From NCBI GenBank assembly GCA_029219585.1, contig JAQXTR010000044.1, positions 1-64,000 on the forward strand: DNA of 64,000 bases, in the 5' to 3' direction. The position numbers and the translations under genes are program-made. Source of the stretch: Clostridiales bacterium (lineage in GTDB: Bacteria > Bacillota > Clostridia > UBA1381). The notes under the pieces are model-generated. The model was given only the letters and a program-made list of their open reading frames with translations, was not told where the DNA came from and ran no database searches. Shown here piece by piece: positions 1 through 64,000 of this stretch; the first letter of the stretch is position 1; every line of letters starts with the position of its first letter.

Positions 1-461
1 CAATACGTATCGTCAAGGTTGTCAAGGTTTAGCGTTACGCTGTCGCCCGCTTCTCCTGCAAATGTCAATATAAACAAATCTGTTTCATTATCAAACTGAA
101 CACCTGTACTTGAGATTATACTTGGCATCAGTTTCTTTTGATCATTTGCAAGCGCTGTGTTGGGTGAATACAAGAAACACTCGGGCGGATTGTTTTCGCC
201 CTTTAAAAATTGGATGGATTTATATTTTAAATCACCCGTAAAGTTGAGTGCAATCTGTGCAATATCGACATTGCCGACTGCGCCTTTTACGCCTACTTTG
301 ATTTTGGCTTCACCTTTAAGTGTTGTCAAATCAGTTTCGGTAACATCGGTCAATGTCACCTCAATCTTGTTCGTGCCTGCCGCAAAGACAGGCATTGCAG
401 AAAATGCAAGGCATACAGCTACCGCTAATGCTCCCAGTTTCCGCATAGGTTTAAGTTTCAT
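1..461 (-). CDS. secreted protein, N-terminal part (cut by window edge)
   Basis: The frame stays open from an ATG at 461 to base 1, giving at least 153 residues; the C-terminus lies outside the window. AGGAGGT (about 471-478) sits 9-10 bases ahead of the start. Residues 1-27 form a Sec signal peptide: a Lys/Arg-rich start, a hydrophobic AVAVCLAF core and a likely cleavage after VFAA. The exported part alternates short polar and hydrophobic strands (KIEVTLTDV, KIKVGVKG, QIALNF, DLFILTFAGEAG), which suggests a beta-sandwich of the cohesin/carbohydrate-binding kind; that reading is an inference. It lies 58 bases downstream of the TetR gene on the same strand and may be its co-transcribed target, and hence the output of the promoter switch at 1153-1632. 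Confidence 0.75.
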   Translation of the reverse strand, partial: MKLKPMRKLGALAVAVCLAFSAMPVFAAGTNKIEVTLTDVTETDLTTLKGEAKIKVGVKGAVGNVDIAQIALNFTGDLKYKSIQFLKGENNPPECFLYSPNTALANDQKKLMPSIISSTGVQFDNETDLFILTFAGEAGDSVTLNLDNLDDTY

Positions 462-519
462 AACTTGTGTACCTCCTTTTTGTTTCTTGCAAAATATATG
501 TAAATATATTTTTACCTTA

Positions 520-1086
520 TTAAATTGTTGCCGCATTTATATTTTTCATAAAGACGGAATAAATAAATTCAAGCTGCATCTGCGTGTTTTCTGCATTCTC
601 CCATACGGCATAGTCGAGAACTGCCGATATAAAAAGATACACAAGCGGCTTTAATTCCTGTGTGCTGCATTGCAACCGCAAAGCAAGCATCTTAACATAT
701 TTATCGTAAATGATATTTATGTCTTTCCCTTGTTCCCGTACCTTTACACCATAAACAGGACTTGCCGCCATTTGATAAATAAACCGCAATTCGTTTTTGT
801 ATTTGTCAATTTCTGAAAGACATTCATCAAAAAACTTGCGTAAATTCTCCATATTTGAAAACACATATAAAAATATTTCATCAACAACCTTTATTAGTCC
901 GTATTCTGCAGCTTCGCATATTAAATCTTGCTTGCTACTGAACCAGTAATAAATACTGCCTTGTGCAATTCCCGTACCTTTGCAAAGCTCTCTTATTGTT
1001 ATATTTTCAAGCCCATGCTTTACGAGGTAATTGAATGTACTGTCTAATAGTCCATCTTCGTCAATCTGATATGTCGCAACTTTCAT
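520..1086 (-). CDS. TetR/AcrR family transcriptional regulator
   Basis: 188 residues, the usual TetR length. An N-terminal helix-turn-helix (about residues 25-50) reads ITIRELCKGTGIAQGSIYYW, with the G-x-IYYWF-x-SKxDL pattern that marks the recognition helix and helix 4. The rest is an all-helical ligand/dimer domain with no recognisable specificity. The start is the ATG 9 bases after AAAGGAG; an ATG three codons upstream is out of frame. The 66-base leader has a small hairpin (CGTGC/GCACG) just before the ribosome site and no good promoter of its own, so transcription may depend on the adjacent invertible-looking segment. The secreted-protein gene follows on the same strand. Confidence 0.9.
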   Translation of the reverse strand: MKVATYQIDEDGLLDSTFNYLVKHGLENITIRELCKGTGIAQGSIYYWFSSKQDLICEAAEYGLIKVVDEIFLYVFSNMENLRKFFDECLSEIDKYKNELRFIYQMAASPVYGVKVREQGKDINIIYDKYVKMLALRLQCSTQELKPLVYLFISAVLDYAVWENAENTQMQLEFIYSVFMKNINAATI

Positions 1087-1152
1087 ATTTCATTATCTCC
1101 TTTGCGTGCAAAAACGCACGGTTTAATTTTTAGCAAAAAAATTTGCCTGCAA

Positions 1153-1201
1153 CATAATCGAAATTATGCGGTAAAGGCATCACCACATAATCGAAATTAT
1201 G
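1153..1201. repeat. left 49-bp inverted repeat of a putative invertible promoter segment
   Basis: The reverse complement of this stretch equals 1584-1632 exactly over 49 bases. The unit is CATAATCGAAATTATG, a 17-base spacer, then CATAATCGAAATTATG again. Each 16-mer is itself a hairpin (CATAAT-CGAA-ATTATG). Perfect identity of both ends argues for recent or continuing recombination between them. Confidence 0.95.
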
Positions 1202-1452
1202 TTGCTGACAAAGACATTTTCTGATAAATATTTAATCAACTTAGTGATATTGTAAAAAAAATATAGTCGTATTGCAATAAAAAAAGTCACTATCATAACT
1301 GTTATTTCACTGTACTGCACTCCTATGAGTGGACTTTTTACTGACAGAACACCGAATTTCTTCCTATTCAATATAAAAACATAGCAAACAAGACCAATGA
1401 AAATTTTTAAAACAACATTGGTCTAAAAAGCGTGCCTGTTTTATTGCATAAT

Positions 1453-1508
1453 GACGAAATATTAAAAAAAATCGGTATGATACCAGACGAAATATTAAAA
1501 AAAATCGG
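1453..1508 (+). repeat. two 23-bp direct repeats upstream of the switch promoter
   Basis: GACGAAATATT followed by an A8 run and TCGG occurs at 1453-1475 and again at 1486-1508, identical, with a 33-base period (three helical turns). The second copy ends 7 bases before the -35 box at 1516. Placement fits binding sites for an activator or accessory protein. Confidence 0.7.
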
Positions 1509-1515
1509 CAAATCA

Positions 1516-1544
1516 TTGACAAATGCCTCTTTAAATGGTATAAT
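1516..1544 (+). promoter_or_regulatory. consensus sigma-A promoter inside the invertible-looking segment
   Basis: TTGACA (1516-1521), a 17-base spacer, TATAAT (1539-1544): a perfect consensus. In the present orientation it points right, across the right repeat into the antisense strand of the recombinase gene, with no plus-strand gene until 3147. After inversion it would face tetR. Confidence 0.85.
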
Positions 1545-1583
1545 GTCAATGTATATATTGTATGTACTTGATACTTTTTACCA

Positions 1584-1632
1584 CATAATTTCGATTATGT
1601 GGTGATGCCTTTACCGCATAATTTCGATTATG
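1584..1632. repeat. right 49-bp inverted repeat of the putative invertible segment
   Basis: Exact reverse complement of 1153-1201, with the CATAATTTCGATTATG unit present twice. It begins 39 bases after the -10 box at 1539-1544 and ends 103 bases from the stop codon of the recombinase gene. Confidence 0.95.
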
Positions 1633-1646
1633 TGGTATTTTTTTAT

Positions 1647-1737
1647 CTAATGGGAAATTTCTCAATTTCCTATTAGCAAAAAAGTCTACATATTTGAGCG
1701 TAGCGTAGCGAAACGACAGTCAAGTAGTGACTTTTTT
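1647..1737. repeat. nested inverted repeats at the 3' end of the recombinase gene
   Basis: Two structures lie side by side. 1647-1676 is a 13-bp stem with a TCTC loop and one G-T mismatch (CTAATGGGAAATT / AATTTCCTATTAG), flanked by T and A runs. 1678-1686 (AAAAAAGTC) pairs with 1729-1737 (GACTTTTTT) across a loop containing GCGTAGCGTAGCG. The second may terminate the recombinase transcript; together they could be recombinase or attachment-site structure. Confidence 0.6.
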
Positions 1738-2575
1738 ATAGCCGTAAAAGCCCTAATTTCTGTATTTGTCTACGGTGTGTTTCACCTGTTTCCATAGTGT
1801 AGATACGTGTAGTATCTACGCTTGAATGGCCGAGTATATCGGCAAGCCGTACTATATCCTTTTGAATTGAGTAAAATGTTCTTGCGAACAAATGCCTTAG
1901 ATTATGCGGGAACACCTTTGCACGTGCAACTCCCGCTCTTTCGCACAGTGCTTTCATCATCTTCCATATATTGGAGCGGTCAAGCGGTTTACCGCTTTTT
2001 GTTACAAACACCGAGCCACTTGTGATTTTCTGCCCTTTTGAGTATTGCAGTAACATTCTGCAAAGGTCTTTCGGGAGTATTACAATTCGCATTTTGCCCT
2101 TTAGGTTGATTTGCGCTTTTTGTGCTTTTAAACTCTCTACAGTTATATAGCACAGCTCCGATACCCTTATTCCCGTTGAGCATATCGTCTGCATCAGGAA
2201 ATATAACTGCTCATTCCCCTTGCCCTTTGCGGCGGTCAAAAGCCGTTTATATTCATCCTTTGTCAGCTCATTGTCCTTATTGGCAAATATCTGTCTTTGA
2301 ATTTTTAGATTTTTTACCCTAAGGTTATACCATTCATTGAATGCGAAAAAGCTGTTAAGTGATGACAGAACGGAATTAACGCTTGCAGGTGCATAGTTCT
2401 TTGTCAAGCTCTCCTTGTAGGTCAGAACTGTTTCCTTATCAAGCGTCTTTTCTCCGAGCCAGGCGGCAAAGACATTTATATCACGGATATATTTCTCAAC
2501 CGTTGCTGTGGCCTTTTCCTCCTCAATCAAGTATTGTCGGAATTTGCTTATAAGTTCTTTTGTGATTTTTTTCAT
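1736..2575 (-). CDS. tyrosine recombinase/integrase
   Basis: 279 residues with the two-domain layout of XerC/D-like integrases: an N-terminal SAM-like core-binding domain (about 5-90) and a catalytic domain (about 105-275). The catalytic set is complete: Arg137 in TGIRVSEL, a beta-hairpin Lys near 159-161, His224 and Arg227 in HNLRHLF, His250 in LGHSSVDTT and the nucleophile Tyr259 in RIYT. The enzyme cuts and rejoins DNA through a 3'-phosphotyrosine. AAAGGAG precedes the ATG. Its 3' end is 103 bases from a perfect inverted-repeat segment with an internal promoter, so it is the natural candidate for the inverting enzyme, although proximity to tRNA-Glu also fits a remnant of an integrated element. 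Confidence in the family is high; the DNA target is an inference. Confidence 0.93.
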   Translation of the reverse strand: MKKITKELISKFRQYLIEEEKATATVEKYIRDINVFAAWLGEKTLDKETVLTYKESLTKNYAPASVNSVLSSLNSFFAFNEWYNLRVKNLKIQRQIFANKDNELTKDEYKRLLTAAKGKGNEQLYFLMQTICSTGIRVSELCYITVESLKAQKAQINLKGKMRIVILPKDLCRMLLQYSKGQKITSGSVFVTKSGKPLDRSNIWKMMKALCERAGVARAKVFPHNLRHLFARTFYSIQKDIVRLADILGHSSVDTTRIYTMETGETHRRQIQKLGLLRL

Positions 2576-2655
2576 AGTATGACAACTCCTTTTGTATTAT
2601 TATTTTATCACAAACGCAATAATATACAAGAAGTGAACTTAATTAAATTTGCACA

Positions 2656-2683
2656 AAAAAAATAAACCGCCCCAATGCGGTTT
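2656..2683 (-). terminator. intrinsic terminator (minus strand)
   Basis: Stem AAACCGC (2664-2670) / GCGGTTT (2677-2683). Read on the minus strand it is followed by ATTTTTTTT. No minus-strand gene lies between it and the tRNA-Glu terminator, so it may be a backup or belong to an unrecognised RNA. Confidence 0.65.
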
Positions 2684-2891
2684 GAGTTGTTTATTTGATT
2701 TCGCTGTGTTTATTGAAGATGTAAGCATTTTCTTTAATTTAACACAATTTTCAAGAATTGTTTTGATTTAACTATAAGAGGACTTTCCATACTTCGCTCC
2801 TCTTATCAAATCATACTCGCCAAAGCGAGTTAGTACCTCACTTTTGCACTCTTCACTATTACTTATTACTTTCCAAAAATCGTGTATACAC

Positions 2892-2919
2892 AAAAACAAA
2901 CCGCATAACTATGCGGTTT
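2892..2919 (-). terminator. intrinsic terminator after tRNA-Glu
   Basis: Perfect 9-bp stem AAACCGCAT / ATGCGGTTT (2898-2906 and 2911-2919) with a 4-base loop. On the minus strand it is followed by GTTTTTG, just 11 bases past the tRNA 3' end. Confidence 0.8.
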
Positions 2920-2929
2920 ATTTTTCTTT

Positions 2930-3004
2930 TGGTGACTCGTGCGGGAATCGAACCCGCGTTGCCGGCGTGAGAGGCCGGAGTCTTAACCGCTTGACCAACG
3001 AGCC
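2930..3004 (-). tRNA. tRNA-Glu(CTC)
   Basis: Full cloverleaf on the minus strand: acceptor GGCTCGT pairs with ACGAGTC (one G-T), D-arm with GGTCAAGCGG, anticodon stem CCGGC/GCCGG around CTCTCAC (anticodon CTC), T-arm GCGGG-TTCGATT-CCCGC, and an encoded ACCA end. CTC decodes GAG, glutamate. The recombinase gene lies 350 bases downstream; tRNA genes are common integration targets. Confidence 0.95.
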
Positions 3005-3079
3005 ATAATTAAGTTACTTGCTAAGTATAGCATAAAACATCAGGTTTGTCAAGACTTTTTTCTTAAAAAAATAAATTTT

Positions 3080-3108
3080 TTGACATTTATCACCGTTTAT
3101 GCTATAAT
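3080..3108 (+). promoter_or_regulatory. promoter of the DUF554 gene
   Basis: TTGACA (3080-3085), 17-base spacer, TATAAT (3103-3108), placed 38 bases ahead of the start codon at 3147. Confidence 0.8.
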
Positions 3109-3146
3109 GCTTATGAGAATTAACAAACGAAAGGTCGATTTCACAA

Positions 3147-3833
3147 ATGATTGGAGTATTGGCAAATACAGCGACAATAATTATAGGTTCAATAATTGGG
3201 TTACTTATAAAAAAAGGGTTGCCCGAACGTCTTTCAAAGGCAATGACTACCGCTACCGCTCTTGCTGTAGTATATATCGGTATCAGCGGTATGATGAGTG
3301 GACAAAACACACTCGTGTTGGTGCTTTCTATGGTAACAGGCGGAATAATCGGCACGCTTCTAAACCTTGATGCTCACCTTGAAAATCTCGGAAATACAAT
3401 AGAGGCAAGGTTTAAATCCGATAACAGCAACGCAAAAATAGCTGAAGGGTTTATAAGTGCCACCCTCCTTTTCTGCGTAGGTGCAATGACAATTGTGGGT
3501 GCACTGCAATCAGGTCTTTCACATAACCACGAAATGCAATTCACAAAAGCTATACTTGACTTTGTTTCATCAATTGTACTTGCCTCTGCTTTGGGCTGGG
3601 GTGTAATGCTTTCAGCAGTATCTGTATTTGCTATACAAGGCTCAATAGTTCTATTGGCACAGGCTCTTACACCGTTATTGAGCGACTATGTTATCGGCGA
3701 AATGACGTGTGCCGGCTCGGTATTGATTTTTATGCTTGCCCTTAATATGCTCGGTGTAACAAAAATTAAGCTGATGAATTTTGTACCGGCTATATTTATG
3801 CCGATTTTGCTGTGTATGATAATTCCATTGTAA
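3147..3833 (+). CDS. DUF554 (YqgA-like) membrane protein
   Basis: 228 residues, almost wholly hydrophobic, with six or seven predicted membrane spans. The N-terminus MIGVLANTATIIIGSIIG and the Gly-rich span VTGGIIGTLLNLD are typical of the DUF554/YqgA family of inner-membrane proteins; a charged cytoplasmic loop (about 75-100) precedes the second half. The family is often described as a possible transport subunit, but no substrate is established. The ribosome site is weak (GAAAGG, about 13 bases upstream). It has its own consensus promoter and terminator, so it is a single-gene unit. Confidence 0.85.
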   Translation: MIGVLANTATIIIGSIIGLLIKKGLPERLSKAMTTATALAVVYIGISGMMSGQNTLVLVLSMVTGGIIGTLLNLDAHLENLGNTIEARFKSDNSNAKIAEGFISATLLFCVGAMTIVGALQSGLSHNHEMQFTKAILDFVSSIVLASALGWGVMLSAVSVFAIQGSIVLLAQALTPLLSDYVIGEMTCAGSVLIFMLALNMLGVTKIKLMNFVPAIFMPILLCMIIPL

Positions 3834-3858
3834 AGCACCGACAGTTTTACGGCATAGG

Positions 3859-3896
3859 CAAAGGAGCTTTTGCATTAGCAACAGCTCCTTTGTTTT
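3859..3896 (+). terminator. intrinsic terminator of the DUF554 gene
   Basis: 10-bp stem CAAAGGAGCT / AGCTCCTTTG (3859-3868 and 3883-3892) followed by TTTT. The composite intergenic repeat begins directly at the T run. Confidence 0.85.
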
Positions 3897-4199
3897 ATTC
3901 AACAAGTATTTATCAAACATTGATGTTATAACATTTTAAGCCTTTGAACGGTCTGCGCTAAAGGCATCAGCACCGTGCGGGGCTGAATGAATTTAGATGC
4001 AGAATTTGCGAAACGAACCCGACGGCGTACGTGGGTACTCCGAGGGTGAGTTTCGCGAATAGTTCAAAGGCATTAAATACAGGAAATCCGCAAAGAATGC
4101 GGATTTCAACATCAATTTTATTCAATAACTCTTTATCAGACTTTTATTTTATGACATCTTAAGCCTTTGAACGATCGGCGCTAAAGGCATCAGCACCAC
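3893..4199 (+). repeat. composite intergenic repeat, copy A
   Basis: Made of two about 70-80-base flanking modules (3893-3974 and about 4117-4199, each ending in GCCTTTGAACG, GCGCTAAAGGCATCAGCACC) around a body (about 3975-4132) with GGCTGAATGAATTTAGATGC and GACGGCGTACGTGGGTACTC. The body recurs at about 9474-9640 and, inverted, at 17091-17265. Short frames across it resemble each other only because the DNA is repeated; none has a ribosome site. It fills the gap between the convergent 3' ends of the DUF554 gene and trpB. Confidence 0.85.
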
Positions 4200-4202
4200 T
4201 TT

Positions 4203-5420
4203 TTATCTTATGCCATATTTCTCTATGATATAGTCCATATCCTTGTCGCCTCTGCCCGACAGGTTTACAAGTATTGAGCCGTTGCCCATCTTCTTCGCAA
4301 GCTTCATCGCATACGCAACAGCGTGTGAACTCTCAATTGCAGGAATGATACCCTCAAGACGTGACAGCTTGAAGAATGCGTCTATCGTTTCATCGTCCGA
4401 TACTACGTCATACTTAACTCTGCCTAAATCGTGCAGGAACGCGTGTTCAGGACCTGATGAGGGATAATCCAGTCCGCTTGCTACTGAATATACAGGAGCA
4501 GGATCGCCGTTTTCATCCTTTAGCATTATGCTGTTAAAGCCATGCATTGTTCCCTCTGTTCCGTACGTGAGGCTTGCGGCGTGGTCGCCAAGCTTCTCAC
4601 CACGTCCTAACGGCTCTACGCCGTATATCTCAACAGGATCGTTTAAAAATCCCGCAAACATACCCATCGCATTTGAGCCGCCGCCAACGCAAGCAACAAC
4701 TGCATCAGGCAGTTCGCCTGTCATATCCATAAACTGTTCTCTTGCCTCAATTCCCACTACGCTCTGGAAGTCTCTTACCATCATCGGGAACGGATGCGGT
4801 CCGACAACGGAGCCTATACAGTAAATAGCGTCCTTATATTCCTTTGTATATGCCATAAATGCACCGTCTACAGCCTCTTTTAATGTTGCAAGACCATCTG
4901 TAACCTCTACGACATTTGCACCTAATATTTTCATTCTTGCAACGTTCGGAGCCTGTTTCTTTATGTCAACTGCACCCATATAGATGTCGCACTCAAGTCC
5001 GAAATATGCCGCCGCCGTTGCCAATGCAACACCGTGCTGTCCTGCGCCCGTTTCGGCAATAACCTTTTTCTTACCCATATATTTTGCAAGCAACGCTTCA
5101 CCCATACAATGGTTAAGCTTATGCGCGCCTGTATGGTTTAAGTCCTCACGTTTAACGTAAATGTGGACATTGCCAAGCGACCCTGAAAATCTTTCAAGGT
5201 ATGATATAGGTGTCGGTCTGCCCTGAAATTCCTTGCGTATTCTTCTTAGTTCGCTGATGAACTTTGATGACTTGCAAATGGTACGATACGCTTCGGTGAT
5301 TTCCTCCATTGCTTTCTTTAAATTCTCGTCAATGTACGCACCGCCGTATTTTCCAAAATAACCGTTTTCATCGGGATAATTCTTAAAGTATGTATCAAAG
5401 TCTATTCCATTATAATTCAT
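4203..5420 (-). CDS. trpB: tryptophan synthase beta chain
   Basis: 405 residues, the normal TrpB length. It condenses indole with L-serine on PLP to make tryptophan. Visible features are the PLP lysine in HTGAHKLNH, the catalytic region [17 protein letters not shown] with its Glu, the phosphate-binding loop [11 protein letters not shown] and the C-terminal SGRGDKD typical of the TrpB1 class. The start ATG follows GGAGG with an A-rich spacer. No trpA or other trp gene is adjacent, so it stands alone here and may use salvaged indole or a remote TrpA. No T-box or other tryptophan leader is visible in the 100 bases upstream. A sodium symporter gene of the family that includes tryptophan carriers starts about 680 bases away, divergent. 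Confidence 0.95.
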
Positions 5421-5520
5421 TTTTCTTCCTCCATAAACAAAATACTATATATACATTATTATCGTTGTCTGTATTTTGCTACGCCATCGTTTAGTTAATA
5501 GCATATCGCATCCCCCTTTT

Positions 5521-5907
5521 TTAGTGACAGCCGTGGTTGCCGCATATATGTCCCTCACCGTGATGCTCATCATCGTGATGAGAGCATTTGATGTCAGGAT
5601 TATATATCAATGTACCTGCTAAAAACTCCTCTACAGCAGTATCGGCATCGCCTGTTACACCGCCATAAAGGGCAATACCTGCATCTTTCAGCGCCGTCTT
5701 TGCACCGCCGCCTATTCCGCCACAAATAAGGGTATTTACCCCAAGTATTCTAAGCATCCCTGCCAACGCACCGTGACCTGAGCCGTTTGTATCAACAACG
5801 TCTGATGATACAACCTTATTATCCTCTACTGTATAAAGCTTAAACGCTTTTGTGTGTCCGAAATGCTGAAATATCTGTCCGTTTTCGTATGTCACCGCTA
5901 TTTTCAT
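5521..5907 (-). CDS. NifX/NifB-like dinitrogenase iron-molybdenum cofactor family protein
   Basis: Starting at the ATG preceded by CGGAG (6-base gap) the protein has 128 residues; a TTG 33 bases further upstream lacks a ribosome site. The fold is the small FeMo-cofactor-binding domain (MKIAVTYENGQIFQHFGHTK at the start, LICGGIGGGAKTAL in the middle, then GVTGDADTAVEEFL). Family members bind iron-sulfur or molybdenum clusters outside nitrogen fixation as well. The C-terminus is a His/Cys tail (SHHDDEHHGEGH, then CGNHGCH), which suggests metal binding. No nif genes are near. It lies 100 bases upstream of trpB on the same strand, but no functional link is evident. Confidence 0.85.
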   Translation of the reverse strand: MKIAVTYENGQIFQHFGHTKAFKLYTVEDNKVVSSDVVDTNGSGHGALAGMLRILGVNTLICGGIGGGAKTALKDAGIALYGGVTGDADTAVEEFLAGTLIYNPDIKCSHHDDEHHGEGHICGNHGCH

Positions 5908-6031
5908 TGTAATCTCCGTTCCGCCGAGCTGCCTCGACAAATTATAATATTAGTATTATATCACTTTTTTTGATGTTTTGCAACAATTTCCACAAATAAA
6001 TTTATAGTTATTACACTTTTTAAATTAACGG

Positions 6032-6060
6032 TTTACTTTTTCACTTTTCTATGATACAAT
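6032..6060 (+). promoter_or_regulatory. promoter of the NSS transporter gene
   Basis: TTTACT (6032-6037), 17-base spacer, TACAAT (6055-6060), 36 bases before the start codon at 6097. Confidence 0.6.
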
Positions 6061-6096
6061 ATCATTAAAATAACAATCAAAAAGGATGATATAAAT

Positions 6097-7467
6097 ATGG
6101 CACAAAGAGAAAAATTTTCTTCGCGGCTCGGATTTATTCTTATTTCCGCAGGCTGTGCAATAGGGCTTGGCAACGTATATCGTTTCCCCATTACAACAGG
6201 GGCATACGGCGGAGCGTTGTTTGTACTTATTTACATTGGCTTTCTGCTATTAATCGGACTGCCTATTATGACAATGGAGCTATCGGTAGGCAGAGCAAGT
6301 CAGAAAAGCATTGCATCGTCATTTGACGTTTTAGAAAAATCAGGTCAAAAATGGCATTTGGCGAAATTTCTTGGAATTGCGGGAAATTATCTGCTTATGA
6401 TGTTCTATACAGTTATATCGGGTTGGATGCTGATTTATTTCTACAAATATGCATCAGGCTCAATTCTTAACTTCAGCACACCCCAACAGCTCGGTGAAGT
6501 GTTTGGCAGTATAGTGACAAACACTCCCCTGATCATTGCCGTTACTTTTATAGTAATTGCAATTTGCTTCGGCGTATGTGCAATGGGATTACAAAACGGC
6601 GTTGAGAGAATTACTAAAGTAATGATGGTGGCACTGTTATCGCTTATGGTAGGGCTTGCAATATATTCCTGCACACTGCCCAACGCCGTCGAAGGTTTAC
6701 GTTTTTACCTCATTCCTAATACCAAGCCCATTAAAGAACTCGGCATCTGGACTGTAGTTTCTGCCGCTATGGGACAGGCGTTCTTTACTTTAAGTTTAGG
6801 CATCGGCTCCATTGCGATTTTCGGAAGTTATATTTCAAAAGATCGCCGTTTGGCAGGCGAATCAATAACTATAATGGCGCTTGATACATTTGTTGCGATT
6901 ACGTCGGGGCTTATTCTGTTCCCTGCGTGTTTCACCTATAACAACGGTGTTACAGCAGATGCGTCAACCGTCGGTGCAAGCTTCCTGTTTACAACACTTT
7001 CAAGTATATTTAACGCTATGCCCGTAGGAAGGATAGTAGGCTCACTGTTCTTTATATTTATGTCCTTTGCGGCACTTTCAACTGTTACGGCTGTATTTGA
7101 AAATATTATGTCCTTCTGGATGGATTTGAGCAATATGAACCGCAAAAGGATTGCCCTTATAAACATAGCTATTGTTATGGTTTTATCATTGCCGTGCATA
7201 CTTGGATTTACAGTATTGGAGAATGTGCAAATAGCAGGCAAAGGCATAATGGATATTGAGGACTACACTGTATCAAATCTTCTTTTACCTATAGGCAGTC
7301 TTGTGTATCTTCTTTTCTGTACAACTCGCTATGGCTGGGGATGGGAAAACTATTTGTCCGAGGTTAATACGGGGAAAGGTATGAAGCTTTCTAAGTATCT
7401 CCGTCCATATACGACATATATTCTCCCCATAATCATCCTTACAGTTCTTGTTATGTCAATACTGTAA
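6097..7467 (+). CDS. sodium-dependent transporter, NSS/SNF family
   Basis: 456 residues with about 11-12 membrane spans. The N-terminal signature is intact: SAGCAIGLGNVYRFP, the unwound TM1 segment that holds sodium and substrate, and then ELSVGRASQKS. Bacterial members are Na+/amino-acid symporters in the cytoplasmic membrane, and several carry tryptophan or other hydrophobic amino acids. AAAGGATG lies 10 bases before the ATG. The neighbour is trpB, divergent, which makes an aromatic amino acid a reasonable but unproven guess for substrate. It is monocistronic by its own promoter and a following GC hairpin. Confidence 0.92.
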   Translation: MAQREKFSSRLGFILISAGCAIGLGNVYRFPITTGAYGGALFVLIYIGFLLLIGLPIMTMELSVGRASQKSIASSFDVLEKSGQKWHLAKFLGIAGNYLLMMFYTVISGWMLIYFYKYASGSILNFSTPQQLGEVFGSIVTNTPLIIAVTFIVIAICFGVCAMGLQNGVERITKVMMVALLSLMVGLAIYSCTLPNAVEGLRFYLIPNTKPIKELGIWTVVSAAMGQAFFTLSLGIGSIAIFGSYISKDRRLAGESITIMALDTFVAITSGLILFPACFTYNNGVTADASTVGASFLFTTLSSIFNAMPVGRIVGSLFFIFMSFAALSTVTAVFENIMSFWMDLSNMNRKRIALINIAIVMVLSLPCILGFTVLENVQIAGKGIMDIEDYTVSNLLLPIGSLVYLLFCTTRYGWGWENYLSEVNTGKGMKLSKYLRPYTTYILPIIILTVLVMSIL

Positions 7468-7479
7468 CTGTGTCATAGG

Positions 7480-7512
7480 CGGGGCATGTAATATAAAACA
7501 GCCCCGTCAATA
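7480..7512 (+). terminator. probable terminator of the NSS transporter gene
   Basis: Stem CGGGGC (7480-7485) / GCCCCG (7501-7506) with a 15-base loop, followed by an imperfect T tract (TCAATATTTTTA). Confidence 0.5.
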
Positions 7513-7538
7513 TTTTTATATAAAAATGTAAAATATAC

Positions 7539-7567
7539 TTGACATTTTCATTTCGTTGTGGTATTAT
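7539..7567 (+). promoter_or_regulatory. promoter of the XRE regulator gene
   Basis: TTGACA (7539-7544), 17-base spacer, TATTAT (7562-7567). It is flanked on both sides by AATGTAAA motifs that may be operator sites. Confidence 0.75.
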
Positions 7568-7569
7568 AT

Positions 7570-7593
7570 AAATGTAAAGTGCATTTTACATTT
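7570..7593 (+). promoter_or_regulatory. palindromic operator candidate at the XRE promoter
   Basis: AAATGTAAA (7570-7578) faces TTTTACATTT (7584-7593) as an inverted repeat right after the -10 box, where bound repressor would block initiation. A further AATGTAAAATATA lies at 7525-7537, upstream of the -35 box. Autoregulation by the encoded XRE protein is the simplest reading. Confidence 0.55.
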
Positions 7594-7611
7594 ATTAAAG
7601 GAGATGGTCGC

Positions 7612-7809
7612 TTGAAAAATAAAATAAAGGAATACAGGAAAGGACTTAAAATTACGCAGGACGATTTGGCAAAGGCTGTGGACGTTACACGCCAGACTAT
7701 AATATCTCTTGAAAACGAAAAGTATGATGCATCATTAAAGCTTGCACATAAGTTAGCAGTGTTTTTTGATGTGAAAATTGAGGATTTATTTATTTTTACG
7801 GAGGGTTGA
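7612..7809 (+). CDS. XRE family helix-turn-helix regulator (small, YgzD-like)
   Basis: 65 residues. The start is the TTG at 7612 because AAGGAG lies 8 bases before it; the upstream ATG has no ribosome site and sits in the operator. The domain reads MKNKIKEYRKGLKITQDDLA, then VTRQTIISLENEKYDASLKL and a C-terminal FFDVKIEDLF, the compact single-domain HTH_3 type. Such proteins often repress their own operon together with a small membrane partner, and here the next gene begins 2 bases after its stop and encodes a membrane protein. Confidence 0.9.
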   Translation: MKNKIKEYRKGLKITQDDLAKAVDVTRQTIISLENEKYDASLKLAHKLAVFFDVKIEDLFIFTEG

Positions 7810-7811
7810 TT

Positions 7812-8222
7812 ATGGATTTCAGAAAAAAATTAAATGTAAGACTATACACCGCAATTTGTATTTTATGTGTCGGGATTATAATGGTTATATCAAGCTTTTT
7901 CGGAGCTGATGATATGGTATCGTCGTTCGGTGCTATGTTTGTGGTGATAGGCGTGGCAAGGATTGCTCAATATCGGAGAATAACGAAAGACGAAGACTCG
8001 CTTCACAGACGTGAAGTTGCAGAAACAGACGAACGCAACGTTATGCTGTGGACAAAAGCACGCAGTCTTACATTCTCTGTATACGTTATAGCGTGTGCTG
8101 TCGCCGTTATTGTGCTGTTTTTACTTGATATGGATATATACGCTCAAATTATCTCATACAGCTTATTTGCATTTATATGTATTTATTGGCTGTGCTACTT
8201 TATACTCAGCAGAAAATATTAA
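7812..8222 (+). CDS. small integral membrane protein, partner of the XRE regulator
   Basis: 136 residues from the ATG at 7812, chosen because GGAGGG ends 6 bases upstream (an in-frame TTG lies two codons before). Four hydrophobic spans: about 10-30, 37-53, 85-107 and 112-130, with a charged middle loop (RRITKDEDSLHRREVAETDERN). This layout, with an EtDER motif between span pairs, is common in DUF2178-like proteins paired with XRE regulators; the exact family is uncertain. Function unknown. It is translationally coupled to the regulator gene. Confidence 0.8.
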   Translation: MDFRKKLNVRLYTAICILCVGIIMVISSFFGADDMVSSFGAMFVVIGVARIAQYRRITKDEDSLHRREVAETDERNVMLWTKARSLTFSVYVIACAVAVIVLFLLDMDIYAQIISYSLFAFICIYWLCYFILSRKY

Positions 8223-8225
8223 AAC

Positions 8226-8720
8226 CTATTCAGGATACGAAAATTTATATATATCACGCATATCGTAAAAGCCAAGGAAATCTTTATGTATGTCGCCATC
8301 TATTGTGAAGCGTACAAACCTTATGCCCTTAATTGATGTCAAGGTATTTACTATTTGATAGATAAAAAGCTTTTCAATGTCACGATTGTAATGTATTTCC
8401 GATTTTACGGACGAGGATATATCAACATACGCAACGTTATCGTTTACGCTAACAGTAAGGCTATTTTTAATGTTGGGTATTATTCGGCGGATGTTGTCAT
8501 TATCGTCACGTCCCTTTATAAGTATATTAAGTGCGTCCTGTGCCATATCCTGTGTACTGCCGTCTATTACATTATCGGTGTATGGCAACAGTCTGTTCAG
8601 ACGTGCATCGACAAAGTAAACCTCTGTACTTACACGAGGCACGTCCTCTTTTCTGCCGCACGCTACGGCAAATATGGCTATACCGCATACTATTATCATA
8701 TAAAACATTAATTTTCTCAC
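8226..8720 (-). CDS. GerMN-domain lipoprotein
   Basis: 164 residues starting with GTG, preceded by GGAGG with a 7-base gap. Residues 1-21 form a lipoprotein signal with lipobox FAVAC, so Cys21 is probably lipid-anchored on the outer face of the membrane. The rest is a GerMN domain: EVYFVDARLNRLLPY near the start, QDALNILIKG, then TVSVNDNVAYVDISSS and a C-terminal QIVNTLTSIKGIRFVRFTIDG. GerMN proteins occur in spore germination and sporulation, which supports a spore-former, although stand-alone GerMN lipoproteins also occur in vegetative envelopes. A CATATAC/GTATATG inverted repeat (8732-8750) lies just upstream of the ribosome site. Confidence 0.88.
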   Translation of the reverse strand: MRKLMFYMIIVCGIAIFAVACGRKEDVPRVSTEVYFVDARLNRLLPYTDNVIDGSTQDMAQDALNILIKGRDDNDNIRRIIPNIKNSLTVSVNDNVAYVDISSSVKSEIHYNRDIEKLFIYQIVNTLTSIKGIRFVRFTIDGDIHKDFLGFYDMRDIYKFSYPE

Positions 8721-8828
8721 GTTTATTCCTCCATATACTTAATGTATATGAAGAAAGAATGTAAAATATAACCTAAAAAGGGTGTGAAAAAACAGCACCG
8801 CCATCATGTTATATAGCAATTCGGCTCT

Positions 8829-8993
8829 TTATATTTTATTTGTCACGATTTCAAAATTATCAGGTGGATATAAATAATCCTCCCCTGTTTCATCAATAAT
8901 GCGATACCATTCTGTTTCCACACTTGCTACTTCATAAACTTTACCATTAATAAGTGCCATAGGATCACTTTTCCCAATATACTTAACTTTCAT
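8829..8993 (-). CDS. small conserved-looking protein, function unknown
   Basis: 54 residues, too short for many gene finders. The protein begins MKVKYIGKSDPMALINGKVY and continues EVASVETEWYRIIDETGEDY, ending LYPPDNFEIVTNKI. The pattern of short beta strands with KxYxV, WYRIxDxTGEDYLYP is one I associate with small SH3-like bacterial proteins; I do not know a function. A weak ribosome site (AAGAAG) lies upstream. Flanking DNA 9000-9169 shows only a GCTATA/TATAGC hairpin (9105-9121). Confidence 0.65.
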   Translation of the reverse strand: MKVKYIGKSDPMALINGKVYEVASVETEWYRIIDETGEDYLYPPDNFEIVTNKI

Positions 8994-9169
8994 CCAATCA
9001 CTTCTTTACTTTCATTTTTACGCGGTGTCCTTGAGCTTCATACCAATACAATTTCTACGCTTCGGTCTTTACCATTATGACTTACAACCCTCTCGCCTCT
9101 GACCGCTATAAAAAGTATAGCTTTTGGGGGCCGCTTCAAATGGACGGTACTGTCTTTGTTATTGGGTTA

Positions 9170-9418
9170 TTATTCGTTTATTGCCTGCTTTATAGCCTTT
9201 GCAAGCTGGTCAGGGCATGATGTACCTCTGCCGCCGCAGTCAACGCCCTCAAGGCGGCGTACAACCTCTTTTGCCTCCATACCTTCGCATAAAAGACCTA
9301 TACCCTGTGTGTTGCCGTTACAGCCTCGTGTAAACGTAACATTGTTTACTATGCCGTCATTTATCTCAAAGTCAATCTGCGCAGAACATACTCCACGCGG
9401 TGTGTATGTATATTTCAT
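9170..9418 (-). CDS. TSCPD domain protein
   Basis: 82 residues from the ATG preceded by AGGAGG (7-base gap); a longer reading frame upstream is not used. The C-terminus carries the name motif GTSCPDQLAKAI, with Cys residues in GVCSAQI, RGCNGNTQGIGLLCEG and VDCGGRGTSCPD that could bind metal. The family (TIGR03905-like) is common in Clostridia as a short stand-alone protein. A related TSCPD module occurs at the end of some ribonucleotide reductases, but no such gene is near. Function unknown. Confidence 0.88.
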   Translation of the reverse strand: MKYTYTPRGVCSAQIDFEINDGIVNNVTFTRGCNGNTQGIGLLCEGMEAKEVVRRLEGVDCGGRGTSCPDQLAKAIKQAINE

Positions 9419-9458
9419 TTCTATTCCTCCTAAATAAAGCAAGGGGATGTAAAAAAAC

Positions 9459-9720
9459 AGCACCTTGTGGGGCTGAATGAATTTAGATGCAGAATTTGCG
9501 AAACGCAGTGAAATGCGGATTTATACGCATTTCACCTTGCCCGACGGCGTACGTGGGTACTCCGAGGGTGAGTTTCGCGAATAGTTCAAAGGCATTAAAT
9601 ATAGGAAATCCGCAAACAATGCGGATTTCAACATCAATTTTATTCAATAATTCTTTATCAAACATTGATTTTATGGCATTTTAGGCCTTTGAACGATCTG
9701 CGCTAAATGCAACAGCCCTA
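9459..9720 (+). repeat. composite intergenic repeat, copy B
   Basis: The body (GGCTGAATGAATTTAGATGC, an extra GTGAAATGCGGAT...ATTTCACC hairpin, then CGACGGCGTACGTGGGTACT, and GCGAATAGTTCAAAGGC) matches copies A and C. One flanking module follows at about 9641-9720, ending in CGCTAAATGCAACAGCCC. Short frames on either strand are repeat-derived and lack ribosome sites. It sits between the TSCPD gene and the 3' end of secF. Confidence 0.85.
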
Positions 9721-9724
9721 TCAA

Positions 9725-10660
9725 TTATTTTTTCTTATTTGATTTCTTCTGTGCCGCAGCCTCTGCCTTTGCATTAGCCGATGACTGCTCCCATGCTGCC
9801 CAGAATGTACTTGCAACAAATATTGAAGTGTATGCACCTGCTATTATACCAATAATAAGCGGAAGTGCAAACTGCTTGATTGTATCAACACCGAGAATGT
9901 ATATCAATACTATTGTAATAAGAGTTGTAATGGTTGAATTAATAGTACGTCCCATTGTCTCTGATATACTTCTGTCTGTCATCTGTGCTATTGTTTCACC
10001 GCGTCTGCGTAAACGCTTATTCTCACGGATACGGTCAAAGATAACGATAGTGTTGTTTATCGAATATCCTATAACGGTAAGCATAGCCGCAATGAATGTT
10101 GTATTGATTGCAATGTTCGTTGTTGTATATACAGCCGCCATAATAAGCACGTTTATTACAAGTGCAAATATAGCCATAACACCGCTCTTAAGGTCAAAAC
10201 GGAATATAATGTATATCAAGATAAACAGAATTGCAAGCAATGTGAATGACACTGCCTTACCCTGAACTTCTTTACCGAAGCTTGGGTCTGCTGACTGTGC
10301 ACTCATAAGTGCCTCATCTTTTAATGAGTATTCCTTTTTCAATGCATCAAATGCTTTATTTTTGTTTTCTTCATCTTTCTCTGTGCTTTCGCTTGCAGGG
10401 AGCTTGATGATTGCTATATCGCTCGTTGAACCTGCCTGAATAACAGCGTCAAGACCTGTAGCATCTTCTACTATTTTCTCAATCTCGCTGTTCTTGAAGT
10501 CTGTACCAACGTTAACCTGCATTCTGATACCGCCCATAAACTCAACGTCAAAGTTAAATCCGCCACGGACAAAATACATTACTATACCTAATACAATAAC
10601 TATAACAGGGATTAGCAAAAATTTCATTTTGTTCTTTGTAAAGTTAAATGACTTATTCAT
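9725..10660 (-). CDS. secF: protein translocase subunit SecF
   Basis: 311 residues from the ATG that follows AGGAGG by 8 bases, inside the end of secD; an in-frame GTG three codons earlier is too close to that ribosome site. SecF is an RND-type membrane protein that, with SecD, uses the proton or sodium gradient to pull secreted proteins through SecYEG. Seen here: TM1 (about 12-30), the periplasmic-type domain with FDVEFMGGIRMQV, and the conserved TM4-5 region VIGYSINNTIVIFDRIRENK. The C-terminal tail is Lys/Ala-rich. It overlaps secD by 8 bases, implying coupled translation. Confidence 0.96.
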   Translation of the reverse strand: MNKSFNFTKNKMKFLLIPVIVIVLGIVMYFVRGGFNFDVEFMGGIRMQVNVGTDFKNSEIEKIVEDATGLDAVIQAGSTSDIAIIKLPASESTEKDEENKNKAFDALKKEYSLKDEALMSAQSADPSFGKEVQGKAVSFTLLAILFILIYIIFRFDLKSGVMAIFALVINVLIMAAVYTTTNIAINTTFIAAMLTVIGYSINNTIVIFDRIRENKRLRRRGETIAQMTDRSISETMGRTINSTITTLITIVLIYILGVDTIKQFALPLIIGIIAGAYTSIFVASTFWAAWEQSSANAKAEAAAQKKSNKKK

Positions 10661-11996
10661 TTGCCGCACCTCCTGTCAATTTCTTCATATTCGCAAAAAG
10701 CTTTTTGTTTGATACGCCCATATTAACGACGCTTCTCATTAATATCTTTGTGATTACTATTGCTGTGAACATAGAAAGTACAACGCCTATGCCAAGAGTT
10801 GTAGCAAAGCCTGTAACTGTGCCTATGCCCGACATATAAAGAACTACACATGTAATGATTGTAGTAATGTTAGAGTCAACGATAGCTGAAAGTGCCTTAG
10901 CAAAACCTGATTCAACCGATGCACGGATGCTCTTGCCCACTGAAAGCTCTTCTTTCATACGCTCAAATATGATACAGTCTGCATCGACTGCCATACCTAT
11001 TGAAAGTACGATACCTGCTATACCTGAAAGGCTCAGGTTGACTCTGAATAGTCCTATTGCAAGACAGATAAGTCCTACATATATCAAAAGTGATACACAA
11101 GCTACAACGCCCGGTAGTCTGTATCTCCAGATCATAAACAGCATTATAAGTATTATACCTATACCTGCCGCAAGCAAGCTCTTAGGTAATGCATCCTGTC
11201 CAAGCTCTGCGCCTACTGTTTCCTGAGTAATCTTCTTCATCTCAAAGGGAAGGTTACCTGAATTAATCTGGTTTGCAAGCTTTGCGGACTCTTCAGCTGT
11301 AAAGCTGCCTGTTATTACACAAGATGTGCTGTCAATCTTCGTCTGAACAGTCGGTGCTGAAACAACTGCATCGTCCATACATATCTTGATTATGTTTCTG
11401 CCCTGAGACTCGGATGCAGCCTTGCCTGTAGCTTCTGCGAACTTCTTAGAACCGTCTGTTGTAAATTCAACTGTTACGTAATACTGCTGTGGTGCAGACT
11501 CACTCGGCTGACCGTATATGCTCTTTGCACTCTTTACATCGTCGCCGTTTAATACTACGTTATCATCAGCGTCACGGAAGGTAAGCTTTGCTATTTCTGA
11601 CAAAAGTGCTACTGCCTCATCAGTATCGGCAGCTGTTGTTCCTGTAGCTTCCTCACCCTCTTTTACAGGCGTACCGCCGTTAGGGATTTCAATAGTAACT
11701 TTACCGCCCTCGTTGATTGAAATGCGGCTCTCGGTGTATCCTGCACCGTTAAGACGTGTTTCATAGACAGCCTTTACTGCCTCCATTTGTTCCTGTGTCG
11801 GATTTTCTGCTGATGCCTGGAAAGTTATAACAGAACCGCCCGCAAGGTCGATACCCTGTCTTATTCCGGTCTTGCTGTCAAGCATACCGCCAAACTTTTC
11901 GCTGTAGTTTCCCGGAAGTCCGAAAAATGCAACAAGATTAAGCAGTACAGCCACAACAACTAACAGACAGAAAGTGACAATACTTTTCTTTTTCAT
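10653..11996 (-). CDS. secD: protein translocase subunit SecD
   Basis: 447 residues. Motifs: N-terminal membrane span (about 6-26), GIRQGIDLAGGSVITFQA (the SecD LxLDLxGG motif), a first extracytoplasmic domain interrupted by a Thr/Glu-rich linker (about 110-130), AGIVLSIGMAVDADCIIFER in the TM4-5 region, and a final amphipathic tail. It partners SecF in post-translocation pulling and product release. AAAGGAATG precedes the start by about 12 bases. secD and secF form a two-gene operon from the promoter at 12071-12099. Confidence 0.96.
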   Translation of the reverse strand: MKKKSIVTFCLLVVVAVLLNLVAFFGLPGNYSEKFGGMLDSKTGIRQGIDLAGGSVITFQASAENPTQEQMEAVKAVYETRLNGAGYTESRISINEGGKVTIEIPNGGTPVKEGEEATGTTAADTDEAVALLSEIAKLTFRDADDNVVLNGDDVKSAKSIYGQPSESAPQQYYVTVEFTTDGSKKFAEATGKAASESQGRNIIKICMDDAVVSAPTVQTKIDSTSCVITGSFTAEESAKLANQINSGNLPFEMKKITQETVGAELGQDALPKSLLAAGIGIILIMLFMIWRYRLPGVVACVSLLIYVGLICLAIGLFRVNLSLSGIAGIVLSIGMAVDADCIIFERMKEELSVGKSIRASVESGFAKALSAIVDSNITTIITCVVLYMSGIGTVTGFATTLGIGVVLSMFTAIVITKILMRSVVNMGVSNKKLFANMKKLTGGAANE

Positions 11997-12070
11997 TTGC
12001 GTTTACATTCCTTTCTGTTTTGGGTGACAGTGACGCAACACATTCCCACCCATTATAATATAATAGTAAT

Positions 12071-12099
12071 ATTATACACTAATTTTCATTATTAGTCAA
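12071..12099 (-). promoter_or_regulatory. promoter of secD-secF
   Basis: On the minus strand TTGACT (12094-12099), 17-base spacer, TATAAT (12071-12076), about 75 bases ahead of secD. Confidence 0.8.
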
Positions 12100-12112
12100 G
12101 CATTTATTGCAA

Positions 12113-12143
12113 AAAAGGGCTGTAAAAAACAGCCCCCTTTTTA
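12113..12143 (-). terminator. terminator of the oxidoreductase gene
   Basis: Stem GGGCTGT / ACAGCCC (12118-12124 and 12129-12136 region) with an A-rich loop, followed on the minus strand by TTTTTTGC. It also has an A/T symmetry that could work from the other side. Confidence 0.7.
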
Positions 12144-12150
12144 TTTATGC

Positions 12151-12170
12151 CGTCAAACTACGAACGAAAA
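12151..12170. repeat. 20-bp inverted repeat, left arm
   Basis: CGTCAAACTACGAACGAAAA; the reverse complement of 13819-13838 matches it at 19 of 20 positions. The two arms bracket the oxidoreductase gene and its flanks. Confidence 0.7.
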
Positions 12171-12382
12171 CCGTTCCTTACATACACGTGTATAGTTCGG
12201 AATAACCCTCATAACTCTGCAATTCGGCGGTTTTTTCCGTTTTGCACTATTTTTCGCATCCCCGATTTTCCTTAAAGTCCCCTATTTTTTTAATTGACAA
12301 AAAACAGAAACACAAAAATAAGGGTATGCAAATACTTATTTACAGTAACCCCTATCTTTAATCATAAAACAATGGACCAAAT

Positions 12383-13651
12383 TCACTTTAGACCTATTTC
12401 AGCCCTATAATCTTTCATCTCAACAACTCTGCGTTCAAGTCTTGATTTTTCGGCAGCAAATGCTATGATATGATTATCAACAGAAATTCCAATCTCGCTG
12501 ACATCATCACCATAGTAACCCTCTTCGATGTATTTATAGAAGATTTCTACTATTCCGCTGTCTCCGCCACTGTGGCCGTCAACAATAGAATTTGTCAGAT
12601 ATTTTTCAGATGGATTTATTACGGTAGTTTCTTTTGTTTCAAAGTTATAATACTCCAGAGAATTTTTATTCATATCTCCGATTATTTCACCCTTTGTTCC
12701 CATTATGCGTATACACCTGTTGCCTTGGTTAAATGCACACATATTAAACGAAGCCACCGCACCGTTCTCAAATTCAAGATTTACAACCTGATGGTCAACA
12801 ACGTCATTATCGCATTTATAAACGCACTTACCATATTGTGTTGTTTTAAGCACTTCTAATATGTCCTCATCGCTTGGCTTTGGCTTTTTCGCCGCCGCTT
12901 CTCTGAACCATAAATTCTCCTTATCATCATAATACAATTTTACTGCATTATATGGGCATGTATCGCCGTGAGGGCACCCCTCGATACAATAATCAGGGCT
13001 TCCTTGAGGGGCATTTGCCGCAGTAAAATGTGTAAGAGAGCCGAATGACTGCACAGACTTACACGGGCTGTCCATAAGCCATTGAATGATGTCCATATCG
13101 TGACACGATTTCTGAAGCAGCATAAACGAGCTTTTCTTGCTGTTTCCCCAGTTTCCTCGTACAAAACTGTGACTTTGATGAACATTACCTACGTTCTCTG
13201 CATGGTGTATTGATATTATATCGCCTAATTTTCCGTCATTTATAATATCCTTAATGCATCTGAAGAATGGACTGAAACGCAAAACATGGCAAACCATAAT
13301 CTTTGCGCCCTTTTCTTTGGCATAGTTTGCAATTTTCACACATTCATCTACCGACGGAGACACCGGTTTTTCAAGCAAAAGATGATAGCCTTTTTCTATA
13401 GCGGCCATTGTAGGATCAAAGTGATCCTTGTCCATAGTTGCTATTACTGCCGCATCTGCAAACTTCTCTTTTTCCAATAACGGTTTCCAATCCGAAAAAC
13501 ACAGTTCATCCGGGATGTTATGCTTGTTTTTTATGTACTCCCTACGGTCTTTTACAGGCTCGGCAACCGCAACGACATCAAATCTGTCATCTGCCATCAA
13601 ATCTGTATAATTTGTTCCTCTGCCACCAGCACCAATCAAAATTACTTTCAT
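12383..13651 (-). CDS. Gfo/Idh/MocA family oxidoreductase
   Basis: 422 residues from the ATG 8 bases after AAAGGAG; longer starts lie upstream of the ribosome site. An N-terminal Rossmann fold reads MKVILIGAGGRGTNYTDLMA (GxGxRG nucleotide motif), and the family hallmark LLLEKPVSPSVDECVKIA contains the EKP lysine. The C-terminal alpha/beta substrate domain follows, with CxExCPHGDTCPY (several Cys residues, possibly a metal site) as an unusual insert near residue 230. Members oxidise or reduce sugars, inositols and related alcohols with NAD(P). No sugar operon surrounds it, so substrate is unknown. A 20-bp inverted repeat flanks the unit, which hints at acquisition as a cassette. Confidence 0.9.
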   Translation of the reverse strand: MKVILIGAGGRGTNYTDLMADDRFDVVAVAEPVKDRREYIKNKHNIPDELCFSDWKPLLEKEKFADAAVIATMDKDHFDPTMAAIEKGYHLLLEKPVSPSVDECVKIANYAKEKGAKIMVCHVLRFSPFFRCIKDIINDGKLGDIISIHHAENVGNVHQSHSFVRGNWGNSKKSSFMLLQKSCHDMDIIQWLMDSPCKSVQSFGSLTHFTAANAPQGSPDYCIEGCPHGDTCPYNAVKLYYDDKENLWFREAAAKKPKPSDEDILEVLKTTQYGKCVYKCDNDVVDHQVVNLEFENGAVASFNMCAFNQGNRCIRIMGTKGEIIGDMNKNSLEYYNFETKETTVINPSEKYLTNSIVDGHSGGDSGIVEIFYKYIEEGYYGDDVSEIGISVDNHIIAFAAEKSRLERRVVEMKDYRAEIGLK

Positions 13652-13818
13652 AAACATCGCTCCTTTATAATAAATACCGATATCAATAAACACATCAGGG
13701 TTTGGTAACTTATGCTGTGTTTATAATATCATATCAAAACTACACAGTAAATATATTAAAAGTCCAAGAATATATGATTTTAGACATATTTTTGATTGGA
13801 TATCGCCTAATTCTGCGC

Positions 13819-13838
13819 TTTTCGTTCATAGTTTGACG
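13819..13838. repeat. 20-bp inverted repeat, right arm
   Basis: TTTTCGTTCATAGTTTGACG, the partner of 12151-12170 with a single C/T difference, 1.65 kb apart in inverted orientation. Confidence 0.7.
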
Positions 13839-13846
13839 ACATACAC

Positions 13847-13876
13847 AAAAGAAAATCCGCAAAATTGCGGATTTTC
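13847..13876 (-). terminator. terminator of the rpsB-tsf operon
   Basis: Perfect palindrome GAAAATCCGCAA / TTGCGGATTTTC (13851-13876), followed on the minus strand by TTTTGTG. Confidence 0.8.
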
Positions 13877-14007
13877 TCCAAAACTATTGTTTTAAAATGC
13901 TTTTGGGGGATTATATATAAACGCATATAAATTTGCGTCAAAACAATCAATTCTGTTTTTTCATACCCTTCTTGAACTCGCTTTAGTTAGAGTCCTTTAT
14001 ATCATTA

Positions 14008-14925
14008 TTAGTTCTGACCTGCCATTGCTGCAACTTCTGCCGCAAAATCGTCCTCTTTCTTTTCAAGACCTTCGCCTGTCTCATATCTTACAAAGCTCTT
14101 GACAGCGATTGCAGAGCCAACCTTATTTGATACCATTTCAAGATACTTAGCAACTGACTCCTTGTTCTCTGCCTTAACGTAAAGCTGTTCTAAAAGACAT
14201 ACTTCCTTAAGCTCCTTTGCAAGACGTCCGCTAATCATCTTCTCGATGATTTCATCGGGCTTTGAAGCGTTCTTCGGGTCATTCTTAAGCTGAGCGATAA
14301 GAATTGACTTTTCATGCTCCTTGTAGTCCTCGGGAACATCGTCGCTTGAAAGATACTTCGGATTGAGTGCCGCAATCTGCATTGCAACGTTTCTCAAAGC
14401 TTCCTTTGCTTCGTCTGTATCAGGTGCGTCTGCCTCAACAAGTACACCAATCTTACCTGCAGCGTGGATATAGTCAACAACAACGCCTGTTGTTTCTATT
14501 CTTGTAAAACGTCTGATATTCATATTTTCGCCAATCTTTGCAATCTTCTCTGTCAAAAGGTCGCCAACAGTTACGCCGTTGCACTCAACATTCTTCAATG
14601 CATCAACGTCTGCGGGGTTAGCATCTGCTACTGCCTTTGCAACATCGCCGACAAAATTCTGGAAATCAGCGTTCTTTGCAACGAAGTCTGTCTCTGAGTT
14701 AACCTCAACTACAACACCTACGTTACCGTTTATATATGACTTAACGATACCCTCTGATGCAATTCTGCCTGCCTTCTTAGCAACAGTTGCAAGGCCCTTT
14801 TCTCTTAGGATTTCTATAGCCTTTTCCTTGTCGCCATCAGTCTCTGAAAGAGCTTTCTTACAGTCCATCATACCGCAGCCTGTCATTTCTCTTAATTCCT
14901 TAACGTCACTTGCTGTAAATGCCAT
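14008..14925 (-). CDS. tsf: translation elongation factor Ts
   Basis: 305 residues. EF-Ts exchanges GDP for GTP on EF-Tu. The N-terminal UBA-like domain carries the signature VKELREMTGCGMMDCKKALS (EF-Ts signature 1), followed by KAIEILREKGLATVAKKAGR. The second conserved patch VNSETDFVAKNADFQ contacts EF-Tu. The core duplicate subdomains fill the rest. AGGAGG-like site before the ATG. It is 32 bases downstream of rpsB, the near-universal bacterial order. Confidence 0.97.
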   Translation of the reverse strand: MAFTASDVKELREMTGCGMMDCKKALSETDGDKEKAIEILREKGLATVAKKAGRIASEGIVKSYINGNVGVVVEVNSETDFVAKNADFQNFVGDVAKAVADANPADVDALKNVECNGVTVGDLLTEKIAKIGENMNIRRFTRIETTGVVVDYIHAAGKIGVLVEADAPDTDEAKEALRNVAMQIAALNPKYLSSDDVPEDYKEHEKSILIAQLKNDPKNASKPDEIIEKMISGRLAKELKEVCLLEQLYVKAENKESVAKYLEMVSNKVGSAIAVKSFVRYETGEGLEKKEDDFAAEVAAMAGQN

Positions 14926-14957
14926 TGTTTCTTTCCTCCTATAACGAATTTTATAGA

Positions 14958-15719
14958 TTATTCAGCATCTTCTGCTGTTACGTCGTCCATTGTTACTTCT
15001 TCTGCCGCATCTGCATCAACAACCATAGCATCCTCGCCCTGTCTGCCCTCGATTATAGCATTTGAGATTGTTGAAGCGATTAGCTTAACGGCACGGATAG
15101 CATCATCATTACCCGGGATTACGTAATCAACCTCGTCCGGGTCACAGTTAGTATCAACTATAGCAACTACAGGTATACCAAGCTTCTTAGCCTCTGATAT
15201 AGCTATCTTCTCTTTTCTCGGGTCTACTACGAACATAACACCGGGAAGTTCCTTCATATCCTTGATACCGCCAAGGTTCTTCTCAAGCTTGTCTCTCTGG
15301 TTCTTAAGGTTAATAACCTCTTTCTTCGGAAGCAAGTCAAATGTACCCTCTTCCTCCATTGCATTAATCTGAGCAAGTCTGTCAATTCTCTTTTCGATTG
15401 TCTGGAAGTTTGTAAGCATACCGCCGAGCCATCTGTTGTTTACGTAGTACATACCTACACGCTCAGCCTCTTCCTTGATTGAGTCCAGAGCCTGCTTCTT
15501 TGTACCAACGAATAATACGCTCTTACCGCATGCAACAACGTCACGTACGAAGTAATAAGCCTCCTCTACCTTCTTAACTGTCTTCTGAAGGTCAATGATA
15601 TAAATACCATTTCTCTCTGTGAAGATGTACGGAGCCATTTTAGGGTTCCATCTTCTTGTCTGGTGTCCGAAATGAACACCTGCTTCTAAAAGCTGTTTCA
15701 TTGAAATTACGTTTGCCAT
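14958..15719 (-). CDS. rpsB: 30S ribosomal protein S2
   Basis: 253 residues. Start [20 protein letters not shown] is diagnostic, followed by [35 protein letters not shown] and [20 protein letters not shown]. The C-terminal tail is an acidic extension ([14 protein letters not shown]). AGGAGG lies 8 bases before the ATG. Head gene of the rpsB-tsf operon; the leader of about 105 bases could hold an S2 autoregulatory structure, but I cannot fold one with confidence. Confidence 0.98.
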
Positions 15720-15830
15720 TTTAAAATTCCTCCTGTTTTTTTAATCCTCCGCATAAATCTTGCTATATACCAACCTCGGCAAAAAGGCAACCGATATATA
15801 CATTATGCGTGCGTATTTCCATACCGAATT

Positions 15831-15859
15831 ATTTTACCATTTTATTATGCGTTTGTCAA
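15831..15859 (-). promoter_or_regulatory. promoter of rpsB-tsf
   Basis: On the minus strand TTGACA (15854-15859), 17-base spacer, TAAAAT (15831-15836). The transcript would have a leader of about 105 bases. Confidence 0.8.
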
Positions 15860-15942
15860 TAGTTTTTTGCGAAAAAATTACATTTTATTGCATATTTAAT
15901 CGGGAAACGGCTGATACTTAGTGTATAAAAGGAAAGAGAAAA

Positions 15943-16635
15943 ATGATAGTAATTATAATCAGAACATTAATTTTATATGGCGCAGTTATATTTTCACTGC
16001 GTATAATGGGCAAACGCCAAATCGGCGAGCTTCAACCATCAGAGCTTGTAGTAGCAATAATGATATCCGATGTTGCGACCGTACCTATGCAATCGCTCAA
16101 CACGCCGTTATTATCGGGTATTATCCCCGTTCTTACGCTCCTTATTGCGGAGGTAATAACCTCTTATATGAGTATTAAAAGCGGATTGATGCGAAAATTC
16201 TTTATGGGCGAGCCGTCCGTTATAATATATGATGGCGTAATATGCGAAAAGGAGCTTTCAAGACAGCGGTTTAACCTCTCGGATTTGTTAGAGGAACTGC
16301 GGCTTTTAGGGTGTTTTGATATTTCCGATGTATTAGTAGCCGTTCTTGAAACAAGCGGAAAGCTGTCGGTTATTCCGCGTGATAACGCACGTGCCGTTAC
16401 GGTACGTGATCTGAACCTGTCAAATGTCAGAAAAGAAGGTCTGCCGTTTACTGTAATTCTTGACGGGAAGATAAACGAATACGAGTTGAAACGTGCAAAA
16501 AAGAGCCGTCAGGATATCGAAAAGGAAATCAAAAAGCACGGAGCTTCTAAAATTTCCGATGTGTTCATAGCGTCAATAGATGCGGAGGGTGAAATGTTTT
16601 TACAGCTGAAAGAAAGCAAGAGGAAAAGGAAATGA
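15943..16635 (+). CDS. DUF421 (YetF-like) membrane protein
   Basis: 230 residues. Three N-terminal membrane spans (about 2-21, 35-52, 58-76) with the family signature FSLRIMGKRQIGELQPSELV and ISDVATVPM, then a soluble YetF domain (about 90-220) with FNLSDLLEELRLLGCFDISD. The family is widespread in spore-forming Firmicutes (YetF, YdfR and YkjA relatives); members are membrane-attached and of uncertain biochemical role. GGAAAGAG precedes the ATG. The next gene overlaps by four bases (ATGA), the usual DUF421-DUF4363 pairing. Confidence 0.9.
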   Translation: MIVIIIRTLILYGAVIFSLRIMGKRQIGELQPSELVVAIMISDVATVPMQSLNTPLLSGIIPVLTLLIAEVITSYMSIKSGLMRKFFMGEPSVIIYDGVICEKELSRQRFNLSDLLEELRLLGCFDISDVLVAVLETSGKLSVIPRDNARAVTVRDLNLSNVRKEGLPFTVILDGKINEYELKRAKKSRQDIEKEIKKHGASKISDVFIASIDAEGEMFLQLKESKRKRK

Positions 16636-17012
16636 GAAGTGTGATTATAACTCTCATAATTGCAGTCGGAATGGTCAGCGGAAGTGTTATGTATGCATCA
16701 CACCTTAAAGAGCAATCGGAGATGCTGTCGGAAATAACAAAAGACATAAAAGACGACATAATAAACGAAAACTATTCTTCCGCCACCGACGGTATCAAAA
16801 GACTTGACAAAAACGTGTCACGTTTTGAAAAGTTTTTTCTTGCAACGGGCGATCATATTGAAATTGACAATATAAAAACAAACATATCCGAACTCAAATC
16901 ATACACAAAACATAAAATGAAAGGCGACGCCATGAGCAAGATTTATGTTCTTGAGTTTTTATTTGAGCATCTTCCCCATAATAATCAGGTGAAAATCGGA
17001 AACATATTGTAG
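16632..17012 (+). CDS. DUF4363 family protein
   Basis: 126 residues with a single N-terminal membrane span or uncleaved signal (about 4-22), then helices rich in Lys/Asp/Glu (EMLSEITKDIKDDIINENYS), ending HLPHNNQVKIGNIL. Length and context, immediately after a DUF421 gene with start and stop overlapping, match DUF4363. It is probably an extracytoplasmic, membrane-tethered helical protein acting with the DUF421 product. Function unknown. Confidence 0.85.
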   Translation: MRSVIITLIIAVGMVSGSVMYASHLKEQSEMLSEITKDIKDDIINENYSSATDGIKRLDKNVSRFEKFFLATGDHIEIDNIKTNISELKSYTKHKMKGDAMSKIYVLEFLFEHLPHNNQVKIGNIL

Positions 17013-17343
17013 GGCTGTTGCATTTAGCGCAGACCGTTCAAAGGCTTAAAATGGCATCAAATCAATGCCTGTTAAATTTTATATAACAAACTAACGTTGA
17101 AATCCGCATTTTTTGTGGATTTCTTGTATTGAATGCCTTTGAACTATCCGCAAAACTCACCCTCGGAGTACCAATGTACGCCGTCGGGCAAGGTGAAATG
17201 CGAATAATCCGCATTTCACTTCGTTTTGCGAATTCTGCATCTAAATTCATTCAGCCCCTCAAGGAGCTGTTGCATTTAGCGCAGACCGTTCAAAGGCTTA
17301 AAATGGCATCAAATCAATGCCTGTTAAATTTTATATAACAAAT
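17013..17343 (-). repeat. composite intergenic repeat, copy C (inverted)
   Basis: Two identical 77-base direct repeats (17014-17090 and 17266-17342) flank a 175-base body that is the reverse complement of the bodies at about 3975-4132 and 9474-9640. Each flank starts GCTGTTGCATTTAGCGCAGA and is the inverted form of the flanking modules in copies A and B. No ribosome sites accompany the short frames. This copy shows the element limits best: module-body-module. Confidence 0.88.
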
Positions 17344-17348
17344 TAAGG

Positions 17349-17371
17349 AGCTGTTGCTAACGCAACAGCCC
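17349..17371. terminator. hairpin between the repeat and the sigma factor gene
   Basis: 8-bp stem GCTGTTGC / GCAACAGC with a TAAC loop. It lies just past the 3' end of the minus-strand sigma gene. The T tract is poor (TTAATTT), so efficiency as a terminator is uncertain. Confidence 0.45.
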
Positions 17372-17377
17372 TCCTCC

Positions 17378-18139
17378 TTAATCGCCAAAATATATGCCAC
17401 GCAGTTTTTTCAAAACCTTCTTTTCAAAACGTGACACCTGCATCTGACTCATATTCATAATCTCGCCTATCTTACGCTGGTTCAGCTCATCGTAATACCT
17501 GAGCTTTACAAACTCACGTTCACGCTCATCAAGGCACTTTTCGCAATATTCAATAAAATCACTGTTTTCGATTACAAGAAATCCGCTGTCCTCCCTGCCT
17601 AACGTATCTGCTAAAGCAATGTTATCGTCATCGCCCAACAGCTCGCTTTCAAGCGACTGCACAAATGCGGCATCACCTGTTTTATACGCATCACGCACGA
17701 CCGATTCGCTAACACCCAGTATGCGTGCCATATCCTTTATGGAGGAGTCACCCTCCGTACGCTTAATTCGCTCGGCACGTCTGAATATCTCATATAGTCT
17801 GCTCGGAACTTTTATAAAAAATCCCTTGTCACGGAAATACCGCCTGACTTCACCGATTATGGTAGGAGTGGCATACGATGTAAATTTTACGCCCTTTTCG
17901 GGATCGTAACGTTCTGCGGCGTATATAAGCCCGAGACACGCAACCTGATATACGTCATCATAGTCCATACCGTTGTTATAGAGCCTGTTGTTCTTTGTAA
18001 ATTTCTTTGCAATTATCTCGGCAATATATACGTATTTCTCAATAATCTTTTCACGTAATTTTATGTCTTTTGTGCGTTTATACTCTGAAAATAACTCTTT
18101 CTCATCTGCAAAAGACGGTGCTTCCACCACACGCACCAC
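17378..18139 (-). CDS. RNA polymerase sigma factor, SigB/SigF/SigG class
   Basis: About 250 residues; starts with GTG, and since GTG codons repeat here the true start may be a few codons later. Region 2 reads YDDVYQVACLGLIYAAERYD with the RYDPEKGVKFTSYATPTIIG core; region 3 follows (GEVRRYFRDKGFFIKVPSRL); region 4.2 is DELNQRKIGEIMNMSQMQVS, the recognition helix. This is the group-3 pattern shared by SigB (general stress) and SigF/SigG (forespore). No anti-sigma or SpoIIA-type gene is next to it, so SigB, SigF and SigG cannot be told apart. A membrane-anchored protein gene of unknown function ends one base upstream, so the pair is co-transcribed. Confidence 0.88.
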   Translation of the reverse strand: MVRVVEAPSFADEKELFSEYKRTKDIKLREKIIEKYVYIAEIIAKKFTKNNRLYNNGMDYDDVYQVACLGLIYAAERYDPEKGVKFTSYATPTIIGEVRRYFRDKGFFIKVPSRLYEIFRRAERIKRTEGDSSIKDMARILGVSESVVRDAYKTGDAAFVQSLESELLGDDDNIALADTLGREDSGFLVIENSDFIEYCEKCLDEREREFVKLRYYDELNQRKIGEIMNMSQMQVSRFEKKVLKKLRGIYFGD

Positions 18140-18140
18140 C

Positions 18141-18806
18141 TCACTTTATTAATTCGTTAGCGGCAATAATCGCATTTTTGCGTACTTTTTCGTCTTGTTT
18201 CGGATTTTTGGTATCGTCCTTTACAAGCACGTATAAGTCCTCACCATTAAGACCGACAGAGTTAATGATTTTACTGTCTTTTAAGGATATGGCGTATGGC
18301 TTTGAGTTTTTGCCATATACGATACTGTCCTCGCTGACATCTGATTTTAGCCATTTATCCGTTGTCAAAAACGTTCCGTTTACTATATCCTCGTCAATAA
18401 GGATATCAAGCTGTGCCTGATCGTATATGTAAAGGTATGAGAGAGTATCGGTAAACGACATCGTATACTGCGTATATGCCGCCTGATTCATCTGCATATC
18501 CTCTGACTTGTTACTCATAACCAATGGTATCATAAGGATATTCTGTTCTCCGTTACCGTCAATATCCTCGATATATTCCTCTAATGTCGTATCAAGCTCC
18601 TCCCACATTTCAGAGAGATATGCATTACTGCCGTAGTAGGTTATCTCCAGGTCATACTTTTCCTTTGTGACACAGTCATATATAATCATCACAATAAATG
18701 CCACTATTGCAACAGCTGCAATCGTGTACCATTTATAGTACATCCAATAATAGGGCCACCAATCCTTAGTAAACATTTTCGGCTTTACGCCGTAATGCTC
18801 AGCCAT
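18141..18806 (-). CDS. membrane-anchored protein of unknown function
   Basis: 221 residues. A Trp/Tyr-rich N-terminal segment (KDWWPYYWMYYKWYT) precedes one membrane span (about 28-46, AAVAIVAFIVMIIYDCV). The remainder is an acidic extracytoplasmic domain with no family I recognise. Its gene ends one base before the sigma factor gene, so it could be a signal-sensing or control partner, but it has no visible anti-sigma motif. An alternative is a peripheral transporter-like subunit. AGAGGGAG lies before the ATG. Confidence 0.8.
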   Translation of the reverse strand: MAEHYGVKPKMFTKDWWPYYWMYYKWYTIAAVAIVAFIVMIIYDCVTKEKYDLEITYYGSNAYLSEMWEELDTTLEEYIEDIDGNGEQNILMIPLVMSNKSEDMQMNQAAYTQYTMSFTDTLSYLYIYDQAQLDILIDEDIVNGTFLTTDKWLKSDVSEDSIVYGKNSKPYAISLKDSKIINSVGLNGEDLYVLVKDDTKNPKQDEKVRKNAIIAANELIK

Positions 18807-18821
18807 ATTTTTCTCCCTCTC

Positions 18822-19373
18822 TTATATTTCTCTGTACTGTGCCTGACCTGCCTCATAGAGGTCGTTGCCCTCTGAATCCATCAGTACGACTGCCGGGAAA
18901 TCAACTACTTCAAGACGGCGAATTGCCTCTGTTCCTAAATCGTCATAAGCGACAACCTCTGCCTTTTTGATACACTCTGCAATGAGCGCACCCGCACCGC
19001 CAATAGCACCTAAATATACACATTTATTTCTCTTAATGGCGTCAACTACTTCCTTTGAACGTACACCCTTGCCTATCATAGCGCCAAGACCTGCATCAAG
19101 AAGCTCGGGAGTATATGCATCCATTCTTCCCGCAGTAGTCGGACCGCATGATCCGATAACCTCACCCGGCTTTGCAGGACACGGACCGGCATAGTAAATA
19201 ACCTGGTCTTTTAAGTCTATGGGATAGTCTGTACCCTCTGCGTGCAGACGTGTCATACGCTCATGCGCCGCATCACGTGCCGTATAAATAACACCTGAAA
19301 TAAGCACACTGTCGCCTGTTTTTAATGATTTTGCAACCTCTTTTGATATTGGTGCTGTTATTTTCTTTTCCAT
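18822..19373 (-). CDS. fumarate hydratase / tartrate dehydratase beta subunit (class I)
   Basis: 183 residues, the normal size of the stand-alone beta subunit of two-subunit class I fumarases (or L-tartrate dehydratase). Motifs: VLISGVIYTARDAAHERM, IYYAGPCPAKPGEVIGSCGP with the substrate-contacting GPTTAGRMD, and GKGV after the AMI. The enzyme interconverts fumarate and L-malate using a 4Fe-4S cluster held by the alpha subunit. No alpha gene lies upstream, where it normally would; instead there is tandem hairpin repeat DNA. AGAAAGGG precedes the ATG. Fumarase versus tartrate dehydratase cannot be settled from beta alone. Confidence 0.9.
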   Translation of the reverse strand: MEKKITAPISKEVAKSLKTGDSVLISGVIYTARDAAHERMTRLHAEGTDYPIDLKDQVIYYAGPCPAKPGEVIGSCGPTTAGRMDAYTPELLDAGLGAMIGKGVRSKEVVDAIKRNKCVYLGAIGGAGALIAECIKKAEVVAYDDLGTEAIRRLEVVDFPAVVLMDSEGNDLYEAGQAQYREI

Positions 19374-19421
19374 TTTGATTTCCCTTTCTGTTACTTTTTT
19401 TAATTATTTTCTGTATTTTTG

Positions 19422-19625
19422 CTAAGCGGTTCTATTGCCTGTGTGAACGATGTAGCATCTTTGATGCGTTTAGTGAATACAGGCATAGAACTGCGTATCG
19501 TATACTAAGCGGTTCTATTGCCTGTATGAACGATGTAGCATCTCCGATGCGTTTAGTGAGTGTAGGAACAGAACTGCGTACTATGCTAAGATGTTTTGTT
19601 ACTCACAGGAGTGATGTAGCATTAT
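19422..19625. repeat. tandem 83-bp hairpin repeats
   Basis: CTAAGCGGTTCTATTGCCTG starts at 19422 and at 19505 (83-base period) and each unit runs to GAACTGCGTA. A third, degenerate piece (CTAAGATGTTTTGTTACTC, then GATGTAGCAT) follows from about 19584. Within a unit, GTTCTAT-TGCCTGTGT pairs with ATACAGGCA-TAGAAC and encloses GCATC-TTT-GATGC, so each unit folds as a long hairpin. It occupies the gap where a fumarase alpha gene might be expected. Confidence 0.8.
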
Positions 19626-19631
19626 AGCTAA

Positions 19632-20642
19632 CTACACTAAATATGTTATATCGTCCAATATATATGTTGATTTCTGTTCCTCAAAATACGCTCTTCCGCT
19701 TTGCCCTGCAACGCCTGTCAAAACGGCACAGAAATCTGCACCCATTGCCTGTGCGGCAAGTATATCTGCCCCTGCATCGCCTATAACAAGCGTTTTTGAT
19801 ATTTTCGACTTATCGTAATCACCGCATACTATCTTATCATCAGGATAATCAAGTCCATACAATGCTTTTAAGAACATATACGGATGCGGCTTTGTAAGCG
19901 TTAGTCCGGTTCCCTTCTCCGCTGCCGCAACATGATCATAATTGCACAAGCCGTCAGCGTCAAAATATTTTATGACATTCCAACGCTTAAGCGGCTCCAT
20001 TATCTCCGCAGACGGTCTGCCTGTTCCCATACATACCCTCTTTTTCCGTGACAGCTCCGAAAGCAGCGTCACGAGTACCTCTTGTTCTATAATAGGCTTC
20101 TCCGCATAAACCAAGCCCGGCTTTCCCGGCCGCATAGGCGGCATATTCTGTACCGCTGCCAGCTCATCACCCAAAAACCAGCCCTGGAAAATCATATGCA
20201 TGGTTTTCCACATCAGCTCATTGCGCCTGAGCCAGTCGTAATCAAAGCCGGTCTTTTCCGATGCCTTCCTCGCAAGCATGTCATACGCATCAAGAATATT
20301 TTCCGGCAAAGTCTCAGCGTATTCAAGCACATCGGCAAAATCCCCGATTTTGTCCTTACCGTGTACTATCCACGAAATAAGAACCGTGACATACCCCAAA
20401 TCCCAGTTAGAGTTTACGCCCCTGCCCTTGAGCACACTTATAAGCTCATCATTGCAGAATACGCGGCTGCGTATTTCCAGCATCCTCTTCATGCACTCGG
20501 CGGAATCTATCTCAACGCCTATATTCCAATTAAGATATTCCCATACAGTGAGCGCCGCACTGTTCCAGTAGTTCTGCTCGCCGGTAATAACTCCGTCCAT
20601 ATCGAATATGACAGTATCATATTTATCCAAAAAGCTCTTCAT
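19632..20642 (-). CDS. HAD superfamily hydrolase in a his-like cluster
   Basis: 336 residues. HAD motifs are present: I at 12-18 (IFDMDGVI, nucleophile Asp14 and acid Asp16), II in CMGTGRPSAE, III Lys in LTKPHPYMF, IV in LVIGDAGADILAAQA. A large helical cap (about 25-190) is inserted after motif I, so a small-molecule phosphatase is likely. It overlaps the hisB homologue by four bases (ATGA) and follows hisD and hisB homologues in one operon. By position it could be a histidinol-phosphate phosphatase, but HAD sequences do not prove substrate, and its neighbours are atypical. No other his gene is in the window. Confidence 0.85.
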   Translation of the reverse strand: MKSFLDKYDTVIFDMDGVITGEQNYWNSAALTVWEYLNWNIGVEIDSAECMKRMLEIRSRVFCNDELISVLKGRGVNSNWDLGYVTVLISWIVHGKDKIGDFADVLEYAETLPENILDAYDMLARKASEKTGFDYDWLRRNELMWKTMHMIFQGWFLGDELAAVQNMPPMRPGKPGLVYAEKPIIEQEVLVTLLSELSRKKRVCMGTGRPSAEIMEPLKRWNVIKYFDADGLCNYDHVAAAEKGTGLTLTKPHPYMFLKALYGLDYPDDKIVCGDYDKSKISKTLVIGDAGADILAAQAMGADFCAVLTGVAGQSGRAYFEEQKSTYILDDITYLV

Positions 20643-21265
20643 TCCGCTTCAACAATCCATTCGATTTTTCCGGCAACACCCGAGGTCTTGCCCTTGCGTG
20701 ACTCGTCAACGGCTGTTGCACGGTTCAGTGCCGCGCCCACAGCGCGATATATTGCCTCCCAGATATGGTGTCCGTTATGGCCCTTAAACAAATCAATATG
20801 CAGAGTACACATCGCGCCCTGAACAAAACCGTCAAGGAAGGTCTCAAGATCCTCAGACAGCATCCCCTCCGTTTCCTTGGGAATATCTATGCCGTGGTAA
20901 TCCCAGTCAATATACGCACGCGATTCAAAGCTCACGGCGCACTCCGCCTTAGCCTCATCTATTATACCTATTGCGTCGCCGTAGCCGTATGCGCCGTCAG
21001 TTGTATCAATGTACTCCTTTACCGCCTTGCCCAATGCGATGCCAAGATCCTCGGCAATAACATGGGTAAGCGCAAAATCAGCAAGGCTGATCTTTGTTTC
21101 TATATTAAAACCGCCGCGGTATGCGATATGCTCAATCATATGGTTTAAAAACGGTATCGGCGTACTTATGTACTTGCGGTAATCCGGCTTTAGCCCGTCA
21201 AAATCGAGTACCACTCCCATTTCGGATTCGGTTGTCGTTCTTATTGCTTTAATCTTCATATTCAA
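20639..21265 (-). CDS. hisB: divergent imidazoleglycerol-phosphate dehydratase (HisB) homologue
   Basis: 208 residues, about the family length. IGPD removes water from imidazoleglycerol phosphate using two Mn ions held by HH..E motifs. The second motif is intact (GHNGHHIWEA, His166/His167/Glu170). The first, usually DDHHTxED, reads LTHVIAEDLG: His68 and Glu72 are kept but the second His is Val69. In the N-terminal motif (FLNHMIEHIAYRGG) the usual KHG/RHG histidine is Arg50. DEAKAECAVSFESR matches the usual DEA..R core. So the fold is clear while classical activity is in doubt. It overlaps hisD upstream (4 bases) and the HAD gene downstream. Confidence 0.85.
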   Translation of the reverse strand: MNMKIKAIRTTTESEMGVVLDFDGLKPDYRKYISTPIPFLNHMIEHIAYRGGFNIETKISLADFALTHVIAEDLGIALGKAVKEYIDTTDGAYGYGDAIGIIDEAKAECAVSFESRAYIDWDYHGIDIPKETEGMLSEDLETFLDGFVQGAMCTLHIDLFKGHNGHHIWEAIYRAVGAALNRATAVDESRKGKTSGVAGKIEWIVEAE

Positions 21266-22560
21266 TCTCTTTCCTTAACAGCAAGAGCGTGGGTTTCAAA
21301 GCCCTCAACGGTCGCAAAATTATACGCGTGCTCTCTTACCTTTTCAAAGCCTTCCTTTGACGCATAGCCTACAGATGAACGCTTTAAGAAATCCATTACG
21401 GAAACCGATGAATATGTCTTTGCAAAGCCTCCGGTAGGAAGAATTGCGTTAGGACCGAGTACAAAGTTACACAGTGTAACCGGCGTATAATCACCTAAAA
21501 GTATCTCACCTGCGTTCTTTATAAGCGGAAGCACGTCAAACGGCTTTTCCGTCATAACCTCCATATGCTCCGGCGCGTAGTCGTTTACAAACTTGATTGA
21601 TTCCTCAAGTGAATTTGTGAGGATAATACCGCCGTAGGTGGTGAAGTTCGTTTCAATCCAGCTTCTTCTTCTCTCGGAAAGCTTTTCAAGCTGCGCATTC
21701 ATAATCGGGATAACCTTATCAACCAGCTCACGCGAATGCGTAACAAGCAGTGCCGCACTGTCGGGGCCGTGCTCAGCCTCAATCATCCAGTCGCGTGCAG
21801 CCTTTTCAGGATCAGCCTTTTCGTCAGCCAGAACAATAATCTCCGACGGACCTGCCGGAAGTCCGGCATCTATACTGTTGGCAAGAACTCTCTTTGCTGC
21901 CGTAGCATAGCTGTTTCCGGGGCCTAAAATCTTATGACTCTTCGGAATTGTTTCCGTTCCGTAGGCAACCGCGGCAACCGCCTGAATCCCGCCTACCTTA
22001 TATATCTCCGTGATACCGATTATCTTGGCAGCACAGAGGATTGCATCGTCAACCTCTCCCTTTTCATTCGGAGGCGTTACAACCACTATTCTCGGTACCT
22101 TTGCAACCACTGCCGGAATACCCAGCATACAGAGAACCGATGGGAACGAGCCCTTTCCGTGAGGTACATAAAGACATACATCAACTATAGGCGTTGTCTT
22201 TTCGCCTACCATAAGACCATCGTCTACCATTGTGAACCACATTTCCTCCGGCAGCTGCTTCTCATGGAAATCATATATGTTCTTATACGCATACTCAATT
22301 GACTTTCTCGTTGTTTCATCCAGTCTTGCATAACCCGCGTCAATCTCCTCTTGAGTTACCTTCATTGTGTCTGCCGTCAGCTGCACATGGTCAAACTTTG
22401 CTGTATATTCCAGAACAGCCTCGTCGCCGCGGTCGCGGATGTCGTCTGAAACCTCTTTTGCAATTTTCATCTGCTCTGTAATGTCATGCTCAGCACGCTT
22501 CATAATGAAGTCGTACTGCTCTTTTGTCATTTTGTCAAGCTCGTAAATATTCGGTGTCAT
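21262..22560 (-). CDS. hisD: divergent histidinol dehydrogenase (HisD) homologue
   Basis: 432 residues, the family length. HisD oxidises histidinol to histidine with two NAD+ and a zinc. Conserved: YVPHGKGSFPSV, VGGIQAVAAVAYGT, GPGNSYATAAKR, the catalytic pair Glu331-His332 in YAPEHME, His264 and a C-terminal His424. Changed: the usual QAEH is EAEH (Glu261), the zinc-ligand Asp of GDYxxGPN is Asn365 (CNFVLGPN), and the following GPNH histidine is Ala372. HisD relatives with other alcohol substrates are known, so this may be a paralogue rather than the histidine enzyme. First gene of the hisD-hisB-HAD set, 26 bases after dnaJ. Confidence 0.85.
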   Translation of the reverse strand: MTPNIYELDKMTKEQYDFIMKRAEHDITEQMKIAKEVSDDIRDRGDEAVLEYTAKFDHVQLTADTMKVTQEEIDAGYARLDETTRKSIEYAYKNIYDFHEKQLPEEMWFTMVDDGLMVGEKTTPIVDVCLYVPHGKGSFPSVLCMLGIPAVVAKVPRIVVVTPPNEKGEVDDAILCAAKIIGITEIYKVGGIQAVAAVAYGTETIPKSHKILGPGNSYATAAKRVLANSIDAGLPAGPSEIIVLADEKADPEKAARDWMIEAEHGPDSAALLVTHSRELVDKVIPIMNAQLEKLSERRRSWIETNFTTYGGIILTNSLEESIKFVNDYAPEHMEVMTEKPFDVLPLIKNAGEILLGDYTPVTLCNFVLGPNAILPTGGFAKTYSSVSVMDFLKRSSVGYASKEGFEKVREHAYNFATVEGFETHALAVKERD

Positions 22561-22586
22561 ATTTCTGATCCTTTCGTTTATATATT

Positions 22587-23726
22587 TTAGCTGTTAAGGA
22601 AATCCTTCATCTTTTCCTTAAAGCTTTTCTTTTTCACATAATTCTTGTCATCGTCAAACTCTCTGAGCAGCTCCTTCTGATTCTGGCTCAGATTCTTCGG
22701 AACCTCAACCGTTACAGTTACATATTCATCACCGTTGCCCTTACCGTGAAGAACCGGAATACCCTTTCCTCTCAGGCGGAAACGCGTATTGGTCTGCGTT
22801 CCCTCGGGAATATCATACTCGACAATGCCGTGAATCGTAGGAACCTGCAATGTAGCTCCGAGTGCTGCCTGAACAAAGCTTATCGGCAGATTTACATATA
22901 CATCATAACCGTCTCTGCGGAATATCTCATCAGGTTTTACATTGAAAATGAGTTGGAGATCGCCGTTCGGACCGCCGTTTTCACCCGCATTTCCCGCTCC
23001 GGAAATACGCTGTACCTGATTGCTGTCAATTCCGGCAGGGATATTTATTTCTATCGTCTTATTCTTTCTTACGTTACCGGTACCGCGGCATGACGAACAA
23101 GGCTCCTTTATAATCTTACCCTTACCGCGGCAGTTGGGACATTCGCTTATAACATTTGAGAAGCCGAACATTGTCTGCTTTCTCTGCTGTACCTGACCCG
23201 CGCCGTTACACTGAGGACAGGTTACGGGCTGTGTTCCCTTTCTTGCGCCCGTTCCGCCGCACTCATCGCACTTTTCGTTGCGTGTAATGCTTATCTTCTT
23301 CTTACAGCCGAATGCAGCCTCTCTGAAGCGGAGGTTAATATACTGGCTGAGGTCGCTGCCGCGTCTGGGACCGTTCCTTCTGCTCCTGCCGCCGAAGCCG
23401 CCGAAGCCGCCGCCGAAGATGTCGCCGAAAATATCGCCGAGATCGCCCATATCAAAGCCGCCCTGGAAGCCGCCCGCTCCGCCGAAGCCGGCATTTCCGT
23501 CAACACCGGCATGACCGAACTGGTCATACCTCTGACGCTTCTCATCATCGGAAAGAACCTGATATGCCTCATTTACCTCTTTAAATTTTTCTTCCGCCGC
23601 CTTATCCCCCGGATGAAGATCCGGATGATATTTCTTACTCATTTTACGGAAGGCTTTCTTTATTTCATCGCCTGAAGCGCTCTTATTGACACCCAGGACT
23701 TCATAATAATCTCGTTTTTCAGCCAT
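22587..23726 (-). CDS. dnaJ: chaperone DnaJ
   Basis: 379 residues. J domain (1-68) with the HPD triplet in [10 protein letters not shown]; a Gly/Phe-rich linker (about 78-115); four CxxCxGxG zinc repeats ([32 protein letters not shown]); and the C-terminal substrate-binding domains. DnaJ delivers unfolded proteins to DnaK and stimulates its ATPase. AAAGGAG lies about 12 bases before the ATG. A strong hairpin separates it from dnaK and it has a promoter candidate of its own, so it may be expressed apart from the CIRCE operon and lead into the hisD set. Confidence 0.97.
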
Positions 23727-23782
23727 ACCTATGACTTACTCCTTTCGCTATCGCTTCTTTACAGCATACACTGTAATTATAC

Positions 23783-23811
23783 TATATATTATTATATTTG
23801 TAAATAGTCAA
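23783..23811 (-). promoter_or_regulatory. promoter candidate for dnaJ
   Basis: On the minus strand TTGACT (23806-23811), 17-base spacer, TATATA (23783-23788). No CIRCE element accompanies it. Confidence 0.45.
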
Positions 23812-23824
23812 AATGACAAAATAT

Positions 23825-23858
23825 ATATTAAAATGGACGGGCGCATTTGCACCCGCCC
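23825..23858 (-). terminator. terminator between dnaK and dnaJ
   Basis: 10-bp GC-rich stem GGGCGGGTGC / GCGCCCGTCC with two G-U pairs and an AAAT loop, followed on the minus strand by ATTTTAATATA. Read-through to dnaJ is possible because the T tract is imperfect. Confidence 0.65.
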
Positions 23859-23876
23859 TGTATTTGTTGATTTAAA

Positions 23877-26277
<2,401 letters not shown>

Positions 26278-26334
26278 TACAAGCACCTCCTCTCCGGCTC
26301 TCCCGCCTGATGCGCGGAAAATACCTTCTTACTT

Positions 26335-27375
26335 CTAACTGTCATCAGTTGTGATATATCCCACAAGCTTATTGATTTCATTCGATATTAAATCCAGACT
26401 TGCAAACACCTTCTCGTAATTCATACGCTTCGGACCTATAACGCCCAGCTTTCCGACCGCCTTGCCGTCAAGCGAATAATTAACAGTAACAAGAGAGCAG
26501 TCCTTTAATATCTCGTTTTCATTTTCAGTTCCGATTTTTGCTCTTACTCCGTCGCTGTCCGTTCCTGCCATAAGCTGCTTTACCTTGCTCTTATCCTCAA
26601 GGAAACTGAACATTTCCTGCGCCTTTCCGATGTCGCGGTATTCGGGATATTTCAGAATTGATTTTGCGTTTTCAACATATATTTCTGTATCATCCAGCTC
26701 GGACACCGCTTCATAAATATAGTGCATAACATTTATGAGAACCTTAGGTTCTATTCCAAGCCTCTGACAGGCCTCAAGCTGAATTTCGTTTATTGTTTCG
26801 AGATTAATCTCATCCGCGGTCTTTCCTCTGATTTTCTCATTGAGTACCGCAGCGAGCTTTTCACACTCATCCACATCGAGATCAGCCTTTAATATGCTGT
26901 TTCTTACGGTTCTTGTTACTATTATCAGCATCACCGTATGCTCCGCAATCGGAACAAGATCAACCTTTTTAATATCCATAACCTCGGAAACCGGAGCCGA
27001 AATAACTGTTGTGTAATCCGTCAGAGCCGATGCAAGGAAGCCCGCGCGCCGTATCGCTCTGTCAAGCCTGCCGATTTTTCCCGCAAGCTGCTGCTGAAGC
27101 TGTTCAATCGCCTCAACTCCCATCTTGTATCGTTTCATCAGTGAATTGACATAAAAACGGTAGCCTGCGTCCGACGGAATTCTCCCCGCTGATGTATGCG
27201 GCTGAATAAGATAACCCATTTCCTCAAGATCCGCCATTTCGTTACGAATAGTCGCACTTGAAATACCAAGCTCCTTACGCTTTGAAACAGCTCTTGAGCC
27301 AACCGGCTCGGCAGAACCGATATACTCGTCTATAATCGCCTGCAATATCAGCTTTTTACGATCATTAAGATCCAT
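26335..27375 (-). CDS. hrcA: heat-inducible transcription repressor HrcA
   Basis: 346 residues from the ATG preceded by AAGGAGG (9-base gap). A longer in-frame start would begin inside the CIRCE operator and is rejected. N-terminal winged helix: LNDRKKLILQAIIDEYIGSA, then VGSRAVSKRKELGISSATIR and NEMADLEEMGYLIQPHTSAG. The C-terminal GAF-like domain includes IGPKRMNYEKVFASLDLI. HrcA, folded with help from GroEL, binds CIRCE and represses this operon. First gene of hrcA-grpE-dnaK. Confidence 0.97.
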   Translation of the reverse strand: MDLNDRKKLILQAIIDEYIGSAEPVGSRAVSKRKELGISSATIRNEMADLEEMGYLIQPHTSAGRIPSDAGYRFYVNSLMKRYKMGVEAIEQLQQQLAGKIGRLDRAIRRAGFLASALTDYTTVISAPVSEVMDIKKVDLVPIAEHTVMLIIVTRTVRNSILKADLDVDECEKLAAVLNEKIRGKTADEINLETINEIQLEACQRLGIEPKVLINVMHYIYEAVSELDDTEIYVENAKSILKYPEYRDIGKAQEMFSFLEDKSKVKQLMAGTDSDGVRAKIGTENENEILKDCSLVTVNYSLDGKAVGKLGVIGPKRMNYEKVFASLDLISNEINKLVGYITTDDS

Positions 27376-27439
27376 CTTTCTCCGCCTCCTTTTCCTGCGG
27401 AACAGATCTCCTTTGTATTCCTGTTTTATCTCCCGTTTG

Positions 27440-27466
27440 TTAGCACTCAAATCAGATGAGTGCTAA
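27440..27466 (-). promoter_or_regulatory. CIRCE operator (HrcA site)
   Basis: TTAGCACTC (27440-27448), nine bases, GAGTGCTAA (27458-27466): the exact CIRCE consensus, just downstream of the -10 box and ahead of hrcA. It is the only CIRCE seen in the window. Confidence 0.97.
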
Positions 27467-27477
27467 CAACTGTATAT

Positions 27478-27506
27478 AAGATACCACTTTTTCTATCCTT
27501 TGTCAA
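27478..27506 (-). promoter_or_regulatory. promoter of hrcA-grpE-dnaK
   Basis: On the minus strand TTGACA (27501-27506), 17-base spacer, TATCTT (27478-27483); TATATA a few bases on is an alternative -10. CIRCE lies at the start of the transcript. Confidence 0.75.
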
Positions 27507-27550
27507 GTATTTTATTTAATTTTTAATATTTTATTCATAAATACATAAAG

Positions 27551-27588
27551 AAAAAGCTGAAATTCATACCTACAGATAGAATTTCAGC
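27551..27588 (-). terminator. hairpin with minus-strand T run
   Basis: Perfect 10-bp stem GCTGAAATTC / GAATTTCAGC with a 13-base loop, followed on the minus strand by TTTTTC. No minus-strand gene feeds it, so it may isolate the hrcA operon or belong to decayed DNA to its right. Confidence 0.6.
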
Positions 27589-27681
27589 CTGTCAGCAAGC
27601 GTCATACTTTTATATATCCCGTTCCGTGTCTGTCAGCGGCTTTATTCTCATATATTAGATGAGGACAGAAAAGTAAATGCA

Positions 27682-27846
27682 ATGAAACTTGAAAGCTCGT
27701 TCTGTAATATCAAGGCAGACTTAAGGAATGTACAGGCTCCCAAAGAGGAACAGCCTGCTTTGGATGTATCTGCATTGATTGAGCAGCTGCAAAAATCTCC
27801 TGAACTGCTGCAAACTCTATCGCAGTTAATTACTGCTAAGACATGA
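27682..27846 (+). pseudogene. 54-codon gene fragment without ribosome site
   Basis: The frame MKLESSFCNIKADLRNVQAP, then a Glu/Gln/Leu-rich helical end (SALIEQLQKSPELLQTLSQL), stops at 27846. No ribosome site precedes it and upstream codons in frame end quickly, so it looks like the 3' remnant of a longer gene. I do not recognise the parent. The codon pattern is coding-like. It lies beside a tRNA gene and a truncated tRNA, a common setting for remains of integrated elements. Confidence 0.45.
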
Positions 27847-27872
27847 GAAACGAAGTGCCGTTCCGAACACAT

Positions 27873-27949
27873 GCTAATTCGGCAATTAGCAAAAATGCAA
27901 AATTCTTAGCAAACCGCAAAAATCAGTTCGTTTCCAATTAGCAAAAAAC
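27873..27949 (+). repeat. repeated TTAGCAAA motifs
   Basis: GCTAATT-CGGC-AATTAGC (27873-27890) is a perfect inverted repeat followed by AAAAATG. TTAGCAAA recurs at about 27886, 27907 and 27941. A similar ATTAGCAAAAAAG occurs at 1673-1684 by the recombinase gene. Confidence 0.4.
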
Positions 27950-27990
27950 GGGTAAGGAAAAAGAAAAAAAATATGTCTGCTTTTGAAAAG

Positions 27991-28013
27991 AAAAAGCACC
28001 GCAAAAGCGGTGC
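27991..28013 (-). terminator. terminator of tRNA-Arg
   Basis: 7-bp stem GCACCGC / GCGGTGC with an AAAA loop, followed on the minus strand by TTTTTCTTTTC, four bases past the tRNA. Confidence 0.85.
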
Positions 28014-28016
28014 AAG

Positions 28017-28093
28017 TGGCGTCCCCGGGCAGGTTCGAACTGCCGGCGTTCCGCTTAGGAGGCGGACCCTCTATCCAGCTGAGGTACGGAGAC
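28017..28093 (-). tRNA. tRNA-Arg(CCT)
   Basis: Complete cloverleaf on the minus strand: acceptor GTCTCCG with CGGGGAC, D-arm CTCAGCTGGATAGAG, anticodon stem TCCGC/GCGGA around CTCCTAA (anticodon CCT), T-arm GGCAG-TTCGAAC-CTGCC and an encoded CCA. CCT reads AGG, arginine. Confidence 0.95.
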
Positions 28094-28124
28094 ATATTAA
28101 ATTTTAAGCGTTTTTTGCCAAGTT

Positions 28125-28193
28125 TGGTGGCGGAACTGTTTCCCCTTAGGAGGGGCTTGTTATATCCACTTAACTACAGTAGCTCATGAACGC
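28125..28193 (-). pseudogene. truncated tRNA-Arg(CCT)-like remnant
   Basis: Reading the minus strand from 28193: GCTACTG acceptor-like start, a D-arm GTTAAGTGGATATAAC and an anticodon arm with CTCCTAA (CCT, as in the intact tRNA 30 bases away). After AAGGGGAAACAG there is no T-arm and no matching 3' acceptor strand, so this is a 5' tRNA half. It suggests recombination or element loss at this tRNA pair. Confidence 0.5.
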
Positions 28194-28308
28194 TACTAAT
28201 ATATTATAACACATTTCTCACTTTATTGCAAGCCTTTTTTTTCAAAGATTGTCGTTAAACTGCACAAAGAAAAAAATGATATTTTTTTCTATTTAAATAC
28301 TTTGTATA

Positions 28309-28336
28309 TTGACATTTAGAAAAAAAGTGGTATAAT
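28309..28336 (+). promoter_or_regulatory. promoter of glnN
   Basis: TTGACA (28309-28314), 16-base spacer, TATAAT (28331-28336). The start of transcription would be near 28343, 125 bases before the coding region. Confidence 0.8.
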
Positions 28337-28371
28337 TAGACCATAAATAAAATATTAGCGGATTGAAACAA

Positions 28372-28413
28372 GGGTGTTTTATATTTATACGATTAATATA
28401 AAACACCCTTTTT
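28372..28413 (+). terminator. intrinsic terminator in the glnN leader (attenuator candidate)
   Basis: 14-bp perfect stem GGGTGTTTTATATT / AATATAAAACACCC with a 9-base loop, followed by TTTTT. It stands between the promoter and glnN and so must be overcome for expression, which points to regulated read-through. No second promoter is visible between it and the gene. Confidence 0.85.
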
Positions 28414-28467
28414 CAATAAATTCGCAAATGTTAGCATAAACTAAGATTTTCAGGAGGTATTTTTATC

Positions 28468-30555
28468 ATGATGGAAAACGGAGACGTATCAAAGATCTTC
28501 GGTGAAAACGTATTTAACCTTCCCACAATGAAGGCGCGTTTACCAAAGGACATTTATAAGTCACTCGTTAAAACAATAAGCGAAGGTACAAAGCTTGACT
28601 TTGAGGTTGCTGAGGTTGTAGCTAACGCAATGAAGGACTGGGCAATTGAAAAGGGCTGTACCCATTACACACACTGGTTCCAGCCGATGACAGGTCTTAC
28701 TGCTGAAAAGCACGACTCATTTATCCAGCCTACGGATGACAAGACAGTTATTATGGAATTTTCAGGCAAAGAGCTTGTTATGGGTGAACCGGACGCATCT
28801 TCCTTCCCCTCTGGCGGTCTGAGGGCAACATTTGAGGCACGCGGCTATACTGCATGGGATCCTACATCATTCGCATTCATCAAGGATCATTCATTATATA
28901 TACCGACATCATTCGTATCCTATACAGGCGAGGTTCTTGATAAGAAAACACCGCTTCTCCGTTCTGAGGCGGCAATTGACAAAGCAGCAAAGAGAGTTCT
29001 TGCACTCTTCGGCAAGAATCCTAAGAGAGTTGTTGCATATGTAGGACCTGAGCAGGAGTATTTCCTTGTGGATAAGAAGCTCAGAAATCAGAGAAAGGAC
29101 CTTCTTCTTACAGGCAGAACACTGTTTGGCTGCAAGCCTGCCAAGGGGCAGGAAATGGATGACCACTATTTCGGTCAGATCAAGGAAAGAGTTGCAGCCT
29201 TCATGAAGGAGGTTGACGAGGAGCTATGGAAGCTCGGCGTGCTTGCAAAGACAAAGCATAACGAGGTTGCTCCGGCACAGCATGAGATTGCTCCCATTTT
29301 CTCAACAACAAACATTTCCAACGATCACAATCAGATTACTATGGAGGTGCTAAAAAAGGTTGCGGATCATCATGGTTTGTACTGTCTGCTCCACGAGAAG
29401 CCGTATGAGGGCATTAACGGCTCCGGTAAGCATAACAACTGGTCAATCGGCACATCCGACGGCGAGCTGCTCTTAAAGCCCGGCAAGAAGCCGGAACAGA
29501 ACGTTCAGTTCCTTCTTTTCCTTGCAGCAGTTATAAAAGCTGTTGATGATTATCAGGATATATTAAGAGTTTCGGTTGCAACTGCGGGCAATGACCACAG
29601 ACTCGGCGCAAACGAGGCTCCCCCGGCAATTATCTCATTGTACCTCGGCGACCAGCTCGCAGCAGTAGTTGAGCAGCTCAAGAGCGGTCACGGTGTAAAA
29701 TATGAGCAAGGCAAGCTTATAGAAACAGGCGTTGAGTCACTTCCGGATATTCAAAAGGACTCAACCGACAGAAACAGAACTTCACCGTTCGCATTCACGG
29801 GCAACCGTTTTGAATTCCGTGCTCCGGGTTCAAGACAGTCCATCGGAGGCATTAATATTGTACTTAATACAATCGTTGCCGAAACATTGACAGAGTTTGC
29901 AGATAAGCTCGAAGGCTGCAGCGACTTCCCCAAGGCTGCGCTCGACCTCGCAATCCAGACGTTCAGAGATCATGAGAGAATTATATTCAACGGCAACGGC
30001 TACAGTGACGAATGGGTTGAAGAGGCTGAAAGAAGAGGTCTTCTTAACCTCAAGACAACGCCGGATGCTATGCCGTACTTCAAGAGCAAGAAGTCAATCG
30101 ACCTCTTTAGAAAGCAGGGCGTATTTACTCAGGTTGAGGTTGAAACAAGAACCGAGATAATGATGGAGGAATATAACAATACACTCCACTTCGAGATGCT
30201 CACTATGCTTGAAATGGCAAAACAGGAGATTCTTCCTGCATGTCTTAAATATACAAAGTTTGTTACAGATGATCTTTCATCAAAGAAGGCTCTCGGTCTT
30301 GATGCGCCTAAGGAGCTTGAGAAGGCAAAGCAGCTTACATCTCTTACAGAGGAGCTCATGGCTGATATTGACACACTTGACGTAGCTACAGCAGCAGTTC
30401 CTGATGCAGATGTATATGATACAGGTATGTATTATAAGAACACAGTTATCCCCGCAATGGATAAATTGAGAGTGACAGCTGATACTCTCGAAACGCTCGT
30501 TGCAAAAGACTACTGGCCGTTCCCGACATACACAGAGCTTCTTTACCTCGTATAA
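28468..30555 (+). CDS. glnN: glutamine synthetase type III
   Basis: 695 residues, the size of GSIII (about 700) and far longer than GSI. The product makes glutamine from glutamate, ammonia and ATP. GSIII motifs: [49 protein letters not shown], then [20 protein letters not shown], and [13 protein letters not shown]. The start is ATG with AGGAGG 10 bases before; a second ATG follows at once. It has a promoter, a leader terminator and its own end terminator, so it is monocistronic. Nitrogen-responsive antitermination is plausible but unproven. Confidence 0.96.
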
Positions 30556-30565
30556 GAATTATCGG

Positions 30566-30593
30566 CGGGAGGGTTTTTTATCCCTCCCGTTTT
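30566..30593 (+). terminator. terminator of glnN
   Basis: 8-bp stem CGGGAGGG / CCCTCCCG (30566-30573 and 30582-30589) followed by TTTT. Confidence 0.85.
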
Positions 30594-30642
30594 AACACTC
30601 AATTTTATTTTTCAAAATTCACAACTTTTTTGTAATTTGCTA

Positions 30643-30671
30643 TTGATTTTTTATTAAGGTTGATGTATAAT
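30643..30671 (+). promoter_or_regulatory. promoter of a candidate small RNA
   Basis: TTGATT (30643-30648), 17-base spacer, TATAAT (30666-30671). No gene with a ribosome site follows before a terminator at 30775-30804. Confidence 0.7.
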
Positions 30672-30677
30672 AGTAAA

Positions 30678-30804
30678 TGGAATATGTAAGATTTATTCCA
30701 TAATCAATCATCACACGTTGGTTCTAACCAAACCAACGTGGTTTCCTTACTTACTTATATAACAAAACAAAAAGCAGCGGTTCTGACCGGACCGCTGTTT
30801 TTTT
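30678..30804 (+). ncRNA. candidate small noncoding RNA 1
   Basis: About 127 bases between a promoter and an intrinsic terminator (CAGCGGT / ACCGCTG then T7). The middle has a perfect 10-bp hairpin CACGTTGGTT / AACCAACGTG with a 7-base loop (30714-30740), and a 5' hairpin GGAAT...ATTCC (30689-30709 region). The only frame inside is eight codons without a ribosome site. It lies between glnN and an operon of unknown function. I cannot match it to a known RNA family. Confidence 0.6.
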
Positions 30805-30896
30805 GCTCTTATTCCTTATTTAATCCTTCACGGTAAACCATTCGACTACACTTCCCGGCGCGTTATCATAAATGATATAAATAATCAATAGTACAG

Positions 30897-30925
30897 TTCA
30901 TTTTTTTTCAGCTCATGCATATAAT
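30897..30925 (+). promoter_or_regulatory. promoter candidate for the three-gene operon
   Basis: TTCATT (30897-30902), 17-base spacer, TATAAT (30920-30925). The -10 also reads CATATAAT, similar to the CATAnnnT of sporulation sigma E/K promoters, so either reading is possible. Confidence 0.4.
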
Positions 30926-30969
30926 ACATTAATTGAAAAATATATCCAATACGGAAAGGGATGATTTTT

Positions 30970-31185
30970 ATGGATATAAATGAACTGCTCAGCAGCTTTA
31001 ATGAAAACCAACTGAAACAGATTAATAACTTCATCGGATCGGTTCAGGGTAAGAAAATGTCAGACAATCTCAGTCAATCCGACAAAGAACGGCTGATGTC
31101 CGAGTTCAGTAAGCTTGATCCGGCAACAGTACGCCGCAAGCTCAATTCGCTGTCCGGTGAGGACATCATAAATATTCTTAAATAG
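30970..31185 (+). CDS. small protein of unknown function (operon gene 1)
   Basis: 71 residues, starting at the ATG reached about 10 bases after GGAAAGGG; an in-frame ATG three codons earlier touches that site. The sequence starts MDINELLSSFNENQLKQINN and is helical, with repeated Asn/Gln/Lys and LSQSDKERLMSEFSKLDPAT. No membrane span. First of three close genes with helical and low-complexity products. I know no function; similar trios occur in sporulating Clostridia as far as I recall. Confidence 0.75.
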   Translation: MDINELLSSFNENQLKQINNFIGSVQGKKMSDNLSQSDKERLMSEFSKLDPATVRRKLNSLSGEDIINILK

Positions 31186-31201
31186 AAGGAAGGTATTAAA
31201 A

Positions 31202-31567
31202 GTGGCAGATATGACGGACACCTTAAAGGGACTGCTCGGCGACAATGCCGATGAAAAATTAAACAGTATCCTCGGTATACTTAATTCCGGTAAATCCGGC
31301 TCAGACAATGAAGCATCATCTGCCCCCCGCGGCACGGCTGTGCAAAACACTTCCACACAGGATTCATCCGGAATGTCGATTAATCCCGAGCTTATTTTGC
31401 AGGTACAACAGCTTATGAGCCGGATTTCATCAAAGGACGGAGACGACCGCACCCGACTTCTGGAATCACTAAAGCCATTTATGCGTCAGACCCGTAGAGA
31501 AACCATAGACGAGGCAATCAAATTCATGAATCTTGCTCAGATCAGCAAGTTATTCGGAGGTGAGTGA
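31202..31567 (+). CDS. small protein of unknown function (operon gene 2)
   Basis: 121 residues from a GTG 8 bases after GGAAGG. Helical ends (MADMTDTLKGLLGDNADEKL and RRETIDEAIKFMNLAQISKL) flank a Ser/Gly/Ala/Asn linker (about 32-58). The first part resembles the operon gene 1 product in character (DKxxxxL repeats), so the two may be related or interact. It ends next to the third gene, overlapping it by one base. Function unknown. Confidence 0.75.
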   Translation: MADMTDTLKGLLGDNADEKLNSILGILNSGKSGSDNEASSAPRGTAVQNTSTQDSSGMSINPELILQVQQLMSRISSKDGDDRTRLLESLKPFMRQTRRETIDEAIKFMNLAQISKLFGGE

Positions 31568-31890
31568 TGTATAAGTCTTATAGCTATAACAACATGCCGC
31601 AGCCGATAAATACATTCGGTAACGCGTCTGCGGAGTCGAAAAAAGGGTCAGTGCTGCCGGAGCTATCAGTATCACCGCCGCCGAAGCCAACACCCGCAGT
31701 GCAGACCGATCCGATCCCGGTATCAGTCATCGACAATGATTCGGAAAATAATAGAACGATAATAGGAAAACTCAAAGCAGACGATATGATAATTCTTATT
31801 GTTGTTGCGTTACTTTTGTTAAACGATTGTGACGATAAGCTTCTGCTTGTTTCACTTGCATTTATATTTTTTTCGGATTATTTCAATTAA
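31567..31890 (+). CDS. small membrane-associated protein of unknown function (operon gene 3)
   Basis: 107 residues from the ATG six bases after GGAGG. A Tyr/Ser/Asn start, a Pro-rich middle (VSPPPKPTPAVQTDPIP), then a hydrophobic C-terminal hairpin (DDMIILIVVALLLLNDCDDK, LLLVSLAFIFFSDYF) that could be two short membrane helices around DCDD. It is the last gene of the trio. The hydrophobic tail with an acidic turn is distinctive. Function unknown; a spore-envelope role is a guess from context only. Confidence 0.75.
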   Translation: MYKSYSYNNMPQPINTFGNASAESKKGSVLPELSVSPPPKPTPAVQTDPIPVSVIDNDSENNRTIIGKLKADDMIILIVVALLLLNDCDDKLLLVSLAFIFFSDYFN

Positions 31891-31960
31891 TTACAAGAAT
31901 ATGACAGAGCCATGAAACAATTTACAAAACTAACATTTTGATTACTATGTGTAAAAAATG

Positions 31961-31989
31961 TTGATTTATAAGGATATTTGTTGTATAAT
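31961..31989 (+). promoter_or_regulatory. promoter of a second candidate small RNA
   Basis: TTGATT (31961-31966), 17-base spacer, TATAAT (31984-31989). The next plus-strand signal is a terminator at 32036-32064. Confidence 0.7.
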
Positions 31990-31995
31990 TACATT

Positions 31996-32066
31996 AACAA
32001 GGTATAATCCTATTAGATATAGGATAAAAGGGCGGCGCTCGTTCGGGTAAAACGAGCGCTTTTTTT
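31996..32066 (+). ncRNA. candidate small noncoding RNA 2
   Basis: About 70 bases from a promoter to an intrinsic terminator (GCGCTCGTT / AACGAGCGC, then T7). A 7-bp hairpin ATCCTAT / ATAGGAT precedes the terminator. No coding frame. It ends at the 3' end of the convergent miaA gene. Same promoter boxes (TTGATT, TATAAT, 17 bases) as candidate RNA 1. Confidence 0.55.
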
Positions 32067-32067
32067 C

Positions 32068-32994
32068 TTATATGTTCAGTCTGTCCGATATGACTTGTGA
32101 CGCAGCCAACCAAGCCTTCTCAGGATCAAGACTTATGATACGTTTATTGCGGCGGAACCACGTAAGCTGTCGTTTTGCATATCTTCGTGTGCCCTGCTTA
32201 ACAGCTTCTACCGCTTCCTCAAGAGTACATTCTCCATTCAAATAAGTCATCATTTCTTTATAGCCTATTCCCTTCATGGAATTCATATTCTTTGTATATC
32301 CCATGTCCATAAGGCTCTTTACTTCGTCCGCAAGCCCCTCTTCAAGCATCATATCCACGCGGATATTTATCCTTTCATATAAAATATCTCTTGTATGATT
32401 AATACAGAACATAACAGGCTCATAGCGGCTCTCAATTCTCTTTGTCATTTCCTGATGCTCTGAGATCGGCACCCCTGTTGTACGGTAAAACTCTATGGCA
32501 CGGATTATTCGGCGAAGATTATTAGGATGCAGCCTTTGCGCACTTACAGGGTCAAATTCAGCAAGTATTTCAAGCAGTCTTTCACCGCCCTCACGCTCTG
32601 CCAGGTCATTCAACTGCTTGCGCATCTCATAGTCTGTATCCTGTTCTCCGAACGGTACATCATTGACGACACTGTCTATATAAAGTCCTGTTCCGCCGCA
32701 CATAACCGCCAGCCTTCCGCGCGCGGTAATATCAGCGATCACCTTATGCGCCAGCGCCGTATAATCCGCAACGGAAAATTCAGCATCCGGCTCAACAAAA
32801 TCAATGAGGTGATGCGTACACTCTGCCCGCTCCGCTGCGGTTGGCTTTGCAGTTCCGATATTCATATATTTATATATCTGCATGCTGTCCGCCGAAACGA
32901 TTTCTCCATTGAACTGTTTTGCAACATCAATCGCCAGCCGTGTTTTTCCCGAGGCTGTAGGTCCTGCAATAACAACCAAAGGTATCTTATTCAT
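32068..32994 (-). CDS. miaA: tRNA dimethylallyltransferase
   Basis: 308 residues. MiaA adds a dimethylallyl group to A37 of tRNAs reading UNN codons. P-loop VIAGPTASGKTRLAIDVA, then VSADSMQIYKYMNIGTAKP, HHLIDFVEPDAEFSVADY and the tRNA-binding NNLRRIIRAIEFY. The product is the substrate for MiaB, encoded four genes upstream in the same run. The start overlaps the mutL stop by one base (TAATG), so translation is coupled. Confidence 0.96.
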   Translation of the reverse strand: MNKIPLVVIAGPTASGKTRLAIDVAKQFNGEIVSADSMQIYKYMNIGTAKPTAAERAECTHHLIDFVEPDAEFSVADYTALAHKVIADITARGRLAVMCGGTGLYIDSVVNDVPFGEQDTDYEMRKQLNDLAEREGGERLLEILAEFDPVSAQRLHPNNLRRIIRAIEFYRTTGVPISEHQEMTKRIESRYEPVMFCINHTRDILYERINIRVDMMLEEGLADEVKSLMDMGYTKNMNSMKGIGYKEMMTYLNGECTLEEAVEAVKQGTRRYAKRQLTWFRRNKRIISLDPEKAWLAASQVISDRLNI

Positions 32995-35144
32995 TATACA
33001 ATCCTCTTAAAATTTTTCTCGATTTCTTTCTTGCTTATGCAAATCACAATAGGTCTGCCGTGGGGACAAGTATTGATATTTTTCAGCTTGAACACACGTT
33101 CGACAAGGCTCTGCATTTCAAGCTCGCTGATTTCCATATTAGCCTTTATTGCCGCCTTACAGGAAATTGTATACAGCAGTCTTTCCTTATCATATGACAA
33201 AAGCTGCTGACTCATATTCCCCGCCTGTGTGAGCAGCTCAAGAAACAGAGGCTCAACCTCACTCCACGAAATATCGCCCGGGACCGCGCTTATTGTAACA
33301 TTACTTTCACCGTCATCTGCAATCTCAAATCCCAGCGCAAAGAAATCTTTTTCATGATCGGTATACACTGCAAATTCCTCACCCGAAAGTCTTATTTCCA
33401 CCGGCTCAAGCATCATCTGCGATGCAATGCCGGAGCTTTCAAGCTCCTGCTTTAACGCTTCAAAATTCAGTCTTTCATGCGCCGCATGCTGATCTATCAT
33501 CAGCAGTTTATCATCCTTTTCAACAAGGATATAGGTTTCAAACAGTTGTCCTATCACACGGAAATACCCGTCATTAAAGATATTTTCCTCCTGCATCTGA
33601 GCATATTCCTCATTTTTGCGGTCGCGGTATTCCCTCCAGTCGGGAATAGAATTATCAGCCTCGGTCGTTTCTGCACTCTCAGAATCTCTTACCTTTGTAA
33701 ATCGTCCCTTCTTTTTGCCCAGCTCCAGCGCATAGTCAAGCATTGCAAAGGTATCTACGGGGCGTTTTCCCGTCTCGGTCTGTATCTGAGTCACTTCCTC
33801 CGCAGCTGCCGGCTTTGCTTTTGCAGCGCTTGGGATGTCTGTATTCTCCGCCGCCTTTGCCCGGTTCATAAGCTTTTCAAATGCTGCGGCTTCATCATTC
33901 TCCGCAGGAATTGCCGGTTTTGCGGCTAATGTATCACGCAGCTCAGCCCTCTGCGGCTCCGGCTTCTTTATTTCATCCCATGACGGACGCGGACCTTCTC
34001 TGTGCTGTGTCTTAAACTTAAAGTTATTTGACGGCTTCATGCTCTCTCTGAGCTTGTTCCCGTAAAGCTCCTCCAGCGTTTTCTGCTCTCCGACATTTGC
34101 CTTAATATATTCTCCCTGCTCCTTCTTCTCTGTTCTCTCAATCTCCGGTACATTCGGCAGCTCATACAGAGCAGACTTTACCGCATGATATACCGCCTGA
34201 TAAATTTCTGATTCATTTGAGAACTTACACTCAAGCTTTGTAGGGTGTACATTTATATCAACATCCGTTGCGGCGATTTCAATATTGAGAATTGCCGTAG
34301 GAAATTTTGAAATCATGATCTGATTCTTATATGCTTCCTCCAGGGCATGTATAAGAATCGCACTTTTAATATATCTTTTGTTCACAAAAAAGGTTTCATT
34401 GTTTCTGTTTGCCCTCGACAAAGTTCCCTTCCCTATCATGCCCGCCACATGAATATCATTGTACTGATAATCAACCTCAAGCATACTTTTCGCAAAGTCC
34501 CTGCCGTATACAGAATATATCGCATTGATAAGCTTATTATCTCCTGCGGAAAAAACGGTCTCCTTTCCCTCCCGTATAAGCTTAAAGGATATTTCCGGAT
34601 GCGCAAAGACATATCTTGCCATAAGGTCGGCAATATAGCCTCCCTCTGTAGCGGGCTTTTTAAGAAATTTCAATCTTGCCGGAGTATTGTAGAAAAGGTC
34701 TGAAACCTCAATGACGGTACCGTTCGGTGCGCCTGCATCGGCAGAAGAAAGAATTTCTCCTCCTTCGCAGGTCACGCATACGCCGGTTTCGTCCATGCGG
34801 CGCTTTGTATAAAGCTTCACCCTTGAAACAGCTCCGATGCTTGAGAGTGCTTCACCGCGGAAACCAAGGGTATATATTGCCTCAAGATCTCCCCCGGTCT
34901 GAATTTTACTTGTCGCATGGCGGAGGAAACAGATTTTCGCATCCTCCTCACTCATTCCGGAGCCATTGTCTGTAACCCGTATATATGAAATACCTCCGTT
35001 TCTTATCTCAACAGTAATCAGAGACGCTCCCGCGTCAATGCTGTTTTCAACAAGCTCCTTAACGATACTCAAAGGCTTTTCAACCACCTCGCCGGCAGCA
35101 ATTTTATTTGACACCTCTGTATCAAGAACATGAATAAGACCCAT
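32994..35144 (-). CDS. mutL: DNA mismatch repair protein MutL
   Basis: 716 residues. N-terminal GHKL ATPase: KELVENSIDAGASLI, VTDNGSGMSEEDA, TLGFRGEALSSI. A low-complexity linker (about 340-520, Lys/Ala/Glu-rich) leads to the C-terminal endonuclease domain with DQHAAHERLNFE and CPHGRP, the metal-binding motifs of nicking MutL proteins in bacteria lacking MutH. Three bases separate it from mutS. Confidence 0.97.
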   Translation of the reverse strand: MGLIHVLDTEVSNKIAAGEVVEKPLSIVKELVENSIDAGASLITVEIRNGGISYIRVTDNGSGMSEEDAKICFLRHATSKIQTGGDLEAIYTLGFRGEALSSIGAVSRVKLYTKRRMDETGVCVTCEGGEILSSADAGAPNGTVIEVSDLFYNTPARLKFLKKPATEGGYIADLMARYVFAHPEISFKLIREGKETVFSAGDNKLINAIYSVYGRDFAKSMLEVDYQYNDIHVAGMIGKGTLSRANRNNETFFVNKRYIKSAILIHALEEAYKNQIMISKFPTAILNIEIAATDVDINVHPTKLECKFSNESEIYQAVYHAVKSALYELPNVPEIERTEKKEQGEYIKANVGEQKTLEELYGNKLRESMKPSNNFKFKTQHREGPRPSWDEIKKPEPQRAELRDTLAAKPAIPAENDEAAAFEKLMNRAKAAENTDIPSAAKAKPAAAEEVTQIQTETGKRPVDTFAMLDYALELGKKKGRFTKVRDSESAETTEADNSIPDWREYRDRKNEEYAQMQEENIFNDGYFRVIGQLFETYILVEKDDKLLMIDQHAAHERLNFEALKQELESSGIASQMMLEPVEIRLSGEEFAVYTDHEKDFFALGFEIADDGESNVTISAVPGDISWSEVEPLFLELLTQAGNMSQQLLSYDKERLLYTISCKAAIKANMEISELEMQSLVERVFKLKNINTCPHGRPIVICISKKEIEKNFKRIV

Positions 35145-35147
35145 TCG

Positions 35148-37745
35148 TTATAACTCCTTTGCTTTCAGTGACAGCTGATAAAGCTTATTCATTGCATCTA
35201 TCGCCGTCATAGTGGTAACATCCATCATTTTCAGTTCATCAAGCAGCTCGCGCCCCGCCATATCCTCAAATCCGATCTGAGCACTTACCGGCTCCGGCTG
35301 TTTTTTACTTTTCCTATAGAGCTTATCCGGGTTATCCTCTATTATCCCCTGTAAAATTATTTTTGCACGCTTTATAACCTCACCCGGCAGTCCTGCAAGC
35401 GCCGCCACTTCAATACCGTAGCTTTCATCGGCACCGCCGCGTACAATCCGGCGCAGGAATGATATTTCATCACCGCGCTTGTTCACCGCAATGCGGTAAT
35501 TCTTTACGCCGTCCAGCTTGTCCTCAAGCTCCGTCATCTCGTGGTAATGAGTTGCAAACATGGTTTTTGCGCCGATTCTGCGCTTGTTATGGATATATTC
35601 CGCCACAGACCATGCGATTGAGAGTCCGTCATAGGTGCTTGTGCCTCTGCCGATTTCGTCAAGAATTATCAGCGATTTGCTTGTAGCATTTTTCAGAATA
35701 TTGCTTACCTCGTTCATTTCAAGCATGAAGGTACTCTGCCCCGATGCTATATCGTCACTTGCGCCGACTCTTGTAAATATTCTGTCCACAACACCCAGTC
35801 TTGCCGATGATGCGGGAACAAAGCTTCCTATCTGCGCCATAAGCGAAATTACCGCAGTCTGACGCATATACGTTGATTTACCTGCCATATTAGGTCCTGT
35901 TATAATCAGCAGTCTGTCCTCGTCAGTATTTAGAAAGCTGTCATTGGGAACGAATATAATATCCTTTGACAGTGCCTCAACAACAGGATGTCTGCCGTCC
36001 TTAACATCAATTATTCCGCTGTCGTCCACCTCAGGCATACAATAGTTGTTTCTGTAGGCGGCTGTAGCAAGTGAGCAAAGCACATCCGTCACCGCAATTA
36101 CATTGGCGGCGCGCTTTATCCTTTCCAGCTCTCCCTCCAGCTTTTCACGCAGCTCGTTGAACAGCTTAAGCTCCAGCGCGATAAGCCGCTCTGAGGATCC
36201 GAGAATCGTACTCTCAATTTCCTTCAGCTCAGGTGTTATATAACGCTCGGCATTGGTGAGAGTCTGTTTCCTTATGTAATTTTCAGGCACCTTATCCTTA
36301 TATGAATTGGTTATTTCAATATAGTACCCGAACACACGGTTGAATCCGGTTTTCAGCTTCGGAATTCCCGTGCGCTCGCGTTCCTCATCTTCAACGCGTC
36401 TGAGCCATTCGTCGCCATGATTCTTCGCATCACGGAGTCTGTCCGCCTCCTCGTTATAGCCCGCCTTAATCATGCCGCCGTCACGTGTAACGGAGGATGC
36501 ATTATCCTCATCAATTGCCCGGTCTATAAGTGAGAATATATCGTCAAGAATATCAAATTTTTTTGCCATTCCGGCAAACATGGGTGATTTCATACCCGAC
36601 AGAACACATTCCAGGGACGGCAGCTGCAAAAGCGTCTGCTTCAGCGATACCATATCCTTAGGCGTTACGGTTCCAAGGGCAATTCTGCTTATGATTCTTG
36701 AAATATCATAGGTTTTTGACAGAATTTCTATTAATTCATCACGCAGCATTGCATTATCAACCAGCTCTTTAACGGATGCCAGTCTTTTGTTTATGTCAAT
36801 CGGGTTTATCAGCGGTCGTTCAAGCCATTGACGCAGCCTCCTGCGCCCCATAGCGGTCTTGGTTTTGTCAAGCACCCAAAACAGAGAGCCGCGTTTTGCT
36901 TTATCACGCATCGTTTCCGTAATCTCCAGATTTCTGCGTGTGGCAAAATCCAGCTCCATATAGTTTTCACTCTCATATACCGACAGCTTATTGATATAAT
37001 CCATGCGGTTCTTCTGAGTATATTCAAGATAATTAATCGCTCCGCTCACTGCCAGCACCGCGGCAGGCTTTGTATCAAGCTTAAGCGCCACGAGATCTTT
37101 TTTAAAATGATTTTCAACATTAACTATCGGATTATCCTTAAAAATCTCCTCCCGCCGTTCCGGGGTAACTCTTATTGCGGATATTATGCGCTTCTCTGTT
37201 CCGCGGTCAAAAGCATCGTTAATAATTATCTCCTTAGGAGCATAACCTGCAAGCTCATCAAGCACATATCTCTCGCTTAACAGCTCCGTTGCAAGCATTT
37301 CGCCCGTTGACGCATCCGCGGCAGTGAAGCCGATATGCTCTCCGGACTTATACATAACAACTAAGTAATTGTTTGCCCCCTCCTCAAGTATCGTTTCATC
37401 GGTAGCCGTACCGGGGGTTATCACGCGGATAACATCACGGGCAACCATACCCTTCGCGGCTTTGGGATCCTCCATCTGCTCACATATTGCAACCTTGTAT
37501 CCGGCAGCAATAAGCTTTGAAATATAAATATCGGCGCTGTGGAACGGAACACCGCACATAGGCGCGCGTTCCTCCATTCCGCAGTCACGTCCGGTCAGCG
37601 TGAGCTCCAGCTCCCTGGAAACCGTTATTGCATCATCAAAAAACATCTCGTAAAAATCACCGAGACGGTAAAACACTATACAGTCAGAATATTCCTCTTT
37701 TACCTTAATATAATGCGCCATCATCGGCGACAGCTTTCCCGCCAT
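35148..37745 (-). CDS. mutS: DNA mismatch repair protein MutS
   Basis: 865 residues. Mismatch-recognition domain with the Phe-x-Glu motif (LGDFYEMFFDDA), core and lever domains, and the ABC ATPase with TGPNMAGKSTYMRQTA, FMLEMNEVSNIL and LDEIGRGTSTYDG. MutS binds mispairs and recruits MutL. AAAGGA precedes the ATG. It starts 95 bases after the ylbF-like gene in the miaB-ylbF-mutS-mutL-miaA order. Confidence 0.98.
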   Translation of the reverse strand: MAGKLSPMMAHYIKVKEEYSDCIVFYRLGDFYEMFFDDAITVSRELELTLTGRDCGMEERAPMCGVPFHSADIYISKLIAAGYKVAICEQMEDPKAAKGMVARDVIRVITPGTATDETILEEGANNYLVVMYKSGEHIGFTAADASTGEMLATELLSERYVLDELAGYAPKEIIINDAFDRGTEKRIISAIRVTPERREEIFKDNPIVNVENHFKKDLVALKLDTKPAAVLAVSGAINYLEYTQKNRMDYINKLSVYESENYMELDFATRRNLEITETMRDKAKRGSLFWVLDKTKTAMGRRRLRQWLERPLINPIDINKRLASVKELVDNAMLRDELIEILSKTYDISRIISRIALGTVTPKDMVSLKQTLLQLPSLECVLSGMKSPMFAGMAKKFDILDDIFSLIDRAIDEDNASSVTRDGGMIKAGYNEEADRLRDAKNHGDEWLRRVEDEERERTGIPKLKTGFNRVFGYYIEITNSYKDKVPENYIRKQTLTNAERYITPELKEIESTILGSSERLIALELKLFNELREKLEGELERIKRAANVIAVTDVLCSLATAAYRNNYCMPEVDDSGIIDVKDGRHPVVEALSKDIIFVPNDSFLNTDEDRLLIITGPNMAGKSTYMRQTAVISLMAQIGSFVPASSARLGVVDRIFTRVGASDDIASGQSTFMLEMNEVSNILKNATSKSLIILDEIGRGTSTYDGLSIAWSVAEYIHNKRRIGAKTMFATHYHEMTELEDKLDGVKNYRIAVNKRGDEISFLRRIVRGGADESYGIEVAALAGLPGEVIKRAKIILQGIIEDNPDKLYRKSKKQPEPVSAQIGFEDMAGRELLDELKMMDVTTMTAIDAMNKLYQLSLKAKEL

Positions 37746-37840
37746 GTTATCTTTCCTTTCCGCTTATCCATTCTCTGTTCCGCTTTGGGTATACTGTTTT
37801 CCGAGGGCGATCCGCAGCGCCGCCCTCAGCTCTGTATCTA

Positions 37841-38224
37841 TCAGCCGCATCCGCCGCCGCAGGAGCCGCAGTTTCCGCTGCATCCGCCGCCGGTCGAGCC
37901 GGTGATATAGAAATTAATTATTGTATTCACCTGATTAACAAGCTCGTCAAACTTTTTCTTCTTTTCAACATAGTCCTTTATAAGCGGTGCTTCCTTAAGC
38001 AGCTCCTCATATGCCTTATTGTTGGCTCCAACGGCGTCCTCTCTTGATATTTTGCCGTTCTGCATATCACGCGCAAGGTTAAGGCGGTTAAGGTTAAATT
38101 TACTCATGCACTCCTGCGTTGCCTCATCGGATTTCTGAATTGCTTCGGCATCCTTGTATGCCTTCATTTCCTCCGATTCCTGAATTAATTCTCCCAGCTC
38201 TCTTGCTTTTTCTATAACTGTCAT
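37841..38224 (-). CDS. YlbF/YmcA family protein with Cys-rich tail
   Basis: 127 residues from the ATG that overlaps the miaB stop (ATGA), with AAGGAG 7 bases before. A helical DUF964/Com_YlbF domain (VIEKARELGELIQESEEMKA through the FDELVNQVNTIINFY end) is followed by a Gly/Cys tail, CSGNCGSCGGGC, that could hold an iron-sulfur cluster or zinc. In Bacillus subtilis YlbF, YmcA and YaaT form an Fe-S complex that affects RNA processing, competence and sporulation. A YlbF-type role here is inferred; YmcA or YaaT are not in the window. Confidence 0.88.
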   Translation of the reverse strand: MTVIEKARELGELIQESEEMKAYKDAEAIQKSDEATQECMSKFNLNRLNLARDMQNGKISREDAVGANNKAYEELLKEAPLIKDYVEKKKKFDELVNQVNTIINFYITGSTGGGCSGNCGSCGGGCG

Positions 38225-39642
38225 ATCAATTCTCCTTCCAGGCTCCACTGCTTAGGATTTGTAATCTTAACCTGAACATATTTGCCGCACAAATCCGGTG
38301 AGCCTTTAAAATTAACGATTTTTCCTCCGTCGGTTCTGCCCGACATAAGTGATTTATTTGTCTTGCTTGATCCGTCCACAAGAATTGTTTCAATCCTGTC
38401 CTTATACTCAAGATTTTTTTCAAGACATATCTGATTCTGAACCTCCAGCAGTTCATTGAAGTTTCTGTGAATCTCCTCATCCGTCAGAACGAAATCCAGC
38501 TTTGCGGCGGGAGTTCCTTCGCGGCGCGAATATATGAATGAAAAAATACTGTCGTACCGGACATACCTTATTATATCCAGAGTTTCTTTAAAATCCTCTG
38601 TTGTTTCTGTGGGAAATCCGACTATAATATCGGTTGTAAGGGTAATGCCAGGAATCTCCTTCTTTATTTTATCTATTTTTTCAAGATACTGCTCCTTCGT
38701 ATAATGGCGGTTCATTTCCTTTAATATACGGTTTGAACCCGCCTGCACCGGAAGATGCAGCTGCTTGCACACCTTGTCGCAGTCGCGTATGGTGTATATA
38801 AGCTTATCACTTAAATCCTTCGGATGCGAGGTCATAAAGCGTATGCGTTTAACACCGTCAATATCATTTATCATCCTCAGCAGATCCGCAAAATCAATAT
38901 CAAGACCGAGATCCTTTCCGTATGAATTTACATTCTGACCCAGAAGTGAAATTTCTGTTGTGCCGCTCTTTACAAGGCACTTTACCTCTGAGAGAATATC
39001 CTCCGGGGTACGGCTTCTCTCCCTGCCTCTTACATACGGAACAATACAGTAGGTGCAGAAATTATTGCAGCCGTACATGATTGAAACCCACGCCTTTTCA
39101 TCCTTATCCCGAAGGATCGGCACATCCTCGGCAATTGAGCCGTCGCTCCGGGTTATATCAACAACAACTCCGTTTTCGTTCATCGCCTTATAAAGCAGCT
39201 CAGGCATACGCCAGAGCGCATGAGTGCCGAAAATCAGATCCACATGGTCGTGAACCTTTCTTATTTTTTCCGCAATATGCTCCTGCTGCACCATGCAGCC
39301 GCATACCGCAACCAGCATATCCGGCTTAGCATTTTCCTTGATGTGCTTTAATATCCCCAAACGTCCGAACACTCTCTGCTCTGCATTTTCACGGACCGCA
39401 CAAGTATTATAAATTACGAGATCCGCCTCCTCTGCCTTGTCCGTAAACTCAAAGCCCGCCTTTGCCAGCATACCTCTTATGCGTTCGGTGTCGTTTACAT
39501 TCTGCTGACAGCCGTAGGTTTCCGTATGTGCAAGGCGTGTTCTGCCGTTTTTAACGGCAAAGTTTGCATTATCTTCCTTTATCTTAGCAATAAAGCCGTC
39601 GGAAACGGCCCACTGCTCACGGGTAATTTTTTCTGTTGCCAT
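38221..39642 (-). CDS. miaB: tRNA-2-methylthio-N6-dimethylallyladenosine synthase
   Basis: 473 residues. Methylthiotransferase domains in order: N-terminal UPF0004 with three cluster Cys (TYGCQQNVNDTE, VIYNTCAVRENA, VAVCGCMVQQ), radical-SAM domain with CNNFCTYCIVPYVRGRERSR, and a C-terminal TRAM domain (about 405-470). MiaB turns i6A37 into ms2i6A37 after MiaA acts. An N-terminal extension of about 35 residues precedes the first motif. First of the repair/modification run. Confidence 0.96.
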   Translation of the reverse strand: MATEKITREQWAVSDGFIAKIKEDNANFAVKNGRTRLAHTETYGCQQNVNDTERIRGMLAKAGFEFTDKAEEADLVIYNTCAVRENAEQRVFGRLGILKHIKENAKPDMLVAVCGCMVQQEHIAEKIRKVHDHVDLIFGTHALWRMPELLYKAMNENGVVVDITRSDGSIAEDVPILRDKDEKAWVSIMYGCNNFCTYCIVPYVRGRERSRTPEDILSEVKCLVKSGTTEISLLGQNVNSYGKDLGLDIDFADLLRMINDIDGVKRIRFMTSHPKDLSDKLIYTIRDCDKVCKQLHLPVQAGSNRILKEMNRHYTKEQYLEKIDKIKKEIPGITLTTDIIVGFPTETTEDFKETLDIIRYVRYDSIFSFIYSRREGTPAAKLDFVLTDEEIHRNFNELLEVQNQICLEKNLEYKDRIETILVDGSSKTNKSLMSGRTDGGKIVNFKGSPDLCGKYVQVKITNPKQWSLEGELI

Positions 39643-39660
39643 TAGGTACAGCTCCTTAGC

Positions 39661-39957
39661 TTAAAACTCGTAATCAACAACTCGTCTTTCCTTAACATAA
39701 GGTCTTACATAATTTGTTCCTACCGCCTTATGCGCCGGATGAGCCTGATATGTCTCCAGATCCGCTCTGCTGTTGAAGGTGCTTACAAGAACCACATCTG
39801 ATGCGGATTCTGTTTTATTAAAATTAATGCCGACCTCAATATCGACCAATTCATCAATCTTTCCCTTTAATGCCTCAAGATTTTCCTTCATTGCCGATGC
39901 GCGCTCCTGCTTATCCTCGCCGTCGGCTATTCTCCATGCTACTATGTGTCTTATCAT
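39661..39957 (-). CDS. Dabb family (stress-responsive A/B barrel) protein
   Basis: 98 residues. MIRHIVAWRIADGEDKQERA at the start and the fold pattern DIEVGINFNKTESASDVVLV, then YQAHPAHKAVGTNYVRPYVKERRVVDYEF, match the small Dabb dimeric alpha/beta barrel family. Members are found in stress responses and as catalytic or ligand-binding ferredoxin-like domains, and no substrate is evident here. It is 18 bases upstream of miaB and may be transcribed with it. Confidence 0.88.
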   Translation of the reverse strand: MIRHIVAWRIADGEDKQERASAMKENLEALKGKIDELVDIEVGINFNKTESASDVVLVSTFNSRADLETYQAHPAHKAVGTNYVRPYVKERRVVDYEF

Positions 39958-40027
39958 TCTATATGCTTCCTTTCATAATTATGCTATTCTATTATAGCAT
40001 TTTATGAGCTATATTTCAAGTGGTTTT

Positions 40028-40330
40028 TCATCTTCCGCAGCACTTTTTATATTTCTTTCCGCTGCCGCAGGGACACGGATCGTTTCTGCCGATTTTGACC
40101 TTCTTAACAGGCTTAATCTCCGCTCTCGGATGTATCTCCTTATCCGAAAAACCACGGTTTTCCCATTTGCGTGTTGTATAGTCCATTTCCTCATATGCGC
40201 GCATAAAATGCATTCTTGACTCGCTGTCCTCGAATGAGATGCCGTACAGGCAGCATACCTCAATACAGTCATTGTATTCAGATACACCCATACACAAATC
40301 ATGCAAATCCACAATCAGCTCGTCTAACAT
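40028..40330 (-). CDS. SEC-C motif protein
   Basis: Up to 100 residues. The C-terminus carries the SEC-C zinc motif [16 protein letters not shown], as at the end of SecA. The N-terminal part is Cys-rich ([12 protein letters not shown]), with no other domain. The ATG given is inside the -10 of a perfect promoter (40329-40357), so the mRNA probably starts near 40322 and the true start may be the GTG at 40312 or the ATG at 40291, with weak ribosome sites. Such short SEC-C proteins are common and of unknown function. Confidence 0.8.
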
Positions 40331-40357
40331 TATATCATTCGCCAATATGCTTGTCAA
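40329..40357 (-). promoter_or_regulatory. promoter of the SEC-C protein gene
   Basis: On the minus strand TTGACA (40352-40357), 17-base spacer, TATAAT (40329-40334): perfect consensus. It overlaps the upstream possible start codons of the gene it drives. Confidence 0.8.
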
Positions 40358-40437
40358 GCGGATTATGCGACTTCTTTATATCATATGACGTTATTATCTG
40401 CCGGCTTTTTCGGGTAAATTCTGTTTACATTTCTCTA

Positions 40438-40466
40438 TTGACAAACATATGTTTGTAGAGTATAAT
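40438..40466 (+). promoter_or_regulatory. promoter of uvrB-X-uvrA-clc
   Basis: TTGACA (40438-40443), 17-base spacer, TATAAT (40461-40466): perfect consensus, 40 bases ahead of uvrB. Confidence 0.85.
40442..40455 (+). promoter_or_regulatory. LexA-like SOS box in the uvrB promoter
   Basis: CAAACATATGTTTG is a perfect palindrome that agrees with the Bacillus-type LexA site CGAACrnryGTTCG at 12 of 14 positions. It lies between the -35 and -10 boxes, where LexA would block RNA polymerase, and uvrB/uvrA are classic SOS targets. Confidence 0.65.
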
Positions 40467-40506
40467 AGTATATAGCAAATCTGAGAGAAAATCGGGGGTA
40501 CAGGCT

Positions 40507-42465
40507 ATGGATAAATTCGAGCTGGTTTCGGAATTTCAGCCGTCGGGCGATCAGCCGCAAGCGATTGCAAAGCTTGTTGACGGGCTGAGCCGCGGCGAAA
40601 AATTTCAGACTCTTCTCGGCGTAACGGGCTCGGGAAAAACCTTTACAATGGCAAATATCATTGCCGCCGTGAACAGACCTACAATCGTTCTTGCGCACAA
40701 CAAAACGCTTGCCGCACAGCTGTGCAGCGAGTTTAAGGAGTTTTTTCCCAACAACTGCGTTGAATTCTTCGTATCGTACTATGACTATTATCAGCCGGAG
40801 GCTTATTTGCCGCAGACTGACACTTATATCGAAAAAGACGCAATGACAAACGAGAACCTCGATAAGCTCCGCCACAGCGCTACATTTGCGCTGCTTGAAC
40901 GCAGAGACGTTCTTATTGTGTCAAGCGTGTCATGTATTTACGGTCTGGGAGACCCGGACGACTACAAGAACATGATGCTTTCCCTCCGTGTAGGCATGGA
41001 AAAGGATCGCGATGAGATGCTCAGAAAGCTTGTTGAAATGCAGTATGAACGCAACGACATCAACTTTGTCAGAAATAAATTCCGGGTTCGGGGAGACGTT
41101 GTGGAGATATTCCCTTCAAATAACGGTGAAAATGCAATTCGTGTTGAATTTTTCGGGGACGAAATAGACAGAATATCAGAGATAAACGCAGTAACCGGAG
41201 AAATTATAGGCATATACCGCCACGCAGTTATAATGCCGGCATCTCATTACGTAACCACACCGGAGAAAATGACAATGGCAATGGCGGCGATTGAGGCAGA
41301 AATGGAGGAGCAGGTTAAGTATTTTAAGGATAAGGAAATGCTTATTGAGGCGCAGCGAATTGAGCAGCGTACACGCTATGACCTTGAAATGATGCAGGAA
41401 ATCGGTTTCTGTCAGGGCATCGAAAACTATTCACGCCATATAAGCGGCAGAGCACCGGGCTCAGCGCCGTTCACACTGCTTGACTATATGCCTGAGGACT
41501 ATATCATGATAATAGACGAGTCACATCAGACTCTGCCCCAGGTACGAGGCATGTATAACGGAGACCGCGCCAGGAAGGAAACATTGATCCGCTACGGCTT
41601 CCGGCTTCCCAGTGCGCTCGACAACCGTCCCCTGAAATTCCCGGAATTTGAACAGCATCTTAACCAGGTGATTTTCACAAGTGCCACCCCTGCGGATTAT
41701 GAGAAGGAGCACTCAACGGTTGTCGCCGAACAGGTGATACGTCCTACCGGACTGCTTGACCCTGTTATTGAGGTAAGACCCACGGAGCATCAGATTGATA
41801 ACCTTATCGGAGAAATTCGCAGGGTGACAGAAAAGGGCTTCAGAACACTGGTGACAACGCTGACAAAAAGGATGGCGGAGGATCTTACGGCTTATCTGAA
41901 GGAAATAGGCATCAAGGTAACATATATGCACTCAGAGATAAAGACGATTGAGCGTACTGAAATCATCAAGGATCTGCGCATAGGCGTCTACGATGTGCTT
42001 GTCGGCATCAACCTTCTTCGTGAGGGACTTGATATTCCGGAGGTTGCACTTGTAGCAATCCTCGATGCCGATAAGGAAGGCTTCTTAAGAAGTGAAATGT
42101 CGCTGATACAGACTATAGGCCGCGCCGCACGTAACGCAGACGGCAGAGTTATAATGTACGCCGATACGGTAACCGGTTCTATGAGCCGTGCCATAAACGA
42201 AACACGACGCAGACGTGAGCTGCAGATGAATTTCAACAAAGAGCACGGAATTGTTCCGACGACTATCCGCAAGGATATACGGGAAATTCTTGAGCCCATG
42301 CAGGCGGTTGATGAAAGCAGCGGAAAGAGCGCGGCAATTGACATCAGAAAGCAGATTGCGGAGCTTGAAAAGCTTATGCTTGACGCCGCTGAAAAGCTTG
42401 AATTTGAGAAGGCGGCAGAATACCGTGATCAGATAAAACGAATTGAAAAGGAATTTGATTTATGA
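40507..42465 (+). CDS. uvrB: excinuclease ABC subunit UvrB
   Basis: 652 residues. Damage-verification helicase of nucleotide excision repair. Walker [13 protein letters not shown], the beta-hairpin and flank [20 protein letters not shown], Walker B/DESH in [11 protein letters not shown], the C-terminal helicase motifs [17 protein letters not shown], and the UVR coiled coil ([20 protein letters not shown]) that binds UvrC. GGGGG precedes the ATG by about 8 bases. First gene of uvrB-X-uvrA-clc, all overlapping or nearly so. Confidence 0.98.
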
Positions 42466-42842
42466 TAAACGAAACAGAATTGACAACAGCTGTGGAAATT
42501 ATAACCGAAAAAATCCTGACCCCGGTACTGTATATGTACGAGGAGGAGGTCACGGAGTTTATATGCTTCAGCGATTCAAACACGTCACAGGAGGATTTTG
42601 ATGACGCTGAGCGCGCCGTGTTTGACGTTCTGGGGCTACAATGTGAAATTGTGGATATACGGGAATTTCCCGAAACCGACAGGCTTGAAATATCAAACAC
42701 CGCAAGAGCGGTCTATACAGCCGACCCGCTTGTGCAAATGCTTTTTGAAAGCGCAATGTATGCGGATGTTCAGCGTATTATTGACGAAAACCATTCTATG
42801 ATACAGAGAAAAGCAGATACGCAATCATACTATTTAAATTAA
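42462..42842 (+). CDS. protein of unknown function between uvrB and uvrA
   Basis: 126 residues, starting four bases before the end of uvrB (ATGA), so translation is coupled. Acidic ([14 protein letters not shown]), then [20 protein letters not shown] and [20 protein letters not shown]. The middle has the look of the C-terminal half of MNT-type nucleotidyltransferases (VDxVDLR...GRxLY) but the catalytic GSxxxG...DxD half is absent, so this is only a weak idea. Placement inside the uvr operon hints at a repair-linked or regulatory role. Confidence 0.75.
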
Positions 42843-42857
42843 AAAGGAAGGCAGCAA

Positions 42858-45686
42858 ATGTTAAACGGAGAAATTAAAATTCAGGGTGCGCGCGTGCACA
42901 ATTTGAAAAATATTTCAGTAAATATACCAAGGGATAAGCTGGTTGTTCTTACCGGACTTTCAGGCTCAGGCAAAAGCTCGCTGGCATTTGACACCATATA
43001 CGCCGAGGGACAGAGAAGATATGTTGAATCTCTTTCCTCATATGCGAGAATGTTTCTGGGGCAGATGGATAAGCCGGATGTAGACTATATTGAAGGACTT
43101 TCACCGGCAATCAGTATAGATCAGAAAACAACCTCAAAAAACCCCCGCTCCACCGTGGGAACAGTAACGGAGATTTACGATTATCTCCGACTGCTTTACG
43201 CGCGTATCGGTGTCCCCCACTGTCCGAAATGCGGCAAGGAGGTTAAGCGGCAGACGGTTGACCAGATTGTTGATCGTATAATGGAGCTGCCGGAGCGTTC
43301 GAGAATACAGATATTAGCGCCCGTTGTCACCGCAAAGAAGGGCGAACATAAAAACATTTTTGAATCTGCGAAAAAAAGCGGCTATGTGCGCATGAGGGTG
43401 GACGGTGAAATGTATGACGTGAATGAACCGCCGACACTGAAAAAGACTTTTAAGCACAATATAGAAATAGTTATTGACCGTCTTGCGGTAAAGCCGGATA
43501 TTGAAATGCGTTTGGGAGATTCAATAGAAACCGCATTCAAGCTCAGCGGAGATATAGTTATGGTTGAGGTTGTAGGCGGTGAGACAATGCGGTTCTCACA
43601 GAGCTACGCATGCGATGACTGCGGCATCAGCCTGCCCGAGCCTGAGCCGAGAATGTTCTCGTTTAATAACCCGTTCGGCGCTTGTCCGAACTGTGACGGT
43701 CTGGGAGTCCTTTTAAAAATCGACCCTGAGCTTGTTGTTGTAAATCCCGACGTCGGCATTCTGGAGGGAGCAATCCGCTGCAGCGGATGGAACAGCTATG
43801 ATGACCCTTCAAGCATTGCATATATGTATTATACCGCCATTGCCGAAACCTACGGCTTTGATATAAACACTCCATATAAGGATATACCTCAGGAGGCAAA
43901 GGACGTTCTGTTATACGGAACGGGAGAGAAAAAGCTCAAGCTGCGCTACAACCGATCCTACGGAAGCGGCTCATACGAAATGCCGTTTGAGGGACTTATA
44001 ACAAATCTTCAGCGCCGCTATGATAAGCCGTCATCGGAATATGCGAGATCGGATATAAGCCGTTATATGAACGATATACGCTGCCCGAAATGCCGCGGTG
44101 CAAGACTCAATGACGATATGCTCGCAGTAACAGTCGGGGGGAAAAATATATATGAATTTACCTGCATGAGCATTAAAGAGGAAATGGCGTTCGTTGACAG
44201 TCTCGAATTTACAGACCGTGAAATGGTGATTGCAAGACAGATTATAAAAGAAATAAAGGCGCGTCTGCAATTCCTGCTTGATGTCGGCCTTGACTACCTT
44301 ACGCTTTCCCGCTCCTCCGGAACACTTTCCGGCGGCGAGGCACAGAGAATACGGCTTGCAACCCAGATAGGCTCGGGTCTGACGGGAGTCCTCTATATTC
44401 TTGACGAGCCGAGTATAGGTCTGCATCAGAGGGATAACACCAGACTTATCGGAACTCTTCTTCATCTTCGGGACTTAGGCAACACGGTAATTGTTGTTGA
44501 GCATGACACCGATACCATGATGGCAGCCGATTATATTGTTGACGTCGGTCCTGCTGCAGGTATAAACGGCGGAGAAATAGTCGGACAGGGAACGGCGCGG
44601 GAGCTTATGAATTGTCCGCGCTCACTGACGGGTAAATATCTCAGCGGAGAACTGAAAATTGAAGTACCCTCTCAGCGCCGCAAGCCGACCGGCTGGATAA
44701 CCGTTAAGGGAGCAAAAGAAAACAATCTGAAAAATATAAACGTAAAATTCCCTACCGGTGTATTCACCTGTGTAACGGGAGTTTCGGGCTCAGGCAAAAG
44801 CTCACTTGTAAACGAGATTTTATATAAGAGTCTTGCCAACACCCTCAACCGCGCACATACAAAGCCGGGACAGCATAAAGAAATTCTCGGAACGGAGGTT
44901 CTTGATAAGGTTATAGATATAGATCAGAGCCCTATCGGAAGAACGCCGCGTTCAAACCCTGCAACCTATACAAACCTTTTCAACGATATACGCGAGGTGT
45001 TTGCGCAGACAAACGAATCAAAGATACGCGGCTACAAGGCAAGCCGTTTCAGCTTTAACGTAAAGGGCGGACGGTGCGAGGCATGCTCAGGTGACGGTAT
45101 TGTAAAGATTGAGATGAATTTTCTCTCCGATGTATATGTTCCGTGTGAGGTATGCAAGGGCAAGCGCTACAACCGCGAAACACTTGAGGTCAAATATAAG
45201 GGAAAATCAATCTATGATGTTCTTGAAATGACTGTTGACGAGGCGGTTGAATTTTTCGCTAATATTCCGAAAATCAAAAGACGGCTTGAAATGATACAGG
45301 AGGTCGGTCTGGGATATTTGAAGCTTGGGCAAAGCTCGACACAGCTTTCGGGCGGAGAAGCGCAGAGGGTAAAGCTTGCAACGGAGCTTTCCCGCCGTCC
45401 CACAGGAAAAACCGTATATATTCTTGACGAACCGACCACAGGACTTCATTCCGCAGACGTGCAAAAGCTCATTGAGGTGCTGAACCGGCTTGTTGAAGGC
45501 GGCAACAGCGTTATTGTAATTGAGCATAATCTTGACGTTATCAAGACTGCCGATTATATCATAGACCTCGGTCCGGAGGGCGGTGACGGAGGCGGAACAA
45601 TAGTTGCCAAAGGAACACCGGAGAAGGTTGCCGAAAACGAAAGCTCATACACAGGACAATATTTAAAGAAGATGCTGAAGACATGA
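42858..45686 (+). CDS. uvrA: excinuclease ABC subunit UvrA
   Basis: 942 residues. DNA-damage sensor with two ABC ATPases. First Walker [17 protein letters not shown]; zinc-finger pairs CPKC, CDDC-GACPNC; ABC signature [17 protein letters not shown]; second Walker [30 protein letters not shown] and [10 protein letters not shown] zinc region; second signature [15 protein letters not shown] and [11 protein letters not shown] short ribosome site AAGGAAGG lies 9 bases before the ATG. It overlaps the chloride-channel gene by four bases. Confidence 0.98.
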
Positions 45687-46978
45687 CTATAAAAACACTT
45701 ATTGATAAATTCAGAACAAGCAAGGTAAGAGAAACCGTTATCTGTTCGCTGCTCGCCGTATTAATAGGCGCGCTTCTCGGCCTTATATCGGGCTTTTTCG
45801 GCAGAATCCTTGAATTTATAGAGGAATTCCGCGCGGAGCATTATCTTATTCTTGTTCCCTTTCTGGGGCTTGCCGGAGTTTTAATAATATTCCTCTACAA
45901 GCATTTCAGTCCCAACTCCGAACAGGGACTGAATCTTGCTATCGCATATAACATGGGTGAGGTTGATAACAACGGAGAAATAAAGGATTTCGGACATGCT
46001 CAGAAAATAGGGCAATATCCTGACGGATATGTATTATTAAAGCTGATTTCCAACTCAATAATGCTGCTCTTCGGAGCAAGTACCGGTAAGGAGGGTACGG
46101 TAGCTACCTGCGGCGCGGCGATAGGTGATTACATATCACGCATATTCAAAGCCCGCAAGTACAGCCGTATCCTACTCATAACAGGTGTAAGCGCTGCGGT
46201 TTCAGGACTTTTTCAGACGCCCTTGGGCGGATTGTTCTTTGCGCTTGAATTTTCCGCCGTCGGCATTTTGTTTTATCAGGCGCTCATTCCTGCGCTCATA
46301 GGCGCATACACCGCCTGCTACATTTCAAAGGTCTGCGGTCTTGCCGCCTTCAGCCATACCGTATCAGCAACTGCATCAATCACACCGAAGGTTGCGTTCC
46401 TTATTGTGGTATGCTCAATAGTTTTCGGTATTGCCGGCAGACTGTTTGCCGGAGCGCTGCATGAGGCACACAGGGTTTATGACAGCAGGATAAAAAACCG
46501 TTACATAGGAATCCTGATAGGCGGCAGCATAATGGCTGCACTTCTTATATTCGCAGCCCGCGGACGGTACTGCGGCACGGGCGCTGCGATGCTTTCGGAG
46601 CTGCTGCTGACAAACACAACGCATTACTACGATTTCATAATCAAGTTTGTGTTTACCATTGCCTGTATCGTAATAGGCTTTTCCGGCGGAGAGATGATGC
46701 CGATCATGACAATAGGAGCCTCCCTCGGCGCGGTTATGTCGCAGCTTACCGGGCTTCCGTTTGAGCTGACAGTCGTTATGGGCTGCACCGCCGTATACAG
46801 CAGCGCGACAAACACGCTGCTTGCCCCTATGTTTATCGGCATAGAAATGTTCGGAATAAACACAACAATATATATTGCGGTTACCTGCATCATTGCTTTT
46901 GCGATAAACGGCAACCGGTCCGTATATACAAAGCAGGGACATATACCCAGATACATGTATTCAGCCTTGAGGAAATAA
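45683..46978 (+). CDS. CLC family chloride channel/transporter
   Basis: 431 residues with 10 or more membrane helices. CLC motifs: [19 protein letters not shown] (the GREGP equivalent with the gating Glu, and Thr replacing the usual Pro) and [20 protein letters not shown] (the GxFxP equivalent, Glu-Met for the usual Ile-Phe). The N-terminal GSGIP motif is not obvious (the region reads [16 protein letters not shown]), so selectivity may differ from a standard chloride exchanger, with fluoride or nitrate also possible. Starts within the uvrA stop (ATGA). Unusual cargo for a uvr operon. Confidence 0.9.
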
Positions 46979-47011
46979 CACAGCCTCCTGTAAAGCAGCA
47001 CAATTTCTGTT

Positions 47012-50000
47012 TTACTCCGCACCGGAACGGGAGGGCTTATGCAGCTCGTTTATCTGATTTAACAGCTTATTAATAAAATCAAGCGAATTATGCTCCTTAT
47101 CAGGCATTTTAATTCTAAGTGAAGGCCTTTCATCGGATACCACCTTGACTCTTGACGGATATTTTTTATCCAGCCCGAAAATTATTTCGGGCGTCAGCCT
47201 ATCCGGTGAAAAGGTCAATGTTATTATCCGCGCTTTTTCGGTGATCTCCGTACAGCCCGCATCACGCGCCGGAATTTTCACCTCTGCCACCGCGATTATA
47301 TTCAGAACCGTCTTCGGCGGCTCGCCGTAACGGTCTATAAGCTCATCCTTGATTTCAAACGAGTCCTCCTCGGTCTCAATTGCGGCAATCTTTTTATACA
47401 TATCAATCCTCTGATTTGCAGATGGTATATAGCTTTCGGGAATATAGGCATTTATGTTTATATCAACCGAAACATCGCTTACGGTATTATCCGTTATCCC
47501 CTTCGCCTCATCAATACTCTCCTTAAGGATTTTACAGTACATATCATATCCGACATTATCCATATGCCCGTGCTGCTCTGCGCCCAGGATATTACCCGCG
47601 CCGCGTATTTCAAGATCACGCATGGCAATCTTAAAGCCGGAGCCGAATTCCGTAAATTCCTTTATAGCGCTCAGACGCTTCTGCGAAACGGTAGAAAGCA
47701 CCTTATCCCTTTGATAGGTCAGATATGCGTATGCTGCGCGGTTTGAACGTCCTACCCGTCCTCTCAGCTGGTATAGCTGCGCCAGCCCCATCCTGTCTGC
47801 ATTCTCAATAATAATCGTATTCGCATTCGGAATATCAAGTCCTGTTTCTATAATGGTTGTGCAGACAAGAACCTGAGTGCTGCCGTTTACCATGTCATAC
47901 ATTATATCCTCAAGCTGCTGCTCATTCATCTTTCCGTGTCCGACCGCAACCTTAATGTCCGGAAAATGCTCTTCAATCCATGCCGCCTTGCGGAATATCC
48001 CCTGCACGCGGTTATACAGATAGAATACCTGACCGCCCCTCGCTACCTCACGTCTTATTGCATCAAGAACAACCATTTCATTGAACTCCAAAACATAAGT
48101 CTGCACCGGATAACGGTTCAGCGGCGGCTGCGTAAGAACACTCATATCGCGGACTGAAGTCATTGCCATGTGCAGGGTTCTCGGTATAGGAGTTGCGGTC
48201 ATAGTTAGAACATCCACATTCGTTTTAAGCTCCTTCAGCCTCTCCTTGTGAGCAACACCGAAGCGCTGTTCCTCATCAACGATGAGCAGCCCCAGATCCT
48301 TGAACTTAACATCCTTTGAAAGAAGCCGATGCGTTCCGATAACAATATCAATTCTTCCGTCCTTAAGCTTTTTAATAATTTCCGTCTGCTGTTTGGCGGT
48401 TCTGAAGCGTGAGAGCATCTCTATATTTATAGGGAAATCTGCCATTCTTGACAGAAAGGTTTCATAATGCTGCATTGAAAGCACCGTTGTCGGGCACAGA
48501 TACGCAACCTGCTTGCTGTCACATACCGCCTTAAACGCGGCACGCAGAGCAACCTCCGTTTTCCCGAAGCCCACATCACCGCAAAGCAGTCTGTCCATAG
48601 GCTGCGGCTTCTCCATATCAGCCTTGACCTCCTCAATTGAGCGAAGCTGATCCTGTGTTTCATTGTAGCGGAAGGTATCCTCAAAATCTCTCTGCCACGG
48701 TGTGTCCTCACCGAATGCATGACCCTTTACATTCTCGCGCTCTGCATAAAGCTTTATAAGTCCCTTTGCCAGCTCGTCGGTTGATGCCTTTACCTTTGCC
48801 TTTGTCCTTACCCACTCCTGAGTTCCGAGCTTATTTAGCTTTACCGTCTTTTCCCCGTCCTTTCCGCTGTATCTATACAGCAGATTAAGCTGATCAACAG
48901 GAACATATAAAACATCTGTTCCCTTATATTTTATTTTCAGATAGTCCTTTGTTATTCCGTCAACGGTGATCTTCTGAATACCGGTATATTCTCCTATGCC
49001 GTGAGTAACATGAACCACATAATCGCCCGGACTTATATCGTTGTAGGATTTTATTCTGTCGGCATTATCCTTTCTGCGTCTCTCTCTTGAGCCCTTCGAC
49101 TCAAATATCTCCTTTTCAGAAACAAGCGCAAATTTAACCTCCGGATACTCAAAGCCGTTTGTATGGCTGCCGCGTATGATTACTGTTTCGCCCTTTTCAA
49201 AAGTCCCGTTTTCGGAAATGCGGCATTTTATTCCGCGCTCGTTAAAAACTCCGTTCAGGTTCTCGGCGCGTCCTCTGGTTGCTGCCAGTACAACAACCGT
49301 ATATCCGTCAGCCTGCCATTTTGAAAGATCCTCATACAGATATTCTATTTTACCGTGAAAAGAAACGGTTGTTTTTGTGACAAACATTTCAAGATGCTTA
49401 AAACTGAAATCATTCTTGGTGTGCGAGAGAATTTCAACCGCAATCAGCCGCATTTCGGACAGTGAGTTAACAATCTCCTCACCGCTGCGGTAAAAATCGG
49501 TTTTTTCCGTTCCTATTATCTGCTTGAGCTTAAGCTCCGTTATTATTTCATTATGCTCCCATGCAAAGGTCTTAAGCCGTTCCGAAATACGCTTCGGATC
49601 AAGTGCAAAGGCTATATCGCTCTTGTCAAAATAATCCAGAACAGACGGTATTCTGCCGTAAATAAGCGAAATATATTTATCCGCGGACGGAAAATAATGG
49701 CGCTCGTTGAATGCTTCAATATCCGCCCTGAGATTTTTTATATATTCCGTCATATCCGTCTTTCTGCGGCCTGCGCTTTTAACTCGCCTCTCAAGCTCCA
49801 GGACGATTTCGTCCCGTCTTTTCTGTGAATACAAAGCCTCGACCACAGGAATAATTCTTACCGACTCAATGTTATCTATCGTTCTCTGACTGTCGGCGTC
49901 AAATCGTCTTATGGAATCAATCTCATCATCCCAGAACTCTATCCTCACCGGTCCGTCGCAGTTGGGCGAATATATATCAAGAATACCGCCGCGGACTGCA

Positions 50001-50515
50001 AACTGACCTGCACCCTCTATCATCTCCTCACGGCAGTAGCCCATAGCGGTAAGCTTATCGGCAAGCTCTTTTATATCCTGCGTTCCTCCGACCTCAAATT
50101 CAAGAATGCTGCCTATAAACTTTGCTCTGTCGGCAGTATATGTCATGAGCGCGTCCACCGACGCTGTGACAATAACGCCCCTGCCCTCCGTTATTTTATT
50201 AAGCACAGAAAGCCGCGCATTGTCGTTAGCGCGGCCCATTGATTCAATATTATAAAACACATATTCCTTTGACGGAAAGAAAACGACATCGGAATTATAC
50301 AGTCTGAGATCGTCGCAAAGCGCCCTTGCCTCCATATCGGAATATGTCACAACCAGCGTATTGCCGCCGTTTTTTTCATGCGCAGCCGCAATCAGCTGCG
50401 GCTGCGCGCTGTCTACCACGCCCGCAACCGACATCGGCGTGCTGCCCAGATTGTTTATCATCCCTTCATACGGACGATAACCCTCCAGAAAATGCTTTAA
50501 ATCCATTTCAGTCAC
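47012..50515 (-). CDS. mfd: transcription-repair coupling factor Mfd
   Basis: 1167 residues. Order of domains: UvrB-like D1-D2 (damage-independent), D3, the RNA-polymerase-interacting domain (about residues 490-560, SPGDYVVHVTHGIGEYTGI), then translocase lobes with CGDVGFGKTEVALRAAFKA and IVDEEQRFGVAHKERL, and a C-terminal D7 that masks UvrA binding. Mfd removes stalled RNA polymerase and recruits UvrA. Six bases downstream of pth, the last gene of the long minus-strand run. Confidence 0.97.
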   Translation of the reverse strand: MTEMDLKHFLEGYRPYEGMINNLGSTPMSVAGVVDSAQPQLIAAAHEKNGGNTLVVTYSDMEARALCDDLRLYNSDVVFFPSKEYVFYNIESMGRANDNARLSVLNKITEGRGVIVTASVDALMTYTADRAKFIGSILEFEVGGTQDIKELADKLTAMGYCREEMIEGAGQFAVRGGILDIYSPNCDGPVRIEFWDDEIDSIRRFDADSQRTIDNIESVRIIPVVEALYSQKRRDEIVLELERRVKSAGRRKTDMTEYIKNLRADIEAFNERHYFPSADKYISLIYGRIPSVLDYFDKSDIAFALDPKRISERLKTFAWEHNEIITELKLKQIIGTEKTDFYRSGEEIVNSLSEMRLIAVEILSHTKNDFSFKHLEMFVTKTTVSFHGKIEYLYEDLSKWQADGYTVVVLAATRGRAENLNGVFNERGIKCRISENGTFEKGETVIIRGSHTNGFEYPEVKFALVSEKEIFESKGSRERRRKDNADRIKSYNDISPGDYVVHVTHGIGEYTGIQKITVDGITKDYLKIKYKGTDVLYVPVDQLNLLYRYSGKDGEKTVKLNKLGTQEWVRTKAKVKASTDELAKGLIKLYAERENVKGHAFGEDTPWQRDFEDTFRYNETQDQLRSIEEVKADMEKPQPMDRLLCGDVGFGKTEVALRAAFKAVCDSKQVAYLCPTTVLSMQHYETFLSRMADFPINIEMLSRFRTAKQQTEIIKKLKDGRIDIVIGTHRLLSKDVKFKDLGLLIVDEEQRFGVAHKERLKELKTNVDVLTMTATPIPRTLHMAMTSVRDMSVLTQPPLNRYPVQTYVLEFNEMVVLDAIRREVARGGQVFYLYNRVQGIFRKAAWIEEHFPDIKVAVGHGKMNEQQLEDIMYDMVNGSTQVLVCTTIIETGLDIPNANTIIIENADRMGLAQLYQLRGRVGRSNRAAYAYLTYQRDKVLSTVSQKRLSAIKEFTEFGSGFKIAMRDLEIRGAGNILGAEQHGHMDNVGYDMYCKILKESIDEAKGITDNTVSDVSVDININAYIPESYIPSANQRIDMYKKIAAIETEEDSFEIKDELIDRYGEPPKTVLNIIAVAEVKIPARDAGCTEITEKARIITLTFSPDRLTPEIIFGLDKKYPSRVKVVSDERPSLRIKMPDKEHNSLDFINKLLNQINELHKPSRSGAE

Positions 50516-50521
50516 CCCGGA

Positions 50522-51088
50522 TTATTTACCGTTAAATTTATTCATTGCGCTCTGAAAGCCTCTTGCGATAATTTCTCCAACAGCTTTATCCGCTCTTATT
50601 ATCGCATCCTCAAGAACGGGTATTTCCTCCTTTGCAAAACGCCCCAGAACATAATCTGCCAGATCATAATCCTTATGCTTCGGAGAGCCTACGCCTATAC
50701 GTATACGAGGAAACTGATCCGAATTGAGATGATATATAATCGACTTCAGTCCGTTGTGTCCTCCCGCGCTCCCTTTGCCGCGCACGCGTATTCTGCCGGT
50801 ATCAAGTGAAATGTCATCGCTTATTATGATTACATTTTCAACCGGTATTTTAAAGAAGCTGACAAACTCGGCTATGCTCTCGCCGCTGTTGTTCATAAAG
50901 GTCTGAGGCTTCAGCAGAAACGCCTTTTCTCCGTTTATTTCCGTTTCTCCGTAAAGAGCCTTATATTTCAGCTTTTTTATCTTCACGCCCGCTTTATCAG
51001 CAATATAGTCTATGGTGTGAAAGCCGATATTATGACGTGTCATTTCATACTGATTGCCCGGATTTCCCAGTCCCGCTATAAGATACAT
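50522..51088 (-). CDS. pth: peptidyl-tRNA hydrolase
   Basis: 188 residues from the ATG 6 bases after GGAGG; upstream reading-frame extension overlaps glmU and is rejected. MYLIAGLGNPGNQYEMTRHN with catalytic His (TRHNIGF) and Asp (SDDISLDTGRIRVRGKGSAG) and the tRNA-acceptor GGHNGLKSI motif. Pth frees tRNA from dropped-off peptidyl-tRNA. It starts one base after the glmU stop, the usual Firmicutes order (glmU, pth, mfd). Confidence 0.97.
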   Translation of the reverse strand: MYLIAGLGNPGNQYEMTRHNIGFHTIDYIADKAGVKIKKLKYKALYGETEINGEKAFLLKPQTFMNNSGESIAEFVSFFKIPVENVIIISDDISLDTGRIRVRGKGSAGGHNGLKSIIYHLNSDQFPRIRIGVGSPKHKDYDLADYVLGRFAKEEIPVLEDAIIRADKAVGEIIARGFQSAMNKFNGK

Positions 51089-51089
51089 C

Positions 51090-52457
51090 TTATTCCTCCG
51101 TATATTTATTTCCTTTCCAATCGGCCTTATTGACCTGTCTTGCTCTTGCAATGGAAAGATTGTTTTCAGGAATGTCCTCGGTGATGGTTGAGCCTGCCGC
51201 AATATATGCACTGTCTCCGACCTTAACGGGCGATACAAAATTTGTATTGCAGCCGACAAACACGTTGTCGCCGATTGTCGAACGGAACTTATTCTTACCG
51301 TCATAGTTGCATGTAACAGTTCCGCATCCAAAGTTTACATTTTTGCCAATATCGCTGTCGCCCAGGTATGTGAGATGTGAAATCTTTGTCCCGTCTCCCA
51401 CTGTATCATTCTTAAGCTCTACAAAGTCGCCAACCTTTACATTTTTTCCCACCTTGTTGCCCGGACGAACATAGGCGAACGGTCCTACCGACGTTCCCTC
51501 CCCGATTTCGCTGTCGAGAATAACAGAGCTTGTTACCGTTACATTATCGGCAAGCTGAGCATTTTCAAGCTTGCAGCCCATCTCTATCACACAGTTTGAG
51601 CCTATCCTTGTATTGCCCAAAATCGTTACATTTGATGCAATAATTGTGTCCTGACCGATTTCAGCCTCAGCTCCGATTATTACCGTTGACGGATTGATAA
51701 TTGTTACGCCGTTTGTCATGTGTCTTTTATTTATTCTGTCCTGCATAATAAGCTCCGCCTCGCTCTGCTGAATACGGTTATTTATGCCGCGGATTTCATC
51801 ATTATCGTCAATTGTAAAGCCGCCGATTTTCTTTCCCGCCTCGCGGAGTATCTGCAGGGTATCGGTGAGATAATATTCTCCCTGCGCGTTATTCGGCTCA
51901 AGCTTATCAAGCGACTGCACAAGCGCATCGCTGTCGAATACATACATACCCGAATTGATCTCGCGTATCTTCTTCTCATCCTCTGATGCATCCTTCTGCT
52001 CAACTATTCTTAACACTGAGCCGTCATCACCGCGCACAATCCTTCCGTAGCCTGTCGCATCCGGCAGCTCTGCTGTTATTACCGTTGCGCTGTTTCCCTG
52101 CTCTGTATGATACTTAACGGCTGCCTCAATTGTCTGCGCGCGGATAAGCGGAGTATCACCGTTAAGAATTACAACGTAGCCCTTATAATCCTTTATAAAC
52201 GGAACTGCCTGCATAACCGCATGTCCCGTTCCCAGCTGCTCTGACTGGATTGCAATCTTTGCATCCCCTTCTACAACAGGTCTCACCATTTCAGCCTTAT
52301 GCCCGATTACGGCTACAACCTCGTCAGCTCCTGCCTTTTTCGACTCGTCGATAACCCATTTAACCAGCTCCTTATCACATACCTTATGTATTACCTTCGG
52401 CATTTCCGATTTCATTCTTGTGCCCATTCCGGCAGCGAGTATAACACTTGCAAACAT
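51090..52457 (-). CDS. glmU: bifunctional UDP-GlcNAc pyrophosphorylase / GlcN-1-P acetyltransferase
   Basis: 455 residues. N-terminal nucleotidyltransferase (VILAAGMGTRMKSEMPKVIH with the GxGTRM..PK pattern and LNGDTPLI), then a C-terminal left-handed beta-helix of hexapeptide repeats (VRPGNKVGKNVKVGDFVELK) with GDSDIGKNVNFGCG in the acetyl-CoA region. It makes UDP-GlcNAc for cell-wall precursors, which feeds the WecB/WecA homologues further upstream in the run. One base follows the ribF stop before its start. Confidence 0.97.
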   Translation of the reverse strand: MFASVILAAGMGTRMKSEMPKVIHKVCDKELVKWVIDESKKAGADEVVAVIGHKAEMVRPVVEGDAKIAIQSEQLGTGHAVMQAVPFIKDYKGYVVILNGDTPLIRAQTIEAAVKYHTEQGNSATVITAELPDATGYGRIVRGDDGSVLRIVEQKDASEDEKKIREINSGMYVFDSDALVQSLDKLEPNNAQGEYYLTDTLQILREAGKKIGGFTIDDNDEIRGINNRIQQSEAELIMQDRINKRHMTNGVTIINPSTVIIGAEAEIGQDTIIASNVTILGNTRIGSNCVIEMGCKLENAQLADNVTVTSSVILDSEIGEGTSVGPFAYVRPGNKVGKNVKVGDFVELKNDTVGDGTKISHLTYLGDSDIGKNVNFGCGTVTCNYDGKNKFRSTIGDNVFVGCNTNFVSPVKVGDSAYIAAGSTITEDIPENNLSIARARQVNKADWKGNKYTEE

Positions 52458-52458
52458 A

Positions 52459-53370
52459 TTATTTCAATTCCTTTCCTGCTGTTTGCGCATCTCTCTTTAT
52501 CTGACTGACAAGAGCATCAACGCTTTCAAATTTTTTATCTCCGCGCAGCCGCTCAATAAACTCCACGCGGATCTGTTCATTATAAATATCATCCTTAAAG
52601 TCAAGAATATGACTTTCTATGGTTATCTTATCAGCGTCAAAGGTCGGGTTCTTTCCGACATTTATCACGCTTTTATACCTTTTTCCCTTTACATATGTAT
52701 ATCCCGCATAAACACCGTTACGAGGAATAAGCATATTCTGACTGTACGAAACATTCGCCGTAGGAAATCCCATTCGCCTGCCGTTCTGCAGCCCCTTAAC
52801 GACCTTACCGTCTATAGCAAACGGTCTGCCAAGCATTGCCGCGGCATGCCGAACGCTTCCTTCTCTTATATAATTTCTTATGGCTGTGCTTTTTACCGCT
52901 TCACCGTCAATATCAATCTCATCCGTTATAATCGCTTCAATTCCGTGCTTTTTGCAAAGTGCTTTAAGCATCCGGGCATCTCCGCTTGCCTTATATCCGA
53001 AGCGGTAGTCATATCCGACACATACCGCAGCGCAATGCAGCATATCGATAAGCCTTTTTACAAACTGCTCCGGTGTAAGCTGCATAAAGTCCCGGTCAAA
53101 ATCCAGCATATAGACAAAATCCATATCTTCGTTTGAAAGCAGAGCAAGCTTCTCCGTTTCCGATGTTATGAGCGGCACTCTCTGATTATCTGTTATGCGT
53201 CTTGTGTGCTCATTAAACAACAGCACTCCGCATTTAAGATCATGCTCCCTCGCATAGCTGTGACACTTTTTTATAATTGCCATATGCGCCACATGCAGTC
53301 CGTCGAAATTGCCCAGAGCGACAGCGGTTTTCTGAAACGGTACGCTGCCTGTCGGGCGAATTATCTGCAT
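52459..53370 (-). CDS. ribF: bifunctional riboflavin kinase / FAD synthetase
   Basis: 303 residues. N-terminal FAD synthetase of the nucleotidyltransferase fold (LGNFDGLHVAHMAIIK, with the second His of GxHxGH kept; then GYDYRFGYKASGDARM and SSTxIR-like KSTAIRNYIREG), C-terminal riboflavin kinase (GLQNGRRMGFPTANVSY, GVYAGYTYVKG). It makes FMN and FAD. Neighbours truB and glmU are as in many Firmicutes. Start AUG follows a run with weak ribosome site. Confidence 0.95.
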   Translation of the reverse strand: MQIIRPTGSVPFQKTAVALGNFDGLHVAHMAIIKKCHSYAREHDLKCGVLLFNEHTRRITDNQRVPLITSETEKLALLSNEDMDFVYMLDFDRDFMQLTPEQFVKRLIDMLHCAAVCVGYDYRFGYKASGDARMLKALCKKHGIEAIITDEIDIDGEAVKSTAIRNYIREGSVRHAAAMLGRPFAIDGKVVKGLQNGRRMGFPTANVSYSQNMLIPRNGVYAGYTYVKGKRYKSVINVGKNPTFDADKITIESHILDFKDDIYNEQIRVEFIERLRGDKKFESVDALVSQIKRDAQTAGKELK

Positions 53371-53385
53371 AAGCTTTTCATCCCC

Positions 53386-54249
53386 TTAATTCCAAAAAGA
53401 TTTTATCAACACAAGTCTTTGTTCTCTTATTTCAGATACGCATAAAAAGCTTCCGTTCGCGCCGTATAGTCTGTACCGCTGACCTTCAGCACCGCCGCGC
53501 CATGTCATGCGCACACCGTTTATTATACTGCGCTCCTGCTTTTCATTCAGCCGAATCTGCGGCAGCTGCGCAAACAGCGAATCCGTAGGTATAAGCGCAG
53601 CTTCGGGCTCTTCCATTTCGTTAAGCTGTTCAAGCGTGTAAGCCTGTGATATTTTAAATCCGGCAGCTTCCGTTCTTCGCAGCTCAGTCATAACTGCACC
53701 GCAGCCGAGCCGCCGTCCTATATCATCGCATAAAGACCGGATATATGTTCCTTTTGAGCACCGCACATCTATCTTAATATACGGCAGCTCTATCTTCAGA
53801 ATATCCAGTGAATATATGTTAATTTTCCTAGGCGTTCGTTCTACCTCTTTGCCCTCTCTGGCAAGCTCATATAGCTTCCTGCCATTCTGCTTTATTGCGC
53901 TGTACATCGGAGGCAGCTGATACTGCTCACCCTTAAATTCTCCGATTACCGCTCTTATCTCTTCCTCAGTGACATCAACCGGTCTTTGCTCAAGCAGGCT
54001 TCCCTCAATATCAAGCGTATCCGTTCGCTTTCCGAGCTCCAAAACCGCTGTATAGCTTTTATCCGCTGAAGTAAGCATATCCGCGGCTTTTGTCGCATTC
54101 CCCACGCATACCGGAAGGACTCCGTCAGCAAGCGGGTCAAGCGTCCCGGTATGTCCTACTCTGCGTGTTTTATAAACCCTCCGCAGCGCAGCAACAACAT
54201 CATGAGATGTTTTGCCCTTGGGCTTATCCACAATTACAACACCGTTCAT
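53386..54249 (-). CDS. truB: tRNA pseudouridine(55) synthase
   Basis: 287 residues. The catalytic aspartate sits in RVGHTGTLDPLADGVLPVCVG; conserved KPKGKTSHDVV start and the YSAIKQNGRKLYELAREGKE motif follow. TruB isomerises U55 in the T-loop of all elongator tRNAs. The C-terminal PUA domain is present. It overlaps the nrnA-like gene by four bases (ATGA). Confidence 0.97.
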   Translation of the reverse strand: MNGVVIVDKPKGKTSHDVVAALRRVYKTRRVGHTGTLDPLADGVLPVCVGNATKAADMLTSADKSYTAVLELGKRTDTLDIEGSLLEQRPVDVTEEEIRAVIGEFKGEQYQLPPMYSAIKQNGRKLYELAREGKEVERTPRKINIYSLDILKIELPYIKIDVRCSKGTYIRSLCDDIGRRLGCGAVMTELRRTEAAGFKISQAYTLEQLNEMEEPEAALIPTDSLFAQLPQIRLNEKQERSIINGVRMTWRGGAEGQRYRLYGANGSFLCVSEIREQRLVLIKSFWN

Positions 54250-55196
54250 ATAAGCACCCTTCCGCAGGCCTCCGCAACCATTTTTTCCGCCGAGTCCAGA
54301 TCTGCGGCATCAATGGTACAGCCCGCCGCCTTCGTATGTCCGCCGCCGCCGAACACCTGTGCAACCGCAGCGACATCGGCGCTGCCGTTTGAACGAAAGC
54401 TTCCGCGTATTTTTCCGTCATATTGCTTCAATGCAACGGCAATCTCTGTACCGCGAATGCGTCTGGGAAGATTTACAAGATCCTGTATATCCTCCGGCTT
54501 CATGCCGTATTTTTCGGTTTCTTCCTCGCTGATTGCAACAATCCTGACTCTGTTGTTATAATATGAATGAATACGCCTTGTAAGCTCCGCCTTAAGCAGC
54601 TCCGATTCAAGATCCTCACAATCAAAAAGCTGCCTTGCAATATCCGCATGATCTATGCCGTATCCTATAAGCTCCGCCGCAGCTCTGAAGGTTTGCGGAG
54701 AAGTATTTGAATATGCGAAGCATCCGGTATCGGAGCATATGGACGCATACAGAAATTTTGCAATTTCCTTGTCAAGCCCAACACCCATTTCCCCGAACAG
54801 CTTAAACAGAATTTCACCGGTTGATGAGATTTCCGGCTCAACATGATTTGCATCTCCGAAAAAGGTATTGGTTTTATGATGATCAATATTCACAACACAC
54901 CGCGCAGCATCAAGTATCGGTCGGCGCAGATTCACGCGCGTAAGATCACCGCAGTCAAGTACAATACACGTGTCACAGTCTGTCGGTTCACCTTTATATA
55001 TAACAGCGATATTCTCATCAAGGAACTGAAGTCTTTTTTCGACAGGCTCTTCAACGTATATAACTGCCGGCACTCCCATCCGTTCAAGCGCAGCACGCAT
55101 CGCAAGGCATGACCCAATTGCGTCACCGTCCGCCTTAATATGCGGTATTATCGCCGCCTTATCTGCATTCTTTATAAATTTTATTATTTCTTCCAT
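54246..55196 (-). CDS. nrnA: DHH/DHHA1 phosphoesterase, NrnA-like
   Basis: 316 residues. DHH domain with IPHIKADGDAIGSCLAM, VLDCGDLTRVN and NIDHHKTNTFFGDANH; DHHA1 domain ends with GGGGHTKAAGCTID. Bacterial relatives hydrolyse nanoRNA (oligoribonucleotides) and 3'-phosphoadenosine 5'-phosphate, using two metal ions. In B. subtilis-like orders, rbfA and truB accompany it; only truB is here. NrnA versus a c-di-AMP-type activity cannot be settled from sequence. Confidence 0.92.
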   Translation of the reverse strand: MEEIIKFIKNADKAAIIPHIKADGDAIGSCLAMRAALERMGVPAVIYVEEPVEKRLQFLDENIAVIYKGEPTDCDTCIVLDCGDLTRVNLRRPILDAARCVVNIDHHKTNTFFGDANHVEPEISSTGEILFKLFGEMGVGLDKEIAKFLYASICSDTGCFAYSNTSPQTFRAAAELIGYGIDHADIARQLFDCEDLESELLKAELTRRIHSYYNNRVRIVAISEEETEKYGMKPEDIQDLVNLPRRIRGTEIAVALKQYDGKIRGSFRSNGSADVAAVAQVFGGGGHTKAAGCTIDAADLDSAEKMVAEACGRVLI

Positions 55197-55252
55197 TTGC
55201 TGTGATTAGCTCCCTTCACAAAGCTGTTTAGAAAAATAACATACAATACATA

Positions 55253-56401
55253 TTATGAGAAATCATCCGGTTTCTTTTCCGAAAGCCCGAATTCATAAAG
55301 CAAGGCTTCACATATTCTTCTTGACGCCTCTCCGTCACCGTATGGGTTGGCTGCCTGCGCCATCTGCCTGTATGACTCCGCATCGTCCAGCAGCTCGTTT
55401 GCAAGCTTTACAATAACATCCTTATCTACACCTGCAATTTTTACAGTTCCCGCCTCGACTGCCTCCGGGCGCTCTGTTTCGCGTCTGAGTACAAGAACGG
55501 GCTTTGCCAGTGCGGGAGCCTCCTCCTGAATACCGCCCGAATCTGTCATAACCATAAAGCTCCTCGCAATTGCATTATGAAGCTCATCGGTGTCAAGCGG
55601 GTCAATCAGATGTACTCTTTCAACGCCGTCCAGAATACCGTTGACAGTTTCGCGTACTGCCGGGTTCAGATGTACCGGATACACAACCTCCGTATCAGGA
55701 TGCGACATTACAACCTCTTTGATTGCCATGCATATATTCTCCAACGGCTTTCCTAAATTCTCACGGCGGTGCGCCGTTACGATGATAACCCGCTTATTAT
55801 CATAATCAAGCTTCTGCAGAGTTTCATCTCTGAACACATAATCCTCGCGTACAGTTGTCTTCAGCGCGTCAATCACGGTATTACCTGTAATGTAAACGGA
55901 CTGCGGATTGACATTTTCCTTTATCAGATTATCATAATTTCTCCGTGTCGGTGCAAAGTTAAGATTTGCGATTCTGCCCGTAAGCTGCCGGTTCATTTCC
56001 TCCGGGAACGGACTGTAAATATCATATGTCCTCAGTCCTGCCTCAACGTGACCTACCTTTATCTGCTCATAAAAAGCCGCAAGCGCTGCAACGAAGCTTG
56101 TTGAAGTGTCGCCGTGTACGAGAACAATATCCGGTTTTTCCTTCTTCAGCACATCCTCCATTCCTGCAAGAACCCTGGTCGTGATTCCCGCAAGAGTCTG
56201 ACGCGATTTCATTATGTCAAGATCATAATCGGGCTTTACTCCGAAAATATCAAGCACCTGATCCAGCATCTGCCTGTGCTGAGCGGTTACACACACTATC
56301 GGGGTTATATTTTCATGCTTGCGAAGCTCCAGAACAAGCGGACACATTTTAATTGCCTCCGGTCTTGTTCCGAAAACTGTCATTACCTTAATATTTTCCA
56401 T
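55253..56401 (-). CDS. wecB: UDP-N-acetylglucosamine 2-epimerase (non-hydrolysing)
   Basis: 382 residues. MTVFGTRPEAIKMCPLVLEL, VHGDTSTSFVAALAAF, HVEAGLRTYDIYSPFPEEMN and TDSGGIQEEAP are the signature blocks of WecB/MnaA. It interconverts UDP-GlcNAc and UDP-ManNAc for wall teichoic acid or surface polysaccharide. It follows a WecA/TagO-like gene by 19 bases, so the pair probably starts linkage-unit synthesis together. Confidence 0.96.
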   Translation of the reverse strand: MENIKVMTVFGTRPEAIKMCPLVLELRKHENITPIVCVTAQHRQMLDQVLDIFGVKPDYDLDIMKSRQTLAGITTRVLAGMEDVLKKEKPDIVLVHGDTSTSFVAALAAFYEQIKVGHVEAGLRTYDIYSPFPEEMNRQLTGRIANLNFAPTRRNYDNLIKENVNPQSVYITGNTVIDALKTTVREDYVFRDETLQKLDYDNKRVIIVTAHRRENLGKPLENICMAIKEVVMSHPDTEVVYPVHLNPAVRETVNGILDGVERVHLIDPLDTDELHNAIARSFMVMTDSGGIQEEAPALAKPVLVLRRETERPEAVEAGTVKIAGVDKDVIVKLANELLDDAESYRQMAQAANPYGDGEASRRICEALLYEFGLSEKKPDDFS

Positions 56402-56420
56402 GTTATTTCCTTTCTTTTAT

Positions 56421-57515
56421 CTATTCAGCATTATCCTCTGTCTGCTCTTCCTCCGCATTCTCCTTATGCTCCGGCTTATGAACAAAGCTGTTCTTTCCCA
56501 TCATCGTCGCAATGAGAATAAATATCAGTACACATATGAGAAGGAGCATCGCTCTTAAAAAACGCTGTTCCGCAAGGAGAATCGCCGTTATTCCCAACAC
56601 TCCGCTTATAGCATAAAGAATAAAAACTGTCTGTTTCTGCGAGAATCCCATATCATAAAGTCTGTGATGCAGGTGTCCGCGGTCGGCAATCATCGGGCTT
56701 TTGCCCGAAAGCATACGTCTTATCATTGCAAACAGCGCATCAAACAGCGGAAGTCCAAGCATTATAAGCGGCACTGCAAACGAGATTACCGCATATGATT
56801 TAAACACGCCCTGTACCGACAGCACCGCAAGAATAAAGCCAAGGAATGTCGAGCCGGTATCTCCCATGAATATCTTCGCCGGATTGAAGTTGAACGGCAG
56901 GAATCCGAAGCATGCACCCATAAGAGCAAGTCCGAGCAATGCGATGGTATACTGATGATAGCTTATAGATATGAACACCAAAGACATTGACATGATTGCG
57001 GATACGCCGGCGGCCAATCCGTCAAGACCGTCTATAAAGTTTACCGCGTTTGTTATGAACACTATCCATATAACCGTTACAATGACCGACAGCCACATGG
57101 GAAGTATTATATAAGGGTTTGTGCTGAACACATTCGGATTTGAGAACACCGAAATCCTTATATCGCCGTAGAATACAACAACCAGCGCCGCTGCTATCTG
57201 AACAACAAATTTCAGCTTCGGCCCCAGCTCCTTACAGTCATCTATAATTCCCAGCACCGCCAGTATCAGCGCACCTATCAGAATAGAAATCGTACCCTTT
57301 GACCAATCATCGTTAAAGCACAGCACCGCCGCCATAAATCCGAATATAATAGCCAGTCCTCCGATTCTGGGCGTCGGTCTTTTATGCACTCTCCTCTTGT
57401 CCTTCGGCACATCCACTGCGCCTATTCTGTATGCCAGTCTGCGCACTACAGGCGTCGCTGCAAATGCGAATATAAAGGATATTATAAAGGCAAATATCAT
57501 ACTTGCGTAACTCAT
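56421..57515 (-). CDS. undecaprenyl-phosphate GlcNAc-1-phosphate transferase, WecA/TagO-like
   Basis: 364 residues with about ten membrane spans. MraY/WecA family motifs: DVPKDKRRVHKRPTPRIGGL, AVNFIDGLDGLAAG (aspartates of the active site), and FNPAKIFMGDTGSTFLG. The absence of an MraY-type HxxG loop and the pairing with wecB favour the GlcNAc-1-P transferase that starts teichoic acid or polysaccharide assembly. The C-terminus is an acidic cytoplasmic tail (EHKENAEEEQTEDNAE). Confidence 0.92.
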   Translation of the reverse strand: MSYASMIFAFIISFIFAFAATPVVRRLAYRIGAVDVPKDKRRVHKRPTPRIGGLAIIFGFMAAVLCFNDDWSKGTISILIGALILAVLGIIDDCKELGPKLKFVVQIAAALVVVFYGDIRISVFSNPNVFSTNPYIILPMWLSVIVTVIWIVFITNAVNFIDGLDGLAAGVSAIMSMSLVFISISYHQYTIALLGLALMGACFGFLPFNFNPAKIFMGDTGSTFLGFILAVLSVQGVFKSYAVISFAVPLIMLGLPLFDALFAMIRRMLSGKSPMIADRGHLHHRLYDMGFSQKQTVFILYAISGVLGITAILLAEQRFLRAMLLLICVLIFILIATMMGKNSFVHKPEHKENAEEEQTEDNAE

Positions 57516-57547
57516 GCAATCTCCCTTTCCTTTTGTTTCTTTATTGA

Positions 57548-58582
57548 TTATTCAACAACAAAACCTACTTTTTTGTAAACCTTCTTCAAGGTTCTGTCTG
57601 CTATTCTGTGCGCCTGCTCAGCGCCGTTTCTGTATATGTCCTGCAAATAGGCCTTATCCTTGATTATTCTGTCATATTCTTCACGGATAGGACGTATTCC
57701 CTCAACAACAGCCTCAGCAACCGCACTCTTAAACGCACCGTAGCCTTGTCCCTCAAAGCCTTCAGCCACCTTTTCGGGATTGCTGTCTGTCATTACAGCC
57801 ATAATACTCAAAAGATTATTTATTCCCGCCTTTGAGTCATCCTCGGGGCGGTATTCAATTATGCCCTCGCTGTCGGTAACAGCGCTCTTTATCTTCTTTG
57901 CTATTACATTAAAATCATCCATCATTGAAATGAAGCCCTTTGGGTTAGGATCTGACTTTGACATCTTCTTTGTCGGCTCCTGAAGGCTCATAATCTTTGC
58001 GCCCGACTTTACAAGCAAGCCCTCCGGAATGGTAAATACATTCCCGTACAGTGCATTGAAGCGGTTTGCAATATCGCGGCAGATTTCAATATGCTGCATC
58101 TGATCCTTGCCCACCGGCACGCAGTCTGCCTGATAAAGCAGTATATCCGCAGCCATAAGCACAGGATATGTAAAAAGTCCTGCATTTATGTTATCTGCGT
58201 GGCGCGCGCTCTTATCCTTAAACTGTGTCATCCTCTGCAGCTCTCCCATATAGGTGTAGCAGTTAAGCACCCAAGCCAGCTCTGCGTGCGCGCTGTTGTG
58301 TGACTGGATGAAAAGAATACACTTTTCCGGATCAATCCCGCATGCAATATAAAGCGCCAAAAGCTCAAGCGTCCTCTTTCTAAGCTCTGCCGGAGTCTGC
58401 CTTACGGTGATTGAATGCATATCCATCATTGCAAATGCGCAGTCATACTCCTCCTGCAAATTAACCCAATTCCTTATTGCACCGATGTAGTTGCCCAGGG
58501 TAATCGTACCCGACGGCTGCACACCGGAAAATATTCTTTTTCTGCGCTCAGGCGCCTGAATTTCTTTGTTCTCAGTTTCCAT
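57548..58582 (-). CDS. trpS: tryptophanyl-tRNA synthetase
   Basis: 344 residues. Class I synthetase: the HIGH-equivalent in FSGVQPSGTITLGNYIGAI (TLGN), GDCIFxxD-type core (DxxxPVGKDQMQHIE), and the KMSKS loop in PTKKMSKSDPNPKG. It charges tRNA-Trp. A short Glu/Lys-rich leader (about 1-15) precedes the fold. It lies 32 bases before the WecA-like gene. No T-box leader is visible directly upstream. Confidence 0.97.
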   Translation of the reverse strand: METENKEIQAPERRKRIFSGVQPSGTITLGNYIGAIRNWVNLQEEYDCAFAMMDMHSITVRQTPAELRKRTLELLALYIACGIDPEKCILFIQSHNSAHAELAWVLNCYTYMGELQRMTQFKDKSARHADNINAGLFTYPVLMAADILLYQADCVPVGKDQMQHIEICRDIANRFNALYGNVFTIPEGLLVKSGAKIMSLQEPTKKMSKSDPNPKGFISMMDDFNVIAKKIKSAVTDSEGIIEYRPEDDSKAGINNLLSIMAVMTDSNPEKVAEGFEGQGYGAFKSAVAEAVVEGIRPIREEYDRIIKDKAYLQDIYRNGAEQAHRIADRTLKKVYKKVGFVVE

Positions 58583-58601
58583 GATATAATTATTCCCTTT
58601 T

Positions 58602-59801
58602 TTATAAAATTTCTGTTAATACAGCACCAAGACGTCTTACGCCCTCTTCTATCTTTTCCGGTGATACGGACGAATAATTCAGCCTGAACTGATTCGACGG
58701 CAGACTCTGGTCTATTGCAAAGTTCGAACCCGGAACAATCGCAACCTTCTTTTCAAGGCACGCGTTCACAACATCCGAAATATCGCCCTCAAGTCCCGGA
58801 CACGTACACCAGAGGAATATTCCTCCCTCCGGAACAGTCCACTCGACCTTGCCCTTGGGGAAGGTTTGCTCCATGGTGTCAAGCATAATCCGGCACTTTT
58901 TGCCGTAAAGCTGTCTGTTCTTCTCAATATACTTATCTATATTGTACTTTTTCATAAATTCCACACACATCAGCTGTGTAAGCATAGGCGTATGAACATC
59001 GTTCACCTGCTTGAGCATCTCGACCTTCTCAAGAAGCTGCGCAGGGCCTATTATGTATCCCAATCTCATACCCGGAGAAAGTATCTTTGAAAATGAACCG
59101 CAGTATATTACCCTGCCGTCCGTATCAAGTGACTTTACCGTTGCAACATCCTCGCCCGAGAAGCGCAGATCACCGTAAGGGTTATCCTCTATAATAAGAA
59201 CATTGTACTTTGCCGCAAGCTCAAGAAGACGCTTTCTCTTCTCAAGAGGCATTGTTGTTCCCGTCGGATTCTGGAAGGTCGGAATGGTATAAAGCAGCTT
59301 AGCGTCCGGATTGGCCTCAAGCGCCGCCTCAAGCTTATCCATATTCATCCCGTCATTGTCAACATCCACTCCGACAAGCTGACATTCGTATGACCGAAAT
59401 GCGTTAAGGCTGCCGATAAAGCTCGGATTTTCAACAATAATCTTATCACCTTTATTGATAATCGCCTTCGCAGTAAGATCAATACCCTGATTTGCACCCG
59501 TGGTAATTATGATTTCATCACCCTCATTATACGCATCCGCCTTCAGCGCACGCGCCTTTGCGCACTCCTTCATCTTCGGATAGCCGTCCGTTGTGCCGTA
59601 CTGCAGTGCCAGAGTCGGCTGTGTCATAAGAATTTTGCCTGCAATCTTTGAAAGCTCATCGCCCGGAAACAGCTCCGATGCCGGATTGCCTCCCGCAAGC
59701 GAAATAATCTCCGGATCTGCCATCCGCTTAAACATTTCACGAATGGCAGAACCCTTCATCGGTTTTACTCTGTCAGAAAAAAACTCACTGTAATCTATCA
59801 T
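58602..59801 (-). CDS. PLP-dependent aminotransferase, fold type I (LysN/2-aminoadipate type)
   Basis: 399 residues. AADPEIISLAGGNPASELFP-like start (MADPEIISLAGGNPASELFP), TTGANQGIDLTAKA, IPTFQNPTGTTMP, EDNPYGDLRF and the PLP lysine in CGSFSKILSPGMRLGYI. The closest relatives by motif are the MocR-like/LysN class of broad 2-oxoacid aminotransferases. The donor and acceptor cannot be read from sequence. No MocR regulator domain is fused. Sits between trpS and glnS, same strand, and may provide glutamate-linked amino-transfer. Confidence 0.92.
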   Translation of the reverse strand: MIDYSEFFSDRVKPMKGSAIREMFKRMADPEIISLAGGNPASELFPGDELSKIAGKILMTQPTLALQYGTTDGYPKMKECAKARALKADAYNEGDEIIITTGANQGIDLTAKAIINKGDKIIVENPSFIGSLNAFRSYECQLVGVDVDNDGMNMDKLEAALEANPDAKLLYTIPTFQNPTGTTMPLEKRKRLLELAAKYNVLIIEDNPYGDLRFSGEDVATVKSLDTDGRVIYCGSFSKILSPGMRLGYIIGPAQLLEKVEMLKQVNDVHTPMLTQLMCVEFMKKYNIDKYIEKNRQLYGKKCRIMLDTMEQTFPKGKVEWTVPEGGIFLWCTCPGLEGDISDVVNACLEKKVAIVPGSNFAIDQSLPSNQFRLNYSSVSPEKIEEGVRRLGAVLTEIL

Positions 59802-59816
59802 TTTATATCATCTCCG

Positions 59817-61493
59817 TTAATTCTTCTTATTCAGCTTTGCCCATGAATCCTTTAATCCGACTGTTCTGTTAAACACAAGCTTCTCCTCCGTTGAATCCTT
59901 ATCCATGCAGAAATAGCCCTGACGCATGAACTGGAACTTATCTCCCGGCTTTGCGCCCGCAAGACCGCTTTCAAGCTTAGCATTCGGCTTTATAACCATA
60001 TTGTCGGGGTTGAGGTTGTCAAGGAAGCTTTCAACACCCGTTTCGTCTGACGGATTTTCAACATTGAAAAGCCTGTCGTAAAGTCTGATTTCACCGTCAA
60101 GTGCGTGTGCGGCGCTTACAAAATGGATTGTACCCTTAACCTTGCGCTTATCTTCGCTGTCGCCGCCCCTTGAATCGGGAGCATAATCACAGTGAATAGC
60201 CGTAATATTTCCGTCTGCGTCCTTTTCACAGCCTGTAGCCGTTACATAATACGCACCCTTTAAGCGGATTTCTCTGCCCGGCACCATTCTCTTATATTTA
60301 TTCGGTGCTTCCTCTCTGAAGTCCTCGCGCTCAATCCAAAGATACTTTGAAAATTCAACCTTGCGCGTACCCATTGACGGATCCTCCGGATTAACCTCTA
60401 CGTCAAAGGTTTCCACCAGATCCTCCGGATAGTTGTCCACAATAAGCTTAACCGGATCAAGCACTGCCATTGCCCGCGGGGCGCTCTTGTTTAAATCCTC
60501 TCTTATACACGCCTCAAGCATTGCAAAATCTATAACACTGTTCGCCTTTGCAACGCCTATTCTCTCACAGAAATCCCTGATTGCCTCCGGCGTATAGCCC
60601 CTTCTTCTCATGCCGCACAGTGTCGACATTCTCGGATCGTCCCAACCGGAAACAATGCCGTCCTTGACAAGCCTGAGGCTTCTTCTCTTACTTGTAATGG
60701 TATAGTTGAGGTTCATTCTCGCAAACTCAATCTGACGTGAGGGGCTTTCAAAGCCCACCTCGCGCAGAACCCAGTCGTAAAGCGGACGGTGATCCTCAAA
60801 TTCAAGCGAGCACAGAGAATGTGTAACGCCCTCAACAGTATCCGAAATAGGATGAGCAAAATCATACATCGGGTATACGCACCATTTGTCGCCCGTTCTG
60901 TGATGATGCGCGCGCAGTATTCTGTATATTACCGGATCTCTCATGTTGAGGTTCGGCGACGCCATATCAATCTTGGCGCGGAGAACCTTTGAGCCGTCCG
61001 GAAACTCTCCGTTTGTCATACGCGTGAATAAATCAAGGTTTTCTTCAATTGAGCGGTCACGGTACGGACTGTTTTTGCCCGGCTCTTTAAGAGTTCCGCG
61101 GTACTCGCGGATTTCATCGGCGCTGAGATCGCACACAAACGCCTTTCCCTTCTTAATGAGAGTCACCGCGGCCTCATGGATCGCATCAAAGTAGTCCGAT
61201 GCGTAAAGCACCTTGTTCCACTTAAAGCCCAGCCATGCTATATCCTCCATAATTGAGTCAACATATTCCGTATCCTCCTTTGTCGGGTTCGTATCGTCAA
61301 AGCGGAGATTACACTTACCGTTATACTTTTCCGCCATACCGAAATCTATGCAGATTGCCTTTGCATGACCTATATGAAGATAGCCGTTCGGTTCAGGCGG
61401 AAAACGGGTCTGAACATGGTCGTAATGTCCCTCCTTTAAATCCTTCTCTATTGCGTCTTCTATAAAATTTTTCGGTGTATATGTTTCTTCCAT
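59817..61493 (-). CDS. glnS: glutaminyl-tRNA synthetase
   Basis: 558 residues from the ATG 8 bases after GGAG; a longer in-frame start overlaps glt[20 protein letters not shown] with the HIGH motif, [16 protein letters not shown], and [10 protein letters not shown] as the KMSKS equivalent, then the C-terminal beta-barrel anticodon domains. GlnRS charges tRNA-Gln directly; many Firmicutes lack it and use GatCAB, so its presence next to gltX is notable. Confidence 0.95.
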
Positions 61494-61506
61494 AATCTTT
61501 TCTCCA

Positions 61507-63162
61507 TCACTTAATTGAATTGATTGCATCCGTTATTCTTTCTTTTACCTTTTCCCCGCCGAGTGTCTGCATAATCTCATAAAGGTCGGGTGTGTTAAGC
61601 CTTCCGGTTACGGCTGTACGGATAACTCCCGAAACATCACCCACATGACCCTTGAAGCCCTCCGGATTCTGTTTATATTCCTTCGGAGTTGCGGCATATC
61701 CAAGCTCCACGGCCATCTCCTTTACCTGCGGGAACCAGTCCTCTGCCGCGCCGTCCGGATCATATATTTCAAGATACCTTTCGAGTATTGCAAGCTTGTC
61801 ATCATCCGGAACATTCTCAGCCCAGCCGCGCCGTCCGTCAAACAGCTCATCATAAAAATACGCTATATAGTCCTTAACCTCCGACCACTTGCCTATGTCC
61901 TTTCTCGGCTTCTTGTTGCCGCGCTCGATTGAGAATATTCTCTTTGCATATTCAGAATCAGCAGTTATCAGCCTGTGGAGCTGTTCGTCATATTCAGCCG
62001 ACCATGCCTCAACAGCATTATAAACAGTCTCCGTATCGAGAGTCGAAATATATGTTTTTGAAATGTCGTGCAGCTTTACCATATCAAACAGCGCGCCTGC
62101 CTTGCTCATCTTATTGAGCGCAAAAGCGAAATCATCAATAGTTCCGGTTTTGTTCGCGCGTTTCCAGTCCTCATAGTTGGAATTTGCAATCGTCATAAGA
62201 TACTCATTTACCGCGCCCGCCGGATAGCCCGCCTCAGCGTAATAGCTCACCGCAGCCTCCGGATCCTTGCGTTTTGAAAGCTTGCGCTTGCCGCCCGTTT
62301 CCGCATCCTCCTTCATAATCGGAGCAATGTGAGCATACTTAGGCGCCTTAAAGCCCAGTACATAGAAAAGCTGCAGATGTATCGGAACAGATGACAGCCA
62401 CTCATCGCCTCTTGTTACATGAGTTGTCCTCATAAGGTGGTCGTCAATCGCGTGTGCAAAATGATATGTCGGTGTTCCGTCCTTTTTCAGGAGAACAATA
62501 TCGAGAATATTTTCCTGTATCTCTATCTTTCCCTTGACCTCATCCTTAAACTTAATTCTCCCGTCCGGCTTTCCCGGTGACTTAAGGCGGACTACATATT
62601 CATCGCCGTTCTTAATTCTCTTTTCCGCTTCCTCGACGGTAATATCACGATACTTAGCATACTTGCCGTAGATACCCGGAAGCGCCTTTTCCTCCTCCTG
62701 CTGCTTTCTGACCTCCGCAATTTCATCCTCGGTCATAAAGCACGGATATGCAAGCCCCTTTTCCACAAGCTCCTTGACATATGCCTGATATATTTGAGTT
62801 CTTTTGCTCTGCGTATACGGACCGTATGCACCAATTTCCTCCGTCTCACTCACAGCGCCCTCATCGGGTGTTATGCCGAAATTCTTTAATCCGTTTACCA
62901 TGCCGATAACACCGTTTTCAACCTCGCGCTTCTTATCGGTGTCCTCTATTCTCAGAAAAAACACACCGTCCTTTCCGGCAGTCCTTGCCGCAATAAATGC
63001 CGCAAACAGGCTTCCGAAATGCAAAAAACCCGTTGGTGACGGTGCAAATCTTGTAACCTTTGCACCCTCCGGGAGATCACGCGGCGGATACATCGCCTCA
63101 TAATCCGCCGGATTTTTGTCTATCGACGGGAACAGTAATTGTGACATTGCTTTTAAATCCAT
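61507..63162 (-). CDS. gltX: glutamyl-tRNA synthetase
   Basis: 551 residues, long for GluRS (usually about 470-500). [20 protein letters not shown] holds the HIGH equivalent (HFGS), [13 protein letters not shown] follows, and the KMSKS loop is [14 protein letters not shown]. Some 20 residues precede the usual start. The helical anticodon domains follow. It is 13 bases ahead of glnS, so the operon may balance both aminoacylations. An ATG with GGAAGG upstream and a clear promoter. Confidence 0.96.
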
Positions 63163-63214
63163 GTTGTTTTACCCTTCCTATAATATTTAAGTTATAGTTA
63201 CTCTATTTTATTCT

Positions 63215-63243
63215 ATTATAACGCATTCAGACCAAAATATCAA
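63215..63243 (-). promoter_or_regulatory. promoter of gltX-glnS
   Basis: On the minus strand TTGATA (63238-63243), 17-base spacer, TATAAT (63215-63220), about 50 bases ahead of gltX. Confidence 0.8.
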
Positions 63244-63352
63244 GTGCAAATCCCAAAAGAAAAGGCAATAATTGAAGATTTTTTCATAAAAAGCCATTAT
63301 TGTAACCATTTTATGCCCTTGTATCATATTATAAGCAGGAGGTGATATCAAA

Positions 63353-63814
63353 ATGTCAGATAATCAAATCAGAATAAATGCCGCGTATGCCGACATCCAC
63401 GGCAGCAGCAAATACCCCGGAATCAGGGGAAGAGTGATATTTAAGCAGCTGCGTGACGGGGTTCTTGTGACCGTCAGAATCAGCGGACTGCCGGATAAAA
63501 CAGACGGGATGGGCGTATTTGCGTTCCACATCCATGCCGGAAGCAGCTGCACCGGCAACAGTCAGAACGAGTTTGCCGACGCTGACGGGCATTTTAATCC
63601 GCGCGGCACTCAGCATCCGTATCACGCCGGCGACCTTCCGCCGCTTTTTGCCCATGACGGCTATGCGTATATGTCTTTATTTACCGGCCGTTTCAGTGTA
63701 AAGGACATTATCGGCAGAACGGTAATCATACATCTCGGGGTTGACGATTTCACAACCCAGCCATCAGGCAATGCAGGAGAAATGATAGCCTGCGGGCAAA
63801 TCGTGAGAGGATAA
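63353..63814 (+). CDS. Cu/Zn superoxide dismutase-like protein
   Basis: 153 residues, ATG 10 bases after AGGAGG. Copper ligands: His59 and His61 in FAFHIHAG, His80 in DGHFNPRG and His127 in VIIHLGVDDF. Zinc side: His88, His91 and Asp94 in QHPYHAGDL. Cys66 and Cys147 can form the structural disulfide. It would dismutate superoxide. No signal peptide is visible, so it looks cytoplasmic or released otherwise, unlike most bacterial SodC. Spore-former homologues are sometimes catalytically reduced, so activity needs testing. Confidence 0.85.
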   Translation: MSDNQIRINAAYADIHGSSKYPGIRGRVIFKQLRDGVLVTVRISGLPDKTDGMGVFAFHIHAGSSCTGNSQNEFADADGHFNPRGTQHPYHAGDLPPLFAHDGYAYMSLFTGRFSVKDIIGRTVIIHLGVDDFTTQPSGNAGEMIACGQIVRG

Positions 63815-63829
63815 TGCCGCATTTTATGG

Positions 63830-63885
63830 GGAGGTGCGAGAATTTTCCCGTGACCGCAAAATGCAACTCTCATCTCAGCACCTCC
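63830..63885. repeat. inverted repeat around the fragment start
   Basis: GGAGGTGC (63830-63837) and GCACCTCC (63878-63885) form an 8-bp inverted repeat across a 40-base loop that contains the start codon at 63873. On the minus strand the right arm is the ribosome-binding sequence GGAGGTGC. Confidence 0.6.
63838..63873 (-). pseudogene. possible remnant of a gene start
   Basis: On the minus strand a promoter (63928-63956), GGAGGTGC and ATG (63873) lead into MRVAFCGHGKIL, then into sequence antisense to the Cu/Zn SOD gene with no further family resemblance. The opening resembles the start of SLOG-type proteins (xFCGHxxI). A real gene may have been cut off here. Alternatively the signals are coincidental. 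Confidence 0.35.
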
Positions 63886-63927
63886 GCTTTCGCAGTTACT
63901 TATTTGTAATCATTATTATATTACATA

Positions 63928-63956
63928 ATTGTACATTACAGAAATTCATTTGTCAA
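63928..63956 (-). promoter_or_regulatory. minus-strand promoter near the window end
   Basis: On the minus strand TTGACA (63951-63956), 17-base spacer, TACAAT (63928-63933). The transcript would run into the remnant start at 63873 and the antisense of the SOD gene. Confidence 0.6.
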
Positions 63957-64000
63957 GGTATTCTTGAATATGCTTTAGAAAATTTAGAAGAATAACCTAC

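Follow-up and report, generated by a model that had tools for sequence, protein, structure and literature searches.

The 64-kb stretch of Clostridiales DNA analysed here (hereafter the window) holds, near its start, a promoter enclosed between two inverted repeats, which faces away from a tetR gene and a gene for a secreted surface protein and lies next to a tyrosine recombinase gene. An earlier note had read this arrangement as a probable phase-variable invertible promoter, caught in the OFF orientation. In this study we ask whether the segment belongs to an inverting switch, which recombinase would flip it and which genes it would control.

Architecture of the locus

The two repeats, described in the earlier note as perfect 49-bp copies, are indeed perfect, with 100% complementarity, and measure 51 bp; the segment bracketed between them holds 380 bp instead of 382 bp (Table 1). 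Each arm is composed of two tandem copies, 33 bp apart, of one near-palindromic site, CATAA-N6-TTATG, whose core in the window is CATAA-TCGAAA-TTATG or its complement, and the four sites start at 1153, 1186, 1584 and 1617. This tandem structure was absent from the note, as was the terminator-like outer site of the right arm with its seven T. The pattern CATAATNNNNATTATG occurs four times in the window, always inside the arms (shuffle mean 0.01), and the exact window site, with up to one mismatch allowed, is confined to the arms within the 2.03-Mb genome; it is therefore no plain repeat family occurring elsewhere, a case that the note had named as one that would speak against its reading. The spacer between the tandem sites (GCGGTAAAGGCATCACCAC; 1168-1186 and 1599-1617) resembles a 19-mer at 3955-3973 and 4178-4196, within an 82-nt local repeat 2.3-3 kb off, and these are the four copies of the spacer-like 19-mer in the whole genome when up to two mismatches are allowed.

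The promoter was found where it had been placed, facing away from tetR, and no plus-strand gene lies near it, the next one starting at 3147. The claim that tetR has no good promoter of its own also holds: no minus-strand promoter matching at least 10 of the 12 consensus positions lies between tetR and the segment, and the best candidate of this search (9/12) lies inside the segment. Recomputing the inverted form places the -10 at 1241-1246 on the minus strand, as the note had predicted, about 150 bp ahead of tetR. The spacing of the two A-tract repeats upstream of the -35 equals that of the tandem sites (33 bp).

Table 1. Features of the switch locus, in window coordinates.
Feature	Position	Strand	Basis
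Secreted surface protein, cut by contig end	1-461	-	ORF; homologues of 630-672 aa with dockerin, fn3, SLH
TetR-family regulator, 188 aa, intact, first gene behind the switch	520-1086	-	ORF; homologues at other loci
Inverted repeat CGTGC-N6-GCACG by tetR ribosome-binding site, candidate operator	1105-1120	.	prediction
Left gene-side arm, two recombination sites (cores 1153-1168, 1186-1201)	1152-1202	.	complementarity, site search
Invertible segment, 380 bp, OFF as assembled	1203-1582	.	arms; homologous segments inverted in relatives
Interrupted palindrome AGACCAATG...CATTGGTCT within segment	1391-1424	.	resembles segments of other loci, both orientations
Pair of identical 23-bp A-tract repeats ahead of the -35, spaced by 33 bp	1453-1475, 1486-1508	+	repeat search
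Predicted sigma-70 promoter TTGACA-N17-TATAAT, TG before -10	1516-1544	+	consensus match 12/12
Right recombinase-side arm, two recombination sites (cores 1584-1599, 1617-1632)	1583-1633	.	complementarity, site search
Outer recombinase-side site and T-run, predicted intrinsic terminator of OFF transcript	1612-1645	+	fold; T-run asymmetry in relatives
Tyrosine recombinase, 279 aa, XerA/XerD-like, intact	1736-2575	-	catalytic R137 K161 H224 R227 H250 Y259

The recombinase

The neighbouring tyrosine recombinase, taken as intact in the earlier note, has a full open reading frame and a complete R-K-HxxR-H-Y catalytic set when aligned with XerA (5hxy). It stays under the curated NCBIfam cut-offs of XerA (145.6 vs 220), XerC (113 vs 335) and XerD (135 vs 330), as well as under that of PRK09870, the FimB/FimE-like tyrosine-type DNA invertase (38.2 vs 221 bits). 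The family is present in 48/291 sampled Clostridia genomes, and megaplasmids of Oscillospiraceae and Monoglobus hold members at ~51%; among phage records, one match reached 46% and the others were weak. A reading as an integrase with att sites was rejected, the sites being inverted and located 3' of the gene without flanking it, and a scan of IMG/VR gave no relatives.

Sites of the related loci

Relatives of the locus were collected from related genomes and GTDB contigs (first set) and by class and phylum searches (second sample). The first set includes 64 loci with an exact site pair just 3' of the recombinase; the inverted pair usually begins ~10-35 bp past the recombinase stop, with ~130-480 bp between the sites. 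The central hexamers were compared between exact cores, degenerate sites being put aside and not counted. The hexamer is identical at all sites of a locus in 64/64 cases, with 42 different hexamers among the loci, and random re-pairing gives a mean of ~3/64 matches. Of the 29 loci in the second sample, 21 have exact pairs, four of which repeat loci of the first set, and the hexamers of the flanking pair match in 17/17 new loci (the segment of L137 holds a further palindrome, unrelated to the sites). In every locus compared, the two partner sites have inverted arms and share the same central overlap. Strand exchange by tyrosine recombinases demands a match within a site pair and leaves freedom between loci; hexamers alike within a locus and free between loci are therefore what is expected of strand-exchange sites. 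Copies within one genome mostly carry different hexamers, although pairs are few and genome G005 has one identical pair. In some relatives no second site was recognisable near the recombinase, which a contig end explains in several cases.

In most relatives each side holds a single site, which makes the double-site arms of the window unusual, but extra sites are found at other family loci too, in 1+2, 1+3 or 2+1 arrangements. Inversion of a 1+3 array at its middle site would give a 2+2 array with mirrored spacers, which is the layout of the window, and the 51-bp arms are thus plausibly the trace left by a past inversion. In silico, crossovers that mix inner and outer sites move the promoter by 33 bp, which would put the -10 at 1208-1213 or 1274-1279, and double-site arms could change recombination activity.

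Inversion and orientation among relatives

Cassettes of this family invert in nature. Loci L075 (Candidatus Mediterraneibacter avicola) and L076 (Ca. M. intestinipullorum) are the same locus in opposite orientations: the segment with its sites (277 bp) is 100% identical and reversed, while the flanks, 97.7% and 99.5% identical, run in the same direction. Moreover, in the pairs L042/L043, L035/L036 and L046/L048, the homologous recombinase side runs in the same direction and the segment is reversed, at 78-88% identity.

A strong promoter, defined as one matching at least 10 of 12 consensus positions, is present in the segment of 56/64 loci, compared with 2% when segments are shuffled. Among these 56, the promoter points toward the recombinase (OFF) in 46 and away from it (ON) in 10, and the recombinase tree requires at least 12 changes of orientation. 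The excess of OFF is not general; it is absent from the second sample, where the two orientations are nearly balanced (11 ON and 9 OFF, repeated loci included). The window species shows one orientation in the assembly, and comparison with the relatives supports the earlier assignment of this orientation as OFF. The same comparison backs the proposal that the adjacent recombinase inverts the promoter; it very probably flips the segment of the window.

Terminator features and the OFF transcript

In the 64-locus set, the distance between the -10 and the site where transcription exits the segment is usually 26-50 bp. A T-run (at least six T of nine) follows outward of the recombinase-side site in 37/50 loci and of the gene-side site in 2/50, an asymmetry that is significant in the first set (Wilcoxon p 5e-9) as in the second sample (p 9e-4); within the segment, the T content equals background, ~3 of 9. 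The double site of the window has a predicted fold of -36.7 kcal/mol (z -8.7) directly before U7. With such a hairpin and T-run, the recombinase-side site probably doubles as an intrinsic terminator that would end the OFF transcript ahead of the recombinase gene.

In the sub-group of the window (e.g. L034, L035, L036, L040, L062 and L089), the gene-side flank contains conserved GCAGGC- or AAGGCAT-like bases and then T7-8, ~8 nt past the gene-side site, which may represent an attenuator of the ON leader.

Probable switched genes

The first downstream gene is codirectional with the ON promoter in 57/59 family loci. A homologous TetR is encoded by the first or second gene at eight other loci (L122, L036, L089, L108, L035, L040, L062 and L101). 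The surface-protein frame runs off the contig, base 1 of the window being base 1 of the contig, and the 153-aa secreted fragment that remains has full-length homologues (630-672 aa) at L062, L122 and L091. These comparisons argue for tetR and the secreted surface protein as the regulated genes, in line with the earlier note.

Other genes behind switches of the family encode large SLH and repeat proteins, Rrf2 regulators, and TadZ-like, NRPS, vWA and CAP12-TIR proteins; at L101, a Wzz/tyrosine-kinase-like polysaccharide gene lies behind a TetR. At L060 (6149-7693), the gene behind the switch encodes a CAP12/Pycsar-type TIR and cupin protein, which suggests a phase-variable defence-like gene.

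No TetR operator conserved across all tetR loci was found, palindromes being common to sub-groups only, and the palindrome scores of tetR leaders are not above those of non-tetR leaders. The palindrome TGTAAYGNNCATTACA, a candidate operator, is common to L035, L040, L062 and L089 between the gene-side site and the related tetR, and AACANNTGTT-like motifs take its place in L122, L036 and L108.

Discussion

The locus is, with high probability, a self-contained promoter-inversion (phase-variation) cassette, OFF as assembled, of which a flip would turn ON tetR and an SLH-type surface gene. The adjacent recombinase would recognise the CATAA-N6-TTATG sites in both inverted arms and exchange strands inside their 6-bp centre, which would flip the segment. 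In the OFF state, the promoter would face the 3' end of the recombinase gene and yield a short transcript ending at the hairpin and T-run of the recombinase-side site; in the ON state, the inverted promoter would drive transcription across the gene-side arm, through tetR and into the downstream gene for the SLH-type surface protein. More speculatively, TetR may further gate expression in ON cells. The anatomy, the hexamer identity within loci, the architecture across the family and the natural inversions in relatives are observed; from these we infer that the switch is active in the window species, that the recombinase-side site acts as a terminator and that tetR and the surface gene are controlled by the switch.

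The sites form hairpins and are terminator-like, as would those of a palindromic repeat or terminator family that takes no part in recombination. That reading is contradicted, for the family, by the L075/L076 inversion, and the hexamer identity in 64/64 loci speaks against it as well; together with the restriction of the exact window site to a single locus of its genome, the inversion rules it out, and we give it a negligible probability. It is improbable that the cassette is locked in the window species, tandem sites or unseen changes blocking inversion and leaving tetR and the surface gene silent or under another promoter. The single assembled orientation and the presence of four sites rather than two are compatible with a lock, but the arms are perfect, the hexamers match and the recombinase is intact; furthermore, extra sites occur at other loci, some of which are ON (L062; L141, L143, L148 and L151).

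Equally improbable is a neighbour that is incidental, the segment being flipped in trans by a recombinase from elsewhere, either another family copy or XerC/XerD. The genome does contain at least one other family recombinase (contigs C52 and C58), but in locus after locus of the family the site pair lies directly beside its own recombinase, and the switch on C52 carries a different hexamer (TTTTCA). The promoter facing the recombinase 3' end could also mean that the OFF orientation is functional, producing a short RNA or an antisense to the recombinase and thus two outputs from one switch; terminator features at the recombinase-side site in most relatives would limit read-through, and this reading is a little less probable still.

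Beyond the window, a broader picture could be drawn, which we offer tentatively and at somewhat less than even chance. The family would be an undescribed group of self-contained promoter-flipping cassettes of Clostridia, in which the fixed arms bind the recombinase, the variable 6-bp centre works as an address specific to each locus and the OFF transcript is terminated at the recombinase-side site. Tandem sites would rearrange in ~33-bp steps (1+3 to 2+2) and give more than two promoter positions, and in a sub-group with a TetR as the first switched gene, this regulator may gate the surface protein, so that DNA orientation and a ligand signal would act together.

Invertible promoters are already known as a kind, and the locus is a member by the features tested: inverted repeats flank the segment, an outward promoter lies inside it and, at the level of the family, both orientations occur in nature (L075/L076 and three other pairs). 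With XerC/XerD-dif and archaeal XerA, the system shares the recombinase fold and the catalytic residues. XerC/XerD-dif sites have imperfect palindromic arms and a 6-bp centre, as do the sites of the window; unlike Xer-dif, the locus has paired inverted sites by the recombinase gene, with variable centres, and not one dif per chromosome. The fimS/FimB-FimE system of Escherichia coli type 1 fimbriae resembles the locus in its promoter within a short inverted-repeat-flanked segment, its adjacent tyrosine recombinase gene and its ON/OFF control of a surface structure. Unlike fim, the locus has one recombinase, with 145 bits to XerA vs 38 to PRK09870, and the sites differ; moreover, according to work cited in PMC2784873, fim uses a Rho-dependent terminator, whereas the recombinase-side site of the window is itself terminator-like.

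Gut invertons of Bacteroides, Akkermansia and Firmicutes_A, as presented in PhaseFinder catalogues (PMC11892184), are also invertible promoters near recombinases that control surface genes; unlike them, the locus belongs to a specific recombinase/CATAA-N6-TTATG family. PMC11892184 reports Firmicutes_A inverton repeat motifs that were new at the time, the letters of which are in its supplements, and CATAA-N6-TTATG may possibly overlap one of these.

The earlier note had likened the locus to the RecV switches of Clostridioides difficile. This holds for a tyrosine-recombinase switch of a surface gene, and RecV/cwpV also shares with the locus its occurrence in Clostridia, the terminator of the OFF transcript and a cell-wall protein as target; its ~21-bp inverted repeats, ~200 bp apart, were counted as a further likeness (PMC2784873). 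The comparison fails for the layout: the region inverted at cwpV does not include the promoter, and recV lies elsewhere (PMC2784873), whereas the window cassette includes both the promoter, inside the segment, and an adjacent recombinase, and neither feature of the RecV/cwpV type was found in it. Its layout is more like that of fim or of the Bacteroides promoter invertons than like that of RecV/cwpV.

No description of the recombinase/site family was found in the freely readable article texts searched, and the family appears undescribed there. For phase variation in gut Clostridia, a largely uncultured group, it provides a defined pair of recombinase and site, and a searchable signature, namely the recombinase family together with CATAA-N6-TTATG pairs of matching centres, from which the surface proteins, polysaccharide operons and other systems under such switches can be predicted. 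With its matched hexamers, the family lends itself to direct tests of strand-exchange specificity, and a single site serving as recombination site and terminator would be a compact design.

Other family members in the same genome

Contig C58 of the window genome (G000; locus L088) encodes at 1-264 the C-terminal part of a family recombinase, 75% identical and truncated at the contig start; downstream of this fragment no sites could be recognised. A second family inverton lies on contig C52 (L128) at 4791-5020 and is assembled OFF, its site pair occupying 4791-4808 and 5003-5020. It lies in front of two genes, one for a predicted subtilisin-like protease and one for a 1129-aa secreted protein, and the translated bases at the end of the contig appear, by eye, to encode the C-terminus of another family recombinase.
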